64,000 nt of DNA from Brachybacterium faecium DSM 4810 (GTDB lineage Bacteria; Actinomycetota; Actinomycetes; Actinomycetales; Dermabacteraceae). The notes beneath the pieces were generated by a model, which did not search any database, was not told the DNA's origin, and saw only the letters and a list, made by a program, of their open reading frames with translations. Positions within the stretch are counted from its first letter, which is position 1, and each line of letters begins with the position of its first letter. This document shows, in pieces, positions 1-64,000 of this stretch. A program made the position numbers and the translations under genes. The DNA lies in contig CP001643.1 of assembly GCA_000023405.1 (NCBI GenBank), positions 1,054,001 to 1,118,000 of the forward strand, written 5' to 3'.

Positions 1-674
1 AGGCGTACCAGAGCGACCTGCGGCACATCGTCGACGACCTGCTCGACATGGCCGAGATGGTCGGGACGGCCCTCGAGGGAGCGACCGCCTCCCTGCTCGA
101 GGGCGACCTGGCCCGGGCGGAGCGCGTCGTCACCGCCGACCCCCACCTCGATGCCCGGCAGGTGGAGCTGGATGCGAAGGCCGTGGAGCTGCTCGCCCGG
201 CAGGCCCCCGTGGCCACCGATCTGCGGCTGCTGGTCGCCACGCTGCGGATGAGCTCCTCGCTCGAGCGGATGGGCGATCTCGCCGCGCACATCGCGCTGG
301 TGGCTCGGCGCGCGCATCCCGGCCTCGCGGTGCCGCCGCAGCACCGGGAGCAGATCGCGCGGATGTCGGCTCTGGGGCTGACGGCGCTGGAGGGCGCCGC
401 GCAGGTGATCGAGACCCGCGATCTGGCGCTCGCCGCGCAGGTCGAGACCCAGGATGACGAGCTGGACCAGCTGATGCTGGACATCTCGCGGGAGATCTCC
501 CGCAGCGAGGAGGCGACCTACACCGCGGCGCAGGTCATCGACCTCACGCTGCTGATCCGGTTCTACGAGCGGATCGGCGATCACGCGGTCTCGCTGGTGC
601 GCCGCATCGGGTTCCTCGTCACCGGGGACTCGCTGGACACCCTCAGCGAGGGCGTGGACGTCCAGGAGTTCTGA
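1..674 (+). CDS. phoU: Phosphate signalling complex protein PhoU (5' end outside window)
   Basis: PhoU is a cytoplasmic all-alpha protein that links the Pst phosphate transporter to the PhoR-type sensor kinase and represses the Pho regulon when phosphate is plentiful. The frame is open from base 3, and the residues before the first internal ATG at 48 (SDLRHIVDDLLD) already look like the PhoU N-terminus, so the true start lies left of the window. Two PhoU helical repeats are visible, with the usual E-R-M/I-G-D-x-A/H signatures (LERMGDLAAH and YERIGDHAVS). The gene ends at a strong bidirectional terminator. Pst genes or a PhoR/PhoP pair would be expected outside the window. Confidence 0.93.
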   Translation, partial: AYQSDLRHIVDDLLDMAEMVGTALEGATASLLEGDLARAERVVTADPHLDARQVELDAKAVELLARQAPVATDLRLLVATLRMSSSLERMGDLAAHIALVARRAHPGLAVPPQHREQIARMSALGLTALEGAAQVIETRDLALAAQVETQDDELDQLMLDISREISRSEEATYTAAQVIDLTLLIRFYERIGDHAVSLVRRIGFLVTGDSLDTLSEGVDVQEF

Positions 675-681
675 CCCGCCG

Positions 682-733
682 GAACGCCTCGAGGGCGCCC
701 CGCACGATGCTGCGGGGCGCCCTCGAGGCGTTC
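682..733. terminator. Bidirectional terminator between phoU and the DUF4235 gene
   Basis: A perfect 23-bp inverted repeat (arms 682-704 and 711-733) surrounds a 6-nt loop between two convergent genes. There is no T-run on either side, as is common in very GC-rich actinobacteria. Confidence 0.85.
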
Positions 734-741
734 GGCACGGC

Positions 742-1107
742 TCAGCCGCGGTTGGCGCGCGGCCTGCGGGTGGTCAGGCGCTCGACCCCCACCTGCGTGC
801 CGCGCTTCGCGGCGACCCGCAGACCCTGGAGCACGACCCCGGAGATCGTCGCCCACAGCATCATCTTCCAGACCGGCATCTGCTCGGAGGGGTCCTTGAT
901 CTGCGCGATCTCGTCCTTCGACAGGCCGTCCTTCTTCGCCTGCTTCCGGCGCTGGGCGGCGTCCTTCTGCAGCGCCTTCTGCGTCTTGTCGGTCGGGGCG
1001 TCCTCACCGAAGACGGCACCCCAGCCCGCCGCGGCGGCCTTGTTGCCGACGGCGGCCGCGACGAGGCCGGCGACGGGGACGGCGATGCTCACGAGTGGAT
1101 TGGCCAC
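742..1107 (-). CDS. DUF4235 family small membrane protein
   Basis: This 121-residue protein starts with GTG behind a good GGAGGAAA ribosome site. It has a hydrophobic stretch near the N-terminus (about residues 5-25), a charged lysine-rich middle, and a second hydrophobic stretch (about 80-97, WKMMLWATISGVVLQG) followed by a basic tail. This layout and the W-K-x-x-L-W motif match the actinobacterial DUF4235 family, whose function is unknown. It is the last gene of a leftward group behind the LCP ligase and probably sits in the membrane. The family call is from recall of the motif and was not searched. Confidence 0.8.
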   Translation of the reverse strand: MANPLVSIAVPVAGLVAAAVGNKAAAAGWGAVFGEDAPTDKTQKALQKDAAQRRKQAKKDGLSKDEIAQIKDPSEQMPVWKMMLWATISGVVLQGLRVAAKRGTQVGVERLTTRRPRANRG

Positions 1108-1158
1108 TGTTTCCTCCAGGCGTCGGGTGATCCGGCGGGTCGGGCCGGTGCGGGTGGT

Positions 1159-2208
1159 TCAGTAGGTCCCTGCGTGCTGAGCGTAATAGGTTCCCATGTC
1201 ATCCGTGCGCAGCGCTTCGCGCAGGGCCTCCATGGACTCGTCGTCGGAGGCCACCACGCTGGCGCCGCCGCTGGTGGTCGTCGGACCGCCGTGGGGGACC
1301 GAGAGGAAGTACAGGTCGCTGCTGCGGATCGAGCGCAGCGACAGGCCCAGCTCGACCATCGCGGTGGCGCTGAGCCCGTCATCGGTGGTGAGGAACGGGG
1401 AGAGGGCGTCGATGGTGTCGGCGAGCTTGCCCGGATCGCTGAGCGTCTCGGCGCTGATGAGCTTGTCGGCGATGCCCTTGAGCACGGCCTGCTGATTGCG
1501 GTTGCGCTGGAAGTCGCCGTCGGCGAACTGCTTGCGCTGGCGCACGAAGGTCAGCGCCTCCTCGCCGTCGAGGGTCTGCGTGCCCTCGGTGAACTGGTGC
1601 CCATCCGCCTCGAAGGACAGCGGCACCTGCACATCGACCCCGCCGAGCGTGTCGACCAGGCCTTCGATGCCGTCGAAGTCGATGAGGGCGACATGATCGA
1701 TCGGCACCCCGGTGTAGTCCTCCACGGTGGACACCGCCAGTCCCGGGCCTCCGAAGGCCAGCGCGGCGTTGATGCGGTCCTTGCCGTGGCCGGGGATGTC
1801 GACGTAGAGGTCGCGCGGGAACGAGGTGACGTAGACGCTCTCGTCGTCGTCGGAGACGTGCACGAGCATCATCACGTCCGAGCGCTCGCCGCTGACGCCC
1901 TGCGCGGCGGCGTCCTCCTCGGAGCGCTTGTCTGAGCCGAGCAGCAGGAAGTTGCGCCCGGTGCCGTCGATCTCCTCGGGCCGCTCGCCGTGGTCGGCAT
2001 CGCGGGTGATCTGCACGACCGTGCGCTTCTCGTAGGAGTTCTTCAGCCCGTTGAGGTAGTTCCCGATCACCAGCCCCACGCCGAGCACCAGCACGGCGAC
2101 GAGCCCCAGGGCGATGAGTGCGGCACGGCGGCCGCGGCCGCGCCCGGGATCGGGCTGGTCGTCGTCCTCCCAGTCGGCGGGGAGTTCGACGTCGGCGGGG
2201 TCGGTCAT
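1159..2208 (-). CDS. LytR-CpsA-Psr (LCP) family cell-wall glycopolymer ligase
   Basis: LCP proteins transfer lipid-linked glycopolymers (teichoic acids, capsule or arabinogalactan-type polymers) onto peptidoglycan at the outer face of the membrane. The 349-residue product has a short acidic cytoplasmic N-terminus, a basic patch, one membrane anchor (about 29-52) and an extracellular LCP domain. That domain shows LLLGSDKR (about 88-95), FPRDLYVDIPG, KDRINAAL and the late FVRQR arginine motif, which bind the polyprenyl pyrophosphate substrate. The ATG sits behind a GAGGGA site, and trmB lies only 35 nt upstream, so the two are probably co-transcribed. Which polymer it attaches cannot be told from sequence. 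Confidence 0.93.
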   Translation of the reverse strand: MTDPADVELPADWEDDDQPDPGRGRGRRAALIALGLVAVLVLGVGLVIGNYLNGLKNSYEKRTVVQITRDADHGERPEEIDGTGRNFLLLGSDKRSEEDAAAQGVSGERSDVMMLVHVSDDDESVYVTSFPRDLYVDIPGHGKDRINAALAFGGPGLAVSTVEDYTGVPIDHVALIDFDGIEGLVDTLGGVDVQVPLSFEADGHQFTEGTQTLDGEEALTFVRQRKQFADGDFQRNRNQQAVLKGIADKLISAETLSDPGKLADTIDALSPFLTTDDGLSATAMVELGLSLRSIRSSDLYFLSVPHGGPTTTSGGASVVASDDESMEALREALRTDDMGTYYAQHAGTY

Positions 2209-2243
2209 TCAGGGTCCCTCTCAGACGGTGCCGCTCGAGGCGG

Positions 2244-3131
2244 TCACGGCTCCGCCGGAGCCTCGAGGCCCGAGTCTCCGTCCGGCACCGGGCGCCGAGG
2301 CACCCGGGTGTATGCGAGGTCCCATATTAAGCGGCCGGCGGCCCGTCCCTTCTTCTCGAAGCCGGTCTTCACACGACCCTCGAATCGTGGTGCCCATCCT
2401 GTGCGCTCCATGTTCTCCGGGATCGGGTCCGAGGAGCCGCCCTCGGGGGCCGGGCCCTCGGGATGCAGGAGCGCGAGCTCGGGGCGCGGGTCGAGCTGGC
2501 GGCGCATGTGGTGGGCGTAGCCGGCCCAGTCGGTGGCCAGCCGGAAGGCGCCGCCGTCGGCCAGCAGCGGCAGCACCGCGTCCAGGAACGGCGGGTTGAT
2601 CAGACGGCGCTTGTGGTGGCGGGCCTTGGGCCACGGATCGGCGAAGAACACCCACAGCTGCGAGATCGACCCCTCCGGCAGCATCGCCGGCAGGGCGCGC
2701 TGCGCATCCAGAGGGAGCAGCCGGAGGTTCTCGGGGCGGCCGGCCCGGTCCACCTTGCTGAGGGTCTGGGCGAGGCCCGGCAGGTACACCTCGACCGCCA
2801 GGTGATCGCGCTCGGGATGGGCGAGGGCGGCGGCGAGGATGTTGTCGCCCAGGCCGCTGCCCACCTCGACCACGAGCTCGGCGCGCCGCCCGAACTCCTC
2901 CTCGACGTCGAGCCGCACGCCCTCGGCCGGGAGGGTGTCGCGCCGGCCGCGGGGCGGGTCCAGCACGTACCGGGGCGAGAGCCGGTCCCAGGCCCGCTGA
3001 TGGCCCTGGGAGAGGCGTTCGCCGCGCCGGACGAAGGAGACCACGTCACGATGCGTGGTCCCGCTCTCGGTGCGCGGCGTCGGCACCGGGGAGTGCTGCG
3101 GGGCCGGGGTGTGCTGTGGGTCCGTGCTCAT
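2244..3131 (-). CDS. trmB: tRNA (guanine-N7-)-methyltransferase
   Basis: TrmB makes m7G46 in the variable loop of tRNAs, using S-adenosylmethionine. The 295-residue product has a proline-rich N-terminal extension of about 50 residues, then the Rossmann methyltransferase core with the SAM motif VEVGSGLGDN. The family signatures VFFADPWPKARHHKRRL and WAGYAHHM are present. The ATG at 3131 is preferred, although a GTG one codon upstream (3134) is also open. It follows the Rieske gene by only a few bases and precedes the LCP gene, so it sits in a leftward transcription unit. The N-terminal extension is longer than in most TrmB proteins. Confidence 0.95.
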   Translation of the reverse strand: MSTDPQHTPAPQHSPVPTPRTESGTTHRDVVSFVRRGERLSQGHQRAWDRLSPRYVLDPPRGRRDTLPAEGVRLDVEEEFGRRAELVVEVGSGLGDNILAAALAHPERDHLAVEVYLPGLAQTLSKVDRAGRPENLRLLPLDAQRALPAMLPEGSISQLWVFFADPWPKARHHKRRLINPPFLDAVLPLLADGGAFRLATDWAGYAHHMRRQLDPRPELALLHPEGPAPEGGSSDPIPENMERTGWAPRFEGRVKTGFEKKGRAAGRLIWDLAYTRVPRRPVPDGDSGLEAPAEP

Positions 3132-3138
3132 CACCGGC

Positions 3139-3564
3139 TCAGCGGTCCCGCCGGATGAGGCCGTCCTCGACGGTCACGGGGATCTCGGGCAGCTGCCTGG
3201 TCGCCGGCCCCAGCAGCACCTCACCGGTGGCTGCGTCGAAGCGGGAGCCGTGGCACGGGCAGTCCAGCTCGGCCTCCTCCTGGCGCAGCGCACAGCCGTT
3301 GTGGGTGCAGTAGCCGGAGTAGGCGGTGAGATCGTCGCCGGCACCGCGCACCAGGAGCACGAAGGGCTGCTGGCCGCCGAAGTTCACCAGGGTGCTCTGG
3401 TTCTCGGGGATGTCGTCCAGCGGGATCGCGCCGTCGTCCGCGCGCAGCGGCTCTGCGGTGCCGAATCCTTCGTCCTCGGGACCGCAGGCCGCGAGACCAC
3501 CGAGCCCGGCTGCGGTGGCGGGGAGCAGGAGAGCATGACGACGGGAGAGGCACGGACGTTCCAT
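3139..3564 (-). CDS. Rieske [2Fe-2S] domain lipoprotein
   Basis: A 141-residue exported Rieske protein. The N-terminus carries a twin-arginine-like stretch (LSRRHALLL) and ends in a lipobox (GLAAC, Cys27), so it is predicted to be a Tat-exported lipoprotein on the outer face of the membrane. The cluster ligands are clear: CTHNGC and CPCHGS, followed by the family's hairpin GPATRQLPEIPV. Such stand-alone Rieske lipoproteins are common in actinobacteria, and their electron partners are mostly unknown. I start it at the ATG at 3564 because that begins the signal peptide; upstream codons in frame look non-coding. It lies directly upstream of trmB. Confidence 0.88.
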   Translation of the reverse strand: MERPCLSRRHALLLPATAAGLGGLAACGPEDEGFGTAEPLRADDGAIPLDDIPENQSTLVNFGGQQPFVLLVRGAGDDLTAYSGYCTHNGCALRQEEAELDCPCHGSRFDAATGEVLLGPATRQLPEIPVTVEDGLIRRDR

Positions 3565-3659
3565 CGTTCCAGGATAGCCAGCCCGCACCGCGGTGAGCAC
3601 CGGGCGTGCGACCGCAGTGACGACCCTCGCTCCCACGGCTCACACAGCTCCGCCCCGGC

Positions 3660-4226
3660 TCACACGTCGGCCGCGTCCAGCTCGCGCGGGTCCCAGGTGA
3701 GGAGGTTGCGGGCGCGCCAGCCGCGGTCGCGCACCGCGTCCAGCGCCTCGCGCCGCCGCGCCGGGGCCAGGCGGTCGAGGTACAGGGAGCCCTCGAGGTG
3801 ATCGACCTCGTGCTGCAGCGCGCGGGCGAGCACGCCGCCCTCGTCCTCGACGACCACCTCGGCGCCGTCGAGATCGGTGCCGGTCACGCGTGCCCCGCGA
3901 TGGCGGGCGGTGGGGAAGCCCTCCCCGGGCACGGACAGGCAGCCCTCGAGCGTCTCCTCGTCCAGCACGATCCCGCCGAAGCGCTCGAGCACCGGGTTCA
4001 GCACCACGCCGCGGCGCAGGGTGCCGCTCGCATCGGGGCAGGAGTACACGAACAGACGCCACCGGGAGCCGACCTGCGGCGCCGCGAGACCGGCGCCGGA
4101 GGCCGCGTCATTGGTCTCGAACATGTCCGCCACCAGGGTGCGGAGCTCGTCGGTGACCTCGCGCACCCGCCGGGTGCGCTGGGTGAGGGCCTTGTGGCCG
4201 ACGATGGTGATCGGGCGGACGGTCAT
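3660..4226 (-). CDS. def: Peptide deformylase
   Basis: Peptide deformylase removes the formyl group from the N-terminal methionine of new proteins, using a metal ion held by one Cys and two His. The 188-residue protein has all three motifs: GAGLAAPQVG (motif I), EGCLSVPG (motif II with the metal Cys) and QHEVDHLEG (motif III, HExxH). Its start codon overlaps the stop of the YihY/BrkB gene as ATGA, which suggests translational coupling. The C-terminus ends with a short extension beyond the last helix. Actinobacteria often carry more than one def, so this may not be the only copy. Confidence 0.95.
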   Translation of the reverse strand: MTVRPITIVGHKALTQRTRRVREVTDELRTLVADMFETNDAASGAGLAAPQVGSRWRLFVYSCPDASGTLRRGVVLNPVLERFGGIVLDEETLEGCLSVPGEGFPTARHRGARVTGTDLDGAEVVVEDEGGVLARALQHEVDHLEGSLYLDRLAPARRREALDAVRDRGWRARNLLTWDPRELDAADV

Positions 4227-5392
4227 GCGGGCGGTTCTCCTGTGCTGCTCGGACCGGAGGGGTCCTCGGGGGTCGATGCGGGGGCGCTGGCGATGCGGTG
4301 CCGGTCGGGAGGGTTGACCGCCAGCGGATTGCGGGCGTCGACGATCCACAGCCCGCGAGGGCGGTGCAGCGCCTGCCCGCTGCGCGCCGACTGTGCGACC
4401 GCGCGGCCCAGCTCCTCGGCCTGCGCGGCGTCGGCGGCCAGGAAGTCCAGGGTATGGGTGGCGTGGGGCTCGAGATCGAGGTGGTGCCAGGCGTCCAGGC
4501 CGCTGGCGATCTGCCGGGCGCGCAGGAACTCGGCGTCCAGGGCGGCTCCGAAGATCACCACGATGTTCGCCAGCCACATGAGGATCAGGATCGCGATCAG
4601 CCCGTTGAGGGCGGTGAGGATCTCGGCGAAGCGCGTCGCGTACACCAGAAGCTGCCCGGCCACGAGAGCGGTCCCGAACAGCACCAGCACGCTCAGGGTG
4701 GAGCCCAGCGTCATCACCCGGTAGCGGGGCAGGCGCACGTTCGGGAACAGGTAGTACGCCAGCGAGACCGCGATGATGAGGATGACCAGCAGGATCGGCC
4801 ACTTCACGAGGTTCCACGCGGCGAAGGCGATGCGGGGGATGCCCACGAACTCGCCGATCCGCTGGGACGCCTCGCCGCCCACGATGATCATGCCGATCGC
4901 CAGCAGCACCACCGCGACGATCAGCACCGTCTCCCCGAACACGATGGTGCGGAACCAGAGGAAGGGTCGCCCCTCGCGGGTGTCGAAGACCCGGTGCAGC
5001 GCGCGGTGGAAGGCCGCCACCCCGTTGGAGGCCGACAGCAGCGAGCCGGCCGTGCCCAGCAGCAGCCCGAGCACGCCGCCGCTCGTGGAGGAGACCGCCT
5101 GGATCGCGGTGAGATAGGGGCGCGGATCGAGGGTCGGGAAGATCTCGGTGATCATCCCCGACAGCGCCGTGAGGGTCTCCGTCTCCACCCCGATCAGGGA
5201 CATCATCGACACCGCGGCGACCGCCCCCGGGAACAGGGACAGCAGCAGGTAGAACGTCATCGTGCCGGCCACGTCCCACACCTGGATGTCCAGCAGGCGC
5301 ATCCGCACCCGGTTCAGGACGTGCAGGATGCTCAGCCGGGGCCGGGCGATCTCGACCACCGGCGTCGGCCGACGGGGCGGGGATGCTCTCAC
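4223..5392 (-). CDS. YihY/virulence factor BrkB family membrane protein
   Basis: An integral membrane protein of 389 residues with about six membrane helices across residues 45-300 and a soluble C-terminal tail rich in proline. The family hallmarks are seen: WDVAGTMTFYLLLSLFPGAVA near helix 1, a glycine-rich segment after helix 2, and PxxLPRYRV before helix 4. The family was once called RNase BN; that assignment is obsolete, and a lipid or small-molecule transport role is only suspected. It starts with GTG and overlaps the downstream def gene by 4 nt. A terminator hairpin separates it from the GH65 gene upstream. Confidence 0.9.
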   Translation of the reverse strand: MRASPPRRPTPVVEIARPRLSILHVLNRVRMRLLDIQVWDVAGTMTFYLLLSLFPGAVAAVSMMSLIGVETETLTALSGMITEIFPTLDPRPYLTAIQAVSSTSGGVLGLLLGTAGSLLSASNGVAAFHRALHRVFDTREGRPFLWFRTIVFGETVLIVAVVLLAIGMIIVGGEASQRIGEFVGIPRIAFAAWNLVKWPILLVILIIAVSLAYYLFPNVRLPRYRVMTLGSTLSVLVLFGTALVAGQLLVYATRFAEILTALNGLIAILILMWLANIVVIFGAALDAEFLRARQIASGLDAWHHLDLEPHATHTLDFLAADAAQAEELGRAVAQSARSGQALHRPRGLWIVDARNPLAVNPPDRHRIASAPASTPEDPSGPSSTGEPPA

Positions 5393-5445
5393 CGTGCTGC
5401 TGCTCCGAGGTCAGTGGGGCCGCCCGGGACGGGCGCGGGCGGGGT

Positions 5446-5466
5446 GCGTCCCACCGGGTGGGACGC
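5446..5466 (-). terminator. Terminator hairpin after the GH65 gene
   Basis: GCGTCCCAC and GTGGGACGC form a perfect 9-bp stem with a 3-nt loop, 24 nt past the GH65 stop codon and before the YihY gene on the same strand. Confidence 0.6.
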
Positions 5467-5489
5467 GGACCGGGTCGTGACCCGGCCGG

Positions 5490-8036
5490 TCAGCTCTCGT
5501 CGATGATGTCGTCGGGGTCCGTGGTCACGGGGTACTCCCACGGGTCCTCGGGATCCTTGGGCACGTAGGAGGTCATGATCGACCCGTCGGCCCGTTCGTC
5601 GCCCAGGCCGACGGGTCGGGCCAGCACCGCGTCGTTGAGCAGGGGGCCCTGATCGGCGAGGGCGACCGTGGTGCCCTCGGCGGTGACCGTGACCGTCTCG
5701 CCGCGCACCGAGACCTCGAGCTCCTCGCCGGTCTCGAGGGTGAACGTGATCCCCTCGCGCACCAGGCGCACCCGGAAGCGGGAGCCGCGCACGGTGAGCG
5801 GGAAGGACAGCTCGGGCCAGTCCGCGGGCAGGCGCGGGTCGAAGGAGATGCGGCCGTCGTCGTGCCGCATGCCGCCGAAGCCGTGCACCAGCGCGTTCCA
5901 GACCCCGCCGGCGGAGGCGATGTGCACGCCGTCGCGGGTGTTGTGGTGGAGGTTGCCCAGGTCCACGAAGAGCCCGGCGCGGAAGTAGTCCAGCGCCGCC
6001 TTCTGGTGGCCCACCTCCGCGGCCATGATCGACTGGACCACGGCCGAGAGCGAGGAATCGCCCGTGGTGATCGGGTCGTAGTACTCGAAGTCGGCGCGCT
6101 TCTCCTCGGCGGTGAACTCGCTGCCTCGCAGGAACAGCGCGAGCACCACGTCCGCCTGCTTGAGCACCTGGAAGCGGTAGATCACCAGCGGATGGAAGTT
6201 CAGCAGCAGCGGGAAGGACTCCTCCGGCGTGCTCTCCAGGTCCCAGATCTCCCGCTCGAGGAAGCGGTCCTCCTGGAGGTGGATGCCGAGGGACTCGTCC
6301 TTGGCCACGTGCATGCCGTCCGCACAGGCCTCCCACTGCTCGAGCTCCATCTCGTCGAGCTCGAGCTCGACCTTCATCACCTCGTACGCGTCGGCGTCCG
6401 CGGCGCGCAGCTCCCTCACCGCCCGCGCGGCGCGGCGCAGGTTGAAGCGGGCCATGACGTTGGTGAACATGTTGTTGTTCACCACGGTGGTGTACTCGTC
6501 GGGGCCGGTCACCCCGTTGATGTGGAAGCTCGCGCCGCCATCGGCGTGCAGCCGCCAGAATCCGAGATCGGCCCACATCCGGGCGGTCTCCACCAGCACG
6601 TGCACCCCGTCGCGATGCTGGAAGTCGAGATCCCCGGTGACATCGGCGTACTGGGCGAAGGCGTAGGCGACGTCCGCATCGATGTGGTACTGCGCGGTGC
6701 CGGCCGCGTAATAGGCCGAGGCCTCGTCGCCGCTGATCGTGCGCCAGGGGAACAGGGCCCCGCGCTGGTTCAGCTCGCGCGCCCGCTCCCGCGCCTTGGG
6801 CAGCAGGTTCGTGCGGAAGCGCAGCGCGTTGCGCGCCCAGCGCGGCTGGGTGAAGGTCAGGAACGGGACCACATAGATCTCGCTGTCCCAGAAGTAGTGG
6901 CCCTCGTAGCCGGAGCCGGTCACGCCCTTGGCGGGGATGCCCCACTGGTCCGAGCGGGCCGCGGCCTGCGCCAGCTGGAACAGGCACCAGCGGGTGGCCT
7001 GCTGGGCCGCGGGCTGGCCGGGCAGCTCGACGTCCGAGCTGCGCCAGAAGTCCTCGAGGTACTCACGCTGCTCGAGGTGCTGGGCCTCGAAGCTCGTGCG
7101 ACGCACCCGGTCGAGCGTGCGGCGGCAGCGGTCGAACAGCTCTCGATGGGGCACGGAGCGGGAGGAGTGGTAGGCCACCGCCTTGCGGACGGTGAGGGAC
7201 TGGCCCTCCTCCAGATGGGCGCGGACCACCTGGCGGCCCATGTCCGCGCTGGTGTCCACGAGCTGCTCGACCTCGGCATCGGAGTCCACCTGATGGTCCG
7301 CGCCGATCGCGAGGGTCATCCCCGAGCGCGCCACGCGGTAGCCCAGCAGCATCCGCCGCTCGCTGTGCCAGTCCTGGAGGGGTTCGAGCACGCGATGGGT
7401 GAAGTCGGTGGTCTGCCGCGGATCGGCCTTGTCCGTGATCGGGCTGCCGTCCACGCCGGCGCCGAAGTCGTCCCGGAAGTCCTCGCGGTTGATGATCTGG
7501 GAGGAGACCGCGATCGGTGCGGAGCCGTCGAGCATCTCGACCTGCAGCGACATCAGGGCGAGGTGCCGCTGCGGGAAGGAGACCATGCGGGAGGTGGTCA
7601 CCCGCACCCGCTTCCCGGCGGGGGTGCGCCAGATCAGCTCGCGGCGCAGCACCCCCTCGCGGAAGTCGATCCAGCGCTCGTACTCCTCGAGGTCCGCGAT
7701 CGACAGCAGCAGCGGCTCGTCGTCCACGTACAGCTTGATCACCGAGGAGTCCGGGACCGAGATCATCGTCTGGCCGGTGCGGGCGAAGCCGAAGGCGGAT
7801 TCGGCGTGGTTGATCGTCCACGTCTCGTGGAAGCCGTTGAGGAAGGTGCCGTGGCTCTCCGCGTCGCGCCCCTCCTCCGGGGTGCCGCGCATCCCGAGGT
7901 AGCCGTTCGCCGTCGCGAAGAGGGTCTCCATGAGGCCCAGGTCGCCGTTCGGGCGCGACTCGACCAGGCGCCACTCGTCCAGCGGGAGGCGGGTGCGATC
8001 CACCGGATCGGCGGACACTGCGCGGCGGCGGCTCAT
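5490..8036 (-). CDS. Glycoside hydrolase family 65 disaccharide phosphorylase (maltose/trehalose/kojibiose type)
   Basis: GH65 enzymes split alpha-linked glucose disaccharides with phosphate to give beta-glucose 1-phosphate and glucose. The 848-residue product has the beta-sandwich N-terminal domain (starting DEWRLVESRPNGDLG, then NGYLGMRGTPEEG), the (alpha/alpha)6 barrel with the catalytic-acid motif GVTGPDEYTTVVNNN, and a small C-terminal domain. The barrel also has GSGYEGHYFWDSE and the HHNTRDGVHIASAGGVW loop. Its start overlaps the stop of a beta-phosphoglucomutase gene (ATGA), the standard partner that turns beta-glucose 1-phosphate into glucose 6-phosphate. The exact disaccharide is not readable; trehalose or maltose are the commonest. 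No sugar transporter or regulator is adjacent. Confidence 0.93.
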   Translation of the reverse strand: MSRRRAVSADPVDRTRLPLDEWRLVESRPNGDLGLMETLFATANGYLGMRGTPEEGRDAESHGTFLNGFHETWTINHAESAFGFARTGQTMISVPDSSVIKLYVDDEPLLLSIADLEEYERWIDFREGVLRRELIWRTPAGKRVRVTTSRMVSFPQRHLALMSLQVEMLDGSAPIAVSSQIINREDFRDDFGAGVDGSPITDKADPRQTTDFTHRVLEPLQDWHSERRMLLGYRVARSGMTLAIGADHQVDSDAEVEQLVDTSADMGRQVVRAHLEEGQSLTVRKAVAYHSSRSVPHRELFDRCRRTLDRVRRTSFEAQHLEQREYLEDFWRSSDVELPGQPAAQQATRWCLFQLAQAAARSDQWGIPAKGVTGSGYEGHYFWDSEIYVVPFLTFTQPRWARNALRFRTNLLPKARERARELNQRGALFPWRTISGDEASAYYAAGTAQYHIDADVAYAFAQYADVTGDLDFQHRDGVHVLVETARMWADLGFWRLHADGGASFHINGVTGPDEYTTVVNNNMFTNVMARFNLRRAARAVRELRAADADAYEVMKVELELDEMELEQWEACADGMHVAKDESLGIHLQEDRFLEREIWDLESTPEESFPLLLNFHPLVIYRFQVLKQADVVLALFLRGSEFTAEEKRADFEYYDPITTGDSSLSAVVQSIMAAEVGHQKAALDYFRAGLFVDLGNLHHNTRDGVHIASAGGVWNALVHGFGGMRHDDGRISFDPRLPADWPELSFPLTVRGSRFRVRLVREGITFTLETGEELEVSVRGETVTVTAEGTTVALADQGPLLNDAVLARPVGLGDERADGSIMTSYVPKDPEDPWEYPVTTDPDDIIDES

Positions 8037-8779
8037 GAGATCTCCTCGAGATCGGCGACGACCAGGGTGGCTCCGGCGGCGGCGAGCTCCGCGGCGCCGG
8101 CACCGCGGTCGACGCCGATGACCGCCCCGAAGTTCCCGTCCGCCCCGGCCCGAACCCCGGAGACGGCGTCCTCGTAGACCACCGCGCGGGACGGCTCGAC
8201 GCCGAGCAGCCGGGCGGCGTGGAGGAAGGTGTCCGGGGAGGGCTTGCCGGGCAGGCCCTCCCGTGCGGCGACGTTGCCGTCCACGATGTGCTCGAACCGC
8301 TCGAGCAGACCGGCGCCGCGCAGCACCTCCTCCGCGTTGCGGGAGGAGGAGACGATCGCGAGGCGGGCGTCGGCGGGCAGCGCGTCGAGGAAGGTGACGG
8401 TGCCGGGGTAGGGGGCGACCCCCTCGGCGCGCAGCAGTGCGAGGACCTGGTCGTTCTTGCGGTTGCCGAGCCCGCGCACGGTCTCCGCCCCGGCGCTCTG
8501 GTGCCCGGGGTCCGTGTCCTCGCCCTCGGGCAGGGTGATCCCGCGGGAGGTGAGGAAGCTGCGCACGCCGTCGTAGCGGGGGCGTCCGTCGACGTGGGCG
8601 AAGTAGTCCGCGTCGGTGTACGGCTCGGCGATGCCGCGGGAGGCGAGGAACTCGTCGAACATGCGGGCCCAGGCACGCATATGGACCTCGGCCGTCGGGG
8701 TGATGACCCCGTCCAGGTCGAAGAGGTGCGCCGTGAACTCGGCAGGTCGGAATGAACGCTCAGCAGTCACGCCCGCCAT
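8033..8779 (-). CDS. pgmB: Beta-phosphoglucomutase family HAD hydrolase
   Basis: A 248-residue HAD-superfamily enzyme. Motif I reads HLFDLDGVITPTA, with the nucleophile Asp and the acid/base Asp two residues on. The cap domain follows, then motif II (VSSSRNAEEVL), the conserved lysine (GKPSPDTFL) and motif IV (VVYEDAVSGVRAG). These fit beta-phosphoglucomutase, which converts beta-glucose 1-phosphate to glucose 6-phosphate. It is the first gene of a two-gene unit and overlaps the GH65 phosphorylase by 4 nt, which strongly supports the role. Promoters for it and for the divergent SRPBCC gene must share the 127-bp gap to the right. Confidence 0.9.
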   Translation of the reverse strand: MAGVTAERSFRPAEFTAHLFDLDGVITPTAEVHMRAWARMFDEFLASRGIAEPYTDADYFAHVDGRPRYDGVRSFLTSRGITLPEGEDTDPGHQSAGAETVRGLGNRKNDQVLALLRAEGVAPYPGTVTFLDALPADARLAIVSSSRNAEEVLRGAGLLERFEHIVDGNVAAREGLPGKPSPDTFLHAARLLGVEPSRAVVYEDAVSGVRAGADGNFGAVIGVDRGAGAAELAAAGATLVVADLEEIS

Positions 8780-8906
8780 GCTACGGCCACCTCCCCGCCC
8801 AGCGGCGGCGTGTCATGGCGTCGGGCACACCCGTGGGCTACGCTTCGAGGGTCCGCATCCGCGCTCGGCGCCGGTGCGGAGCGGCTGAGACCCTTCCGAG
8901 GAGACG

Positions 8907-9566
8907 ATGACACTCACGGAGTCGCTGCCCGTGGTGGAGGCGGTGCGACGTGCGCTCGAGATCGATGAGCAGCCCGATGAAGGGCACCGCCGGGTGCGGG
9001 TCGTCCTCACCCTCACCACCAACATCTCCCGCGCACCGGCCCGGCTGTGGCCGCTGTTCACCGTGCCCCGCGAGCTCGCGCACTGGTTCGGGCCCGTCAC
9101 CGGCGAGCTGGTCGAGGGCGGCCGCTTCCAGGCGCCCGGAGGCGTCCACGGCCGGATCCTCGAGGTCGAGAGCCCCCACCGGATCGGTCTGGCCTGGGGG
9201 AGGGGCGAGAGGGAGGACCCGCTGCTGATCCGCCTGGACCCGGAGGACGACGGCACCACGGAGCTCACCCTGCGCCGCACGGAGCTGCTGGACGCCGAGG
9301 AATTCGAGCGCGCCGGCGCAGGCTCCCTCGCCCTGGAATGGGAGATCGCGCTGCTCGCCCTCGCCGCCCGCACCGATGGCTGGCGCGACAGCTGCCTCAC
9401 CTCACCGCCGGCACCCACCCCGGACTGGCTGCACGGCCCGCAGGGCACCGACTACGTGCGTGCCTGGTCGGTGCGCTGGGCGGCCGAGGCGCTCGCCGCC
9501 GGGGTCGACGAGGCCACCGCCCGACGGGGGGAGAAGGAGACCCTGCGCCGGCACCTCGACGCCTGA
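8907..9566 (+). CDS. SRPBCC (START/Bet v1-like, AHSA1-type) protein
   Basis: A 219-residue soluble protein with the SRPBCC fold used to bind hydrophobic ligands. The region from about 35 to 150 shows the AHSA1 pattern: TNISRAPARLWPLFTVPRELAHWFGPVTGELVEGGRF, here given in outline only, then LEVESPHRIGLAW and a strand-rich centre. About 50 residues of uncertain structure follow (ending with a helical, acidic tail). A GAGGAGAC ribosome site fixes the ATG. It stands alone between divergent pgmB and the MFS gene. Ligand and role are unknown. Confidence 0.85.
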   Translation: MTLTESLPVVEAVRRALEIDEQPDEGHRRVRVVLTLTTNISRAPARLWPLFTVPRELAHWFGPVTGELVEGGRFQAPGGVHGRILEVESPHRIGLAWGRGEREDPLLIRLDPEDDGTTELTLRRTELLDAEEFERAGAGSLALEWEIALLALAARTDGWRDSCLTSPPAPTPDWLHGPQGTDYVRAWSVRWAAEALAAGVDEATARRGEKETLRRHLDA

Positions 9567-9712
9567 GGCGGCACCCCGAGGCCCGACGCGATCCCGCGAC
9601 GCCTGAGGGAGTCCTCGATGCCTGGAGCGGCGGCGGGGCGGAGGGGCGCGCGGCGGCGTCCGCCCGGTGGAACTCTTTGCCCAGGCTCACTATCGGGTGA
9701 CAGACTCGCGGG

Positions 9713-11026
9713 GTGACCACCCCCGCTCCCCGCGCCCCCTCCCGGGACCCGCGCACCCCGGGGCAGGTGCTCGGAGCCCTGGTGCCCTCGGTCTACGCCC
9801 CGACGCTGCTCGAGTTCGTCGGCCTCGCCTCCCTGATGCCGGTGATCCCGCTGCTGGCCCGCGACCTCGGGTTCAGCGTCCCGATGGCCGCAGCGCTGAC
9901 CACCATCTTCGGGCTCACCTCCTTCCTCGGGCCGATCCCCGCCGGGCGCCTCATCTCCCGCATCGGGGCCCGGCTGGCCCTGGTGATCACCGGCGCGCTG
10001 CTGGTGCTCTCCAACCTCGCCGCCTTCGCGATCATCGGCCCGGCGCTCGGCGGGGGAGCCGAAGCCCACCACCGCCTGGCCCTGGTCGCCCTGCTGCTGG
10101 TGATGGCGGTGAGCATCCAGGTGTGGCAGCTCGGCCGCCAGTCCTACCTCGGCACCGCCCTGCCGCCCTCGATGCGGGCGCGCGGCATGACCCTCTTCGG
10201 CGGCGTGATCCGCATCGGCGAGGTGGTGGGCCCGCTGCTCGGCGCGGCCGTGATGGCCCTGGGGTCGATGGCCGGCGTGTTCCTCCTGTTCGCCGCGAGC
10301 GCTGCGGCGGGCACCGTGATGATCGCCGTGTTCCTGCCGCCGGGCGAGGCCGGTCCCGAACCGGTCGCGCCCCGCGGTGCACGCCGGCACCGCAGCTCCG
10401 CCCGCATCCGCCTGGACCGGGCCGTGCTCGACCGCATGGTCGCCGTGGGGCTGGGCATCGCCCCCGTCATGATGGCGCGCGTGAACCGGCCGGTGATCGT
10501 GCCGCTGCTCGGCGAGGCGCTGGGGCTGGACCCGGTGTGGATCTCGATCGTGTTCGGCGTCAGCGCCGCGCTCGAGATCCTGCTGGTCCTGCCCGCCGGC
10601 ACGCTCATGGACCGCTATGGCCGAGCGGCCGTGGCCGTCCCCTGCGCACTGTTCATGGGCGTCGGCTTCCTGCTGCTGGCGGTGCTGGGGACGGTCTTCG
10701 CGGACCGCGGCCCCACCTTCGCCCTGCTCGCGCTGCTGCTGCCCACCCTGCTGATCGGGCTGGGCAACGGACTCGGCTCGGGGATCGTGATGACGCTCGG
10801 CGTGGACGTCTCCCCGGTGCACGGACGCACCGCATACCTCGCCTGGTGGAACACCATGCTGGGCGCGGGACGCCTCGCCGCACCGCTGATCGTCACCGGG
10901 ATCACCCTGTTCGCACCGGTCGCGGCGGCCGGCGCGGCGACCGGGGCCGTCTGCGTCGTCGGCGGGGTGTGGCTGGGACGCATACTGCCCCGCGTCACAC
11001 CCTCCGGAGGAACCCGGGGGCGGTGA
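9713..11026 (+). CDS. Major facilitator superfamily transporter
   Basis: A 437-residue MFS permease with 12 predicted membrane helices, starting at GTG. The N-half has the typical helix 2-3 loop (PAGRLISRIGARLALV), and the C-half has its counterpart (PAGTLMDRYGRAAVAVP), placing it in the drug/metabolite exporter-like part of the superfamily. A basic cytoplasmic loop (residues about 217-235, rich in Arg and His) joins the halves. There is no neighbouring regulator or enzyme to suggest a substrate. Its 3' end faces the carD gene across a short gap that holds a tandem repeat. Confidence 0.9.
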   Translation: MTTPAPRAPSRDPRTPGQVLGALVPSVYAPTLLEFVGLASLMPVIPLLARDLGFSVPMAAALTTIFGLTSFLGPIPAGRLISRIGARLALVITGALLVLSNLAAFAIIGPALGGGAEAHHRLALVALLLVMAVSIQVWQLGRQSYLGTALPPSMRARGMTLFGGVIRIGEVVGPLLGAAVMALGSMAGVFLLFAASAAAGTVMIAVFLPPGEAGPEPVAPRGARRHRSSARIRLDRAVLDRMVAVGLGIAPVMMARVNRPVIVPLLGEALGLDPVWISIVFGVSAALEILLVLPAGTLMDRYGRAAVAVPCALFMGVGFLLLAVLGTVFADRGPTFALLALLLPTLLIGLGNGLGSGIVMTLGVDVSPVHGRTAYLAWWNTMLGAGRLAAPLIVTGITLFAPVAAAGAATGAVCVVGGVWLGRILPRVTPSGGTRGR

Positions 11027-11063
11027 AGCGGGGCAGCGGATGAACGGTCAGGCTGGGTTTCGG

Positions 11064-11167
11064 GCCTGGTCTCCTGCCGGCTCGTTCCTCGCCAGCTCGT
11101 CGATCAGGCGGTGTTGTCTGCCTGGTCTCCTGCCGGCTCGTTCCTCGCCAGCTCGTCGATCAGGCGG
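11064..11167. repeat. 48-bp direct repeat, two copies with a 56-bp period, overlapping the end of carD
   Basis: Copies at 11064-11111 and 11120-11167 are identical over 48 bp and separated by 8 bp. The right copy includes the carD stop codon. Read on the minus strand in a shifted frame, each copy encodes LIDELARNEPAGDQA followed by two to four residues and a stop. Confidence 0.9.
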
Positions 11168-11699
11168 CGTCAGCCTCGAGGGCGTTCTCGGCGGTGCTCT
11201 GCAGGAGCTCGTGAGCCTCCTCGCGGGAGACGGAGCGGGCGATCGCGATCTCGGAGGCCAGCGGATCGATGGCCTGCTTGAGCAGGTTGCGCTCGGCGAG
11301 GCTCGACGGGGTGCCGCCCGAGTCGCGCACGATGGCCCGGATGACCTCGACGCGGTCGGTGAGACGGCCCGTCTGCAGCTGCATCTGCAGCGACTTGATG
11401 CGGTGCGCCCAGGAAGCCTTCTTCCCCGGGGCCTCGATCGGAGCGCCGAGCTGCGTGATCATCTCGACGATCTCGGGCTCGGCCAGCAGGGTGCGCAGAC
11501 CGACGACGTCCCTGCCGTCGGAGGGCACGGAGATCCGCATCTCATCACCGATGACCTCCAGATCGACGTACTCCCGTTCGGTGCCGCGCACGGTGCGGGT
11601 GCACGTGGAGACGATGCGCACCGGCCCGTGGACGGGATGGGTGAGCACATCGCCGACCTTCGGGGCGTTGATGTCGACGGACGCTGTGGCGACGGACAA
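11160..11699 (-). CDS. carD: CarD family RNA polymerase-binding transcription factor
   Basis: CarD binds the RNA polymerase beta subunit and stabilises open promoter complexes, which matters at rRNA and housekeeping promoters in actinobacteria. The 179-residue product has the N-terminal Tudor-like polymerase-interaction domain (VGDVLTHPVHGPVRIVS..., EYVDLEV) and the C-terminal helical DNA-binding domain with the W in KKASWAHRIK. I start it at TTG (11699) because an AGGAGG site lies 6 nt upstream. In-frame codons further upstream have no ribosome site. The 3' end seems truncated or frameshifted (see findings). A SigR/SigH-like promoter lies about 190 nt upstream. Confidence 0.93.
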   Translation of the reverse strand: MSVATASVDINAPKVGDVLTHPVHGPVRIVSTCTRTVRGTEREYVDLEVIGDEMRISVPSDGRDVVGLRTLLAEPEIVEMITQLGAPIEAPGKKASWAHRIKSLQMQLQTGRLTDRVEVIRAIVRDSGGTPSSLAERNLLKQAIDPLASEIAIARSVSREEAHELLQSTAENALEADAA

Positions 11700-11892
11700 G
11701 GGATACCTCCTGTGTGGACCTGCGCACCGGCGGTACCGCGGCCCTGGTGGGGTCGAGGCGGCCGTGCCCAGCATCATCCGGACCCGGTGGATCCGGGACG
11801 ACGTGGGGATCTGATCGGCTCGAGCGCCGCTCGACCTGCAGGAACAGGGTGGCGGCACCTACGACGGCGCGCCTCCATTCTCTCACGGATCT

Positions 11893-11920
11893 GACAACAT
11901 ATCCAGAGCATGACGTTTCC
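11893..11920 (-). promoter_or_regulatory. Candidate SigR/SigH-type (thiol-stress) promoter of carD
   Basis: On the minus strand GGAAAC (11915-11920) and GTTGTC (11893-11898) are separated by 16 bp. This resembles the GGAAT-N16 to 20-GTT promoters read by SigR of Streptomyces and SigH of Mycobacterium. carD is a reported SigR target in Streptomyces. The implied leader is about 185 nt. The rest of 11700-12073 shows no gene; the divergent ABC ATPase gene starts at its right end. Confidence 0.45.
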
Positions 11921-12073
11921 ATCTGCATCACATCCCGCCGCCGGCGCCGGAGCACGTCGCACCGGCCCGGATCACGAGCCGTCGGGCCCGCCCGAACCGC
12001 CGCGGTCCGGAGGGCGGGGGATCGAGACGGAAGTCGGGGCGAGATCCACGCCCGGATGCGGTTCGATGGGGGC

Positions 12074-12736
12074 ATGACCGCTGCACCCTCGTCCACCGAT
12101 CACGAGCTCGTCCGCTTCGAGGGCGTCGGCGTCGTGCGGGACGGCAACGTGCTGCTGCTCGAGGCGACCGGCAGCGCGCAGTCAGGGGAGGTGCTGGCGC
12201 TGACCGGTGCCAACGGCGCCGGCAAGACGACGCTGCTGCGCGTGCTCGCGGGCCTGCAGGCTCCCACCGCTGGGACCGTCGCCGTGCTGGGCCGGGCACC
12301 GGACGACCGTGACCGCACCGTCCGCGCCGCGCTCGCCGCCCTCATCGGCCCGCCGCAGACGGCCCGCGACCTCACCATCGTCGAGCACCTCCAGTTCATC
12401 GCCGCCACCTGGGGAGACAGCGCCGCCGTGGCCCGGGAGCGGGCCCACCACCTGCTCGAGGAGCTCGCGATCACGCCGTTGGGGCCACGCTTCCCGCACG
12501 AGCTCTCCAGCGGCCAGTCCCAGCTGGTCTCGGTGGCCCTCACCCTCGCCCGCCCCGCCCGCGTGCTGCTGCTCGACGAACCCGAGCAGCGCCTGGATCC
12601 GCATCGCCTCGGCCTGGTGATCGAGGCCGTCCGCTCCCGAGCCCGCACCGGAGCCGCTGTCGTGGCGGCCACCCACAGCTCTCGGCTGCTCGAGGAGCTC
12701 GCCGACACCCGCCTCCACCTCGAGGACGCGCAGTGA
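12074..12736 (+). CDS. ABC transporter ATP-binding protein
   Basis: A 220-residue ATPase with Walker A GANGAGKTT, the signature HELSSGQSQ (variant of LSGGQ), Walker B VLLLDEPEQRLD and the H-loop in AATHSSRLLEE. The stop overlaps the start of the following 502-residue membrane protein (GTGA), so the two very likely form one exporter. I prefer the ATG at 12074, which has a GGGGG run just before it; an in-frame ATG at 12056 is also possible. Substrate unknown. Confidence 0.9.
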   Translation: MTAAPSSTDHELVRFEGVGVVRDGNVLLLEATGSAQSGEVLALTGANGAGKTTLLRVLAGLQAPTAGTVAVLGRAPDDRDRTVRAALAALIGPPQTARDLTIVEHLQFIAATWGDSAAVARERAHHLLEELAITPLGPRFPHELSSGQSQLVSVALTLARPARVLLLDEPEQRLDPHRLGLVIEAVRSRARTGAAVVAATHSSRLLEELADTRLHLEDAQ

Positions 12737-14241
12737 ACGACTCCCTGCGGGGCGTCCGGGAGATCTGGGCCGAGCGGGCCGGTGCCCGCACCCGCGGTGA
12801 CATCCTCTACCTGCTCTACGTGGCGGCGCTGAGCGTGCTCATACTCCTCGTCCCGGCGCTGCGGATGGCCGGGGCCTTCCTCGCCCGGCCCGATGTGCTG
12901 CCCGCCCTCCTCGCCGCGCACGCGCCCCAGGTGACCGCCGCGATGACCCTCGCGGGCGGCGCGGCGCTGGTGCTCCTGGGAGCTGTGCGCGGCCCGGCCC
13001 TGCTGGCCCCCTTCTTCACCGCCACCCTCGCCTCGAGCGGGCTGCGCCGCCGCGATGTGCTGTGGCGCCCCCTCGCCCGTGCGCTGCTGGGGCCCGTGCT
13101 GGGGATGGTGACGCTCTCCGTGCTGGTGGCCAGCACCCTGGTGATGGCCGCACAGGCGACCCCCGCGGGAGCCGCCTGGTTCGTGCTCGCCGCGACCGGC
13201 ACCGGGATGCTCCTGGGCGCGGCCTGGTTCGCCGGCGAGCTGCTGCGCGAGGGGCCGCGTCGACTGCTCGCCGGCGGGCTGCTGGGCGCGGCCGCGGTGC
13301 TCGCGCTGTTCCCGCACGGCGCGGGCCTCGGCGCCGCCTACCCGGTGGGCGCGGACCGACCCGAGGCCTGGGCCGTGGCGCTGCTCGTGGCCGGGCTCGC
13401 GGCCGTCGGCGCGTGCGTGGCACTGCTGGACCGGCTGCGGGGCGCGGTCCTGCGCGAGCAGGCGGCCCGCTGGGAGACCGCCACGACGGTCGCGACCTCC
13501 GGCGACCTCGTCGCCGCCTCCGGCGCCTTCCGCACCCCTCCGTCGACCGGGCGTCACCTGCCCGCGATCGGGCCGCGGCCGCTGGTGCTGCTCTACGCCC
13601 GCCGGGACGCGATCGCGTGGCTGCGCACCCCGGAGCGGGCCGTCCTGGGCGTCGTGGTGGCGCTCGCCGCCGCGGCGGGACTGGCCGGATCGACGCTGCT
13701 CAGCGGGCCGCTGGCCTGGGCGGCGGTGCTGCTGGGTGCGCTGGCGCTGTGGGGCGCGAGCGGTGCGCTGGTCGACGGGATCCGGCACGGAGTCCACACC
13801 CTCGGCGCCCCGCGGCTGTTCGGACAGTCCGCCGCGGCGCAGGTCATCCTGCACGCCGTGGCCCCCACCGCGCTGCTCGCCGTGCTCGGCGCCGCGGGCG
13901 GCGCGGGGGTGCTGCTCGCCTCCGGCGGCGGCGCGGGCCCCGCCGCCCTGCTGCTGCCCGCGCTCCTCGCCCCCGTGCTGGTGGCCGGGCGGGTGCGCGA
14001 TGCGGCGAAGGGGCCGATGCCCCTCGCGCTCAGCACCCCGATGCCCACGCCGCAGGGCGATCTGGTGGTCCTGCCGATGCTGGCCTGGCATTCCGATGCG
14101 CTGCTGCTCGCGCTGCTCAGCGGCGCGGTGCTGGCCGGGCTGGGCACGGCGGGCCCGCTCTGGCTCCCCGCCGGCGCGGCGGTGCTCCTCGCGGGGATGT
14201 CGCTGATGGCCGCCGGCCGCCTGCGCGAGCTGGCACGATGA
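12733..14241 (+). CDS. Multi-spanning membrane protein, ABC permease-like (DUF6297-type)
   Basis: A 502-residue protein made almost wholly of hydrophobic, alanine- and leucine-rich helices (about 12). Between helices 6 and 7 there is a cytoplasmic stretch (about 230-290) holding RRDAIAWLRTPER. It starts with GTG overlapping the ATPase stop by 4 nt, so it is the presumed membrane partner. The resemblance to the actinobacterial DUF6297 proteins is from memory. It is not related by eye to the ABC-2 permeases further right. Confidence 0.8.
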   Translation: MNDSLRGVREIWAERAGARTRGDILYLLYVAALSVLILLVPALRMAGAFLARPDVLPALLAAHAPQVTAAMTLAGGAALVLLGAVRGPALLAPFFTATLASSGLRRRDVLWRPLARALLGPVLGMVTLSVLVASTLVMAAQATPAGAAWFVLAATGTGMLLGAAWFAGELLREGPRRLLAGGLLGAAAVLALFPHGAGLGAAYPVGADRPEAWAVALLVAGLAAVGACVALLDRLRGAVLREQAARWETATTVATSGDLVAASGAFRTPPSTGRHLPAIGPRPLVLLYARRDAIAWLRTPERAVLGVVVALAAAAGLAGSTLLSGPLAWAAVLLGALALWGASGALVDGIRHGVHTLGAPRLFGQSAAAQVILHAVAPTALLAVLGAAGGAGVLLASGGGAGPAALLLPALLAPVLVAGRVRDAAKGPMPLALSTPMPTPQGDLVVLPMLAWHSDALLLALLSGAVLAGLGTAGPLWLPAGAAVLLAGMSLMAAGRLRELAR

Positions 14242-14245
14242 GCGG

Positions 14246-15052
14246 ATGCACCTCGACGACGGCCCGGCCCGGGAGGAGGCGACCATCCGCTGCGGGCACC
14301 CGGGCGGCGGGTTCAACCTCCGCACCACAGCGAACCCCCTCGTCCGGGCGGCCGGCCGAGGCCTCGCGCGGCTGAACGCCCGTCACCCCTGGGACCACAA
14401 CGCGCACTTCCATCCCTGGATCCTGCGCTCGCTGCCGCCCGGCGCCCAGCGCGTGCTGGACGTCGGCTGCGGGCGCGGCGACCTGCTCGCCGCGCTGCGC
14501 GGGCGCAGCGAGCACCTGGAGGGCATCGACCCCGACCCGGGCATGGCCGCCGCGGCCGCCGCCGCGCTGCAGGAGGTGCCGGGAGCAGAGGTGCACCGGC
14601 GCACCCTGGTCGAGCACGTGCAGCACCCCGGGACCGCCGCGGCGTACGACGCCGTGACCTTCGTGGCCTCCCTGCACCACCAGCAGGTCCCGCAGGCTCT
14701 CGCCCAGGCACGGCACCTGCTGCGTCCCGGCGGGAGGCTGCTGGTGGTGACTTTGGTGCGCCCGGCGGGGCCGGCCGATCAGCTCTGGGACATCGCCGAT
14801 GCGCTGACCAACCCCGCCATCGGCCTGGTGAAGCACCCGCGACCGGTGCAGGGGGCGCCGGTGCCGGCGCGACCCGGGCCGGTGACGCCCGAGGTGGGGG
14901 AGGCGGAGCCCTCCAGCGCGGCCATGCCGGTGCGGGACCCCGATCTCACGCTCGCCGCGCTGCGGGAGGCGGCGCGGCATCTGCTGCCCGGCGCCCGGAT
15001 CCGGCGCCGTGAGGGATTCCGGGTCACGCTGCGCTGGCAGCGGCCCGGCTGA
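14246..15052 (+). CDS. Class I SAM-dependent methyltransferase
   Basis: A 268-residue methyltransferase with the SAM-binding motif I VLDVGCGRGDLLAAL (about residues 70-84), an acidic end of strand 2 (LEGIDPD), and post-motif AYDAVTFVASLHHQQVPQALAQARHLLRPGGRLLVV, quoted here in pieces of the usual Methyltransf_11/25 pattern. It starts 4 nt after the ABC membrane gene and may be co-transcribed. The N-terminal 30 residues (RCGHPGGGFNLRTTANPL) are unusual. Substrate unknown; small-molecule methylation is the default guess. Confidence 0.88.
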   Translation: MHLDDGPAREEATIRCGHPGGGFNLRTTANPLVRAAGRGLARLNARHPWDHNAHFHPWILRSLPPGAQRVLDVGCGRGDLLAALRGRSEHLEGIDPDPGMAAAAAAALQEVPGAEVHRRTLVEHVQHPGTAAAYDAVTFVASLHHQQVPQALAQARHLLRPGGRLLVVTLVRPAGPADQLWDIADALTNPAIGLVKHPRPVQGAPVPARPGPVTPEVGEAEPSSAAMPVRDPDLTLAALREAARHLLPGARIRRREGFRVTLRWQRPG

Positions 15053-15079
15053 ACCGCGCCGGCGGTCCCGGCGCGCGGC

Positions 15080-16294
15080 TCAGGCCGCGCGATGCCGCGC
15101 GATGACCTCTCCCAGCCGAGCGATCGCCTCCTCGATCACGGCAGGGGAGTGCGTGACGAAGCTCAGGCGCATCGTCGAGCGGTCCGCGTGATCGGCGAAG
15201 AACGACCAGCCGGGCAGGTAGGCGACACCGGCCTCGACCGCGTCCGCGAGCATCGCCTGCGCGTCGTAGCCCTCGCCGAGAGCGGCCCACAGGAACATGC
15301 CGCCCTCGGGACGCGTGACGTGCGCGCCCTCGGGCAGCACCGGAGCGATCGCCGAGGCCATGGCGTCGCGACGTTCGCGGTACACCGCGCTCACCCGGGC
15401 CACATGGGCGTCGAGGTCCGCGGTCTCGAGGTAGCGGGCCACCGTCAGCTGATCCACCACGGAGGACTGCATGGAGATCGCGGCCTTCGCGACGGCGAGG
15501 GTGTCCAGGACCGGCCCCTCGGCGCGCATCCAGCCGATCCGCACCCCGGGGCTCATCAGCTTGCTCATCGAGTTCAGCAGGATCGTGCGCTCACCCATCC
15601 CCGGCAGGGAGGCGATCGGTGCCCAGGTGGTGCCCGAGAAGCTCAGCGCCCCGTAGGGGTCGTCCTCGACCAGCGGCACGTCGGTGCGGCGCAGCACCTC
15701 TGCCACGGCCTCGCGGCGCGCCACCGGCATCGTGCGGCCGGTGGGGTTCTGGAAGGTGGGGATGAGGTAGACCATCCGCGGATGGTGCGTGCGGATCGCC
15801 TCCTCGAGCGCCTCGGCGATCACCCCGTCGTCGTCGGTGTCCACCCCGATGATCCGGGCGCCGTGCACGGAGAAGGCCTGCACCGCGGCGAGGTAGGTGG
15901 GGGATTCCACGAGCACCACGTCACCCGGCTCGAGCAGCGCCTGCGCGATGACGAACAGGCCCTCCTGGGATCCGGAGGTGACCCGGATCTGGGAGGCCTC
16001 GGTGGGCAGATCGCGGGAGAGGCGACGCGCCGCCTGCTCGCGCAGCTCCCGCTCGCCCTCGCTCACCCCGTACTGCAGCGCGCGGTGCCCCTGATGGCTG
16101 AGCACCCAGTCGTAGCAGGAGGTGACGTCCTCGAGGGCGAACAGCGCCGGATCCGGGATGCCTCCGGCGAAGGAGACGACGTCCTCGCGGGCGGCGAGGG
16201 CGAAGATGTCCTTCAGCGGGGAGGACTCCATCCCCGCATAACGGGCGGCGACGGGGAAGCGGAACGGCTGCTGCGAGCTATCGGGCACGGTCAT
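15080..16294 (-). CDS. PLP-dependent aminotransferase class I/II (2-aminoadipate/LysN-like)
   Basis: A 404-residue fold-type I aminotransferase. The N-terminus (SSPLKDIFALAAREDVVSFAGGIPDPALF) is typical of LysN/2-aminoadipate and valine-pyruvate-like transaminases. The PLP lysine lies in LNSMSKLMSPGVRIGWM, the PLP-phosphate arginine is in the same motif, and TFQNPTGRTMP and VEDDPYGAL are the other cofactor contacts. There is no GntR helix-turn-helix domain, so it is an enzyme and not a MocR regulator. It is the last gene after ogt (12-nt gap) and ada-alkA on the same strand, so it may be read through from them. Confidence 0.9.
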   Translation of the reverse strand: MTVPDSSQQPFRFPVAARYAGMESSPLKDIFALAAREDVVSFAGGIPDPALFALEDVTSCYDWVLSHQGHRALQYGVSEGERELREQAARRLSRDLPTEASQIRVTSGSQEGLFVIAQALLEPGDVVLVESPTYLAAVQAFSVHGARIIGVDTDDDGVIAEALEEAIRTHHPRMVYLIPTFQNPTGRTMPVARREAVAEVLRRTDVPLVEDDPYGALSFSGTTWAPIASLPGMGERTILLNSMSKLMSPGVRIGWMRAEGPVLDTLAVAKAAISMQSSVVDQLTVARYLETADLDAHVARVSAVYRERRDAMASAIAPVLPEGAHVTRPEGGMFLWAALGEGYDAQAMLADAVEAGVAYLPGWSFFADHADRSTMRLSFVTHSPAVIEEAIARLGEVIARHRAA

Positions 16295-16306
16295 GCGCTC
16301 ATGGTG

Positions 16307-16825
16307 TCACGCGAGCAGGGCGCCCTCGAGGAGCAGCAGTGCCTGTTTCGTCTCGATCCCGCCGGCGTAGCCGGTGATCGCGCCGCTGCTGCCCACCACC
16401 CGGTGGCAGGGCACCACGATCGAGAGCGGATTGGCGCCGACGGCGGCGCCGACGGCCTGGGCGGCGCGAGGTCGGCCCAGCGCCCGGGCGATCTGGCCGT
16501 ACGTGGTGGTGGAGCCGCGGGGGATCGTGCGCAGCAGCGTCCAGACCTCCTGCTGGAAGGCGGTCCCGCGGAGGTCCAGCGGCAGGTCGAACTCCTCGCG
16601 CTCGCCGGCGAGATAGGCCAGCAGCTGCTGCTCGGCGACATCCAGCAGCGGGTCCGGCGAGGGAGCTGCGGGCCCGAGCCGTTCGGGGCCGGGGAAGCGG
16701 GACTGATCCTGCCGCCAGAGCCCGGTGACGGCAGCGCCCTCGGCGGCGATCAGGTACAGACCCAGCGGGGTGGCGATCCGGCGATGCCGGGGCCGGGCGG
16801 TGTCGGCGGGGCGGGACGGGGTCAT
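16307..16825 (-). CDS. ogt: Methylated-DNA--[protein]-cysteine S-methyltransferase
   Basis: Ogt removes methyl groups from O6-methylguanine and O4-methylthymine by moving them to its own cysteine. The 172-residue product has the short N-terminal domain, the DNA-binding TTYGQIARALGRPRAAQAVG segment, and the active-site motif PCHRVVGSSG with the acceptor Cys. It starts inside the stop of the Ada-AlkA gene (ATGA), forming one alkylation-repair transcription unit. The Ada neighbour lacks its own C-terminal methyltransferase domain, so this gene supplies that activity. Confidence 0.95.
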   Translation of the reverse strand: MTPSRPADTARPRHRRIATPLGLYLIAAEGAAVTGLWRQDQSRFPGPERLGPAAPSPDPLLDVAEQQLLAYLAGEREEFDLPLDLRGTAFQQEVWTLLRTIPRGSTTTYGQIARALGRPRAAQAVGAAVGANPLSIVVPCHRVVGSSGAITGYAGGIETKQALLLLEGALLA

Positions 16826-18369
16826 CGGAGAGATCCTTCCGGAGCGGTCGATGCGGAGGAGGGGGCGGCGGAGGGAGAGGGCGGGGCGTCGCGGCGCGGC
16901 GTCGCCTGGTGCTGCCAGAGATGCAGCGCCGCGTACGAGCGCCAGGGGGAGGCGGCCTCGAGAACCCGCTGCAGCGCGGTGTGGTCCTCGGCGAGCCCGA
17001 GGTCGCGGGCCGCACCGAGCAGGGCGGCGTCCCCGGCGGGCGCCGCATCGATGGCGCGCAGCCCCCGCAGCAGCACGTAGTCGGCGGTCCACGGGCCCAC
17101 CCCGCGCAGGGCGAGCACACGGCTCCGCAGCTCGTCGAGCGGCCAGCGGGCGGGCAGGTCGTCGGCGGCGATCGCGGGCACCGCCTCCTGCAGCGTCCGC
17201 GACCGGGCGCGCGGGCCCCGGAACCAGTCCTCCGCGCGGGCGGCGGCGTTCGCCGGGAGGACCGGCAGCCGCTCGACGCTCCCGGTGCGCAGCGCCTCGG
17301 GAAGCGCGGTGGCGAGCAGGTCGGTGGCGCGGGTGATCTGGTCCCGGGCCTGCGCCGTCGTGATCTGCTGCCCGGTGACCGCCCACAGCAGCGCCTCGGC
17401 GAGCGTCGGCGTGCCCGGCAGGCGCACGCCCGGGCGCGCCGCGAGCAGCGGCGCCAGCGCCGGCAGGGTGCGGCGGAGGCCGTCGTCGATCCCGACCGGA
17501 TCCGCATCCAGATCCAGCAGACGACGGGTCAGGGAGACGGCGACGGCATGGTCGCGCAGGTCCGCGAGGCGCAGGGTCAGGGGCAGCGGATGCGGGGCGG
17601 GCCCGCCGAGGTCGACCTGCAGCACCCCGGGCCCGTGGGGCAGGTGCACGGCGCGGGTCCAGCGCAGCCCGTCGACCTCCTCGACCCCGGGCACCGCACG
17701 ATGCGCGAACCACGCGGCGAGCCCGGCACCGTCGAAGGGGCGCCGCACCGCGAGCTGGGCGCTGAGCACCACGGCCCCGTGCGCGCTCGGTCGTGCCTGC
17801 GAGATCGAGCGCTCGCGCACCACCGAGGGGGCATGGCCGAACAGGCGGGTGAAGGTGTTGTGGAACTGGCGCTCGCTGCCGAAACCCGCCGCGTGCGCGA
17901 TGGCCGACAGCGGCAGCGCGGAGCCGACCACCAGCTCGTGGGCACGTCGGGCCCGACGGATCCGGGCATGGGCGAGTGCCCCGGCACCGGTGGCGCCCAC
18001 CAGGGCCCGATGCAGGGTGCGCTCGGAGACGGCGAGGCGACGGGCGAGGCCCGGGACCGTGCCGTCGTCGTCCAGCGCTCCCGCGTCGATCAGGTGCAGC
18101 GCCCGGTCGGCGAGCGACCCGGCGGGATCGTCGTCCGGGCTGCCCGGAGGTGCCAGCGGGCCGCAGCGCTTGCACGCCCGATACCCGGCGGCGACCGCGG
18201 CGGCGGCCGACGGGACGAACTCGACGCCCTCGCGATGCGGGGTGCGGGCCGGGCAGGAGGGCCGGCAGAAGATCCCCGTCGAGCGCACGCAGGTGAAGAA
18301 CATCCCGTCGAAACGGGTGTCCCGCGCACGGATCGCGGCGAAGCGCTCCTCATCGGTCATCAGGGCCAT
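16822..18369 (-). CDS. Ada N-terminal/AraC regulator fused to AlkA DNA-3-methyladenine glycosylase
   Basis: A 515-residue fusion of adaptive-response functions. Residues about 5-80 form the Ada N-terminal zinc domain, with all four ligand/acceptor cysteines in FCRPSC and CKRC. An AraC-type helix-turn-helix domain follows (about 95-185, with AARRLAVSERTLHRAL-like first helix and AGFGSERQFHNTFTRLFG). The second half is AlkA: an N-terminal subdomain, then the helix-hairpin-helix GVGPWTADYVLLRGL and the catalytic Asp region PAGDAALL. The fusion should sense methyl phosphotriesters, switch on its own operon and excise alkylated bases. ATG at 18360 is an alternative start. It overlaps ogt by 4 nt. 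Confidence 0.93.
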   Translation of the reverse strand: MALMTDEERFAAIRARDTRFDGMFFTCVRSTGIFCRPSCPARTPHREGVEFVPSAAAAVAAGYRACKRCGPLAPPGSPDDDPAGSLADRALHLIDAGALDDDGTVPGLARRLAVSERTLHRALVGATGAGALAHARIRRARRAHELVVGSALPLSAIAHAAGFGSERQFHNTFTRLFGHAPSVVRERSISQARPSAHGAVVLSAQLAVRRPFDGAGLAAWFAHRAVPGVEEVDGLRWTRAVHLPHGPGVLQVDLGGPAPHPLPLTLRLADLRDHAVAVSLTRRLLDLDADPVGIDDGLRRTLPALAPLLAARPGVRLPGTPTLAEALLWAVTGQQITTAQARDQITRATDLLATALPEALRTGSVERLPVLPANAAARAEDWFRGPRARSRTLQEAVPAIAADDLPARWPLDELRSRVLALRGVGPWTADYVLLRGLRAIDAAPAGDAALLGAARDLGLAEDHTALQRVLEAASPWRSYAALHLWQHQATPRRDAPPSPSAAPSSASTAPEGSLR

Positions 18370-18483
18370 GACCCCAGTGAACCGCGCCCGGGCCTGCGGC
18401 ACCAGCGGGAATCGGCCAGGACGACGCCTCGCTCGGGCGGTGCGGCCCTGGTGCCGCCGGATGCGCGGCGCGATACCGGCCGG

Positions 18484-19296
18484 ATGCAGAGCCAGGGCGA
18501 GAGGCCGCCCGACCGCCGGGAGCTCCGCGAAGGCCTCGTCGAGCGTCTGCGGCGCGCCGGCTGCGTGTTCGCCGAAGACGAGGCGCGACTGCTGAGGGCG
18601 GCCGCCGCCGAGGAGGGCGCGCTCGAGCGGATGGTCCGGCGTCGCACGGCCGGGGAATTCCTCGAGCATGTCCTCGGCGCCGTCGAGATCTTCGGCGAGA
18701 AGCTCTCCGTCGGCCCCGGGGTGTTCGTGCCGCGCCAGCGCACCGCTCTGCTGATCGAGCGGACGCTCGACGCCTGCCGGGGACGGGCCGCACCGACCGT
18801 CCTCGAGGCCTGCTGCGGGGTCGCACCCATCGCCGCGCTGGTCGCCCGCCGCCATCCCTCGGCGCAGGTGCACGCGATGGACCGGGACGAGACAGCGCTG
18901 CGCCATGCGCAGAAGAACCTTCCCGCGAGCGCCCGGACCCACCGTGCGGAGAGCCTGGCGGGCCTGCCCCCCGCGCTCCTCGGGCGGGTCGACGTCCTCG
19001 CCGCCGTGCCGCCCTACGTGCCCGAGGGGGAGCTGGCGCACATGCCGCGCGAGGCCCGCGACCACGAGCCGCGCGCTGCGCTGCTCGGAGGGCCCGACGG
19101 GCTCGCCGTGGTGAGGCGGCTGCTGCGCGACGCCCCGCCGTACCTCGCCGCCGGCGGAGAGCTCCTGCTCGAGATGCACCGGGATCAGGTGCCCCTCGCC
19201 GCGGCGGAGGCCCGGGAGATGAGGGCGTACCGGCGGATCGAGGGCGTGCATGCGGGGGACGGCGGGACCGCAGTGCTCCACCTCGAGGGGGAATGA
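18484..19296 (+). CDS. PrmC/HemK-like N5-glutamine methyltransferase family protein
   Basis: A 270-residue protein of the HemK/PrmC type. An N-terminal helical region (1-85) is followed by FVPRQRTALLIE, matching the family's FVPRxxTE, then SAM motif VLEACCGVAPIAALV. The family's catalytic NPPY reads AVPPYVP here, so the Asn that positions the glutamine amide is replaced by Val. The family includes actinobacterial 'putative protein N5-glutamine methyltransferases' with this deviation, so the substrate may not be release factor. It is transcribed divergently from ada-alkA, 114 nt away, and ends at a strong hairpin before tRNA-Gly. Confidence 0.88.
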   Translation: MQSQGERPPDRRELREGLVERLRRAGCVFAEDEARLLRAAAAEEGALERMVRRRTAGEFLEHVLGAVEIFGEKLSVGPGVFVPRQRTALLIERTLDACRGRAAPTVLEACCGVAPIAALVARRHPSAQVHAMDRDETALRHAQKNLPASARTHRAESLAGLPPALLGRVDVLAAVPPYVPEGELAHMPREARDHEPRAALLGGPDGLAVVRRLLRDAPPYLAAGGELLLEMHRDQVPLAAAEAREMRAYRRIEGVHAGDGGTAVLHLEGE

Positions 19297-19298
19297 CG

Positions 19299-19332
19299 AG
19301 GCCGCGGCCTCCCCGACGGGGTGCCGCGGCCT
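19299..19332. terminator. Hairpin terminator between the PrmC-like gene and tRNA-Gly
   Basis: Arms 19299-19308 and 19323-19332 are a perfect 10-bp match, extended by an inner CCCC/GGGG stem around a 3-nt loop. It lies between convergent transcripts and can act on both strands. Confidence 0.8.
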
Positions 19333-19342
19333 GGTCCGCTGG

Positions 19343-19413
19343 AGCGGGTGACGGGAATCGAACCCGCGTAATCAGTTTGGAAGACTGAGGCTCTACCATT
19401 GAGCTACACCCGC
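19343..19413 (-). tRNA. tRNA-Gly, anticodon TCC
   Basis: A 71-nt cloverleaf on the minus strand: 7-bp acceptor GCGGGTG/CACCCGC with discriminator T, D arm with AATGGTA, anticodon loop CTTCCAA (anticodon TCC), and T arm GCGGG-TTCGATT-CCCGT. No CCA is encoded. Confidence 0.97.
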
Positions 19414-19550
19414 GTTCCGCTCCATTGAACCAGATCAGCGGCGTCGGAGCACATCCGCAGTGGCCCAGGCGACATGCATCTGCTCACAGGCGCTGGTCCC
19501 TGTCCGGGCACTGCGCGTGCGGAGCGGGTAATATTCCCTGGGTTGCCCTC

Positions 19551-19624
19551 CGGGGTGTAGCTCAGCTTGGTAGAGCACCCGCTTTGGGAGCGGGAAGTCG
19601 CAGGTTCAAATCCTGTCACCCCGA
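19551..19624 (+). tRNA. tRNA-Pro, anticodon TGG
   Basis: A 74-nt cloverleaf: acceptor CGGGGTG/CACCCCG with discriminator A, the Pro-specific C1-G72 start, anticodon loop TTTGGGA (anticodon TGG) and T loop TTCAAAT. It lies 84 nt upstream of the trigger factor gene. Confidence 0.97.
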
Positions 19625-19708
19625 CTCCGCGCCGGGTAGCCGCCGTGCGAGCCCCGGGGCGCCGCGAGAAACGTCCATCCGATGTCCATCCACAGGGAGA
19701 CCTGACCA

Positions 19709-21268
19709 GTGAAGACCGAGTCCGAGAAGCTCAGCCCGACCCGGGTGAAGCTCACCGTCGAGGTGCCTTTCGACGAACTCAAGCCGGCTATCGAGGCCGC
19801 CACCAAGAAGATCGCCGATCAGGTGCAGATCCCGGGCTTCCGCAAGGGCAAGGTCCCCTCCAAGCTCGTCGAGCAGCGCTTCGGCCGCCCCGCGATCCTG
19901 CAGGAGGCCGTCAACGACTCCCTGCCCGACTTCTACCAGCAGGCCGCCGCCGAGGTGGAGCTCAAGCCCGTCGGCCGCCCCGAGGTCGAGGTCGCCGAGG
20001 TTCCGGGCCTGGACGGCGAGGAGGAGGGCAACCTCGTCTTCACCGTCGAGCAGGATGTGCGCCCCGAGATCTCCCTGCCCGACTTCTCCACCTACGAGGT
20101 CGAGATCGAGGAGCCCGAGGTCGACGAGGACGCCGTCGAGGTGCGCCTGACCGAGCTGCGCGAGCGCTTCGGCACCCTCGTGGGCGTGGACCGCCCCGCC
20201 GAGGACGGCGACTTCGTCTCCCTCGACATGATCGCGACCATCGACGATGAGGAGATCGAGTCCGTCGAGGGCGTCTCCTACCAGATCGGCGAGGGCAACA
20301 TGCTCGAGGGCCTCGACGAGGCGCTCACCGGCCTCTCCGCCGAGGAGACCACCACCTTCGCCTCGAAGCTCGCCGGCGGCGACCGCGCCGGTGAGGAGGC
20401 GCAGGTCAAGGTCACCGCGCAGTCCGTCAAGGTGCGCGAGCTGCCCGAGGCCGACGACGAGTTCGCCGAGATGGCCTCCGAGTTCGACACCATCGACGAG
20501 CTCAAGGACGACCTCAAGAAGCAGGCCGCGGCCGACGCCGAGGGCAACCGCGTGGCGCTGGCCCGCAACGCCCTGCTCGAGAAGCTCCTCGAGGAGCTCG
20601 AGATCCCCGTCCCCGAGCAGCTGGTGGAGGACGAGATCCTGTCCCACCTCGAGAACGAGGGCAAGGAGGCCGGCGACCCGCACGGCGAGGAGATCCGCGA
20701 GGACACCGAGAAGGCCGTCCGCGCCCAGTTCCTGCTCGACGAGATCAACGGCACCCGCGAGGTGCAGGTCGATCAGAGCGATCTCATGAACTACATGACC
20801 CAGCTCTCGGCGCAGTACGGCATCGAGCCCAACCAGCTCCTGCAGATGCTCGCCCAGTCCGGTCAGCTCGAGCAGATCTTCTCCGAGGTCCAGCGCTCCA
20901 AGGCTCTCGATGTCGTCCTGGCGGACATCACCGTCAAGAACGCCTCCGGTGACGTCCTCGACCTCGGTCTGACGGCCGACGACGCCGGCGAGAAGGCCGA
21001 GGACGAGCCGTCCGAGAAGGCCGAGGCCGCCGAGAAGGCGCCGGCGAAGAAGGCTCCGGCCAAGAAGGCGCCGGCCAAGAAGCCGGCCGCGAAGAAGGCC
21101 GCGGCGAAGGACGAGGCCGCCGAGGCGACCTCCGAGGACGCCGAGGAGAAGCCCGCGAAGAAGTCGCCGGCGAAGAAGGCTCCGGCCAAGAAGGCGCCGG
21201 CCAAGAAGCCGGCCGCGAAGAAGGCTGCGGCGAAGGACGAGGCCGCCGAGGCGACCGACTCCGAGTGA
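19709..21268 (+). CDS. tig: Trigger factor, ribosome-associated chaperone/prolyl isomerase, with Lys/Ala-rich tail
   Basis: Trigger factor meets nascent chains at the ribosome exit and has peptidyl-prolyl isomerase activity. The 519-residue product shows the ribosome-binding domain with GFRKGKVP (about residue 47), the FKBP-type isomerase domain (about 155-240, DGDFVSLDM... [16 protein letters not shown]) and the helical chaperone domain. From about residue 430 an added tail of some 90 residues is built of AKK, APAKK and DEAAEAT units and carries a 92-bp DNA duplication. Such histone H1-like tails bind nucleic acid or ribosomes in other actinobacterial proteins (inference). GTG start. ClpP genes follow 2 kb downstream, as is usual. 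Confidence 0.96.
21039..21256 (+). repeat. 92-bp in-frame duplication in the tig tail
   Basis: 21039-21130 and 21165-21256 match at 91 of 92 bases (one silent C/T change in an Ala codon). They are in frame and separated by 34 bp coding for an acidic linker. Confidence 0.9.
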
Positions 21269-21301
21269 CCCACTGCCCCCGGCGACGGGGGAGGACTTGA
21301 G

Positions 21302-21338
21302 GACGGGCCGTCACCCTCACGGGTGGCGGCCCGCCGTC
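21302..21338 (+). terminator. Probable tig terminator
   Basis: Imperfect GC-rich hairpin: arm from 21302 to 21316, 4-nt loop, arm to 21338 with small mismatches, 34 nt after the tig stop. Confidence 0.5.
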
Positions 21339-21400
21339 GTCGGTGGAAGACTCCCGGGCCCGGGCCGCGGCCGCCGCGGTCCCCGCTCCCGGAGGCCCCG

Positions 21401-21982
21401 ATGACATCGCCGACTGCCCACACCACCAGCAAGGTCACCTGGGGGTTCACCGCCTCCCTGGACGGGTTCATTGCGGGCCCCGGCCATGACATGTCCTGGC
21501 TCGAGGCCTGTCCGCCGATGGACGCCTCGGTGACCGCCGCGCTCGCGGCGCGAGTCGCCGTGATCCTCTCCGGGCGCCGCGGGTACGACGCCGCACGGGA
21601 GCAGGCGGAGGAGCGCGGCGAGCTGACCAGCGAGGCCTACGGCGGCGCCTGGTCCGGCACCGAGATCATCCTGACCCACCGGCCCGCGGAGCTCGCGGAC
21701 GATCCGACGGTCACCGCCTGGGACGTGGACGTCGTGGAGGCGGTGCGCAGGGCGAAGGAGCTCGCCGCGGGCGGGGACGTGCAGATCATCAGCGCCGACA
21801 TCGCCCGGCAGGCCCTCGAGCACGATCTCGTCGACGAGCTGCAGTGCTTCTCGGCGCCCGTCATGCTCGGCGACGGCGTGCGAGTGCTCGACGTGCCGGG
21901 CGGGCGACTGGTCGAGTGGGAGCTGGTGGGCCCGATCGTCGGCGCCGAGGCGGCGTTCGGCCGGATCTACCGCCCGCGCTGA
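21401..21982 (+). CDS. Dihydrofolate reductase-fold (RibD C-terminal) family protein
   Basis: A 193-residue RibD_C/DHFR-like reductase. It opens with KVTWGFTASLDGFIAGP, the family's start (substrate region), has the NADPH-binding stretch AVILSGRRGYD, and ends with VDELQCFSAPVMLGDGVRVLD and FGRIYR. These proteins are widespread in actinobacteria and mostly uncharacterised; the true substrate is unlikely to be dihydrofolate. A GGAGG site 6 nt upstream sets the ATG start. It stands alone between the tig terminator and the convergent NlpC/P60 gene. Confidence 0.9.
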   Translation: MTSPTAHTTSKVTWGFTASLDGFIAGPGHDMSWLEACPPMDASVTAALAARVAVILSGRRGYDAAREQAEERGELTSEAYGGAWSGTEIILTHRPAELADDPTVTAWDVDVVEAVRRAKELAAGGDVQIISADIARQALEHDLVDELQCFSAPVMLGDGVRVLDVPGGRLVEWELVGPIVGAEAAFGRIYRPR

Positions 21983-22112
21983 CCGCGACTCCCCGTAAAG
22001 CCGGCATGCTCAGCGACTGCTCCGGACCTCCGGGCGGCGGGTGAAGCGCAGCACGGCCTCCGCCGCCTCAGCAGCGCGGCGCCGGCGCATGCGAGCGGGA
22101 CTGCGCATGCGA

Positions 22113-22145
22113 GCGGCCCGGCTCCCCGAAGGGACACCGGGCCGC
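22113..22145 (-). terminator. Terminator after the NlpC/P60 gene
   Basis: GCGGCCCGG and CCGGGCCGC form a perfect outer stem, with an inner TCCC/GGGA stem around CGAA. It lies 22 nt past the stop codon. Just beyond it, GCGCATGCGAGCGG occurs twice (22085-22098, 22103-22116). Confidence 0.75.
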
Positions 22146-22166
22146 AGGCTGTTCCGCGACGGCGGA

Positions 22167-23009
22167 TCAGCGGTAGGTCACGAAGCCGATCGGGTTGCCC
22201 CAGATCGAACGCTCGACGACGCGCTGCTTGGAGCCGGAGGCGTCGATGATCTTGCCGTTGCCGGCGTAGATCGCGACGTGGCCGGACCAGGCGACGATGT
22301 CGCCCGGCTGGGCCTGCGACTGCGAGATCCAGCGACCGCCGTTGGCGATCTGGCTCGAGGTGCGCGGCAGCGAGATGCCCGCCGCCTGGTACGCGTAGTT
22401 CACCAGGCCGGAGCAGTCCATGCCGCTGAGCGAGGAGCCGCCCCAGCTGTACGGGGTGCCCACGACCGAACGGGCCGCGTCCACGATGGAGCTGCTGCTG
22501 GAGCTGCTCGAGCTGGTGGAGGTCGACGGGGCCGAGGCGCCGCCGGTGGAGACGCCGCCGCCGTTGAGCGCCGCGCGGGTCTTCGGACCCACCACGCCGT
22601 CGACCTGGAGGCCCTGCGAGGACTGGTAGCTCTTGACCGCCGAGTGGGTGCGGGGGCCGAAGACGCCGTCGACCGCGAGGCCCGCGCCGTGGTCGTTGAG
22701 CGCGGACTGCAGCTCCTGCACCGCGCCGCCGCGGGAGCCCCAGCGGAGCTTCTGCGTGGAGTCGAGGACGGCCGACGGGGCGACCGAGGGGGCGGCCGGG
22801 GCGGTCTGCGCCGCGGGGGCTGCGGGGGCGCTCGCGCCGGAGGCGGAGGGAGCGGCCGGAGCAGCCTGGGCGGCGCCACCGGCGAAGGCGGAGCCGAGGA
22901 CGACGGTCCCGAGGACGGCTGCTCCACCGAACCCGCGAGCGGCGCGCTGGGCGTGGTGGGTCGGGAGCTGGGCGCGACCGGGGATGCGATGCGTGTTGTG
23001 CTGGGCCAT
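22167..23009 (-). CDS. Secreted NlpC/P60 peptidoglycan endopeptidase with two peptidoglycan-binding domains
   Basis: A 280-residue exported cell-wall hydrolase. A signal peptide (basic RRAARGF-like region, hydrophobic core, likely cut after AAQA at about residue 48) is followed by an Ala/Pro linker. Next come two short PG_binding_1 units (LRWGSRGGAVQELQSAL... LAVDGVFGPRTHSAV and LQVDGVVGPKTRAAL), a Ser-rich linker, and an NlpC/P60 domain. The catalytic Cys is in GMDCSGLVNYAY and the His in GHVAIYAG. NlpC/P60 enzymes cut gamma-D-Glu-diaminoacyl bonds and often act in daughter-cell separation. ATG 23009 begins the signal peptide. The long, GC-rich gap upstream (386 bp to clpP1) contains its leader and both promoters. 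Confidence 0.93.
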   Translation of the reverse strand: MAQHNTHRIPGRAQLPTHHAQRAARGFGGAAVLGTVVLGSAFAGGAAQAAPAAPSASGASAPAAPAAQTAPAAPSVAPSAVLDSTQKLRWGSRGGAVQELQSALNDHGAGLAVDGVFGPRTHSAVKSYQSSQGLQVDGVVGPKTRAALNGGGVSTGGASAPSTSTSSSSSSSSSIVDAARSVVGTPYSWGGSSLSGMDCSGLVNYAYQAAGISLPRTSSQIANGGRWISQSQAQPGDIVAWSGHVAIYAGNGKIIDASGSKQRVVERSIWGNPIGFVTYR

Positions 23010-23311
23010 GGTGTGCGGTTCGTTCCTTCCGGTCCCGGCAGGGTGCCGGGGGTGTACTGCGTGGCGTGGGTGCCCACCGTTGTCGGGGCGATGGGACCAC
23101 CGTAGGAGCGCGCCCGCCTCCAGGTCTGTGGGCTTGGCACAGCCCGACCAGTGATTTGGGGCGGTTTTTACGCACCCGTCCACGCTCGTGACCCGATCGA
23201 TCCCCGGCTTGACGAATACGGGTGGCGCGGCGCACTCCGGGGCCCCGGGAGCGTTCTCGTCGGGCGTGGCCGCGCACCCCTGGGCGGGATGGCTCGAGGC
23301 GATGCTCAATG

Positions 23312-23359
23312 CGCCTGCGGCGAACAGGGCAGGTGCAGGGCGCGGCCAGCGCCTAGAGT
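23312..23359 (+). promoter_or_regulatory. Candidate clpP1 promoter with ClgR-like operator
   Basis: CGCCTGCGGCG (23312-23322) followed by AAC matches most of the ClgR box (CGC-N5-GCG then WWS). A -10-like TAGAGT is at 23354-23359, which places the box near -50, the usual site for ClgR activation of clpP1P2. The match was made by eye against a remembered consensus. Confidence 0.35.
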
Positions 23360-23395
23360 CGTCCCATCGACGAATTCCGGCATGAAGGAGACCCC

Positions 23396-24028
23396 GTGTC
23401 CTCGCAGAGCACTCAGACCTCCCCGCCCCGCAATGCGGCCGGCGACACCCCGATGGGCCTGGACGACAGCGTCTACCAGCGCCTGCTCCGCGAGCGGATC
23501 GTGTGGCTCGGCTCCGAGGTGCGGGACGAGAACGCCAACGCCATCTGCTCGAAGCTGCTGCTGCTCGCCGCAGAGGATCCCGACAAGGACATCTACCTCT
23601 ACATCAACAGCCCCGGCGGTTCGATCACCGCCGGGATGGCCATCTACGACACCATGCAGTTCGTCAAGCCGGACGTGGTGACCGTGGGCATGGGCATGGC
23701 GGCGTCGATGGGGCAGTTCCTGCTCTCCTCGGGCACCAAGGGCAAGCGCTACGCGACCCCGCACACCCGCGTGCTCATGCACCAGCCGCTGGGCGGGCTG
23801 GGCGGCACCGCCACGGACATCAAGATCCAGGCGGACCTGATCCTCTCGATGAAGCGCACCCTCGCGGAGCTGATCGCCGAGCAGACGGACAAGAGCGTCG
23901 AGCAGATCACCGCCGACTCCGATCGCGACAAGTGGTTCACCGCCACCGAGGCCCTCGAGTACGGATTCATCGACAAGATCGTCAGCGGCTCGGGCGACGT
24001 CACCGGCGGTGGCGGCACCGCCGAGTGA
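23396..24028 (+). CDS. clpP1: ATP-dependent Clp protease proteolytic subunit 1
   Basis: ClpP forms the double-ring peptidase chamber that degrades proteins unfolded by ClpX or ClpC. The 210-residue protein has the catalytic Ser in [15 protein letters not shown], the His in [10 protein letters not shown] and the Asp further on, plus the oligomer contacts [12 protein letters not shown]. Actinobacterial ClpP1 and ClpP2 assemble into one mixed complex; the two genes here are 43 nt apart. GTG start with AAGGAG 6 nt upstream. It belongs to the tig-clpP1-clpP2-clpX proteostasis block. Confidence 0.96.
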
Positions 24029-24071
24029 CCGCCCCGGCACCCACCGACCGCCCTTCACGCAAGGAGAACCC

Positions 24072-24773
24072 GTGACCTTCGATCCCCGCACCCTCGGCGC
24101 GCTGCCGACCGCCCAGTCCGGCCGGATGACCCCGACCGCCCCGATGCCCACCTCTCGCTACGTGCTCCCGCAGTACGAGGAGCGCACCGCGTACGGCATG
24201 AAGCGCCAGGACCCGTACACGAAGCTGTTCGAGGACCGCATCATCTTCCTGGGCGTCCAGGTCGACGACGCCTCGGCCGACGACGTCATGGCGCAGCTGC
24301 TCGTCCTGGAGTCCCAGGACCCGGACCGCGACATCACGCTGTACATCAACAGCCCGGGCGGCTCGTTCACCGCGCTGACGGCCATCTACGACACGATGCA
24401 GTACATCAAGCCGGAGGTCACCACCGTGTGCCTCGGCCAGGCGGCCTCGGCCGCCGCGGTGCTCCTCGCCGCCGGCTCCCCGGGCAAGCGCCTCGCCCTG
24501 CCCAACGCCCGCATCCTCATCCACCAGCCCGCGATGGGCGGCGAGGGCGGCGGCGGCCAGGCCTCCGACCTGGAGATCCAGGCGAACGAGATCATGCGCA
24601 TGCGCGAATGGCTCGAGGAGACCCTCGCCCACCACTCCGGCCGCACCAAGGAGCAGGTGAGCAAGGACATCGAGCGCGACAAGATCCTCACCGCGAAGGC
24701 CGCGCTCGAGTACGGGCTGGTCGATCAGGTGCTGGAGTCCCGCAAGGCTCCGGCCGCACAGATCACCCAGTGA
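24072..24773 (+). CDS. clpP2: ATP-dependent Clp protease proteolytic subunit 2
   Basis: The second ClpP subunit, 233 residues, with Ser in [15 protein letters not shown] and His in [12 protein letters not shown] longer N-terminus (about 35 residues before the ClpP core, [18 protein letters not shown]) is typical of ClpP2 in actinobacteria, where it docks the ClpX/ClpC ATPase. The GTG at 24072 follows AAGGAG, so the open frame upstream is not used. The gene ends at a strong hairpin, so clpX has its own promoter. Confidence 0.96.
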
Positions 24774-24779
24774 TCCCGC

Positions 24780-24816
24780 GCCGCCGCCGACGGGGCTCGA
24801 CCCCGTCGGCGGCGGC
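24780..24816 (+). terminator. Terminator after clpP2
   Basis: A perfect 16-bp inverted repeat (24780-24795 and 24801-24816) with a 5-nt loop, 6 nt after the clpP2 stop. Confidence 0.85.
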
Positions 24817-25029
24817 GTCGCCGCGCTCGCCCCGGGAGCGCCGCGCCCTCGTCCCCCGGCAGCGCCGGCGGGTGCGGCGCGGAGCGGAGCGGGCGCGGCT
24901 CCCCGGAGCGTCGCCTCCCGAGTTCGGGCGGCGCTTCGCGGTACCGTGGGGGAGGCCCGCGGACTGCGGGGAACACCCCCGCGAGACCTGCTGAACGCAC
25001 TGCAGTCGGCCTGAGGAGAGGACACGGAC

Positions 25030-26364
25030 ATGGCGCGTACGAGCGATGGAGCCGACGTGTTCAAATGCTCCTTCTGCGGGAAGTCGCAGAAGCAGGTCGA
25101 GAGGCTGATCTCCGGCCCCGGGGTGTACATCTGCGAAGAGTGCATCGAGCTGTGCAACGAGATCATCGCGGAGGAGATCCAGGCGGCGCAGCCCGCCGCG
25201 CAGGAGCAGGCCCCGCTGCCCGCGCCGCGCGAGATCTTCGACTTCCTCGAGGAGTACGTGGTGGGGCAGGAGCCCGCCAAGCGCGCCCTCGCCGTCGCCG
25301 TGTACAACCACTACAAGCGGGTCCGCGCCCAGGAGTCCGAGCAGTCCGCCACGCCGGCGAAGAGCGCCGCCGCGAGCCTCGCCGAGGAGGTGGACTCCGA
25401 GGACGACCGCATCGAGGTCGCCAAATCCAACGTCATGCTCGTGGGTCCCACCGGCTGCGGCAAGACGTACCTCGCCCAGACCCTCGCCCGCATGCTCGAC
25501 GTCCCCTTCACGATGGCCGACGCGACCGCGCTGACCGAGGCGGGTTATGTCGGCGAGGACGTCGAGAACATCCTGCTGAAGCTGCTGCAGGCCGCGGACT
25601 ACGACGTGAAGAAGGCCGAGCACGGCATCATCTACATCGACGAGATCGACAAGATCGGCCGCAAGTCCGAGAACCCCTCGATCACCCGTGACGTGTCCGG
25701 CGAGGGCGTGCAGCAGGCCCTGCTGAAGATCCTCGAGGGCACGGTGGCCGCGGTCCCGCCGCAGGGCGGCCGCAAGCACCCCCACCAGGAATTCATCCAG
25801 ATCGACACGACCAACGTGCTGTTCATCGTCGCGGGCGCCTTCGCCGGCATCGAGGACATCATCGCCCAGCGCATCGGCAAGCGCGGCATCGGCTTCGGCT
25901 CGGAGCTGCACTCCCCGCTCGAACAGGAGCAGCTCTACGGCAAGCTGCTGCCCGAGGACCTGCTGAAGTTCGGGCTGATCCCCGAGTTCATCGGCCGGCT
26001 GCCGGTGATCTCGAGCGTCTCCAACCTCGACCGGGCCGCGCTGATCAGCATCCTCACCGAACCGCGCAACGCCCTGGTCAAGCAGTTCCAGAAGATGTTC
26101 GCCCTGGACGGCGTCGAGCTCGACTTCGAACGCAGCGCCCTCGAGGCCATCGCGGACAAGGCCATCGAGCGGGAGACGGGCGCGCGCGGCCTGCGCGCCA
26201 TCCTCGAGGAATCGCTGCAGCCGGTGATGTTCGAGGTCCCCTCCCGAGATGACGTCGTCAAGGTGGTCATCACCGAGGGCGTGGTCACCGAAGGCCGGGC
26301 ACCGCTGATGCTGACCGGCAAGGACACCGAGGTCGAGGACACCCGACGGGAGCGCTCCGCATGA
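25030..26364 (+). CDS. clpX: Clp protease ATP-binding subunit ClpX
   Basis: ClpX is the AAA+ unfoldase that feeds substrates to ClpP. The 444-residue product has the N-terminal zinc domain (CSFCGK...[10 protein letters not shown], four Cys), Walker [13 protein letters not shown], Walker [11 protein letters not shown], the [23 protein letters not shown] region given here only by its start, the IGF-type ClpP loop (RGIGFGSEL) and the sensor-2 GARGLR motif. It lies 256 nt behind clpP2 with a terminator between; a -10-like TACCGT is at 24941-24946. Its stop overlaps the start of the chorismate mutase gene (ATGA). Confidence 0.97.
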
Positions 26365-26723
26365 CCGCCGCTGATCAGGCACCCGGTGCCGCCGCCCAGC
26401 CGCACGAGGTGGAGCGGGCCAAGCAGCTGCTGCAGGACGAGCGCCGCAGCATCGACAACATCGATGCCGCCCTCGTGCACCTCCTCGCCGAGCGCTTCTC
26501 CCACACCCAGCGGGTGGGGGTGCTCAAGGCCGAGCACGGGCTGCCGCCGGCGGATCCCTCGCGCGAGCGCGAGCAGATCGCCCATCTGCGCGAGCTGGCG
26601 GACCAGGCCGGCCTGGATCCCACCTTCGCCGAGGCGTTCCTGCGCTTCATCGTCACCGAGGTGATCCGTCATCACGAGCGGATCCGCGACGAGGGCTCCG
26701 ACGCCGGTCCCGACGCCGGCTGA
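26361..26723 (+). CDS. Chorismate mutase, AroQ type
   Basis: Chorismate mutase turns chorismate to prephenate on the way to Phe and Tyr. The 120-residue all-helical protein has the AroQ features: [36 protein letters not shown] and a final helix ending RHHERI. In Mycobacterium and relatives such small enzymes are weak alone and are activated by DAHP synthase. Its ATG overlaps the clpX stop, so it is translated with clpX. The last codons, including the stop, are repeated once just downstream. Confidence 0.92.
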
Positions 26724-26757
26724 GAGCGCACCGACGCCGGCCCCGACGCCGGCTGAG
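26698..26757 (+). repeat. 27-bp direct repeat at the 3' end of the chorismate mutase gene
   Basis: 26698-26724 and 26731-26757 differ at one base. Both encode DAGPDAG and a TGA stop; the second copy lies beyond the real stop. Confidence 0.85.
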
Positions 26758-26812
26758 CCGTCGGCGCGGCAGAACCGCCGTGGCGGTGAGCGCACGTTGG
26801 TAGCATGAGGCC

Positions 26813-29800
26813 ATGGCTCGCCTCACGCTCCTCGACTGGCCGGTGCTCCGGCAGCTCCGCGGGGCGGATCCCACAGGACGCGGCAGCGCCGTCACGTCCG
26901 CGAGGACCCGCAGCACGGTGCCGCGCACCAGCACGGCCGATGGCATGGCCGAGAGCATCTGCCCCTACTGCGCCGTCGGCTGCAGCCAGCGCATCTTCCA
27001 TCAGGACGGCAAGGTCATCCAGATCGAGGGGAACCCGGAATCCCCGGTTTCCCGCGGCCGGCTGTGCCCCAAGGGTGCGGCCAGCGAGCAGCTCGCGAAC
27101 TCCTACCTCCGCCAGACGACGGTGCGCTACCGCCGCCCGTACGCGACCGAGTGGGAGGACCTCGATCTCGACACGGCGATGGACATGATCGCCGACCGCT
27201 TCATCGAGGCCCGCCGGAAGCACTGGGAGGACGAGGACGAGCAGGGCCGCTCCCTCCGGCGCGCGATGGGCATCGCCAGCCTCGGCGGCGCGACCATCGA
27301 CAACGAGGAGAACTATCTGATCAAGAAGTTCTTCACCGCCGCGGGCGCGATCCAGATCGAGAACCAGGCCCGCATATGACACTCCGCCACGGTTCCCGGT
27401 CTGGGAGCCTCGTTCGGTCGTGGCGGTGCCACACAGTCCGTGCAGGACTTCGCCAACGCTGATCTCATCGTCATCGAGGGGTCCAACATGGCCGAGGCGC
27501 ACCCCGTCGCCTTCCAGTGGGTGACCGAGGCCCGGAAGCGCGGCGCCCGCGTCATCCATGTGGACCCGCGGTTCACACGCACCTCCGCGAACGCCGATCG
27601 GCACATCCCGATCCGCGCCGGCACGGACATCGTGCTGCTGGGCGGCGTGATCCGGCACGTGCTCGAGAACGAGCTGTACTTCGAGGAGTACCTGCGCACC
27701 TTCACCAACGCCTCGACGCTCATCTCCGAGCAGTACGCGGATGCCGAGGACCTCGACGGGCTGTTCTCCGGCTACGACCAGGAGACCAGCACCTACGAGA
27801 ACACCTCGTGGGCGTATGCGGGGGATCCGGAGCGGATCGCGCAGGGGCTGCCCGAACGCGATGAGACGCTGCAGCATCCACGGACCGTCTTCCAGATCCT
27901 GCGGCGCCACTACGCCCGCTACACCCCCGAGATGGTCCGGGACACCTGCGGCATCTCGCCGGAGGACTTCGCCTACCTGGCCACCTCGATCGCCGAGAAC
28001 TCGGGGCGCGAGCGGACCACGATGTTCGCCTACGCGCTGGGCTGGACCCAGCACCAGGGCGGGGCGCAGATGATCCGCACCGCGGGCGTCCTGCAGCTGC
28101 TCATGGGCAACATGGGCCGCCCGGGCGGCGGGATCATGGCGCTGCGCGGCCACGCGACCATCCAGGGCTCCACGGACATCCCCACGCTCTACCACATCCT
28201 GCCCGGCTACCTGCCGATGCCGAAGGTGGGCCAGGACGACTTCCACGAGTTCACCCGGGCGATCGGCAAGAAGGAGCAGAAGGGCTTCTGGGCCGACGCC
28301 GACATCTACACCATCAACCTGCTCAAGGCGTGGTGGGGAGAGCATGCGACGGCCGAGAACGACTGGGCCTACCACTACCTGCCCAGGCTGACCGGTGCGC
28401 ACGGCACCTATCAGACGGTCATGCGCATGCTCGAGGGCGGTGTCGACGGCTACTTCCTGTTCGGCCAGAACCCCGCGGTGGGCTCCGCCAACGGGCGCCT
28501 GCAGCGCCTGGGCCTGACGCACCTGAAATGGATGGTGGTGCGCGACTTCTACATGATCGAGTCCGCCACCTTCTGGAAGGACGGGCCGGAGATCGAATCC
28601 GGGGAGCTCACCCCGGAGCAGATCGGCACCGAGATGTTCTTCCTGCCGGCCGCGAACCATACCGAGAAGGCCGGCTCCTTCACCCAGACCCAGCGGATGG
28701 TGCAGTGGCGCGATCAGGCCGTGGAACCGCCGGACGACGCCCGCAGCGACCTCGAGTTCATGTACGAGCTCGGGCGCCGCATCCGCGAGAAGCTCCGCGG
28801 CTCGACCGACCCGCGGGACCGCCCGATCCTCGACCTCACCTGGGACTACCCGGTCAACGAGCGCGGGGAGCCGGACGCCGAGGCGGTGCTCGCCGAGATC
28901 AACGGCCGCCACCTCACCGGGGAGAGGGCCGGCCGCCCGCTGAACGCCTTCGCGGAGATGAAGGACGACGGCTCCACCAGCGGCGGCTGCTGGATCTACA
29001 CCGGCGTCTACGCGGACGGGATCAACCAGGCCCGGCGCCGCCGCCCCGGCTCGGAGCAGGGCGAGATCGCCCCGGACTGGGGCTGGGCCTGGCCCGCCAA
29101 CCGGCGGATCCTCTACAACCGCGCCTCGGCCGACGCCCGGGGCCGGCCCTGGAGCGAGCGCAAGAAGCTCGTGTGGTGGGACGAGGAGACCGGCCGCTGG
29201 ACCGGCGAGGACGTCCCCGACTTCCCGGTGACCAAGCGCCCCGATGATCCGGGGGACCCCTCCCAGGGCGGGGCCGCGGCCCTCGCGGGCACCGACGCGT
29301 TCACCATGCAGTCCGACGGGCGGGGCTGGCTGTTCGCACCCACCGGGCTGGTGGACGGACCGCTGCCCACCCATTACGAGTCGCCCGAGTCGACCATCCG
29401 CAACCCGCTGTACGAGCAGCAGTCCAACCCCACCCGGGTCACGTTCCGCGACGAGGACAACCTCAGCTCGGCCGGCGCGATGGGGACCGGCGGCGAGGTG
29501 TATCCGTACGTGTTCACCACCTACCGCATCACCGAGCACCACACCGCCGGCGGCATGAGCCGCTTCCTGCCGTACCTCTCGGAGCTGCAGCCGGAGATGT
29601 ACTGCGAGGTCTCCCCGGAGCTCGCCGAGGAGGTGGGTCTCGAGCCGTACGGCTGGGCGACCATCATCTCCGCCCGCAACGCGATCGAGGCGAAGGTGCT
29701 GATCACCGAACGCATGACCCCGCTGCGGATCGGGGAGCGCACCATCCACCAGATCGGCCTGCCGTTCCACTGGGGCCGGGGCGAGGAGGCGCTCATCCAG

Positions 29801-30109
29801 GGCGACGGCGCGAACGACCTGATCGGCATGAACCTCGATGCGAACACCCAGATCCAGAACAGCAAGAACAACTCGTGCACCCTCATCCCGGGCCGTCGCC
29901 CGCAGGGCGCCGGACGCAGGGAGCTGGTGCTGGCGTATCGTCGGCGGGCCGGACTGATCGCCTCCGAGCATCCGGCGGTCGACGGTGCCGAGGGCGCGCC
30001 CGGCGCGGGCCCCGCGGATTCCTTCGCCCCGCACGAGGTGCGCGGTCCGGGGGAGGCCACCGCGGCACCCACCGGTGAGGCCTCGATGAAGGAGATGGAC
30101 AACCGATGA
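26813..30109 (+). CDS. fdhA: Formate dehydrogenase, selenocysteine-containing catalytic subunit (alpha)
   Basis: Oxidises formate at a molybdo/tungsto-bis-pterin centre. The reading frame of 1099 codons is broken only by TGA at 27377-27379 (codon 189), in the context ENQARI-U-HSATVPGLG. This is exactly where FdnG/FdhF enzymes carry selenocysteine (ARVUHGPTV-like), and a SECIS hairpin follows at once. Residues about 48-80 hold the [4Fe-4S] site (CPYCAVGC and a Cys in RGRLCPKGA). Pterin-binding segments include GNMGRPGGGIMAL and GQNPAVGSANGRLQRLG, and the C-terminal molydopterin dinucleotide domain ends the protein. The stop overlaps the beta subunit start. The ATG at 26813 lacks a clear twin-arginine signal, so it may act in the cytoplasm. 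Confidence 0.96.
27377..27379 (+). other. In-frame TGA read as selenocysteine
   Basis: Codons on both sides continue the same conserved enzyme in the same frame, the residue aligns with the metal-binding Sec/Cys of formate dehydrogenases, and tRNA-Sec, selA, selB and selD lie within 10 kb. Confidence 0.95.
27384..27426 (+). promoter_or_regulatory. Bacterial SECIS element
   Basis: An RNA hairpin starting 4 nt after the TGA. The lower stem is CCGCCAC (27384-27390) with GTGGCGG (27420-27426). The upper stem is GGTTCCC (27391-27397) with GGGAGCC (27403-27409). The apical loop GGTCT (27398-27402) is the same as in the E. coli fdhF SECIS, where SelB binds it. Confidence 0.93.
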
Positions 30110-31107
30110 CGCTGCTGGCCGGACCCGAAGGACCCGCCGCGAACTCCGGCTGGGGCCATGACCACGAGCGCAAGGGCTTCTTCACCGACACCTCGATCTG
30201 CATCGGCTGCAAGGCCTGCGAGGTGGCGTGCAAGGAGTGGAACCGCAACCCGATCGACGGCAACCTCGAGATCCTCGGCTCCAGCTACGACAACACCGGT
30301 GAGCTGGGCGCCAACACGTGGCGCCACGTCGCCTTCGTCGAGCAGGGGCAGGAGCGCATCGAGCAGGCCCGGGAGTCGGGCCGGCGCCTGGTGAGCCTCG
30401 GGATGCCCGGCATCGGCCCGCGCTCCTCCGGTGCCCGCGGCGCGACCCCGGCGGGAGATCTCTCGCAGGCGGACCGCACCCCGCCGGACACCCCGGAGTT
30501 CCGCTGGCTGATGTCCTCGGACGTGTGCAAGCACTGCACCAACGCCGGCTGCCTCGACGTGTGTCCCACGGGCGCGATCTTCCGCTCGGAGCACGGCTCG
30601 GTGGTGGTCCAGGAGGACGTGTGCAACGGCTGCGGCACCTGCGTGAGCGCCTGCCCCTTCGGCGTGATCGAACGCCGTGACGACGGCACCGTCTCCCCGT
30701 ACGCCCACCGGGGCGACACGGTCGACCGGATGGGCACCGCCAGCAAGTGCACGCTGTGCTACGACCGCCTGGTCGAGGGGGAGGAGCCGGCCTGCTCGGC
30801 CACCTGCCCCACCCAGTCCATCACCTTCGGCGATCATCCCGATCTCACCGCCGCCGCGCACGAGCGGGTGCGGGACCTTCACGCGCGCGGCATGACCGAG
30901 GCGCGGCTGTACGGCGTGAACCCCAAGGACGGCGTGGGCGGCACCGGCTCGGTGTTCCTGCTGCTGGACGAGCCCGAGGTGTACGGGCTGCCGCCGGATC
31001 CGCAGGTGCCCACCGCCTCGCTGCCCCGCACCTACGCCCGCGCCGGGATCGCCGCGGCAGGCATGGTCGCCGCGGTCGCGCTCTCCTTCCTGGGAGCTCG
31101 TCGATGA
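30106..31107 (+). CDS. fdhB: Formate dehydrogenase iron-sulfur subunit (beta), four-cluster ferredoxin
   Basis: A 333-residue electron-transfer subunit of the DMSO reductase-family beta type. Four [4Fe-4S] motifs are visible: CIGCKACEVACKEWN, CKHCTNAGCLDVCPTGA, CNGCGTCVSACPFGV and CTLCYDR...CSATCP. A single hydrophobic segment at the C-terminus (about 312-329) may anchor it. An Arg/Gly/Ala insertion (about 85-125) sits between clusters one and two. It overlaps fdhA and the membrane subunit gene (ATGA both times), so three subunits are made in step and carry electrons from formate to the membrane. Confidence 0.95.
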   Translation: MTLLAGPEGPAANSGWGHDHERKGFFTDTSICIGCKACEVACKEWNRNPIDGNLEILGSSYDNTGELGANTWRHVAFVEQGQERIEQARESGRRLVSLGMPGIGPRSSGARGATPAGDLSQADRTPPDTPEFRWLMSSDVCKHCTNAGCLDVCPTGAIFRSEHGSVVVQEDVCNGCGTCVSACPFGVIERRDDGTVSPYAHRGDTVDRMGTASKCTLCYDRLVEGEEPACSATCPTQSITFGDHPDLTAAAHERVRDLHARGMTEARLYGVNPKDGVGGTGSVFLLLDEPEVYGLPPDPQVPTASLPRTYARAGIAAAGMVAAVALSFLGARR

Positions 31108-32219
31108 GCGTCACCGAGTTCGACGCGGACCGCCCGCCGGAGCAGCCGCGCCGCCGGGGTGGGAAGCGTCGCCGGCGCCGGCGCGACCTCTCCCAGGTGG
31201 GGATGGGGGACGGCTCGCGCGAGGGCGCGGTCGTCGAGGACGTCGAGATCGAGCGCGCCGACGAGTTCGACTCGTACTACGGCCGGCCCGTGGTCAAGGC
31301 CCCGCCGTGGAGGGCTCCGATCGCGGCGTACCTCTTCCTGGGCGGGGTCGCCGCCGGGTCCGGGATGCTGGCCTTCGGGGCGCAGTGCACCGGCCGGCCG
31401 CAGCTGCGCCGCGCCGCCCGGCTCACGGCGCTGGGCACCGCCGGCGTGGGCACGCTCGCGCTCATCGAGGACCTCGGCCGGCCCGAGCGCTTCCTCAACA
31501 TGATGCGGACGGTGAAGATCACCTCGCCCATGAGCATGGGCACGTGGATCGTCGGCGGCTTCGCGAGCGCCTCCGGGGTGCTGGCCGCTCTCGAGGTCGA
31601 TGAGATGACCGGGCGGCGCGTGCCGCTGGGGGCGCTGCGCTCCCTGCTCGGCGCCGCGGAGATCCCCGCCTCCCTCACCCAGGTCGCCCTCGCACCCGCC
31701 CTGGCCTCGTACACCGGTGCCCTGCTCGGCAACACCGTGGTCCCCACCTGGGAGGCCGGACGCGGGCACCTCTCCTACCTCTTCGTCTCCTCGGCGAGCC
31801 TCGCGGCGGGCGGCGCCGCGATGATCACCACCCCGGCGGCGGAGGCCGGACCGGCGCGGCTGCTGGCCACGGCCGGCGTGGCCGGGGACGTGGTCTCGAT
31901 GCACCGCATGAAGGCGTCGATGCACCCGCTCGAGGCCGAACCGCTGGAGACCGGGCGCCCCGGCACGATGCTGCGGTGGGCCGAGCGGCTCGCGATCGCC
32001 GGCGGGCTCGGCACCCTGCTCGGCGGCCGGAACCGGGTCGTCGCCGCCGCGAGCGGTGCGGCGCTGCTGACCGCCTCCGCCCTGACCCGCTTCGGCGTGC
32101 TGCACGCGGGCCTGGAATCCGTGAAGGACCCGCGGCGCGTGATCGAGCCGCAGAAGGCGCGCCTGGCCGCCCGCCGCGCCGCCGGCATCACCGACGACGC
32201 GATCACCACCGCCGGCTGA
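31104..32219 (+). CDS. NrfD/PsrC-like membrane subunit of the formate dehydrogenase
   Basis: A 371-residue polytopic protein of the NrfD family, which passes electrons from the iron-sulfur subunit to the quinone pool without haem. The N-terminal 70 residues are hydrophilic and arginine-rich (RRRGGKRRRRRRD), followed by eight or so helices. Family marks are FLGGVAAGSGMLA, LIEDLGRPERFLNMMRTVKITSPMS in outline, and MGTWIVGG. The ATG overlaps the fdhB stop. It replaces the cytochrome b gamma subunit found in E. coli FdnGHI, so the complex should reduce menaquinone directly (inference). Confidence 0.9.
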   Translation: MSVTEFDADRPPEQPRRRGGKRRRRRRDLSQVGMGDGSREGAVVEDVEIERADEFDSYYGRPVVKAPPWRAPIAAYLFLGGVAAGSGMLAFGAQCTGRPQLRRAARLTALGTAGVGTLALIEDLGRPERFLNMMRTVKITSPMSMGTWIVGGFASASGVLAALEVDEMTGRRVPLGALRSLLGAAEIPASLTQVALAPALASYTGALLGNTVVPTWEAGRGHLSYLFVSSASLAAGGAAMITTPAAEAGPARLLATAGVAGDVVSMHRMKASMHPLEAEPLETGRPGTMLRWAERLAIAGGLGTLLGGRNRVVAAASGAALLTASALTRFGVLHAGLESVKDPRRVIEPQKARLAARRAAGITDDAITTAG

Positions 32220-32285
32220 TCCACGCCTCCGGTCCCCGGAGCGCGGCCGTGATCGGTGCCGGTGCGCCGTGCGCGATGCGCCTGC

Positions 32286-33302
32286 TCAGCGCACCGTGAT
32301 GCCGGAGCCCTCGACCGTTTCGCCGATGATCGGGTAGCCGGGCACCTCGCCGACCACCAGCAGCCCGCCGGAGGTCTGGGCGTCGGCCAGCAGCAGCAGA
32401 TCCTCCTCGGTGATGCCTGCCCCGGCCTGCACCGCATGCCGCACCCACTCGAGGTTCCGGCGCGTGCCGCCGGAGACGAAGCCGTCGCGCAGCGCGTCGT
32501 CGGCCCCCTCGATGAGCGGCACCGCCGCGCGATCGATCACCATGCCCACGCCGGAGGCGCGCCCCATCTTGAACAGGTGCCCCAGCAGCCCGAACCCCGT
32601 CACGTCGGTCGCCGCCCGCGCCCCCGCCGCGAGCGCGGCCTTCGAGGCGTCGCGGTTCAGGGTGGTCATCGTGGCGATCGCCGCCTCGGAGACCTCGCCG
32701 GTGGACTTCATGCGGTTGTTCAGCAGCCCCACGCCGAGCGGCTTCGTCAGCGTGATCGGCAGCCCCGGAGCTGCGGCGTCGTTGCGCAGCAGACGCTCCG
32801 GAAGGGCGGTGCCGGTGACGGCCATGCCGTACTTCGGCTCCGGATCGTCGACCGAGTGACCGCCGATCACCGGCACGGCGGCCTCCTGCGCGATCGCGAG
32901 CCCTCCGGAGAGCACCTCCTGCAGCAGCTCCAGGGGCAGCACCCCGCGGGGCCAGCCCACCAGGTTGATCGCGACCACCGGGTCGCCGCCCATCGCGTAG
33001 ATGTCCGACAGGGCGTTCGCCGCGGCGATGCGTCCCCAGTCGAAGGCGTCATCCACCACCGGCGTGAAGAAGTCCGCGGTCGAGAGCACCGCGGTGTCCC
33101 CGGCCTCGCCGATCCGCACCGCGGCGGCGTCGTCCCCGTCCTCCAGGCCCACGATCACCTGCGGGTACTGCTGGCCGGAGAGCCCGGCGACCACCTCCTC
33201 GAGCTCGCCCGGCGGGATCTTCGAGGCGCAGCCCCCGCCGTGCGCCATGGTGGTCAGGCGGATCGAGGGCTGGGCCGCAGGACGGATCGGGGAGTCGCTC
33301 AT
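32286..33302 (-). CDS. selD: Selenide, water dikinase
   Basis: SelD makes selenophosphate from selenide and ATP, the selenium donor for Sec synthesis. The 338-residue product has the N-terminal active-site loop MAHGGGCASKIPP with Cys and Lys (E. coli: GCGCK), so it is the Cys form and does not itself need Sec. The ATP-binding segments (TADFFTPVVDDAFDWGRIAAANALSDIYAMGG, given by its ends) and TDVTGFGLLGHL are intact. It faces the fdh operon and is divergent from tRNA-Sec. Confidence 0.96.
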   Translation of the reverse strand: MSDSPIRPAAQPSIRLTTMAHGGGCASKIPPGELEEVVAGLSGQQYPQVIVGLEDGDDAAAVRIGEAGDTAVLSTADFFTPVVDDAFDWGRIAAANALSDIYAMGGDPVVAINLVGWPRGVLPLELLQEVLSGGLAIAQEAAVPVIGGHSVDDPEPKYGMAVTGTALPERLLRNDAAAPGLPITLTKPLGVGLLNNRMKSTGEVSEAAIATMTTLNRDASKAALAAGARAATDVTGFGLLGHLFKMGRASGVGMVIDRAAVPLIEGADDALRDGFVSGGTRRNLEWVRHAVQAGAGITEEDLLLLADAQTSGGLLVVGEVPGYPIIGETVEGSGITVR

Positions 33303-33420
33303 GGCCCGAGCCTATGACGGCGCCGCCCTCGGGGGCTGCGGCGGGTCGCCGCCGCACGAGAGTGTCGGCGCCATCGGGGGGCGCCGCCCAGCAGATCCAT
33401 ATCCTTGCTGGTCCTGCGGT

Positions 33421-33426
33421 GATAGT
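33421..33426 (+). promoter_or_regulatory. Possible -10 element of the tRNA-Sec gene
   Basis: GATAGT in the otherwise GC-rich gap, 10 nt before the tRNA. No convincing -35 is seen at 17 bp. A GGCGCC inverted repeat (33367-33385) lies upstream. Confidence 0.3.
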
Positions 33427-33435
33427 TTGGGCGGC

Positions 33436-33527
33436 GGAGGCGTACGTGTCCTGGTGGGCGCCCCGGTCTTCAAAACCGGTGAGACCGAGCATCTCGGTCT
33501 GGCGGGTTCGATTCCCGTCCGCCTCCG
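33436..33527 (+). tRNA. selC: tRNA-Sec, anticodon TCA
   Basis: A 92-nt tRNA with the bacterial selenocysteine form. Anticodon arm CCGGT-CTTCAAA-ACCGG has anticodon TCA. The D stem has six pairs (GTGTCC/GGGCGC) with a 4-nt TGGT loop. The long variable arm AGACCGAG-CAT-CTCGGTCT has eight pairs, the T loop is TTCGATT, and the discriminator is G. The acceptor pairs GGAGGCG with CGCCTCC; the eighth pair is T/C. CCG rather than CCA follows, so CCA is added enzymatically. Confidence 0.95.
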
Positions 33528-33660
33528 CCGGAATCTTCCCCGCGAGGACCGTCCCCGCCGCGCCGCTGCCGCCCGGCCGGGACGGGCCCCGCCCGTCGGC
33601 CCCCGAGGAGGTCCCCGTGCCCAAGACGGCGGAGGTCGGCACCACGAGCGGAGCGCGGCG

Positions 33661-34983
33661 ATGAGCGCCGACCCGCGCCGTCGGATCCCGCGCACCGACC
33701 ATCTCCTGGCGCATCCCGACGTGGCCGCCGCCGCCCAGGTGCTCAGCGAGCACGTGGTGCGCGGCATCGTCCGCGGCGCGCAGGAGCGCGCCCGGCGCGG
33801 CGAGATCGCCGCCGAGGCCGTGCTCGAGGAGATCCGCTCCGCCCTCGGCGGCCGCCCCGCCGGCTCCCTGCGACCGGTCCTCAACGCGACCGGGGTCATC
33901 GTGCACACGAACCTGGGCCGGGCGCCGCTGTCTCCTGCGGCGCGCGCGGCGCTGCAGGACGCCGCCGGCTACACCGACGTCGAATTCGACCTCGCTGCCG
34001 GCGTCCGCTCGCGGCGCGGCGCCGGCGCCCGCGCCGCGCTGCTCGCCGCCTGCCCCGAGGCCGAGGACGCCCTGATCGTCAACAACGGGGCGGCCGCCCT
34101 GGCGCTGGCCACCACCGCCCTCGCCGGGACGGACGAGGTGATCCTCAGCCGCGGCGAGCTCATCGAGATCGGCGCCGGCTTCCGCCTGCCCGAGCTCATC
34201 ACCTCTACCGGAGCGCGGCTGCGCGAGGTGGGCACCACCAACCGCACCCACCTCGCGGACTACACCGCGGCGCTCGGCCCCTCGACCGGCTGCGTGCTGA
34301 GGGTCCACACCAGCAACTACCGGGTCATCGGCTTCACCAGCGAGGTGGCGGTCGCCGAGCTCGCCGGGCCGTGCCGCGAGGCCGGGGTCCCGCTGGTGGC
34401 GGACCTCGGCAGCGGCCTGCTCGAGCCGGAGCCCCGGCTGCCCGCGGAGCCCGCTGCCGCCGCCGCCCTGCGCGACGGCGCGGACCTGGTGATCGCCAGC
34501 GGCGACAAGCTGCTCGGCGGCCCGCAGGCCGGGATCCTGCTGGGACGCGCCGAGATCATCGCGCGCCTCGCCCGGCACCCGCTGGCGCGGGCGATGCGCG
34601 CGGACAAGCTGACCCTCGCCGCACTCGAGGCCACCCTCCGCGGCCCCGTCCCGCCCGTCCTCGAGGCGCTGCGACTGGATCCGGACGCGCTGCGGGAGAG
34701 GACCGCGGCGCTCGCCGACCGGCTCGGAGGTCGCCTCGTCGCGCATGAGGGACGCGTCGGCGGCGGGGGAGGGGCCGAGGTGCCGCTGCCCGGCTGGGCG
34801 CTCGCCCTCGACCCCGCGCTCGCCGCACCGCTGCGCACCGGCGACCCCGCCGTGGTCGCCACGGTGCGCGACGACTGCTGCCTGCTGGATCTGCGCTGCG
34901 TGCCCGCCGAGGAGGACGCCCGCCTCGAGGCGGCGGTACGTACTGCCCGGACCCGCCTCGACCCCGCCGGCGCGCAGCGCTGA
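33661..34983 (+). CDS. selA: L-seryl-tRNA(Sec) selenium transferase
   Basis: SelA converts Ser-tRNA(Sec) to Sec-tRNA(Sec) with selenophosphate, using PLP. The 440-residue product has the N-terminal tRNA-binding domain (RRIPRTDHLLAHPDV), the NATGVIVHTNLGRAPLS signature, the PLP lysine in IASGDKLLGGPQAG, and VNNGAAALALATTAL. It lies 133 nt after tRNA-Sec and overlaps selB by one base (TGATG), so selA-selB are translated together. The ATG at 33661 has only a weak ribosome site but marks the start of family similarity. Confidence 0.96.
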   Translation: MSADPRRRIPRTDHLLAHPDVAAAAQVLSEHVVRGIVRGAQERARRGEIAAEAVLEEIRSALGGRPAGSLRPVLNATGVIVHTNLGRAPLSPAARAALQDAAGYTDVEFDLAAGVRSRRGAGARAALLAACPEAEDALIVNNGAAALALATTALAGTDEVILSRGELIEIGAGFRLPELITSTGARLREVGTTNRTHLADYTAALGPSTGCVLRVHTSNYRVIGFTSEVAVAELAGPCREAGVPLVADLGSGLLEPEPRLPAEPAAAAALRDGADLVIASGDKLLGGPQAGILLGRAEIIARLARHPLARAMRADKLTLAALEATLRGPVPPVLEALRLDPDALRERTAALADRLGGRLVAHEGRVGGGGGAEVPLPGWALALDPALAAPLRTGDPAVVATVRDDCCLLDLRCVPAEEDARLEAAVRTARTRLDPAGAQR

Positions 34984-36767
34984 TGCAGGTCGTCGCCACG
35001 GCCGGGCACGTCGACCACGGCAAGTCCACCCTGATCCGGGCCCTCACCGGGATCGAGCCGGACCGGTGGGCGGAGGAGACGCGGCGAGGGCTGACCATCG
35101 ACCTCGGCTTCGCCTGGACCACCCTGCCCTCGGGCCGTGCCGTGTCCTTCGTCGACGTGCCCGGCCATGAGCGGTTCCTCGGCAACATGCTCGCCGGCCT
35201 CGGCCCCGTCCCGATCGTCTGCTTCGTCGTCGCGGCCGACGAGGGCTGGCAGTCGCAGTCCGCCGATCATCGGGATGCGATCGCCGCGCTCGGCATCACG
35301 CAGGGCCTCCTCGTCGTCACCCGTGCGGACCTCGCCCCCGACCGGGTCGAGGAGGTGCTCGCCAAGGCCCGCACCGAGCTGGCCGGGACCGGTCTTGCCG
35401 AGGCACCCGCCGTGAGCGTCTCCGCGCTCACCGGCCAGGGGATGGGGCAGCTGCGGGAGGTGCTGGATGCGGTGGTCCTCGCCGCCCGCAGCCCCTCGCG
35501 CGAGGAGCCGGTGCGGCTGTGGGTGGACCGCTCCTTCAGCGTCTCCGGGGCGGGGACCGTCATCACCGGAACCCTCAGCGCGGGCACCCTCCGCGTGGGG
35601 GACGCGCTCGAGCGGAGGGGCGCCGGACCGGCACGACAGGTCCGGGTGCGCTCCCTGCAGAGCTGCGGCGAGGCGGTGGACGAGATCGGCCCCGTGAGCC
35701 GCGCCGCCGTGAACCTCCGCGGCGTGGACGCGGACGCGCTCACGCGCGGCGATGCGCTGCTGACCGTCGGCTCCTGGGCGACGGCGGACCTCCTGGACGT
35801 GCGGGCGACCTCTCCGGGCGCGTTCGCCGCGGCGCCCTCGGAGCTCGTCGTCCACGCCGGCACCGCCGCGGTGCCGGCCCGGGTCCGGCCGCTCGGCCCC
35901 GACCACGCCCGGCTCACCCTCGACCGCGCCCTGCCGGTGCGGGTCGGGGACCGGATGGTGCTGCGCGGCAGCGGGGCGCGGGTGGTGCACAGCGGCGCGC
36001 TCGTGCTCGACGTCGACCCGCCCGCGCTCACCCGTCGCGGTGATGCCGCCCGACGGGCCGCCGCGCTCACTGCGAGCGGGGGCGCCGGAGACGTGGCCGC
36101 CGAGGTGGCCCGGCGCGATGCGGTGCCCTCCGCGCAGCTGACCCGCCGGGGGATCGCCGTGCCCGAGGTGCTGCCCGCCGGGGTGCACCGGTGCGGGGCC
36201 CTGCTGGTCGCCGAGGCCGCGCTGAGCGCCTGGTCGACGCGCCTGCGGGACGCGGTCACCGCCGAGCACGATCAGCATCCGCTCTCCGCAGGGCTGCCCC
36301 GCAAGGCGGCCCTCGACCTGCTCGACGCCCCAGGAGAGGCCCTGCCCGAGCTGCTCGAGCGCGCCGACCTCGTCGAGCGGGACGGACGGGTCCTGGACCC
36401 CCTCCGCTCCGCGCAGCTCGGCCCGGCCGAGACCGCGATCGCCGCCCTCGAGCAGCATCTGGGGGAGGAGCCCTTCGCCTCCCCCTCCGCGGACCACCTC
36501 ACCGCGCTCGGCCTGGGCCCCGAAGAGCTCGCTGCCGCCGCCCGGCTCGGCCGGGTGCTGCGCCTGCCGGGCGAGGTGATCCTGCTACCCACCGCCCCCG
36601 CCCTCGCCATGCGGGAGCTGGCCCGGCTCCCGCAGCCCTTCACCACCTCCCAGGCACGCCAGGCGCTCGGCACCAGCCGCCGCATCGCGATCCCGCTGCT
36701 CGAGCATCTCGACGCCCGCGGCTGGACCCGTCGCCTGGATGCCGGGCACCGTCAGGTGGTGCGATGA
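34983..36767 (+). CDS. selB: Selenocysteine-specific elongation factor
   Basis: SelB is the EF-Tu-like GTPase that carries Sec-tRNA to UGA codons marked by a SECIS hairpin. The 594-residue product has the G motifs GHVDHGKSTL, DVPGHERF and the TRAD G4 variant, switch-I TRRGLTIDLGFAW, EF-Tu-like domains II and III, a SelB-specific domain IV with winged-helix repeats from about residue 370, and a C-terminal winged helix that binds SECIS RNA. A hairpin directly after the stop separates it from the convergent PH-domain gene. Confidence 0.96.
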   Translation: MQVVATAGHVDHGKSTLIRALTGIEPDRWAEETRRGLTIDLGFAWTTLPSGRAVSFVDVPGHERFLGNMLAGLGPVPIVCFVVAADEGWQSQSADHRDAIAALGITQGLLVVTRADLAPDRVEEVLAKARTELAGTGLAEAPAVSVSALTGQGMGQLREVLDAVVLAARSPSREEPVRLWVDRSFSVSGAGTVITGTLSAGTLRVGDALERRGAGPARQVRVRSLQSCGEAVDEIGPVSRAAVNLRGVDADALTRGDALLTVGSWATADLLDVRATSPGAFAAAPSELVVHAGTAAVPARVRPLGPDHARLTLDRALPVRVGDRMVLRGSGARVVHSGALVLDVDPPALTRRGDAARRAAALTASGGAGDVAAEVARRDAVPSAQLTRRGIAVPEVLPAGVHRCGALLVAEAALSAWSTRLRDAVTAEHDQHPLSAGLPRKAALDLLDAPGEALPELLERADLVERDGRVLDPLRSAQLGPAETAIAALEQHLGEEPFASPSADHLTALGLGPEELAAAARLGRVLRLPGEVILLPTAPALAMRELARLPQPFTTSQARQALGTSRRIAIPLLEHLDARGWTRRLDAGHRQVVR

Positions 36768-36774
36768 GCGGACC

Positions 36775-36797
36775 GGCTCACCGGCGCCCGGCGAGCC
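36775..36797. terminator. Terminator between selB and the PH-domain gene
   Basis: GGCTCACCGG and CCGGCGAGCC pair at nine of ten positions around a 3-nt loop. It overlaps the last codons of the leftward PH-domain gene. Confidence 0.6.
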
Positions 36798-37254
36798 ACT
36801 GCCGGTGAGCGGCGACCAGAGCGCGGGCCACCTCCGAGTGATCCGGTCCGCCGCTGAGGGCCGAGGGGAAGGTGACCGGCTGCCACAGCGCACGCACCGG
36901 GACCTGGGTGCCGTCTCGCAGCAGCGCGGTCGCCACCAGGCGATGGTCGCCCGGAGCAGGCGGCACCAGACGCTCCAGCATCGGCCAGCGCACCGACCGC
37001 TCCGCCCCGACGAACCCGGCCCACACGAAGCCCTCCGCGTCGATGCGCAGGCGCGACCGCAGCGCCCCCCACAGCACGAACGCCCCACCGCCCAGCGCCA
37101 GCACGGCAGGGATCAGCAGCGCCAGGAACCCGGCGGTCCCCACCACGAGGGACAGCACCACGGCCGCGACCGCCGTGAGGACCCCCACGCCCATCACCAT
37201 CGGCCCCACGACGACGTTGACGCGCGACGAGGACGCACGGAACACGGTCTCCAT
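36778..37254 (-). CDS. Small membrane protein with bacterial PH domain
   Basis: A 158-residue protein with two neighbouring membrane helices (about 12-58) and a soluble beta-rich C-terminus that looks like the bPH2/DUF-type PH domain (LRIDAEGFVWAGFVG...VRWPMLERLV... VPVRALW). Such proteins are common in actinobacteria, and their role is unknown. The ATG at 37254 begins just before the first helix. It is convergent with selB. No regulatory site was recognised. Confidence 0.82.
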   Translation of the reverse strand: METVFRASSSRVNVVVGPMVMGVGVLTAVAAVVLSLVVGTAGFLALLIPAVLALGGGAFVLWGALRSRLRIDAEGFVWAGFVGAERSVRWPMLERLVPPAPGDHRLVATALLRDGTQVPVRALWQPVTFPSALSGGPDHSEVARALVAAHRQWLAGRR

Positions 37255-37370
37255 GGCAGCCACTCTAAGCGGGCATGGGGAGTGCTCCCCATCGCGGGTG
37301 CGCCCGGTGAGGCCTCGGCTCGGGCCGTCGTCAGGGTCAGCGGAACAAGGAAGACGAGGGCGGAAGCGGG

Positions 37371-38061
37371 ACGAGCGGATTCTTCGGTGCGCAGACCGAC
37401 CAGCTGCGGGCACAGGCGGAAGCCTGCCGGCGCAGCTCCGGAGCACTCCACGACCTCATCGGCACCACCTCCGCGCTGATCGCGTCCGTCGAGTGGAGCG
37501 GCCCCGACGCCGACGCCTTCCGGGAGTGCTGGGCCGTCGAGGTGCGGGCCCGGCTCACGGAGAGGGCCGAGGCGATCTGAGCGCCACCCTGGCCGGTCGC
37601 CTCGACGCCAGCACCAGGATCGGCGTGGACGGGTACGCCGGCGCCGAGGCGCACGCGAACGCGTACTCCCACGCGACCCGCAACGATGACGGGAACATCA
37701 GCGGCTGGAGCGTCGGCTTCGATGGCGGGTTGTTCGCCGGGGCGAAGGCCGACGCAGACTTCTCCTCCGTCTCGCCCGGAGGCTGGATGTCGGCCTCCGG
37801 ATCCCTCGGCGTCGACGCCGGGGCATCGATCCGCGCAGGGGCGGTCGTCTCGACCGATGCGGTCGGGTTCACCCTCGGCGGCGACATCGCGCTCGGCCTG
37901 GAGCGGACATCGCGCTCTCGATCAGCCCGCACAACATCGTCGACACCTTCACGCCGGGGGACGACGACCTCGACGACGCGATCTCGGATGCCTCGGGGGC
38001 GCTCGACACCGCCACGAGCGCGGTGGGGGATGCGCTGAGCTTCGTCAACCCCTTCGACTGA
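37371..38061 (+). pseudogene. Decayed WXG100-type secreted protein gene (three frames)
   Basis: No intact frame exists, but three pieces in successive frames read as one protein. Piece 1 (37371-37580) begins FFGAQTDQLRAQA and contains VEWSGPDADAFRECW, a WXG100-like helical hairpin, and ends at TGA. Piece 2 (about 37581-37905) is a repetitive Ala/Gly strand region (DGYAGAEAHANAY, GGLFAGAKADADF, VDAGASIRAGAVVSTDAVG). Piece 3 (about 37905-38061) reads ADIALSISPHNIVDTFTPG and ends SFVNPFD-stop. No start codon precedes piece 1. The N-terminal piece resembles that of the intact gene at 61359-62942. This is likely the remnant of a type VII-secreted protein that lost its middle. Confidence 0.75.
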
Positions 38062-38141
38062 ACCGCCCCGCGCGCACCCCGTCCCCCGAAGGCACCCCCG
38101 TCAGCGGCTCGACGGCCCTGCGGGGTGCGGGGCGAGACCCC

Positions 38142-40838
38142 TCAGCCCTTGGCGCGCGGCTGCTTGACCGGCGGCTCGCCCAGCTCGACGTCCCGGGTGA
38201 GGATCTCCTCGCCCTGCCCGGTGACCAGCTCGAACTTCTCGATCCGGCCCAGCGCCGTGAGATCCGCGGAGGCGGCCTCCAGATAGGCCAGCGCCTCCTG
38301 CGGCGCCTCGATCGTCACCGAGAGGATCGGGGTCTTCTGGGACACCTTGGCATCGGACTTGATGCGCCGCAGCGTGATCGCCGCCTGCGCCACCGAGTCC
38401 ACCAGCGCCGCGTCCTGACCGGCAGCGGCCTCACGCAGCGGCGCCGCCTCCGGCCAGGGCTGGGTGTGCACGCTGCCCTCGCGCCACCACGACCAGACCT
38501 CCTCGGTCGCGAAGACGATCACCGGCGCGAACAGCCGCAGCAGCACCTCGAGCGCGATCGCGAGCGCCGCCCGGGCCGAGGCGGCCCCGACCTCGCCATC
38601 GGGAGAGTTGCCGTGGGCGCGCTCCTTGACCAGCTCGATGTAGTCGTCGCAGAACGCCCAGAAGAACGGCTCGGCCACCTCGAGGCTGCGGGCATAGTCC
38701 ATCTCGTCGAAGGCGGCGGTGGACTGCTCGACCACGTCGGCCAGCTGCGCGAGCAGCGCCCGGTCCAGCGGATCGGTGACCACGGCGGGGTCCGCGGCCA
38801 GGCGGCCCGACGGGTCCGCCGGGGCCTCGCCGAAGCCGAGCGCGAACTTCGAGGCGTTGAGGATCTTGATCGCCAGGCGGCGGCCGATCTTCATCTGCCC
38901 CTCGTCGAAGGCGGTGTCCACGCCCTGGCGGGCCCGGCCCGCCCAGTAGCGCACCCCGTCGGAGCCGTGCTGCTGGAGCAGGCCCAGCGGGGTGACCACA
39001 TTGCCCTTCGACTTCGACATCTTCTTGCGGTCCGGATCGAGGATCCAGCCGTTGATCGAGGCGTGCTTCCAGGGCAGCGAATCCTGCTGCAGATGCGAGC
39101 GCACGATCGTGGAGAACAGCCAGGTGCGGATGATGTCGTGGCCCTGCGGGCGCAGGTCCATCGGGTACACCTTCGAGAACAGCTCGCCGTCGTCCTGGGC
39201 GTTCCAGCCGCCCGCGAGCTGCGGGGTGAGAGAGGAGGTGGCCCAGGTGTCGAGGATGTCCGGATCGGCGACGAAGCCCCCGGGCTGGTCGCGCTGCTCC
39301 TCGGTGAATCCTGCCGGCACATCGATCGTGGGATCCACGGGCAGGTCCTCGACCGCAGGGGTGAGCACCGTGGAGTAGTCGGTCTCGCCATCGGCGCCCA
39401 CGCCGTACCAGACGGGGAAGGGCACGCCGTAGAAGCGCTGGCGCGAGATCAGCCAGTCGCCGGCCAGGCCCTCCACCCAGTTGCGGTAGCGGGACTCCAT
39501 GTAGGCCGGGTGCCAGGTCATCTCGGCCCCGCGGGCGATCAGCGCGTCACGCAGCCCGCCCTCGGACTGGTCGCGGCCGCCGTTGGTGAGATACCACTGC
39601 CGCGAGGTGACGAACTCGAGCGGCTTGTCGCCGTTCTCGTAGAACTTCACCGGATGGGTGATCTTCTCCGGCTCGCCCACGAGGTCGCCGGACTCGGTGA
39701 CCATCTCCACCACGCGCTTCTGCGCGCTGAACACGGTCAGGCCCACCAGCTCGGCGTAGGCGGCCTGCCCCTCGGCCGTGGTGATCCACGGCGCCTCGGG
39801 CAGGAAGCGGCCGTCGCGCCCCACCACGGAGCGGGTGGGCAGCTCGAGCTCACGCCACCAGGTGACGTCGTTGGAGTCGCCGAAGGTGCAGATCATGGCG
39901 ATGCCGGCGCCCTTGTCGGGCTGGGCCAGCGGATGCGCCATCACCGGCACCTCGACCCCGAACAGCGGGGAGGTGACGGTGGTGCCGAACAGCTCCTGGT
40001 AGCGCTCGTCCTCGGGGTGGGCCACGAGCGCCACACATGCCGGCAGCAGCTCGGGGCGGGTGGTCTCGATGTACACGGTGGCGTCTGCGCCGTCGGCCGC
40101 GTTCGTGCGGGTGAAGCCGATGCGGTGGTACGCGCCGTCCCGCTCGCGATCCTCCTGCTCGGCCTGCGCGACCGCGGTGCGATAGGTGACGTCCCACATG
40201 GTGGGAGCCTCGGCCTGGTAGGCCTGGCCCTTGGCGAGGTTCTCGAGGAAGGCGCGCTGGGAGGTGGCGCGGGAGCGGGCATCGATGGTCTGGTAGCTGT
40301 GGTTCCAGTCCACCGAGAGGCCCAGCGTGCGGAAGACCTCCTCGAACGACTTCTCGTCGAGCGTGGTCAGCTGCTCGCACAGCTCGATGAAGTTCCGGCG
40401 CGAGATCGGCAGCTGGTTCGCGGCCTTCGAGGACTTGTTCGAGCCGCCCTCCTGCGGGGGCGTGAAGTCCGGGTCGTAGGGCAGCGAGGGATCGCAGCGC
40501 ACCCCGTAATAGTTCTGGGCGCGGCGCTCGGTGGGCAGGCCGTTGTCGTCCCAGCCCAACGGGTAGAAGCAGTTCATGCCCCGCATGCGCTGGTAGCGCA
40601 CGATCATGTCGGCCTGCGAGTAGCCGAAGACGTGACCGATGTGCAGGGAGCCGGAGGCGGTGGGCGGCGGGGTGTCCACGCTGAAGACCTGGTCACGGGT
40701 GGTCTCCGGGTCGAAGGCGTACAGCTCCTGCGCACTCCATACGCCGTCCCACTTCTCCTCCAGACCCTCGAGGGAGGGGCGATCGGGGAGGGCGGAGCCG
40801 GTGTCGGGGCGGGATGCGGTATCGGTCATGCGGGCCAT
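38142..40838 (-). CDS. valS: Valine--tRNA ligase (archaeal-like ValS type)
   Basis: ValRS charges tRNA-Val and edits Thr-tRNA-Val. The 898-residue class Ia synthetase has the HIGH motif in SGSLHIGHVFGYSQ, the editing CP1 domain (YIETTRPELLPACVAL), KKMSKSKGNVV and the anticodon-binding helical domain. The DDNGLPTERRAQN segment and the overall pattern match the archaeal-like ValS of actinobacteria. A C-terminal tail of about 100 residues replaces the usual coiled coil. Two start codons are possible, 40838 (MARMTD) and 40829 (MTDTAS); a weak GGAA lies before both. Confidence 0.96.
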   Translation of the reverse strand: MARMTDTASRPDTGSALPDRPSLEGLEEKWDGVWSAQELYAFDPETTRDQVFSVDTPPPTASGSLHIGHVFGYSQADMIVRYQRMRGMNCFYPLGWDDNGLPTERRAQNYYGVRCDPSLPYDPDFTPPQEGGSNKSSKAANQLPISRRNFIELCEQLTTLDEKSFEEVFRTLGLSVDWNHSYQTIDARSRATSQRAFLENLAKGQAYQAEAPTMWDVTYRTAVAQAEQEDRERDGAYHRIGFTRTNAADGADATVYIETTRPELLPACVALVAHPEDERYQELFGTTVTSPLFGVEVPVMAHPLAQPDKGAGIAMICTFGDSNDVTWWRELELPTRSVVGRDGRFLPEAPWITTAEGQAAYAELVGLTVFSAQKRVVEMVTESGDLVGEPEKITHPVKFYENGDKPLEFVTSRQWYLTNGGRDQSEGGLRDALIARGAEMTWHPAYMESRYRNWVEGLAGDWLISRQRFYGVPFPVWYGVGADGETDYSTVLTPAVEDLPVDPTIDVPAGFTEEQRDQPGGFVADPDILDTWATSSLTPQLAGGWNAQDDGELFSKVYPMDLRPQGHDIIRTWLFSTIVRSHLQQDSLPWKHASINGWILDPDRKKMSKSKGNVVTPLGLLQQHGSDGVRYWAGRARQGVDTAFDEGQMKIGRRLAIKILNASKFALGFGEAPADPSGRLAADPAVVTDPLDRALLAQLADVVEQSTAAFDEMDYARSLEVAEPFFWAFCDDYIELVKERAHGNSPDGEVGAASARAALAIALEVLLRLFAPVIVFATEEVWSWWREGSVHTQPWPEAAPLREAAAGQDAALVDSVAQAAITLRRIKSDAKVSQKTPILSVTIEAPQEALAYLEAASADLTALGRIEKFELVTGQGEEILTRDVELGEPPVKQPRAKG

Positions 40839-40951
40839 TGTTCCAGGTCTGCGTCCCGACGCAACGCAGGCGTCGGCAGTGTGAGCGCCCTCGCGTGCTG
40901 GCTGTGCGGCGGGCCCCGGGACGCGCGTCCGGCGGGCCGTACCGTGGGGTC

Positions 40952-41725
40952 ATGTCATCCCCGCCCTGCGAGCGCATCGCCCTGGTCTCCGACGTGCACG
41001 GCAATCTCACGGCGTACCGCGCCGTGCTCGAGGACATCGCCTCCCGCGGCATCACCCGCGTGATCAACCTCGGGGACGTCATCGGCAAGGGGCCGCGCGG
41101 AGCGGACTGCACCGCCCTGACCCGGCAGCGCTGCGAGGCGACCGTGCGCGGGAACTGGGAGGTCTTCGTCGCCGGGGAGGCGGAGCCCGTCTCCGCGGGG
41201 CAGGCGTGGTGGCGCGAGGAGCTTCCGGCGGAGGCGCGGCGCTGGCTGTTCGCCCTGCCGGGCAGCCTGGACCTGCAGCTCTCCGGGTGGCGGGTGCGGC
41301 TCGTGCACGCCTCGCCGGTGGACGAGTTCACCCGCGTGCAGCGGGAGCACGGTCCGGAGCAGTTCGCGATGATGTTCGCACCGACGGCCTTCACCGGGGA
41401 CGTCGGCCCGGCCGACGTGGTCGCCTACGGCGACATCCACGACCCGTACCTGCGCTCCGGGAAGGAGGGGACGCTGGTGAACGTGGGCAGCGTCGGCAAC
41501 CAGCTGGACGATCCGACCCCGTCCTACGCGATTCTCGAGGGAGTGCCGGACGGCGAGGCGCAGGCGCCCTTCGGGGTGCAGTTCGTGCGGGTGGGGTACG
41601 ACGTGGAGGCCGAGATCGCCGCAGCGCGCGCGCTGGGCATGCCCGAGCTCGAGGCCTATGCGATCGAGCTGCGCACCGGCGTGTACCGGGGCCGGCACGC
41701 GCAGCTCGGCCTCACCGGGGCCTGA
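40952..41725 (+). CDS. Metallophosphoesterase, YfcE/DUF2437-like
   Basis: A 257-residue calcineurin-like phosphoesterase. Metal ligands appear in the expected order: ALVSDVHGNLTAY (D-x-H), NLGDVIGKGP (GD), VRGNWE (GN with Trp instead of the usual His/Asp), VHASP (H) and YGDIHDPY (GxxH). GNWE in place of GNHD is often seen in the diadenosine tetraphosphatase/YfcE-like branch. The substrate could be a cyclic or dinucleotide phosphodiester. It is divergent from valS, with about 110 bp between them. Confidence 0.88.
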   Translation: MSSPPCERIALVSDVHGNLTAYRAVLEDIASRGITRVINLGDVIGKGPRGADCTALTRQRCEATVRGNWEVFVAGEAEPVSAGQAWWREELPAEARRWLFALPGSLDLQLSGWRVRLVHASPVDEFTRVQREHGPEQFAMMFAPTAFTGDVGPADVVAYGDIHDPYLRSGKEGTLVNVGSVGNQLDDPTPSYAILEGVPDGEAQAPFGVQFVRVGYDVEAEIAAARALGMPELEAYAIELRTGVYRGRHAQLGLTGA

Positions 41726-41731
41726 GGGCGC

Positions 41732-42844
41732 TCACCGACGCTCGGGACCGGAACCTCCCGCTCCGTCGGGCACCCCCGGCCCGGAGTCGCCGGCGGGGCG
41801 GGGGCCGAACACCCCGGCGGAGAGGTAGCGCTCGCCGGTGTCGGCGAGGATCACGACGATCGTGGTCCCCTCGTGCTCGGGGCGCTGCGCGAGACGGGCG
41901 GCGGCCTCGAGGTTCGCTCCGGACGACGGCCCCACCAGGAGCCCCTCCTCGTGCAGCACCTCGCGTGCGGCGGCATAGGCCTCGGACGCCTCGACGCCGA
42001 TCACCTCGTCCACCAGCTCCGGGGCGTAGTTGCCCGGCAGCTGCTCGGGCTCGACGTCGACCACCTTGTGCACCCCGTCGATCTCCTCGGGATAGAGCAC
42101 CTCCTCGGAGGGCACGGAGGCGTCGCCCGGCTCCGCGACCACGAGCCGCAGCGCCGGCTTCTGCTCCTTGAGGAAGCGGCCCGCCCCGGCCGAGGTCCCG
42201 CCCGTGCCCACGCCCGCGACCAGCACGTCGACCCCGCCGGAGGTGTCGCGCCAGATCTCCGGCCCGGTGGTGGCGTAGTGCGTCGCGGGGTTCGCGGGGT
42301 TGTTCAGCTGATCGGCGATGAACGCCCCGGGGTTCTCCTCCTGCGCGCGGAGGAACAGGAGGTCCAGCGCCTCCGGGTCCAGGAACAGGCTGTTGGGGAC
42401 GGGGACGATCTCGGCCCCGATCGCCTCGAGCAGCAGGCGCTTGTCGGGGCTGGTGTTGTCGCCCAGGTAGAACTTCGTGCGGTAGCCGCGCCCCGCGGCG
42501 ATCGCGGCCAGGGCGATCCCGGTGTTTCCGCTGGTGATGTCCACGATCAGAGCGCCGGGACGCAGCTGCCCGCTCTCCTCCGCGGCGCGGATGATGCCCC
42601 ACACGATGCGGTCCTTCACGCTGCCCAGGGGGTTGGAGAACTCCGCCTTGCCGAGGATCCGCGCTCGTGCGCCGCGAGCGGCGCCGAAGCGGCTGAGCTC
42701 GATGAGCGGGGTGTCGCCGATCGCGTCGATGACGCCGCCGGCCACGGGGCGGCGTCCGGTGAGGGATCTCGCCGTGGTCTCGAAGGTCCAGGTGGAGTCG
42801 ATCCCCGGGGCGTGCGCGGGGTGTGCGGTCTCGTGCAGGGTCAT
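41732..42844 (-). CDS. Cysteine synthase family PLP enzyme
   Basis: A 370-residue fold-type II PLP enzyme of the CysK/CysM/CBS group. Catalytic Lys lies in NPLGSVKDR, the phosphate loop is GTGGTSAG, and the substrate loop is TSGNTGIAL. A 35-residue N-terminal extension precedes the core, and a proline/glycine-rich tail of about 25 residues follows. It likely forms cysteine from O-acetylserine and sulfide, but a cysteine desulfhydrase or CBS role cannot be excluded. No serine acetyltransferase gene is adjacent. A good promoter candidate lies upstream at 42959-42987. Confidence 0.88.
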   Translation of the reverse strand: MTLHETAHPAHAPGIDSTWTFETTARSLTGRRPVAGGVIDAIGDTPLIELSRFGAARGARARILGKAEFSNPLGSVKDRIVWGIIRAAEESGQLRPGALIVDITSGNTGIALAAIAAGRGYRTKFYLGDNTSPDKRLLLEAIGAEIVPVPNSLFLDPEALDLLFLRAQEENPGAFIADQLNNPANPATHYATTGPEIWRDTSGGVDVLVAGVGTGGTSAGAGRFLKEQKPALRLVVAEPGDASVPSEEVLYPEEIDGVHKVVDVEPEQLPGNYAPELVDEVIGVEASEAYAAAREVLHEEGLLVGPSSGANLEAAARLAQRPEHEGTTIVVILADTGERYLSAGVFGPRPAGDSGPGVPDGAGGSGPERR

Positions 42845-42958
42845 GGCTGCTCCTCGGTCTGCGGCGCCGACGGCGTCTGCCCGCCCTCGGCCGATGCCGT
42901 CACGCTAGGTGCGCAGCCGCGCGGGAGCAGTGTTCGTGGCGAAGAATGGCCAAAGGTG

Positions 42959-42987
42959 ACCTTATGGTGCGCAAAAGGGGCGCTTAA
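42959..42987 (-). promoter_or_regulatory. Candidate promoter of the cysteine synthase gene
   Basis: On the minus strand TTAAGC (42982-42987) and TAAGGT (42959-42964) are separated by 17 bp, in an AT-richer patch of an otherwise GC-rich gap. The implied leader is about 105 nt. Confidence 0.45.
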
Positions 42988-43013
42988 GTCGGGCGGCTCC
43001 TCCCGGCCCGCGG

Positions 43014-43266
43014 CAACTGTGCGCTCTGCACCGGTGCGGGTGCCGAACACCGGTGCAGAACGCACAGTTGGCATGAGGTGGTGGGGATCGCCGGTCTGCT
43101 GCCCCCGGGCGGCCACGGGCGGCGCCACCGGGTGTCCTTCTCGCGCACGTGCCCGTCCTCGGCCCGGCTGGGGTGTGGCACTCGGGCCCGGGCCGGACGG
43201 GGGCGTGGCAGTTGTGCGCTCTGCACCGGTGCGAAGGCCGCTCACCGGTCCAGAACGCACAGTTGC
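43014..43266. repeat. Two copies of a large palindromic element in a gene-free gap
   Basis: Copy A has 23-nt arms (43014-43036, 43048-43070) pairing at 22 of 23 positions around an 11-nt loop. Copy B (43208-43231, 43243-43266) has the same arms with several changes and a different loop. Both contain TGTGCGCTCTGCACCGGT on the left and AGAACGCACAGTTG on the right. The 566-bp gap 42845-43410 holds no gene that I can support. Confidence 0.85.
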
Positions 43267-43410
43267 GGCGAAGTGGCCCGGGATCGGCCCGGGGGCGGCC
43301 CGGGGGCGGCCTGGGATCTCGGCCCGGGAGCGGGTCGGGAGCGGCCCCGCATCGGCCCAGGGCGGGCCGGGGTGTGTCTGTGCGGCGCCGGCCCTGTCGG
43401 CGCGTGTCGC

Positions 43411-44496
43411 TCACGGCACGCGTGCGGTCCACGCCTCGGTGCCGAACTTCGTCCGCACCAGCTCGCGCGCCCTGGCCAGCTCCTCCTCGGTGTAGGTCGA
43501 GGTCACGGTGTCGTAGCGGGAGCGGAAGAACTCCAGGAAGCCCTCGATGATCTGCTCGCGCGCCAGGCCGGTCTGCGAGCGCATCGGATCCACGCGCTTG
43601 TTCGCGCTGCGGGTGCCCTTGTCCGAGAGCTTCTCCCGGCCGATCCGCAGCACCTCGCCCATCTTGTCGGCGTCCATGTCATAGGCCATCGTCACGTGAT
43701 GCAGCAGCACCCCGCCCGCGAAGCGGCGCTGGGCGGCGCCGCCGATCTTCCCCTGCTCCGAGGCGATGTCGTTCAGCGGCACGTAGCGGGCGTTGATCCC
43801 GATCTCCGCGAGCGCTCCCATCACCCAGTCGTCGAGGTAGGCGTAGGCCTGCTCGAAGCTCAGCCCCTCGACGAGCGAGGTGGGCACCACGAGCGAGTAG
43901 GTGATGCAGTTGCCCTGCTCCATGAACATCGCCCCGCCGCCGGTGATGCGGCGCACCACGCCGATCCCGTTGCGGGCCGCGCCCTCGGCGTCGATCTCGT
44001 TGCGCAGCGACTGGTACGAGCCGATCACCACCAGCGGCGAGTCCCAGTCCCAGATCCGGAAATGCGGGTTGCGGCGACCGGCGACCACCTCGAGCGGCAG
44101 CACCTCGTCCAGCGCCACGTGCATCACCGGCGGCAGCACCACCGGATCGATCACGTCGAAGGTGAGGTCCTCCCAGCTGGAGGCGTGCCCGAGGGCGCGG
44201 CGCACGGCGATCGCGACCGCCTCGACGTCGAAGCCGATCATCTGCACCGGATCCGGGCGGGAGTCGATCCGCGCGGTGAGCGCGGCACCGATCTCGGCGG
44301 CGGTCGCCTCGGTGTCCATCCCCACCAGCGCGGCGTTGAGATCCTCGAGCGCATCATCCGGCTCGAGGAAGAAGTCCCCGAACACGTGGGCGCTGGCGAT
44401 CCGGCCCTCGGCGGCCGTCACGTCCACCGAGACCAGCTTCCCGCCGCGCACCTTGTACTGACCGTTCAACACCGTGCTGTCGCTGCGCTCGTCCAT
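43411..44496 (-). CDS. Lipoate--protein ligase with swapped domain order
   Basis: A 361-residue protein that attaches lipoate to the E2/H subunits. Residues about 10-90 (VRGGKLVSVDVTAAEGRIASAHVFGDFFL in outline, then LEDLNAALVGM) look like the LplA accessory C-terminal domain, placed here at the N-terminus. Residues about 120-340 form the LplA/LipB/BirA catalytic domain: RRITGGGAMFMEQGN (RRxxGGGAV), KIGGAAQRRFAGGVLLHH (the ligase GxAQ with Lys) and RVDPMRSQTGL. An in-frame ATG at 44505 is an alternative start. No lipoyl-protein gene is adjacent. The flanking gap holds two palindromic repeats. Confidence 0.9.
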   Translation of the reverse strand: MDERSDSTVLNGQYKVRGGKLVSVDVTAAEGRIASAHVFGDFFLEPDDALEDLNAALVGMDTEATAAEIGAALTARIDSRPDPVQMIGFDVEAVAIAVRRALGHASSWEDLTFDVIDPVVLPPVMHVALDEVLPLEVVAGRRNPHFRIWDWDSPLVVIGSYQSLRNEIDAEGAARNGIGVVRRITGGGAMFMEQGNCITYSLVVPTSLVEGLSFEQAYAYLDDWVMGALAEIGINARYVPLNDIASEQGKIGGAAQRRFAGGVLLHHVTMAYDMDADKMGEVLRIGREKLSDKGTRSANKRVDPMRSQTGLAREQIIEGFLEFFRSRYDTVTSTYTEEELARARELVRTKFGTEAWTARVP

Positions 44497-44640
44497 GTCC
44501 ACCATTGTCGCGCAGGGGAGCGCGCAGCGGTCTCGGCCCCGGCCCTGGCTCCGCGGCCGAGTGGTTGCTAGGGTCGCCACGGCGATGAAAAGCGATTTAC
44601 ATCACGTCGCCGAACTGCCAGTGCTGCCAGGAGGTACCTC

Positions 44641-46035
44641 GTGACCATCAGCCCGCACCATCCCATCGCGCGCCGGACCGCGCTCGCGGCCGCAGCCGCA
44701 GCCGCCGTCGGCGTCGGCGCCGCGACCGCGGCCCATGCCGAAGACGCCCGACAGCCGCAGGCCAGCGGGACGCACGTCGTCCCGGTGACGTCGCGCACCG
44801 CGGCCGCCGACGCCGCCGCACGGCTGCGCACCGCCCTCGTGTCGACCACCGATCTCCAGCCCACCGGGCTCTACCTGCCGCCGGATGTCCAGCTCGGCGT
44901 CGAGGTCGAGGCGGACGGCGACGACGTCCCCTCGATCGTGATCGGCGCCCCGGGGAGCCAGCTCGATCCCGACGCCGAGGACGAGGACGACTTCGTCGGG
45001 CGCACCCTCACCCCGCGCGAGACCGAGCTCGAGCCCGGCGCGAACCTCGTCTCCGACGCGCACGGCGGCGTCATCTACCTGTCCTTCCCCGGCGCCGACG
45101 GCGCCGCGACCGCGACCGTGAGCTTCGGGGCCGCCGCGGAGCCGATGGCGACCTTCGTGCGCGGGACGACCGCGGAGGCCGAATTCCAGGCTCAGCTCGA
45201 CCGCTCGAGCGCCCCGTTCGCCGAGCTCGTCTCCACGCACGCGATCGTGACGGTCGAGCGCGACCGGCTGCTGCTGTTCCGCCACGAGGACCACGAGAAG
45301 CTGCTGGGGATCCTGGACCGCGTGGTGGAGATCGAACAGGAGACGGCCGGCTACACCACCGAGGGCGGGGTCGAATCGCGCCCGCCCTCCGGGCCGCACC
45401 ATCTGGTGGGCTACCCCGACGGCATCGAGGGGGTCGGCGCCTACGCCACGAACGGGTACACCGCGTATCCGCCCCCGATCCAGTCGACCCTGCTGACCGT
45501 CTCCGGGCTCACCCTCGACGGCTGGGGTCCGTACCACGAGCTCGGGCACCACCACCAGCAGGAGCCCGTCAACCCCGGTGACGTGGTCGAGGTGACGGTC
45601 AACATCTTCTCGCTCGCCGTCCAGCGCGAGTTCGAACGGGAGTACGGCCAGGTGCCGAGGATGCGGGAGGTCGATCCGGAGACCGGCACCTCGCACTGGG
45701 ACACCGCCATGGAGGCGCTCGAGGCCGGCATCCGGGACTACGCCGAGCTCGGTCCGTTCGAGCAGCTCGCGCCCTTCGACCAGCTCCGCCTCCAGTACGG
45801 CGACGAGTTCGCCCCCGCCTGGGCGACGCTCGTCCGTCAGCAGGAGCCGCTCACCGAGGAGGACAGATGGCAGAACGTCATCTACTCCACGAGCGCGGCC
45901 GCGGGCGACGACCTGGCGGACTTCTGGCAGGCCTGGGGCGTGGAGGTGGCCGACGAGACCCGCTCCGCACTCGGGCAGCTCGGCCTGGAGCCGCCGGTGG
46001 TCGACCCCTCGACGCTGCGGGAGAGCAACCTCTGA
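44641..46035 (+). CDS. Secreted M60-like zinc metallopeptidase
   Basis: A 464-residue exported protease. The N-terminus has a twin-arginine-like signal (IARRTALAAAAAAAVG) with a likely cut after AHA (about residue 33). The M60/enhancin hallmark is intact: GPYHELGHHHQQEPV followed by the third ligand region GDVVEVTVNIFSL. Upstream, YPPPIQSTLLTVSGLTLDGW matches the sheet before the zinc site. M60 enzymes cut mucin-type glycoproteins or similar O-glycosylated targets in gut and skin bacteria. No binding module (CBM) is seen. GTG start with AGGAGG at 44629-44634. Confidence 0.88.
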   Translation: MTISPHHPIARRTALAAAAAAAVGVGAATAAHAEDARQPQASGTHVVPVTSRTAAADAAARLRTALVSTTDLQPTGLYLPPDVQLGVEVEADGDDVPSIVIGAPGSQLDPDAEDEDDFVGRTLTPRETELEPGANLVSDAHGGVIYLSFPGADGAATATVSFGAAAEPMATFVRGTTAEAEFQAQLDRSSAPFAELVSTHAIVTVERDRLLLFRHEDHEKLLGILDRVVEIEQETAGYTTEGGVESRPPSGPHHLVGYPDGIEGVGAYATNGYTAYPPPIQSTLLTVSGLTLDGWGPYHELGHHHQQEPVNPGDVVEVTVNIFSLAVQREFEREYGQVPRMREVDPETGTSHWDTAMEALEAGIRDYAELGPFEQLAPFDQLRLQYGDEFAPAWATLVRQQEPLTEEDRWQNVIYSTSAAAGDDLADFWQAWGVEVADETRSALGQLGLEPPVVDPSTLRESNL

Positions 46036-46093
46036 CCACCTGAAACGCGCGGGGCGTCGGCCTCGCGGAGGGCCCCGGCGGGGACGAGGATGC

Positions 46094-47386
46094 TCAGGGG
46101 ATGGTCAGCGACCGCAGGGCGCGGTGCACCTCCCACACGAAGTCCGCGGTGGACTGGCTCTTGCGCGGCGCGACCGCGTAGGTCTCCTCCTCACGCCCCT
46201 CCGACGCCTCGCGCGTGACCTTCGGGATGAGGTGGCGCCACTCGCGGTCACCGCCCACCCAGAGGCGGTAGGTGGTCCCCGAATCGTCCCCGCGCTGGTG
46301 CAGCCGCAGCCCCATGGAGGTGGCGGACAGCGCCGGCTGACGGCGGGCCGCGGCGGGATCGAAGCCGCGGTCGCGCAGCAGCATCGGGTTGAAGATCGCC
46401 CACAGCAGCAGGCGCGCGCCCTCCACCTCCGGGGAGGCGGCGGCGCCGATCAGCTCCAGCCCGCCCGGGGCGGCCTTCCCCTCGGTCCGCCACGAGGTGC
46501 GGCGAGCGAACTCCTCGAGCCGCTCGTGCGCCGCGGCCCGATCAGCCTCGTCCTGCAGCAGGCCGATGCCCAGCGGCACCGGATCCTGGCCGGTGCGCAT
46601 GAAGTGGACCGGGGTGCCCTGCTCGACCTCCCCGAACTCGATCCCCGTGCGGTGCAGACCCACCCCGGTCTGCAGGTGCGCGCTGGTCTGCCCGCGACGG
46701 GTGGAGAAGCGCGGGCTGCTGCCCAGCAGGGTGCGGCTGGCCTGGTGCAGCACGTCCAGGTGTGCGCGGAACTCCCGCGCGATCCTCCCCTTGGTGAGCA
46801 GCTTCTTCGCATCGACGGGGAACTGGGCGATCGGTCGGGCGGAGTTCTCCCCGATCTCCCCGATCGTCTCCCACAGCGGGGCGTGCCCCGGATCGGCCTT
46901 GACCATCCTCCCGCGCAGCCGGCGCCAGCTGATGGGGACCACCCCGTCGGGCACCTCCCCCTCACGGTCGGCATCATCCGCCCGGCGGGAGATCGCGATG
47001 AGCAGATGGTGCGGGGAGGCACCCAGCGCCGCCCGCAGCTTCTGCAGGCGCGGTGCGTGGAAGGCGCCGTCTGTGCTCAGCGCGATGCCCAGCCGGGCGC
47101 CGTCGTCCGCCGCGCCGGAGCTGGGCAGCAGCTCCGCGATGAGATCGGGGGAGTGCTTGCGCAGCCGCGGCGCCGCCGTGATGTTCCCGGTGGTCAGCTC
47201 GGTGCGCGCCACGGTGCGCAGGAACGCGCTGCGGCTGCGCGGCGCCATGAGCACGAACTCGAGCATGTGCCGCAGGATCATCTCCGCGCGGGGGCGCGGC
47301 TCGGAGCCGGAGAGGCCCGGCGCATGCACCGAGCGATCGACCGCATAGGTCAGCATCTGCCCGACGGTCGCATAGGAGCGCGCCAT
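46094..47386 (-). CDS. Uncharacterised protein, possibly degenerate PD-(D/E)XK-fold N-terminus
   Basis: A 430-residue soluble protein I do not recognise. The ATG at 47386 follows a very strong GGAGGAGGAGG site. Residues about 60-165 follow the layout of PD-(D/E)XK proteins: RLRKHSPDLIAELL, a strand (RLGIALSTDG) where the E-x-K pair would be, a helix QKLRAALG, a strand HLLIAISR, and ISWRRLRGRM. The catalytic Glu and Lys are absent at that strand. The middle (about 170-330) and C-terminus (GLRLHQRGDDSGTTYRLWVGG) resemble nothing I know. It stands alone, convergent with the M60 gene. Confidence 0.8.
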   Translation of the reverse strand: MARSYATVGQMLTYAVDRSVHAPGLSGSEPRPRAEMILRHMLEFVLMAPRSRSAFLRTVARTELTTGNITAAPRLRKHSPDLIAELLPSSGAADDGARLGIALSTDGAFHAPRLQKLRAALGASPHHLLIAISRRADDADREGEVPDGVVPISWRRLRGRMVKADPGHAPLWETIGEIGENSARPIAQFPVDAKKLLTKGRIAREFRAHLDVLHQASRTLLGSSPRFSTRRGQTSAHLQTGVGLHRTGIEFGEVEQGTPVHFMRTGQDPVPLGIGLLQDEADRAAAHERLEEFARRTSWRTEGKAAPGGLELIGAAASPEVEGARLLLWAIFNPMLLRDRGFDPAAARRQPALSATSMGLRLHQRGDDSGTTYRLWVGGDREWRHLIPKVTREASEGREEETYAVAPRKSQSTADFVWEVHRALRSLTIP

Positions 47387-47553
47387 GATCCTCCTCCTCC
47401 GGGCCGACGTCGCGGCCCGCCCCGGTTGCTCGTCCCCGGTGCCCGGCCGAGCGGGGGAGCGGCTGGGCATCCTCCTGACCAGTGTGCATCAGCGCAGGTC
47501 CGACGGCCAGAGGTCGTGTCTCACAGACGCTCCTCCCTGCGGCGCGTCGCAGC

Positions 47554-48582
47554 TCAGCCCAAGCCTCCGCGGGCGTAGATCTGGCGCACCAGGTCCTCGA
47601 TCGCGGGCTCGGCGAGGGAGAGGTCCCGCACCTCGGCCTGGCCGTTGAGCGCAGCGAGCAGGGCGGGGACGGTCAGCTCCGCCCCCGAGAAGCTGATGCG
47701 GTGGCGGATCCCCTCGGCCTCCACCGCCGTGGTGCGGGCCGCCGGCGGCAGCTCGAGCTCGTCGCAGGGTGCGGCGAGATCCACGATGAGCTCGCGGGGC
47801 GCGCCCAGCCGCTCGCGGAACGAGCTCAGCGGCCCGTCGTAGGCGACGGTCCCGGTGTTGACCACCACGATCCGCTCGCACAGCCGCTCCACGTCACCCA
47901 TGTCGTGGGTGGTGAGGAACAGGGTGGTGCCCCGCGCGGCGCGGTCCTCGCGCAGGAAGCGGCGCAGCCCCTCCTTCGACACCATGTCCAGGCCGATCGT
48001 CGGCTCGTCGAGCACCACCAGGGCGGGGGAGTGCAGCAGCGCGGCGGCGACCTCGCCGCGCATCCGCTGGCCCAGCGACAGCTGGCGCACGGGGCGGTCC
48101 AGGAACTGTTCGAGGCCCAGCCCCTCGACCAGCCGCTCGAGGCGGGACTCGCGCTCCCGCTCGGTGAGGCGGTGCATCGCGCCGAGGATGCGGTAGCTGT
48201 CCCGCAGCGGCAGGTCCCACCACAGCTGGGACCGCTGCCCGAAGACCACCCCGATCTCGCGGGCCAGGTGACGCCGCTCCGGCACCGGGTCCCGGCCCAG
48301 CACCCGGACCGTGCCGGCCGTCGGCTGCAGGATCCCGGTCATCATCTTGATGGTGGTCGATTTGCCGGCGCCGTTGGCGCCCACGAAGCCGACGGCCTCG
48401 CCGGGCTCGAGGCGCAGGGAGACGTCGTCGACGGCGCGCACCACGCGGCGCCGGCGCCGGCGGGACCCGGGCGCGGCGGAGCGCACCAGGTAGTCGCGGC
48501 GCAGCCCCGCGAGCTCGACGGCGGCCGGCGGGGCCGGGCCGTTCGGCGAGGGGGCGGGATCGGGGGTCGGGATGGTGCTCAT
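47554..48582 (-). CDS. ABC-2 type transporter ATP-binding protein
   Basis: A 342-residue ATPase with Walker A GANGAGKSTT, Q-loop VVFGQRSQLWWDLP, signature QLSLGQRMRGEVAAAL, Walker B ALVVLDEPTIGLD and H-loop TTHDMGDVERL. The FGQRSQLWWDLP motif and the C-terminal DUF4162-like domain place it in the NatA/DUF990 ABC-2 group. It overlaps the stop of the 291-residue permease (ATGA). With the two permeases upstream it forms a three-gene exporter of unknown substrate. Confidence 0.92.
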   Translation of the reverse strand: MSTIPTPDPAPSPNGPAPPAAVELAGLRRDYLVRSAAPGSRRRRRRVVRAVDDVSLRLEPGEAVGFVGANGAGKSTTIKMMTGILQPTAGTVRVLGRDPVPERRHLAREIGVVFGQRSQLWWDLPLRDSYRILGAMHRLTERERESRLERLVEGLGLEQFLDRPVRQLSLGQRMRGEVAAALLHSPALVVLDEPTIGLDMVSKEGLRRFLREDRAARGTTLFLTTHDMGDVERLCERIVVVNTGTVAYDGPLSSFRERLGAPRELIVDLAAPCDELELPPAARTTAVEAEGIRHRISFSGAELTVPALLAALNGQAEVRDLSLAEPAIEDLVRQIYARGGLG

Positions 48583-49454
48583 CCACCGGCTCCTGTGTAT
48601 CGACGGACTCCTGCGCGCCAGAGCAGCCCGGCGACGGCCCAGGCCAGGGCCGCCGCAGGCAGGCCGAGCCAGCCCGCCCAGGTCGGGACCAGGGCCGGGC
48701 CGGGCAGGTCCAGCAGCGCGAGGGCGGGGGCGTAGGCGATCAGCGTCGCCGGGATGACGAAGGTGAAGAAGGCGCGCATCGGCAGGGAGAAGACGGCGCC
48801 CGGGGTGGTGGCGACATAGTTGCCGCCATAGGTGAAGGCATTGGCGAACTCGCGCCCGTCGACCAGCCAGAACTGCAGCGCGCCGGCCATCGTGAACAGC
48901 GCACCGAACAGCAGCGCCCCGGCGAGCGGGGCGAGCACGGCCAGCACCAGTGTGGCCGGCGTCGGCGCGAAACCCGCGATCCCGAGTGCGGTCACGTACA
49001 TCGCCAGCCCCACCACGATCCTGCCGATCCGCCGCAGCGAGAGGTCCAGGCTCGAGATCTGCAGCAGCAGCGGCACCGGGCGGATCAGCAGCGTCTCGAG
49101 CCGACCGGACCTGATCTGTGCCGAGAGCCCGTCGATCTCCCCGAAGACGATGTCCCCGATCCCGAAGGCGAGCGCGCCGAGCCCGTAGACCACGGCGACC
49201 TGCGAGAGCCGCATCCCGCCGAGCACACCGACCTGGGAGAGGATCACCCACAGCTCGAGGAACTCGGTGCCGACGATGAGGATCTGCCCGAGCAGGTCGG
49301 CGAGGAAGCTGGTGCGGAAGCTCGCCTGGGAGCGGATCCGCGCGCCGTACAGCGTGGCCACCATGCGTGCCGTCGAGACCGGCCGGTCCGACCTCTCCCC
49401 GTCCCGGGAGGCCCGGCCCCGGGAAGCGCGGGCGGGGCGCGGCGACTCAGCCAC
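48579..49454 (-). CDS. ABC-2 permease (DUF990-like), second subunit
   Basis: A 291-residue membrane protein with a basic cytoplasmic N-terminus and six helices. It has the ABC-2/DUF990 pattern, including IDGLSAQIRSGRLETLLIRPVPLLLQ after helix 2-3 and a similar overall layout to its partner, which suggests an old duplication. It overlaps both neighbours: the ATPase by ATGA and the first permease by 8 nt. Confidence 0.9.
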   Translation of the reverse strand: MAESPRPARASRGRASRDGERSDRPVSTARMVATLYGARIRSQASFRTSFLADLLGQILIVGTEFLELWVILSQVGVLGGMRLSQVAVVYGLGALAFGIGDIVFGEIDGLSAQIRSGRLETLLIRPVPLLLQISSLDLSLRRIGRIVVGLAMYVTALGIAGFAPTPATLVLAVLAPLAGALLFGALFTMAGALQFWLVDGREFANAFTYGGNYVATTPGAVFSLPMRAFFTFVIPATLIAYAPALALLDLPGPALVPTWAGWLGLPAAALAWAVAGLLWRAGVRRYTGAGG

Positions 49455-50241
49455 CCTGCACCTCCATGCTCCGCACCCCGGCCCGCAGCATCGCCCAGGC
49501 GGCGAGGCCGAGCAGGGCCACCCACCCCAGCTGGACCGCGAGCAGCGGCAGCGCCTCGCACGATGCGAGGCGGCCCGAGAGCGTGTCGATCGGTGTCTGG
49601 ATCATCGAGGGGAACGGAGTGGCCCGGGCGATGACGAGCAACCAGTCGGGGAACCACACGATCGGGATCAGGAAGCCCGAGAGCAGGTTCATCACCGCGT
49701 TGTACACGACGGTCAGCCCGCGGGTCTCCACCAGCCAGAAGGCGGCGAGGTTGACGAGCATGTCCCCGAGGAAGGCGACAGTGATCGCCAGCAGCAGGGA
49801 CAGCAGGCCGAGCGGGTAGGACAGCGGATCCTCGGGCAGCGCGAGCCCGGTGATCAGCGCTCCGATCAGCAGCGGCGGCACCCCGCGCCCCAGCAGCAGG
49901 AATCCCGCGCGCCCGAGTTTCTGCGCGTAGTACAGGCCCAGGAAGGAGGTGGGGCGCAGCAGGTCGATCGCCACTTCGCCCTCGTGGACCCGCTGGGAGA
50001 CCTCGCGGGTGCCGAAGGCCTCGATCGGGGCGAGCAGCGCCTGCCCGAGCCACACGTAGGTCGCGGCCTGGGCGGCGGTGTAGCCGCTGAGCTCGCCGCC
50101 CGCCGTGCCGATCGCGGCGAAGAGGATCGAGGCCCGGATGAGCCCGAACACCGAGTTGGTGAAGACTCCGGCGGCGGTGGCCATGCGGTAGGTCGAATAC
50201 TGGCGGAAGGCCGCGGCGGCGATCGACCAGTACGTGAGCAC
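49447..50241 (-). CDS. ABC-2 permease (DUF990-like), first subunit
   Basis: A 264-residue membrane protein with six helices. HEGEVAIDLLRPTSFLGLYYAQKLG is the family's cytoplasmic loop after helix 3. I start it at GTG 50241 because the hydrophobic protein begins there; the open frame further upstream is arginine- and proline-rich and runs into the divergent symporter's leader. It is the first gene of the exporter operon. Confidence 0.85.
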   Translation of the reverse strand: MLTYWSIAAAAFRQYSTYRMATAAGVFTNSVFGLIRASILFAAIGTAGGELSGYTAAQAATYVWLGQALLAPIEAFGTREVSQRVHEGEVAIDLLRPTSFLGLYYAQKLGRAGFLLLGRGVPPLLIGALITGLALPEDPLSYPLGLLSLLLAITVAFLGDMLVNLAAFWLVETRGLTVVYNAVMNLLSGFLIPIVWFPDWLLVIARATPFPSMIQTPIDTLSGRLASCEALPLLAVQLGWVALLGLAAWAMLRAGVRSMEVQGG

Positions 50242-50432
50242 CCGCGCGAGCCTAGCGAGCTGTGGGAGGCCCCACAAGAGCGGGCCCGCATCGTCAGCGA
50301 CCTGCGGTGCGTCGGCGCGTGCGCGCGCGACCCGCCGGGGTCCCGCGCGGCGCGGCCCGGTCCGTGTCGCCGCGCGGCGCGGCGCCCGTCTACGCTGGCC
50401 CGGCCCCATCCCGACCCCCGGAGCGGACCGTT

Positions 50433-51731
50433 ATGCACCCCCTCACCGACACCGCCGTCGATCCGGCGCCCCGCGAGGGCGCCCAGCCCGCCCCCGGGCC
50501 CGTCGACCCCACCCCGGCCCCGCGCCGCCGACGCTTCGGACTGCTGCCGCGGATCCTCGTCGCGATCGTGCTCGGCATCCTGCTGGGCCTGGTGCTGCCC
50601 GAGACCGTCGCCCGCGTGTTCACCACCTTCAACGGGGTCTTCTCCGGCTTCCTCGGCTTCCTCATCCCGCTGATCATCGTGGGGCTGGTGACCCCCGCGA
50701 TCGCCGAGCTCGGCCACGGCGCCGGGAAGATGCTCGCGGCCACCGCCGGGATCGCCTATCTCTCCACGCTCCTGTGCGGTCTCTTCGCGCTCGCGCTGTC
50801 CCTGCTGCTGCTGCCGCGGATGCTGGGCGGTGCGAGCGTCGACTCCCTCGAGAACCCCGAGGACTCGGCGATCGCGCCCTACGTCGAGATCGACATCCCG
50901 CCCGTGTTCGACGTGATGACCGCCCTGGTGCTCTCCTTCTGCCTCGGCATCGGCCTGACCCTGGTGAGCAGGGGAGCGCTGCAGGAATCCTTCGTGCAGC
51001 TGCGCACCATCATCGTGCGGATCATCGAGGCGATCATCATCCCGCTCCTGCCGCTGTACATCTTCGGCATGTTCCTGGGCCTGACCCTGAACGGCCAGAT
51101 CTGGACGGTCATCGGCACCTTCCTCACGGTGATCCTGCTCGTGTTCGCGATGACCGTGGTGGTGCTGCTCGCGCAGTACGCGGTGGCCGGCTGGGCGATG
51201 GGCCGCAACCCGCTGAAGATGCTGTGGAGGATGATGCCCGCCTATCTCACGGCCCTGGGCACCAGCTCCTCCGCGGCGACGATCCCGGTGACCACCGAGT
51301 GCACCAAGCGCAACGGGGTCCCCGAGGCGATCGCCGACTTCGTGGTGCCGCTGTGCGCGACGATCCACCTCGCCGGCTCCACGCTGAAGATCACCACCTT
51401 CGCCGTCGCGATCATGATCGTCACCGGCATGCCGCTGGACCTCGGCGCCCTGCTGGGCTTCGTCGTCATGCTCGGCGTGGTGATGATCGCGGCGCCCGGG
51501 GTCCCCGGCGGCGCGATCATGGCGGCCGCCGGCGTGCTCACCTCCGTGCTCGGCTTCGGCGAGGCGGCGGTGGGTCTGATGATCGCCGCCTACATCGCGA
51601 TCGACTCCTTCGGCACCGCGACCAACGTCACCGGTGACGGCGCGATCGCCGCGCTCATGGCCCGGCTGTCGAAGGGCCGCGTCTCCGGGCAGCTGCAGAC
51701 GGGCGGCCACGCGTCCGTGCAGGGCGTCTGA
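50433..51731 (+). CDS. Dicarboxylate/amino acid:cation symporter (DAACS family)
   Basis: A 432-residue member of the GltPh/SstT/GltT family that takes up dicarboxylates or small amino acids with sodium or protons. A 40-residue Pro/Arg-rich N-terminus precedes eight helices and two hairpins. Hairpin 1 has TALGTSSSAATIPVTTEC (the serine-rich motif), helix 7 ATIHLAGSTLKITTFAV (a variant of NMDGT), and hairpin 2 GVPGGAIMAAAGVL. AIDSFGTATNVTGDG in helix 8 carries the substrate-binding Asp. The NMDGT motif reads AGSTL, so the exact substrate may differ from glutamate. A terminator hairpin follows. Confidence 0.92.
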   Translation: MHPLTDTAVDPAPREGAQPAPGPVDPTPAPRRRRFGLLPRILVAIVLGILLGLVLPETVARVFTTFNGVFSGFLGFLIPLIIVGLVTPAIAELGHGAGKMLAATAGIAYLSTLLCGLFALALSLLLLPRMLGGASVDSLENPEDSAIAPYVEIDIPPVFDVMTALVLSFCLGIGLTLVSRGALQESFVQLRTIIVRIIEAIIIPLLPLYIFGMFLGLTLNGQIWTVIGTFLTVILLVFAMTVVVLLAQYAVAGWAMGRNPLKMLWRMMPAYLTALGTSSSAATIPVTTECTKRNGVPEAIADFVVPLCATIHLAGSTLKITTFAVAIMIVTGMPLDLGALLGFVVMLGVVMIAAPGVPGGAIMAAAGVLTSVLGFGEAAVGLMIAAYIAIDSFGTATNVTGDGAIAALMARLSKGRVSGQLQTGGHASVQGV

Positions 51732-51750
51732 GACCGCACGAGGCACCGCC

Positions 51751-51792
51751 GCAGAACGGCCGATGGAGCATCCGCTCCGTCGGCCGTTCTGC
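51751..51792 (+). terminator. Terminator after the DAACS symporter gene
   Basis: 19-bp arms (51751-51769, 51774-51792) with one G-T pair and a 4-nt loop. The descending arm ends with CGGCCGTTCTGCTGTGC (51781-51797), which recurs after ileS. Confidence 0.75.
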
Positions 51793-51847
51793 TGTGCGCC
51801 GGACGCCCTGCAGCGCCCCTGGCCACGCCCGCGGAAACATGCCACCA

Positions 51848-51869
51848 TGAACATATGCGCAATCGTTCA
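51848..51869 (+). promoter_or_regulatory. Candidate ArsR/SmtB-type operator over the start codon
   Basis: TGAAC-N12-GTTCA spans the ATG at 51855. ArsR/SmtB repressors bind similar TGAA...TTCA palindromes. No upstream space for a leader is evident, so the mRNA may be nearly leaderless. Confidence 0.4.
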
Positions 51870-52292
51870 GAGGTCGGGGTCGCCGACGACGAGATCAGCG
51901 ACCTCGCCGATGTCTTCTCCGTGCTGGGCGATCCCGGTCGTCTCCGGCTGCTGTACGCCCTGCGCGACGGGGAGGTGAGCGTCGGCGCGCTGTCCACCCT
52001 CACCGGCCAGTCGGATTCCGCGGTCTCCCATGCGCTGCAGCTGCTGCGCGCCCACCGCATCGTCCGCGTGCGCAGGGAGGGGCGACGCGCGTACTACCGC
52101 CTCGACGATCCGCACGTCCAGATGCTGCTCGAGGTCGCGCGCAGCCATGCCGAGCACAGCGAGCTGCAGCACCCCGAGCGCTCCGCCCCGCCCGGCGAGG
52201 CCGCGGCCCCCGAGCCCGGCGGGACCGCAGAGGGGCCCGGCCCCGCGCCCGCAGCGTCCGCGTCCCCCACGTCCGAGGAGGTGGCCTCATGA
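51855..52292 (+). CDS. ArsR/SmtB family metal-responsive repressor
   Basis: A 145-residue winged-helix protein. The DNA-reading helix is in TLTGQSDSAVSHALQLLRAHRIV, and the wing is RREGRRAYYRLDDPHV. The C-terminal helix has H-x-x-H-type residues (RSHAEHSELQH) that could bind zinc or nickel at the dimer interface, followed by a disordered Pro/Glu-rich tail. It overlaps the CDF efflux gene by 4 nt (ATGA), the classic pairing of a metal sensor with its pump. Confidence 0.92.
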   Translation: MRNRSEVGVADDEISDLADVFSVLGDPGRLRLLYALRDGEVSVGALSTLTGQSDSAVSHALQLLRAHRIVRVRREGRRAYYRLDDPHVQMLLEVARSHAEHSELQHPERSAPPGEAAAPEPGGTAEGPGPAPAASASPTSEEVAS

Positions 52293-53194
52293 GCCATTCC
52301 CATGGCGGCCCCGTCGGCCACGCCGGCGCCGCACACCGCTGGCGGCTGCTCGTCGCCGTCGTGCTCATCGCCGGATTCTTCGTCGTCGAGCTCGTGGCGG
52401 GGCTGCTCTCCGGCTCCCTCGCGCTGCTCTCCGACGCCGGGCACATGGCCGCGGACGTCGTCACCCTCGCCGCCGCCCTCGCCGCGACCGTGCTCGCCGC
52501 GCGCCCCTCGCGCGATGACCGCCGCACCTTCGGCAACTACCGCCTGGAGACCTTCGCGGCGCTGCTGGCCACGCTCATCATGCTGGTCGTCGCCGTCGGG
52601 GTGATGATCAGCGGGATCGGCCGGCTCGGCGCGGAGGTCGAGGTCGACACCGGCCCGATGCTCGTCGTCGGCGGGCTGGGCCTGCTGGTGAACCTCGTGG
52701 TGCTGATGATGCTGCGCGGCGGCGCTCAGGAGAGCCTCAACGTCAAGGGCGCCTACCTCGAGGTGCTCGCCGACACCCTCGGCTCGGTGGGCGTGATCGT
52801 CGCCGCGGTGCTGATCCGCCTCACCGGCGCGACCGTGATCGACACCGTGGTGGCCCTCGCCGTGGGCGTGTTCATCGCGGTGCGGGCCGTGATCCTCGGG
52901 CGGGAGGTGCTGGCCGTGCTCGGCCAGGCCGCGCCCGCGGACATCGACCCGCAGCAGGTGGAGGGGGATCTGCGCGCCCTCGACGGCGTGGCGGACGTCC
53001 ACGACCTGCACCTGTGGACCCTCACCTCCGGGATGGAGGTCGCGACCGTGCACCTGGTGACCGCCCCGGGAGCGGATCCGCACCCGGTGCTCGACGCCGC
53101 GCAGGAGCTGCTCAGCACCCGTCACGGCATCGCCCACGCGACCGTCCAGACCGAGCCCACCGATCACCATGGCTGCCTCGAGATCGGCTGGTGA
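52289..53194 (+). CDS. Cation diffusion facilitator metal/proton antiporter
   Basis: A 301-residue CDF (CzcD/ZitB-like) exporter. A His-rich start (MSHSHGGPVGHAGAAH) precedes six helices. The transport site residues are in SDAGHMAADVVTL (helix 2) and YLEVLADTLGSVGV (helix 5). The cytoplasmic C-terminal domain has VHDLHLWTLTSGMEVATVHL. It probably exports zinc, possibly cobalt or cadmium, and is coupled to the ArsR repressor. Confidence 0.93.
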   Translation: MSHSHGGPVGHAGAAHRWRLLVAVVLIAGFFVVELVAGLLSGSLALLSDAGHMAADVVTLAAALAATVLAARPSRDDRRTFGNYRLETFAALLATLIMLVVAVGVMISGIGRLGAEVEVDTGPMLVVGGLGLLVNLVVLMMLRGGAQESLNVKGAYLEVLADTLGSVGVIVAAVLIRLTGATVIDTVVALAVGVFIAVRAVILGREVLAVLGQAAPADIDPQQVEGDLRALDGVADVHDLHLWTLTSGMEVATVHLVTAPGADPHPVLDAAQELLSTRHGIAHATVQTEPTDHHGCLEIGW

Positions 53195-53245
53195 GCCCGC
53201 GCGGACTGCCCGCCCGGCCGCCGGTGCGCCGCGTACCCTGAGGCC

Positions 53246-54031
53246 ATGACCACTGCGAACGCTGCGCACGAGACCGCCCCGCTCACCGCCGTCGTCACCG
53301 GCGCCTCCTCCGGCATCGGCCGCGCCACCGCCGCGCGCCTGGTCGCCGACGGATGGCGCGTCCTCGCCGTCGCCCGGCGCGAGGACCGCCTGCAGGAGCT
53401 CGCCGCGGAGACCGGCTGCGAGGTGCTCGCCGTCGACATCACCTCCGATGAGTCCGTCGAGCAGCTCGTGGCCCGCACCGCCGAGCTGTTCGGCGACTCG
53501 TTGAACGCCGTGGTGCACGTCGCGGGCGGCGCCCTCGGCGTGGAGACCGCCGCCGAGGCCGATCTCGAGAAGTGGCAGCGGATGTACGACATCAACGTGC
53601 TCGGCACGGTGCGGGTCACCCGCGCGCTGCTGCCCGCGCTGCGCCGGAGCGGCCGCGGCGACCTGCTGTTCGTCACCTCGGTCGCCGGGCACGAGGCCTA
53701 CCCCGGCGGCTCGGGCTACAACGCCGCCAAGGCCGGCGAGCACATGCTCGCCCAGGCGCTCCGCCTCGAGCTCAACGGGGAGAAGGTGCGCGTCATCGAG
53801 ATCGCCCCGGGCATGGTCCGCACCGAGGAGTTCTCCCTCGTGCGCCTCGGCGACCAGGACGCGGCCGCCGCCGTCTACGACGGGGTCGAGCAGCCGCTGA
53901 CGGCCGAGGACTGCGCCGACGTCATCTCGTACGCCCTGAACGCCCCGCACCACATCAACCTCGACCTGGTGACCGTCCGCCCCCTCGCCCAGGCGGCCGC
54001 CCACCGGGTGGCCCGCCACCAGGGAGTCTGA
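53246..54031 (+). CDS. Short-chain dehydrogenase/reductase
   Basis: A 261-residue classical SDR with the NAD(P) motif TGASSGIGRA (about residue 21), the NAGG-like HVAGGALG, the catalytic Ser in TSVAGHEAYPGGSG and the YNAAK Tyr/Lys pair. It resembles the YdfG/serine 3-dehydrogenase group; substrate unknown. Its TGA overlaps the ATG of the ABC exporter gene (TGATG), so they may be co-translated. Confidence 0.92.
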   Translation: MTTANAAHETAPLTAVVTGASSGIGRATAARLVADGWRVLAVARREDRLQELAAETGCEVLAVDITSDESVEQLVARTAELFGDSLNAVVHVAGGALGVETAAEADLEKWQRMYDINVLGTVRVTRALLPALRRSGRGDLLFVTSVAGHEAYPGGSGYNAAKAGEHMLAQALRLELNGEKVRVIEIAPGMVRTEEFSLVRLGDQDAAAAVYDGVEQPLTAEDCADVISYALNAPHHINLDLVTVRPLAQAAAHRVARHQGV

Positions 54032-55911
54032 TGACCTTCGGCGGCAGGGGCGGGCCCGCCGGCACCGGCGGGCCGGGCCGCGGCACCGGGCCCGCCGAGG
54101 AGCCCGCGGCCGCGCAGCGCCCCGACCTGCGCCGTGTCCTGGCGCTGTTCCGCCCGTACCGCGCCACCCTCATCGGCGTCCTGCTGCTGATCGTCCTCGG
54201 CGCCGCGACCGGGGTGGTCACCCCCTTCCTGATCCGCGCGATCGTGGACGTCGCCCTGCCCGAGCAGCGGGCCGACGTGCTCGCCTGGACCGTCGGCGGG
54301 CTGATCGCGGTCACGGTGGTCTCGAGCGCCCTCGGGGTCACCCAGTCGATGCTGTCCACCCGGGTGGGACAGTCCGTGATGCACGACCTGCGGGTCTCGG
54401 TCTACTCCCACCTGCAGCGCATGGGGCTGGGATTCTTCACCCGCACCCGCACCGGCGAGATCCAGTCGCGGATCTTCTCCGACATCGGCTCGATGCAGGC
54501 CGTGGTCACCTCGGTGATGACGCAGATCGTCTCCGCCGCGGCCGGGGTGGTGATGGCACTGGTGGCCATGCTCGCCCTCGATTGGCGGCTGACGCTGTTC
54601 TCCCTCATCGCGCTGCCGTTCGCGGTGTGGATGAACCGCCGGGTGGGCCGCCGCCGACGCGCGATCGTGCGCACCCGCCAGGAGAAGGCCGCCGATCTCT
54701 CCGCCGGCATCCAGGAGTCGCTGTCCGTCTCCGGGATCCTGCTGGGCGTCACGATGGGCCGCACCCAGGCGCTGAGCGACACCTTCGCCGCCGACTCGCA
54801 GGAGCTGGCGGACCTCGAGGTGCGCTCCGAGATGGCCGGACGCTGGCACATGGCCGTCTTCACCACCCTGATGGCGCTGTTCCCCGCCCTGACCTACTTC
54901 CTCGGCGGGCACCTGCTCTTCGCCGACCCCACCGGGGAGGGCGTCACGATCGGCACGCTGGTGGCGTTCATCGCCCTGCAGTCGAGCCTGTTCCCCCAGC
55001 TCAACGGACTGCTGCGGGTCGCGAACCAGGTCAACAGCTCCCTCGCGCTGTTCGCGCGGGTCTTCGAATACCTCGACGCCCCGATCCTCATCCAGGACGC
55101 CCCCGACGCGGTGGCGCTGGAGGCGGCGACCGTGCGCGGCGAGATCCGCTTCGAGGGCGTGGACTTCACCTACCCGGGCGCGGAGGAGCCGGCGCTGCAC
55201 GGCATCGACCTGGTGATCCCGGCCGGGAAGCACACCGCACTGGTGGGCGCCACCGGCTCGGGCAAGACCAGCACCGGATACCTCATGGCGCGGCTCTACG
55301 AGCCGACCGCCGGACGGATCACCCTGGACGGCCACGACCTGCGGGAGATCACCATGGACTCCCTGGCCGCCAGCATCGGCGTGGTCACGCAGGAGACGTA
55401 CCTGCTGCACGCCACGATCGCGGAGAACCTGCGCTTCGCCCGCCCCGGGGCGAGCGACGAGGATCTGGTCAGCGCCTGCCGCATCGCCCAGATCCACGAG
55501 CACATCGAGTCGCTGCCCGAGGGGTACGCCACCGTGGTGGGGGAGCGCGGCTACCGCTTCTCCGGCGGGGAGAAGCAGCGCCTGGCGCTGGCCCGCACGA
55601 TCCTGCGCGACCCGCCCGTGCTGCTGCTGGACGAGGCGACCTCCGCCCTGGACGTGGCCACCGAACGGGCGATGTCCGGGGCGCTGGACGCCGCCGCCCG
55701 CGGCCGCACCACCGTCTCGATCGCCCACCGCTTCTCGACCATCCGCCACGCCGACCAGATCCTCGTCCTGCAGCACGGGCGGATCCTCGAGCGCGGCACC
55801 TACGACGAGCTGGTCGGCCGCGGGGGCCTGTTCGCCCAGCTCGCGCTCGCCGATGCGCGCCGCGATGATGCCGGGAGCTCCGCGCCCGAGGAGACGACTG
55901 TGCGCCCCTGA
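54031..55911 (+). CDS. ABC exporter, fused membrane and ATPase domains
   Basis: A 626-residue half-transporter. Six helices (about 45-330) are followed by the ATPase domain with Walker A GATGSGKTS, Q-loop VVTQETYLLH, signature RFSGGEKQRLALA and Walker B VLLLDEATSALD. It has a Gly/Pro-rich N-terminus. Substrate unknown; multidrug or lipid export is usual. It is coupled to the SDR upstream by one base and is probably a homodimer because no partner gene is next to it. Confidence 0.93.
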   Translation: MTFGGRGGPAGTGGPGRGTGPAEEPAAAQRPDLRRVLALFRPYRATLIGVLLLIVLGAATGVVTPFLIRAIVDVALPEQRADVLAWTVGGLIAVTVVSSALGVTQSMLSTRVGQSVMHDLRVSVYSHLQRMGLGFFTRTRTGEIQSRIFSDIGSMQAVVTSVMTQIVSAAAGVVMALVAMLALDWRLTLFSLIALPFAVWMNRRVGRRRRAIVRTRQEKAADLSAGIQESLSVSGILLGVTMGRTQALSDTFAADSQELADLEVRSEMAGRWHMAVFTTLMALFPALTYFLGGHLLFADPTGEGVTIGTLVAFIALQSSLFPQLNGLLRVANQVNSSLALFARVFEYLDAPILIQDAPDAVALEAATVRGEIRFEGVDFTYPGAEEPALHGIDLVIPAGKHTALVGATGSGKTSTGYLMARLYEPTAGRITLDGHDLREITMDSLAASIGVVTQETYLLHATIAENLRFARPGASDEDLVSACRIAQIHEHIESLPEGYATVVGERGYRFSGGEKQRLALARTILRDPPVLLLDEATSALDVATERAMSGALDAAARGRTTVSIAHRFSTIRHADQILVLQHGRILERGTYDELVGRGGLFAQLALADARRDDAGSSAPEETTVRP

Positions 55912-55977
55912 GGCGAGGACGAGAGGCTGCGAGCGCGACGGGTCGAGCCGCCCGGGTACGACCAAAGGGGGAGGCGG

Positions 55978-56004
55978 ATGTCCACCCTGCGCTGGATGTG
56001 CTGA
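55978..56004 (+). other. Possible 8-residue leader peptide
   Basis: Behind a strong AGGGGGAGG site an ATG opens MSTLRWMC-stop, about 95 nt before the 74-residue membrane protein. It ends in Cys like some actinobacterial leader peptides. Chance cannot be excluded. Confidence 0.2.
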
Positions 56005-56099
56005 CGCCGCCGGCGCGGGAGGATCGAGGCGTCGGGGATGCGGCAGCCGCGCGAGCGGCGCGGCATCCTGCTGATCACCTGGGTGGGAAGGACCTCGGC

Positions 56100-56324
56100 A
56101 TGGCGATGACGCGAACGCGGGATGCGGCCAGGGCGCGGCGCGCCGCGAAGCCCGCCGTCGGTCGCCCGGTGCTGTTCGCGGTCCTCCTGGTGGTGGCGGC
56201 GCTGGGCATGCTCGGCCTGCTGGTCGCGGGGCCGACCATCACGCTGCCCTTCGGCATCGCCTGCTCCGCCGGCCTCATGGCGCTGGTGGCGGTCGCCTGG
56301 GTGGTCGCCGGGCCGCGGCTCTGA
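56100..56324 (+). CDS. Small two-helix membrane protein
   Basis: A 74-residue hypothetical with a basic N-terminus (RTRDAARARRAA) and two hydrophobic helices (about 23-44 and 50-70). ATG 56100 has GGGAAGG upstream. No family was recognised. It lies between the ABC exporter and the convergent ferredoxin gene, and its coding pattern ends cleanly. Confidence 0.6.
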   Translation: MAMTRTRDAARARRAAKPAVGRPVLFAVLLVVAALGMLGLLVAGPTITLPFGIACSAGLMALVAVAWVVAGPRL

Positions 56325-56403
56325 ACCTCCGACCGCCGAGGCGCCGTCCATCCCGCCCGTGAGGCGGGGAGCCGCCGAGCCCCGGAGGGCGCTCAGCTGT
56401 CGC

Positions 56404-56676
56404 TCAGATGTCGATCTCGATGTCGCCCTCGCCGCGGGAGACGCAGGTGATCATCTGATCGTCCTTCTCGTCATCCATGAGGAACTCGTCCATGTGCTCG
56501 ACCTCGCCGGAGACCAGGGGCACCACGCAGGTGCCGCACACGCCGCCCTCGCACGAGTAGTCCATCGAGATCCCCTCGTCGAGCAGCGCTTGGAGGAGGG
56601 ATTGTCCCTCTGCGACCTCGACCGTGATGCCCGACTTCAGGCACTTGGCGGTGAAGGGCTCTCCGAACAGCGACAT
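56404..56676 (-). CDS. [2Fe-2S] plant-type ferredoxin
   Basis: A 90-residue ferredoxin. The ligands follow C-x4-C-x2-C...C: SCEGGVCGTC and MITCVSRG. The start MSLFGEPFTAKCLKSG and length fit the small stand-alone ferredoxins of actinobacteria. The electron partner is not adjacent. Confidence 0.93.
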   Translation of the reverse strand: MSLFGEPFTAKCLKSGITVEVAEGQSLLQALLDEGISMDYSCEGGVCGTCVVPLVSGEVEHMDEFLMDDEKDDQMITCVSRGEGDIEIDI

Positions 56677-56767
56677 CCTCGCTCCTTCTGCATCGACCGC
56701 CCTGCGAGCCGGGGCGGCATCCTCGAGCCTCCAGTCTTCCACGACGGAGCCGTCCCCACGGGGTGAC

Positions 56768-57010
56768 TCATGCCTCCTCGACGGAGGCCTCCCGGGCGTC
56801 GTCCTCGCCGTCGGGGCGCTGTCCGGCGGCGCTCGTGGCAGAGCCCGGGGCGGGGGTGGAGACGGCGACGCGCGCGGACTGCGGCGCGGGGGACGAGGGG
56901 GACAGGGCGAGGGCCGAGGGGCCGAAGCTGAGCGCCAGCAGCGCCGCGGCGCCGAGAGCGGAGGCTCCCGCCGTCGCCCGTTCCCGTCGGGACGGGGTGT
57001 GCTCGTCCAT
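56768..57010 (-). CDS. Small exported or membrane-anchored hypothetical protein
   Basis: An 80-residue product with a basic start (TPSRRERATAG), one hydrophobic stretch (about 16-36) and an Ala/Ser/Pro-rich, acidic tail. An AGGAGG site lies 6 nt before ATG 57010, which supports translation. I recognise no domain. It is upstream of ferredoxin on the same strand (91 nt apart). Confidence 0.6.
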   Translation of the reverse strand: MDEHTPSRRERATAGASALGAAALLALSFGPSALALSPSSPAPQSARVAVSTPAPGSATSAAGQRPDGEDDAREASVEEA

Positions 57011-57170
57011 GAGACCTCCTGGGTGGTCGGCAGCGACGGTTCGCGCCGCGTCGACCATTGGAGCCTCGGCGGCTGTGCAGGGCCTGTGCGGCGCGGCGGG
57101 ATTCTCTGGGACGGGCTGTCGTCCGCGTCTCTTCCCGCCCCGGCCGCGTGACCGTCCCGGGCGGGCCGCG

Positions 57171-57423
57171 TACACTGACCGCCATCGGCACCGACCCGGC
57201 CATCACCGGCGAGCCGCGGGAAGAACCGCCCACCGTCCGCTTGCGGGCGCGGGCCCAGTAGAACCCGCCGGGACCAGCCCGTCACAGCTGAGGAACAAGG
57301 GGAGACCCCTGCGCCGCATCCGGCGCGAGGGTGTCAACCGAGGTGGTACCGCGCCACCGGCTCCGCGCCGGGAGGCGTCCTCGGGACGCAGTGCCAGCAG
57401 CCGCCCCTGTTCCGCCTCGGAGG
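57171..57423 (+). promoter_or_regulatory. T-box riboswitch (isoleucine, translational) of ileS
   Basis: A -10-like TACACT (57171-57176) starts the leader. ATCACCGG at 57201-57208 holds the Ile specifier codon ATC (57201-57203), followed by GCGGGAAGAAC, which is the usual stem I context in actinobacterial ileS leaders. The T-box proper, AGGTGGTACCGCG, is at 57341-57353. The ribosome site GGAGG (57419-57423) is 9 nt before the ATG and can be masked, so control is on translation. Uncharged tRNA-Ile would free it. Confidence 0.92.
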
Positions 57424-57432
57424 TCCCGCCCC

Positions 57433-60400
57433 ATGGTCTACCCGGTCACCGGAGACCCTCTCGTCCCCTCGCCGAACCTGCCCGCGCTCGAGAACGCCGT
57501 CCAGGAGTTCTGGCGCGTCGACGACACGTTCCGCGCCTCGATCGCCCAGCGCGAGGGTGCCGAGGAGTTCGTCTTCTACGACGGCCCGCCCTTCGCCAAC
57601 GGCCTGCCCCACTACGGGCACCTGCTCACCGGCTTCGCCAAGGACGTCATCCCGCGGTTCCGCACCATGTGCGGCGACAGGGTGGACCGCCGCTTCGGCT
57701 GGGACACCCACGGACTGCCCGCCGAGCTCGAGGCGATGCGGGAGCTCGGCATGACCGAGAAGTCCGAGATCGAGGCGATGGGGCTGAAGGAGTTCAACAA
57801 CGCCGCGAAGGCCTCGGTGCTGAAGTACACCAAGGAGTGGGAGGAGTACGTCACCCGCCAGGCCCGCTGGGTCGACTTCGAGAACGACTACAAGACCCTC
57901 GACGTCACCTTCATGGAGTCCGTGCTGTGGGCGTTCAAGACGCTCTACGACAAGGACCGCGCCTACGAGGGCTACTACGTGCTGCCCTACTGCTGGAAGG
58001 ACCAGACGCCGCTGTCCGCGCACGAGCTGCGGATGGACGACGACGTCTACCAGGAGCGCCAGGACCAGACCGTCACCGTCACGTTCCCCTTCACCGGGCA
58101 GAAGGCCGCCGAGCTCGGGCTCGAGGGCGTCAGCGCCCTGGCCTGGACCACCACCCCCTGGACCCTGCCCACGAACTTCTCCCTCGCCGTCGGCCCCGAG
58201 CTCGAGTACTCCGTGGTGCCCGCCGGCCCGCTCGGCGCCGGCGACGGCACCGCCGCGGGGGAGGGCCGCTACCTGATGGCGACCGCTCTGCTGGGCGGCT
58301 ACGCCAAGGAGCTCGGCTACGAGGGCGCCGAGGAGATCCTCGCCGCCGCCGAGCCGCGGGTCTTCACCGGCTCCGAGCTCGAGCACGTCGCGTACACCCC
58401 GCTGTGGACCGTGTACTCCGAGGACCGCTCGACGTGGGGCACTCAGAACGCCTGGATCGTCACCGTCGCGGACTACGTCTCCACCGATGACGGCACCGGC
58501 GTGGTCCACCAGGCCACCGCCTACGGTGAGATCGACCAGCAGGTCAACGCCGCCTACGGGATCCCCGTCATCGTCTCCGTGGACGACGGCGCCCAGTTCC
58601 TGGACTACTTCGCCGGCACCGAGCTCGACGAGATCGCCGGGGTGCAGGTGTTCGAGGCGAACCGCCCGATCATCCGCAACCTCCAGCGCGCGGGCCGCCT
58701 GCTGCGCGAGGCCAGCTACGTGCACTCCTACCCGCACTGCTGGCGCTGCCGGAACCCGCTGATCTACAAGGCCGTCAGCTCCTGGTACGTGAAGGTCGCC
58801 GACCAGCGCGAGCGGATGCTCGAGCTGAACGAGCAGATCGACTGGGTGCCCGGCAACGTCAAGCACGGCCAGTTCGGCAGGTGGCTCGAGGGCGCCCGCG
58901 ACTGGGCGATCTCCCGCAACCGCTACTGGGGCTCCCCGATCCCGGTGTGGAAGAGCGACGACCCGAACCATCCGCGCGTCGAGGTGTACGGCTCGCTCGC
59001 CGAGCTCGAGGAGGCCTTCGGCACCCTCCCGCGCGACGAGCACGGCGAGGTGAACCTCCACCGCCCCTACATCGACGAGCTCACCCGCCCGAACCCGGAC
59101 GACCCCACCGGGCGCTCCACGATGCGCCGCATCCCCGAGGTCTTCGACGTCTGGTTCGACTCCGGCTCGATGCCCTTCGCCCAGGTGCACTACCCCTTCG
59201 ACAACACCGACTGGTTCTCCTCGCACCATCCCGCGGATTTCATCGTCGAATACATCGGGCAGACCCGCGGCTGGTTCTACGTCATGCACGTGCTGTCCAC
59301 CGCGCTGTTCGACCGCCCGGCCTTCACCTCGGTGATCTGCCACGGCATCGTGCTCGGCGAGGACGGGCAGAAGATGTCCAAGTCGCTGCGCAACTACCCC
59401 GATGTGCGCGAGATGTACGACTCCTACGGCGCCGATGCGATGCGCTGGTTCCTGATGGCCTCGCCCATCCTGCGCGGCGGGAACCTCATCGTCGACGAGC
59501 CGAAGATCCGCGACGCGACCCGCCACGTGGTGCTGCCGCTGTGGAACGTGTGGTATTTCCTGGCCCTGTACGGGGACGCGGCGGGGGAGAAGGACGCCGC
59601 CGGGCGGCCGACGGGCTACCGCGGCCGCACCCGCCACGACTCCACCGACGTGATGGACCGCTACCTCCTGGCCCGCACCGGTGAGCTGGTGCGCGGGGTG
59701 AAGGAGTCGATGACCGCGCTCGCGATCGCCGACGCCGCGGACCAGATCCAGGACTACCTCGACATGCTCACCAACTGGTACGTGCGCCGCTCCCGCGACC
59801 GCTTCTGGGAGGGCGACGAGCAGGCGATCGACGTGCTGTCCACCTGCCTGGAGACCCTCTGCCGGGTGGCGGCCCCACTGCTGCCCATGGTCACCGAGGA
59901 GATCTGGAAGCAGCTCACCGGCGAACGCTCCGTGCACCTCACCGACTGGCCCGAGGCGGATCTCTTCCCGCACGATCCGCAGCTGGTGACCCGGATGGAC
60001 GCGGTGCGCGCGATCGCCAGCGCAGGCAACGCGCTGCGCAAGAAGGAGCAGCTGCGGGCCCGGCTGCCGCTCGCCGAGCTCACCGTGGTCCACCACGACC
60101 CGGCCGCGCTCGAGGAGTTCTCGGCGATCATCGCCGACGAGCTCAACGTGAAGACCGTGCGCCTGCTGGACGTCGCCAGCGAGGAGGCGCAGGGGATGGG
60201 CGTCGAGCAGCGGCTGAGCGTCAACGCCCGCGCCGCCGGGCCGCGCCTGGGCAAGCAGGTGCAGGCCGTCATCAAGGGCTCCAAGACCGGCGACTGGTCC
60301 GTGGACGAGGCGGGGCAGGTCACCTCCGGCGGGATCGTCCTCGAGGAGGGCGAGTACTCGCTCGACCTGGTCGCCGGCGAGACCGCGGCGATGGAGGGCC

Positions 60401-60738
60401 GCGCCGTCGGCGTGCTGCGCGGTGGCGACTTCCTCGCCCTCGACACCCGGGTCACCCCGGAGCTCGAGGCCGAGGGCACCGCCCGTGACGTGGTCCGCGC
60501 GATCCAGTCGGCGCGCCGCGGAGCGGGGCTGGACGTCTCCGACCGGATCCGTCTCACCGTGGACGGTGACGAGTCGGTGGTCGCGGCGGTCGCCGCGCAC
60601 CGCGACCTGGTCGCCGGCGAGGTGCTCGCCGTCGAGCTCGCGGTGCCGGCCGCGCCGGCCGAGGGGGCGCACGCGGCGAGCGAGAAGGTCTCCGGCGGCA
60701 CGGTCACCGTCTCCGTGCAGTCCGCGGCCCTCGCCTGA
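57433..60738 (+). CDS. ileS: Isoleucine--tRNA ligase (eukaryote-like type)
   Basis: The 1101-residue class Ia synthetase charges tRNA-Ile and edits valine. The HIGH region reads ANGLPHYGHLLTG, the KMSKS loop QKMSKSLRNYPD, and the CP1 editing domain has the ALAWTTTPWTLPTN motif. The long C-terminal domain (about 850-1101) and DGPPFANGLPHYGH are features of the eukaryote-like IleS2 group, which is generally less sensitive to mupirocin. The leader has an Ile T-box. The gene ends at a 15-bp hairpin. Confidence 0.97.
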   Translation: MVYPVTGDPLVPSPNLPALENAVQEFWRVDDTFRASIAQREGAEEFVFYDGPPFANGLPHYGHLLTGFAKDVIPRFRTMCGDRVDRRFGWDTHGLPAELEAMRELGMTEKSEIEAMGLKEFNNAAKASVLKYTKEWEEYVTRQARWVDFENDYKTLDVTFMESVLWAFKTLYDKDRAYEGYYVLPYCWKDQTPLSAHELRMDDDVYQERQDQTVTVTFPFTGQKAAELGLEGVSALAWTTTPWTLPTNFSLAVGPELEYSVVPAGPLGAGDGTAAGEGRYLMATALLGGYAKELGYEGAEEILAAAEPRVFTGSELEHVAYTPLWTVYSEDRSTWGTQNAWIVTVADYVSTDDGTGVVHQATAYGEIDQQVNAAYGIPVIVSVDDGAQFLDYFAGTELDEIAGVQVFEANRPIIRNLQRAGRLLREASYVHSYPHCWRCRNPLIYKAVSSWYVKVADQRERMLELNEQIDWVPGNVKHGQFGRWLEGARDWAISRNRYWGSPIPVWKSDDPNHPRVEVYGSLAELEEAFGTLPRDEHGEVNLHRPYIDELTRPNPDDPTGRSTMRRIPEVFDVWFDSGSMPFAQVHYPFDNTDWFSSHHPADFIVEYIGQTRGWFYVMHVLSTALFDRPAFTSVICHGIVLGEDGQKMSKSLRNYPDVREMYDSYGADAMRWFLMASPILRGGNLIVDEPKIRDATRHVVLPLWNVWYFLALYGDAAGEKDAAGRPTGYRGRTRHDSTDVMDRYLLARTGELVRGVKESMTALAIADAADQIQDYLDMLTNWYVRRSRDRFWEGDEQAIDVLSTCLETLCRVAAPLLPMVTEEIWKQLTGERSVHLTDWPEADLFPHDPQLVTRMDAVRAIASAGNALRKKEQLRARLPLAELTVVHHDPAALEEFSAIIADELNVKTVRLLDVASEEAQGMGVEQRLSVNARAAGPRLGKQVQAVIKGSKTGDWSVDEAGQVTSGGIVLEEGEYSLDLVAGETAAMEGRAVGVLRGGDFLALDTRVTPELEAEGTARDVVRAIQSARRGAGLDVSDRIRLTVDGDESVVAAVAAHRDLVAGEVLAVELAVPAAPAEGAHAASEKVSGGTVTVSVQSAALA

Positions 60739-60758
60739 CCGCGGCAGGACCCGCACGC

Positions 60759-60795
60759 GGCCGGCGGCGCCCCCGGAACCGGGGCGTCGCCGGCC
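60759..60795 (+). terminator. Terminator after ileS
   Basis: 15-bp arms (60759-60773, 60781-60795) with one G-T pair and a 7-nt loop. The tail CGGCCGTTCTGCTGTGC (60791-60807) is the same as after the DAACS symporter gene. Confidence 0.8.
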
Positions 60796-60886
60796 GTTCT
60801 GCTGTGCTCCGTCCACCGCCGGGCGCTGCCCCCGGCGCGCCCGGGGGAGGACATGGCATGCTCTGGGGTGACCGCAGGACGAGGGG

Positions 60887-61336
60887 ATGAGCATGGTGAG
60901 CAGGCGCGGAATTCTGGGTGGGGCGGCCGCCGCGGCGGCCTTGCTGCTGGGCGCCTGCGGCCGCGGCGGGGAGAAGCTCGTCGAGGCGGCGGAGGAGGCC
61001 GCGACCGCGGTCGACGGCGTCTCCTCGGCAGAGCTCACGATCGCCGACGGTGCGACCTTCGAGCGGCTCCTCAGCGGCACCGTCTCCCTCGCGGCGGGGG
61101 ACCGGGCGGGCGGGCTGGAGACCTTCGACGAGGCGATGCGCGGCATCGTCACCACCCTCCACGCGGAGCTCGAGGACGCCGAGGCCCGCAGCCTCCGGGT
61201 GGGCGGCATCACCGGGATCCTCGACGGCGGGGAGGAGCTGACCCCGCTGGACCTCGACCCCGATGTGGTCGCGGCCACTCCGCGTCTCGACCGGGTCACG
61301 GCCGAGTCCTTCTACGGCCGGTACGGACTGGGCTGA
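60887..61336 (+). CDS. Hypothetical Tat-type lipoprotein
   Basis: A 149-residue protein. MVSRRGILGGAAAAAALLLGAC gives a twin-arginine signal and a lipobox with Cys24; the string is listed here for position only. The mature part is acidic, about 125 residues, with LTIADGATFERLLSGTVSL and VRITGIL-like strands. No domain was recognised. It may bind a small ligand or a cell-wall part. It is convergent with the WXG100-hydrolase gene, and together they lie between ileS and folC. Confidence 0.7.
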   Translation: MSMVSRRGILGGAAAAAALLLGACGRGGEKLVEAAEEAATAVDGVSSAELTIADGATFERLLSGTVSLAAGDRAGGLETFDEAMRGIVTTLHAELEDAEARSLRVGGITGILDGGEELTPLDLDPDVVAATPRLDRVTAESFYGRYGLG

Positions 61337-61358
61337 GCCCGGCGGGGCCGCTGCCCGC

Positions 61359-62942
61359 TCACGGTGCGCCGCGGCCCACCGTCACCACATGGGACTCGGC
61401 GACATAGGTGCCGTCTCCGAGGTATGTCCCGGTGAGGTCCCGCTGGAGCGCGGACAGCGTCGGATCGGTCGTCGTGGCCCTGCCGACGCTTCCCGCATAC
61501 CCTCCCGCGGCCTCGCCCTGCAGCCCCACCGAGTCGTGGTTGGACTCGAGGATCGTCACCGGGTCCGCGGAGGCGACCGGATAGCCGGGCAGCGCGACCT
61601 CGTGCCGGTTCGGGGCGCCGAGCGTCCCGCCGTCCACCTGCGCACCGCCCAGATCGAGTCCCGGGATGAGGTCGCCGCTGATCCCGCCGGGGCCGATCCC
61701 GCCCTCGTGGTGCACGTTCACCGACTGGGTCGAGTCCTGGGCGGGGACGACGGTCTGCACGGGGGACCCCACCGAGAACGTGGTGGTCACGTTGTAGGTG
61801 CCCGCCTCCCCGGAGGCGCTGTTGAACGTCGGGTCCGCCGAGAGGTGGTTCGCCACGATGCCGCCCTGCGAATGGCCGACGATCATCACGTCCGCGCCCG
61901 GCGGCACGCCGGCGGAGCCCATCGCGGCGCGCACGTCGTCCATCGCCGCCGGGTGCTGCCCGGCGACCAGACGCAGGTTCGAGCCCCAGTCGCGGGAGTT
62001 GCCCTGTTCGCCGTAGGCGGCCGGGACGTCGGAGAGCGCCGCGCCCTCGGTGGGCGGGACCTGGACGATGTACACCGGCTCCCCGCCGCTGCTGCGGTGC
62101 ACCTCCTGGATGCCGATCTGCCCGCTTTCGAGCAGTCCGCCGGTGGGGTTGTCCATGCGGAGCGCATCGTTCTGCAGGATCAGGTCCTGCAGGGTCTGCG
62201 GGCTCTGCGACGGCGTGGAGTCGGTGCTCACCGACTCCACGATCCCGCCGGGGCGGTCATCGAGCAGCGCGGCGTCCCTCCCGGTGACGGCCTCGTAGAG
62301 CCCGACCCCCGCCGAGCCCGCGGTGAGCAGGCCGGCGGCGCTGAGCTCGGCGATCGTCGGGACCCGCTCGCCGGTGGCCCAGTCCTCGAGGATCCCGACG
62401 AGGTGCTCCGCGTCCCGCTGGAACTGCGCGATCCCGTCGGTGTCGACCCCGAACCGGCCCAGGCCGTCCCCGAGCAGGTCGATGCCGGCGTCCACACCCC
62501 AGCCGATCCCGTCGGAGACCCGCTCCGCGAGCCCGGATAACGCTGCTTCCGCCGGGCCCTCGAGCCAGTACGGGATCCAGGGACTGTCCTGGTGCAGGGA
62601 GCCCCTGCTGGTCCGTGAATCGTCCGCGGGCGGGAGCGAGCTGCCGTCTCCTCCCGGACCGGTTCTCTGGCCGTCGGCCTCCGAGGCGATGTCCTGCTGG
62701 TCCGCCTCGCCGAGACCGTCCCCGCCCAGGGCGGTCAGCTCCGCGCACACGGAGGCCAGGCTGCCGGTGGCCAGCGCCGTCCACCGCGCGCGGAACTCCT
62801 CCGCATCCGGTCCCGTCCACCCGGCCCCCCGGACCGCCGTCCCCAGACGGGAGGTGAGGTCCTCGACCTCGCCGGAGGCCGTGCGCAGACGCTCCGCGTG
62901 GTCGCGCAGCTGCGCGGTGTCCATCCCCCAGAACTCGGTCAT
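61359..62942 (-). CDS. WXG100-type protein fused to an alpha/beta hydrolase (putative type VII effector)
   Basis: A 527-residue fusion. Residues 1-90 form a helical hairpin with WTGPDAEEFRARW (W-x-G turn), as in WXG100/ESAT-6-like secretion targets. A Gly/Ser linker leads to helical segments (about 130-250), then an alpha/beta hydrolase with the nucleophile elbow VGHSQGGIVANHL and a His-rich VNVHHEGG. This is the layout of secreted lipase/esterase effectors. Its start overlaps the EspG-like gene by 4 nt (ATGA). The N-terminus is a close match to the pseudogene at 37371-38061. Catalytic Asp/His cannot be placed surely. Confidence 0.82.
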   Translation of the reverse strand: MTEFWGMDTAQLRDHAERLRTASGEVEDLTSRLGTAVRGAGWTGPDAEEFRARWTALATGSLASVCAELTALGGDGLGEADQQDIASEADGQRTGPGGDGSSLPPADDSRTSRGSLHQDSPWIPYWLEGPAEAALSGLAERVSDGIGWGVDAGIDLLGDGLGRFGVDTDGIAQFQRDAEHLVGILEDWATGERVPTIAELSAAGLLTAGSAGVGLYEAVTGRDAALLDDRPGGIVESVSTDSTPSQSPQTLQDLILQNDALRMDNPTGGLLESGQIGIQEVHRSSGGEPVYIVQVPPTEGAALSDVPAAYGEQGNSRDWGSNLRLVAGQHPAAMDDVRAAMGSAGVPPGADVMIVGHSQGGIVANHLSADPTFNSASGEAGTYNVTTTFSVGSPVQTVVPAQDSTQSVNVHHEGGIGPGGISGDLIPGLDLGGAQVDGGTLGAPNRHEVALPGYPVASADPVTILESNHDSVGLQGEAAGGYAGSVGRATTTDPTLSALQRDLTGTYLGDGTYVAESHVVTVGRGAP

Positions 62943-63709
62943 CGCGCACCGCCCGAGGGGGCGCAGGCCGCTGCGAACCGCAGGCCCTGCTCGAGGATCG
63001 GCAGCAGCGTGCCGAGCACGTCCCCGCCGTCCACCGGATGGATGCTCAGGGCGGGGCTCGTCGGCTGGTCCAGCCGGTACAGACCCCGCCGCCCGGTCGC
63101 CCACAGACGGGACCAGGTCACCGGCTCCTCCGTCACCCGGTGCTGCGGGTCGTGGAGGGTGAGGGCGAGGGAGAGGCGCGGACCGGTCGCCGTCAGCGCG
63201 TCCCGCAAGGGGGCGTCGAGAGCGGGCACCGCTGCGAACGCCTCCTCGGGGGCGAGCCCGCGGGCGAGCGCGCCGGCAGCGGCGCGGCCCTGCTCAGCGC
63301 TCAGGCGCAGGGCGGTGGACCCGCGCTCGACCCCCAGCCGCGCCGGTGCGAGGTCGATCCCCGCCTCCTCGAGCATCGCGGTGATCCTCGTCGGCACCTC
63401 CTGCGCGTCGATCCGGGACCAGTGCGAGGGCTCATCGTCCTCGGAGTGCTCGAGGGTCGCGACGACGGGATCCAGACCGATCCGCATCCGGCGCGTCCGC
63501 TCGGCGTCGGTCACGGCCACCACCAGCAGGGCGGGGGCCGTGAGCTGTCGCAGCACGAGGTCGACGGTCGCCTCGTCCGGGCGGCCGCGCCCCTCGCGCG
63601 CCGGCGGCTCCCGCAGCGCGCGGTACACCGGGTTCCAGTCCTCGGCCGGCACCGGGCCCTCGCTCGCCCACTGCGTCGCCGACCCCACGGACGCGGTCAC
63701 CTGGGTCAT
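62939..63709 (-). CDS. EspG/secretion-chaperone-like protein
   Basis: A 256-residue soluble protein, alpha/beta in character, that I think resembles the ESX secretion-associated EspG family (a chaperone for type VII substrates) but can only weakly support. Cues are the overall length, a beta-rich N-terminal half (VDLVLRQLTAPALLVVAV... RMRIGLDPVVATLE) and a helical second half, and its overlap with a WXG100-type substrate gene. ATG 63709 begins MTQVTASVG. It is the first gene of the leftward pair. Confidence 0.6.
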   Translation of the reverse strand: MTQVTASVGSATQWASEGPVPAEDWNPVYRALREPPAREGRGRPDEATVDLVLRQLTAPALLVVAVTDAERTRRMRIGLDPVVATLEHSEDDEPSHWSRIDAQEVPTRITAMLEEAGIDLAPARLGVERGSTALRLSAEQGRAAAGALARGLAPEEAFAAVPALDAPLRDALTATGPRLSLALTLHDPQHRVTEEPVTWSRLWATGRRGLYRLDQPTSPALSIHPVDGGDVLGTLLPILEQGLRFAAACAPSGGAR

Positions 63710-63849
63710 CGCCCCTGCTCCTCTCCGGCGTGCCCCGCAGCCCGCCCCTGATGCCGCCGAGACTACGAAGCAGAGCGCCCGGGCTCGATGGGCAGGCTTG
63801 CCCATGTGGACCGGGCACCGGTGGGGAGGAACGGTCCAGCCGCGGCTCG

Positions 63850-63855
63850 TACACT
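63850..63855 (+). promoter_or_regulatory. Possible folC -10 element
   Basis: TACACT in GTACACTGA, the same context as the -10 of ileS at 57170-57178. No -35 was recognised. Confidence 0.3.
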
Positions 63856-63896
63856 GATCCCCGCCCCGCCCGCCCGTCGTCCCCGCAGGAGCCGCA

Positions 63897-64000
63897 GTGC
63901 AGAACTCTCCCCGTCCGGGGTCGTCCCCGCAGGCCATGTCGCCCGAGCTGCGCGAGGTGTATGCCGCGCTGCTCGAGCGCGCCCCGGAGAACCGGATCGA
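63897..64000 (+). CDS. folC: Folylpolyglutamate synthase, N-terminus only (runs off the window)
   Basis: GTG at 63897 with AGGAG 6 nt upstream begins a frame open to the window end: 34 residues containing SPELREVYAALLERAPENRI, which matches the N-terminus of FolC/dihydrofolate synthase. ileS-folC is a common actinobacterial order, here with three genes in between. Only the first 34 codons are visible, so the call leans on synteny. Confidence 0.75.
   Translation, partial: MQNSPRPGSSPQAMSPELREVYAALLERAPENRI

Follow-up and report, generated by a model that had tools for sequence, protein, structure and literature searches.

The fdhA gene of Brachybacterium faecium carries an in-frame TGA at codon 189 that is very probably read as selenocysteine (Sec), so that a full-length formate dehydrogenase (FDH) alpha subunit would be made from a Brachybacterium selenoprotein gene cluster. 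We put the probability of this reading at about 0.97, on four lines of sequence evidence: the TGA itself, the protein family, a hairpin with covarying pairs, and a complete set of genes for Sec decoding. All were found in the window, by which we mean the whole 64-kb stretch of DNA analysed (positions 1054001-1118000 of the 3.61-Mb genome), and their coordinates are collected in Table 1.

Table 1 Features of the fdhA and sel gene cluster (positions in the window)
Feature	Position	Strand	Remarks
FdhA, formate dehydrogenase alpha subunit	26813..30109	+	1098 residues, Sec expected at 189
SECIS hairpin	27384..27426	+	lower stem 27384-27390/27420-27426; apical stem 27391-27397/27403-27409
SECIS apical loop GGUCU	27398..27402	+	G23 and U24 at 27399-27400; U17 at 27393
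FdhB, iron-sulfur (beta) subunit	30106..31107	+	333 aa; Fer4_11, 76.6 bits
NrfD-type membrane subunit	31104..32219	+	371 aa; PF03916, 68.7 bits (cut-off 25.8); 4-nt overlap with fdhB
selD, selenide water dikinase	32286..33302	-	338 aa, no internal stop; TIGR00476, 367.9 bits (cut-off 125)
selC, tRNA-Sec, anticodon UCA	33436..33529	+	94 nt; ARAGORN; RF01852, 81.5 bits (cut-off 47)
selA, L-seryl-tRNA(Sec) selenium transferase	33661..34983	+	TIGR00474, 407.1 bits (cut-off 267.9), frame 33637-34980
selB, Sec-specific elongation factor	34983..36767	+	594 aa; TIGR00475, 264.3 bits (cut-off 242.25)

A formate dehydrogenase gene with a single internal TGA

The fdhA frame contains exactly one internal stop, the TGA at 27377-27379, and the gene also ends in TGA (30107-30109). 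In a plain listing of open reading frames it falls into two pieces, 26813-27379 (188 aa) and 27440-30109 (889 aa). When the internal TGA was translated as Sec, the protein scored 1812.5 bits against the NCBIfam model NF041513 formate_DH_Act (cut-off 1400), with a match covering both sides of the TGA, and 925 bits against TIGR01553 (cut-off 814.2). The first-pass annotation had expected automated annotation to split the gene; this is right for plain ORF calling, but NF041513 is a curated model of the exception type and joins the two halves.

Three molybdopterin oxidoreductase domains (Pfam PF00384, PF04879 and PF01568) were detected in FdhA, and the PF00384 match is one continuous stretch, residues 120-581, that spans the TGA site. 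FdhA is alike to the alpha subunits of PDB entries 1kqf (FDH-N of E. coli, FdnG) and 1h0h across nearly its whole length, and in both alignments its residue 189 stands opposite the non-standard residue, written X, which is Sec in these two enzymes. One gene thus combines a family score over the curated cut-off with an in-frame UGA where the active-site Sec is expected, as in a Sec-containing FDH. It is the one full-length copy of the NF041513-type family in the genome; the other match was partial (26.5 bits) and without a stop.

The Sec-site codon in related loci

We compared the aligned codon in the 80 best of 133 confirmed related loci. It was TGA in 68, TAG in one and Cys (TGC or TGT) in 11, every stop-free locus having Cys, not Trp, at the site. 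The TGA-bearing relatives span two phyla, Actinomycetota and Acidobacteriota. On the FDH tree the closest relatives were Brachybacterium, with FdhA identity of up to 89%, and TGA was found in all 18 loci of this clade, which consists of 17 named Brachybacterium and an Actinomycetales bin placed among them (L013). The claim of a Sec FDH with an in-frame TGA at codon 189, made originally from the letters of this DNA, is supported by such comparisons, with Sec at the site as the predicted residue. As a check on that claim, it had been proposed to look for Cys codons at the site, with no conserved SECIS, in other isolates; Cys was seen in 0/18 loci of the Brachybacterium clade, and the hairpin described below is absent from the 11 loci that have it.

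The Cys rows form two separate starred clades on the tree, one of Actinomyces and the other of Streptosporangium, Nonomuraea, Paenarthrobacter and others, and two Sec/Cys changes are needed on a tree that was made quickly (LG+G4, no mixture, no bootstrap) and contains one long-branch join flagged with a warning (L068 with L079). The same tree was used for placing clades and for counting changes of base pairs. The TAG locus is from Blastococcus (L052), and its codon fits the UAG-encoded Sec of Geodermatophilaceae described in a published report (PMC5330540).

The residues directly after the TGA, before the GTG at 27440, are conserved among relatives. dN/dS was estimated for the window against 7 of the 18 loci in the clade, all with a gene of the same length, and was 0.18-0.32 before the TGA and, in six of the seven, 0.14-0.20 after it; in the seventh (L019) the value after the TGA was 0.55, in an ungapped comparison. 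Values below 1 on both sides of the TGA indicate purifying selection, so the region behind it is under constraint at the protein level.

A hairpin with covarying pairs follows the TGA

The hairpin starts 4 nt after the TGA and closes on a GGTCT loop, just as had been noted from the sequence by the first-pass annotation. Its predicted fold had an MFE of -24.2 kcal/mol, with one extra isolated pair (27382 with 27428). Folding energy alone was not significant (z -1.25; 24/200 shuffles folded at least as well).

Pairing was assessed in two alignments. Alignment A1 contained 57 of the 70 rows with a stop codon, which come from 69 loci plus the window; 55 of the 57 are distinct, and the 13 omitted rows were identical by eye to kept ones over 54 columns. 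Alignment A3 contained 41 of the 50 TGA rows that do not belong to the Brachybacterium clade, with the TAG row omitted; of the nine TGA rows omitted, L025 and L041 are not identical to any kept row. In the 57 sequences, the apical stem (columns 15-21 with 27-33) was paired in 96.6% of cells. The lower stem was paired in 77.4% of cells, though it is formed in the predicted fold of the window itself, and RNAalifold kept the apical stem only; we therefore rejected the lower stem as a conserved helix.

Over the whole structure, 33 cells had changed on both sides of a pair, against a shuffled mean of 9.7, and none of 500 shuffles, which leave the relatedness among sequences in place, gave as high a count. 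Without the genus (41 sequences), the apical stem gave 26 such cells against 3.9, again with 0/500 shuffles as high. When the partners were slid by 1 to 3 columns, all five pairing measures fell (57 sequences). One measure, the number of further pair types, was not above the shuffles (87/500 as high with 57 sequences, 296/500 with 41); the other four were. The apical pairs changed on both sides were 15-33, 16-32, 18-30 and 21-27, of which 15-33 is broken in 9/55 distinct sequences. Pair 18-30, the most variable, joins the wobble positions of a Val codon and a Gly codon, and in the 70 rows it was U-A in 39, C-G in 12, U-G in 10, G-C in 6, G-U in 1 and an unpaired G-G in 2; these six states, including the unpaired one, require at least 12 changes on the tree. 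In the 11 Cys homologues only 57.1% of cells were paired, under the shuffle mean, and no such consensus fold was obtained.

The loop is constrained as well. Columns 17, 23 and 24 (U, G and U) are invariant in A1. The loop codon, columns 22-24, encodes Gly or Ser and is GGT or AGT in 70/70 stop-codon genes, whereas four Gly codons nearby, taken as a control, end in all or most of the possible bases; in the Cys homologues it is AGT or GGT in 0/11 and never ends in T. A hairpin right after the UGA with U17, G23 and U24, and with compensatory changes in its pairs, is what is expected of a bacterial SECIS, and these three bases, counted from the UGA, are shared with the E. coli fdhF-type SECIS and with SECIS_3. 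A review identifies U17 and G23 as sites bound by SelB, reports them, with U24, as unvarying in E. coli, and describes U17 as bulged (PMC8659212). In the seven-pair apical stem of the aligned structure, in contrast, U17 faces the base at position 31; the two were U-A in 29, U-G in 23 and not paired in 3 of the 55 distinct sequences. The encoded protein fixes column 17 too, as the middle base of a Val or Ile codon.

A model built with the genus left out scored the FDH site at 78.5 bits (E 4.5e-14), with 17.6 bits for the next best match in the 64 kb. Covariation, the loop codon and this model together support the earlier proposal that TGA 189 would be recoded by means of a SECIS. A search with the bacterial SECIS covariance model had been suggested along with it: Rfam SECIS_3 (RF01989) is the top match in 27300-27500 (E 6.6e-5), but the score of 29.1 bits is far under the gathering score of 63, so that a default Rfam scan of the window reports no SECIS. 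The hairpin is predicted to work like SECIS_3 while standing outside its filed membership. One possible, though rather doubtful, interpretation is that the SECIS of NF041513-type FDHs forms a separate structural class, one that Rfam models represent poorly, with a continuous 7-bp apical helix, a U17 that is paired rather than bulged, an [A/G]-G-U-[C/U]-U loop and a SelB RNA-binding domain shifted to match. A genome-wide search for a second SECIS like that of fdhA gave nothing better than 22.2 bits (E 0.65); it was sensitive to hairpins of this kind only, and selenoproteins with other SECIS types would escape it.

Neighbouring genes and the selenocysteine apparatus

The two genes following fdhA encode the further subunits of the enzyme. 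FdhB scored 162.1 bits against the FDH-beta model TIGR01582, under its cut-off of 334.7, and NrfD (PF03916) was the only family matched by the third gene. The complex is thus not of the FdnGHI type (FDH-N): the membrane subunit is NrfD-type, in contrast to that of E. coli FdnGHI, which is a cytochrome b. No twin-arginine signal was seen in FdhA by eye.

All of selA, selB, selC and selD score over their curated cut-offs and lie within 7 kb downstream of fdhA, which makes the Sec-decoding gene set complete. The tRNA-Sec of selC is the sole match over the cut-off genome-wide. SelB carries a C-terminal winged helix (PF09107 SelB-wing_3, 58.2 bits), and the start of selA is likely the ATG at 33661. 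The gene for FdhD, an accessory protein of FDH, lies outside the cluster, at G000:C1:3391030-3391803. GC content is 69-77% across 22-42 kb of the window and peaks over the sel genes. The flanking genes, recognised by eye with no family search, are clpX, a chorismate mutase gene and an aminoacyl-tRNA synthetase gene.

In Brachybacterium, selA, selB, selD and tRNA-Sec were all present in each of the 13 loci of at least 13 kb. Among the 80 related loci, selA was within reach in 35/68 with TGA, 0/1 with TAG and 0/11 with Cys. Eleven TGA loci of at least 20 kb had no selA in reach, so that the sel genes of many relatives are elsewhere or were missed.

Other explanations of the TGA

A decaying gene hit by a nonsense mutation, or by an error of sequencing, would likewise show a single in-frame stop in an otherwise open frame. 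We consider this extremely improbable, as TGA occupies the aligned codon in most of the related loci and in two phyla, dN/dS is below 1 on both sides of it, the SECIS covaries, and the Sec genes accompany the FDH in all the longer Brachybacterium loci. For a TGA reassigned genome-wide or suppressed as Trp, with the site not Sec, we found no support; the FDH gene itself terminates in TGA, the genome has a tRNA-Sec whose UCA anticodon matches the codon, and the 11 stop-free loci have Cys where Trp would be expected, leaving this explanation next to no chance.

The two halves might also be proteins in their own right, the N-terminal one of 188 aa and the C-terminal one, started at the GTG at 27440, of 889 aa. 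Both ORFs exist mechanically, and in E. coli it is usual for some translation to stop at a Sec UGA, with recoding in vivo given as 30-40% (PMC4513850). The cut, however, would fall within the continuous PF00384 match, and the residues between the TGA and the GTG are conserved, so that two proteins appear very improbable. A single FdhA with Sec at residue 189 is the reading we follow below.

Proposed pathway

Our proposal for Sec insertion, for the steps of SelA, SelB and SelD, and for the metal and the path and direction of the electrons is drawn from what is known of these protein families. SelD would supply selenophosphate, and SelA would convert seryl-tRNA(Sec) to Sec-tRNA(Sec). SelB-GTP would bind the hairpin after TGA 189 through G23 and U24 of the loop and the region of U17, and would bring Sec-tRNA to the ribosome, where the TGA would be read as Sec and the 1098-residue FdhA completed. 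Sec 189 is the expected metal ligand in a molybdopterin (Mo or W) active site. Given the lack of a visible twin-arginine signal, formate would probably be oxidised on the cytoplasmic side, and electrons would pass from FdhA to FdhB, then to the NrfD-type membrane subunit and probably to menaquinone.

Comparison with known systems

The B. faecium FDH is a member of NF041513 formate_DH_Act, and we found no feature that distinguishes it within this family. The cluster is well supported but unremarkable, an instance of an arrangement already known in bacteria, and adds a case rather than a principle; it is a fully equipped Sec cluster in a GC-rich genus, whose enzyme is broken in two by a naive gene caller.

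For Corynebacterium aurimucosum ATCC 700975, a published account describes an fdnG-fdxH region with an FDH containing an internal UGA together with selA, selB, selC and selD (PMC2830990). Likened by description, it resembles B. faecium in having a UGA-bearing FDH clustered with selABCD and differs in taxonomic family. The Corynebacterium in our own locus set was C. bouchesdurhonense (L049; 62% identity). In Actinomycetospora chiangmaiensis DSM 45062, according to another paper, three Sec FDH systems (FDH1-FDH3) were deduced from the genome, SelA and SelB are placed under FDH1, and formate removal is selenium-dependent (PMC7176365). Both organisms are actinomycetes with a deduced Sec FDH, A. 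chiangmaiensis with three and B. faecium with one full-length FDH of its family. In a survey of bacterial selenoproteins, FdhA ranks first (103 FdhA), and replacement of Sec by Cys occurs mostly in FdhA and SelD (PMC1794560). In a further survey, Sec users occur among aerobic and anaerobic bacteria alike (40.4% and 35.8%; PMC5029168). A search by title of the openly licensed literature returned no paper on selenocysteine in Brachybacterium.

Occurrence in the class and the genus

Use of Sec cannot be called rare in the class. Among 296 genomes drawn evenly, with completeness of at least 90 requested, tRNA-Sec was over the cut-off in 79 (Infernal with stricter filters, E up to 1e-12), and an NF041513-type FDH was found in 85, over the cut-off in 84. 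In the genus, tRNA-Sec was over the cut-off in 35/38 genomes and FDH in 37/38, each FDH with a TGA, counted anywhere inside the frame. The idea of the first-pass annotation that Sec enzymes are rare in actinobacteria does not agree with these counts, nor with the dedicated NCBIfam family and the published Corynebacterium and Actinomycetospora clusters.

In the class sample, tRNA-Sec accompanied the FDH in 68 of the 70 genomes assigned a TGA at the Sec site, and in 2 of the 15 other FDH genomes (G222 and G328); the codon was read directly in G296, G238, G056, G222, G328 and the window, the rest were assigned by stop count, and G151, which has one FDH copy with TGA and one without, was counted in the TGA class. 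Nine genomes had tRNA-Sec without an NF041513-type FDH. Both exceptions among the 70 have the Sec-site TGA. In G056 no tRNA-Sec was detected and selA and selB are over the cut-off; in G238 no tRNA-Sec, selA or over-cut-off selB was found, on a contig that stops in nrfD. Sel genes often follow nrfD, where this contig stops. G296 was rejected as a further TGA-bearing FDH without tRNA-Sec, since its Sec-site codon is TGC and the stop lies 685 codons further on.

One Brachybacterium genome, G007 (99% complete), had no FDH, no tRNA-Sec over the cut-off, no selA and no over-cut-off selB. The orthologues of the flanking genes (clpX and chorismate mutase on one side, the synthetase gene at 38142-40838 on the other) are about 1.3 kb apart in this genome, compared with 11.4 kb in the window, so that the module is either there or missing as a whole. 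This genome without the module at a conserved site, and the two Cys clades without the hairpin among the relatives, provide a natural comparison. In G026 and G032, which are 84-88% complete, tRNA-Sec was not over the cut-off and selA was present. The FDH of G003 has an additional frame break near its C-terminus.

Presence and absence of the Sec machinery among relatives

The entire fdh-sel module was missing from one Brachybacterium genome (G007; loci L099 and L096) with both flanks kept, and the flank-to-flank interval was ~1.3 kb there versus 11.4 kb in the window. In G238, a genome of the wider class sample, a Sec formate dehydrogenase (FDH) was present (L092) with a SECIS loop resembling that of the other loci, and a search of this genome, which is rated 100% complete, found no tRNA-Sec, selA or selB over the cut-off. 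Because the contig carrying the FDH stops within nrfD, the missing genes probably reflect an assembly gap, although the FDH may be a real orphan lacking the Sec machinery. In G222 and G328 (L094 and L095), a Cys FDH occurred alongside a tRNA-Sec and a SelB match over the cut-off; Sec is probably used in some protein other than FDH in these two genomes.

Irregular and variant FDH genes

In Brachybacterium sp. SGAir0954 (L019), dN/dS after the TGA was 0.55 in an ungapped comparison, well over the other six, which may be due to shifted stretches or relaxed selection. In G003, a genome of the same genus (C1:2854725-2857843), the FDH match jumped frame near the C-terminus and further internal TGA was listed; this may be a frameshift or an assembly error. 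In the class sample, the Sec site of the FDH at L091 (G296) was occupied by Cys, and a stop followed in the same frame 685 codons downstream; the gene may be decaying, or the sequence may contain an error.

This FDH family was also represented by Sec enzymes in Acidobacteriota metagenome bins (L069-L075, L080, L082, L084, L086-L088), where the genes had a hairpin of the same type; these FDHs clustered with Solirubrobacter and its relatives in the FDH tree. Inter-phylum transfer and misbinned contigs are both possible explanations.

In Blastococcus sp. TF02A-30, the Sec site was TAG instead of TGA (L052:10553-10555), and GGT was retained as the SECIS loop codon. The TAG fits the UAG-Sec usage described in Geodermatophilaceae (PMC5330540).

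Layout of the locus

High-GC codon use most likely produces the antisense ORF as a shadow. The end of selD points toward nrfD across a 66-nt gap, and its start diverges from tRNA-Sec across 133 nt.

Features of the locus in the window
Feature	Position	Strand	Remark
Antisense ORF, 1120 aa	26672-30034	-	spans nearly the whole FDH gene
Interval containing selD	32219-33436		selD orientation opposite to the other genes
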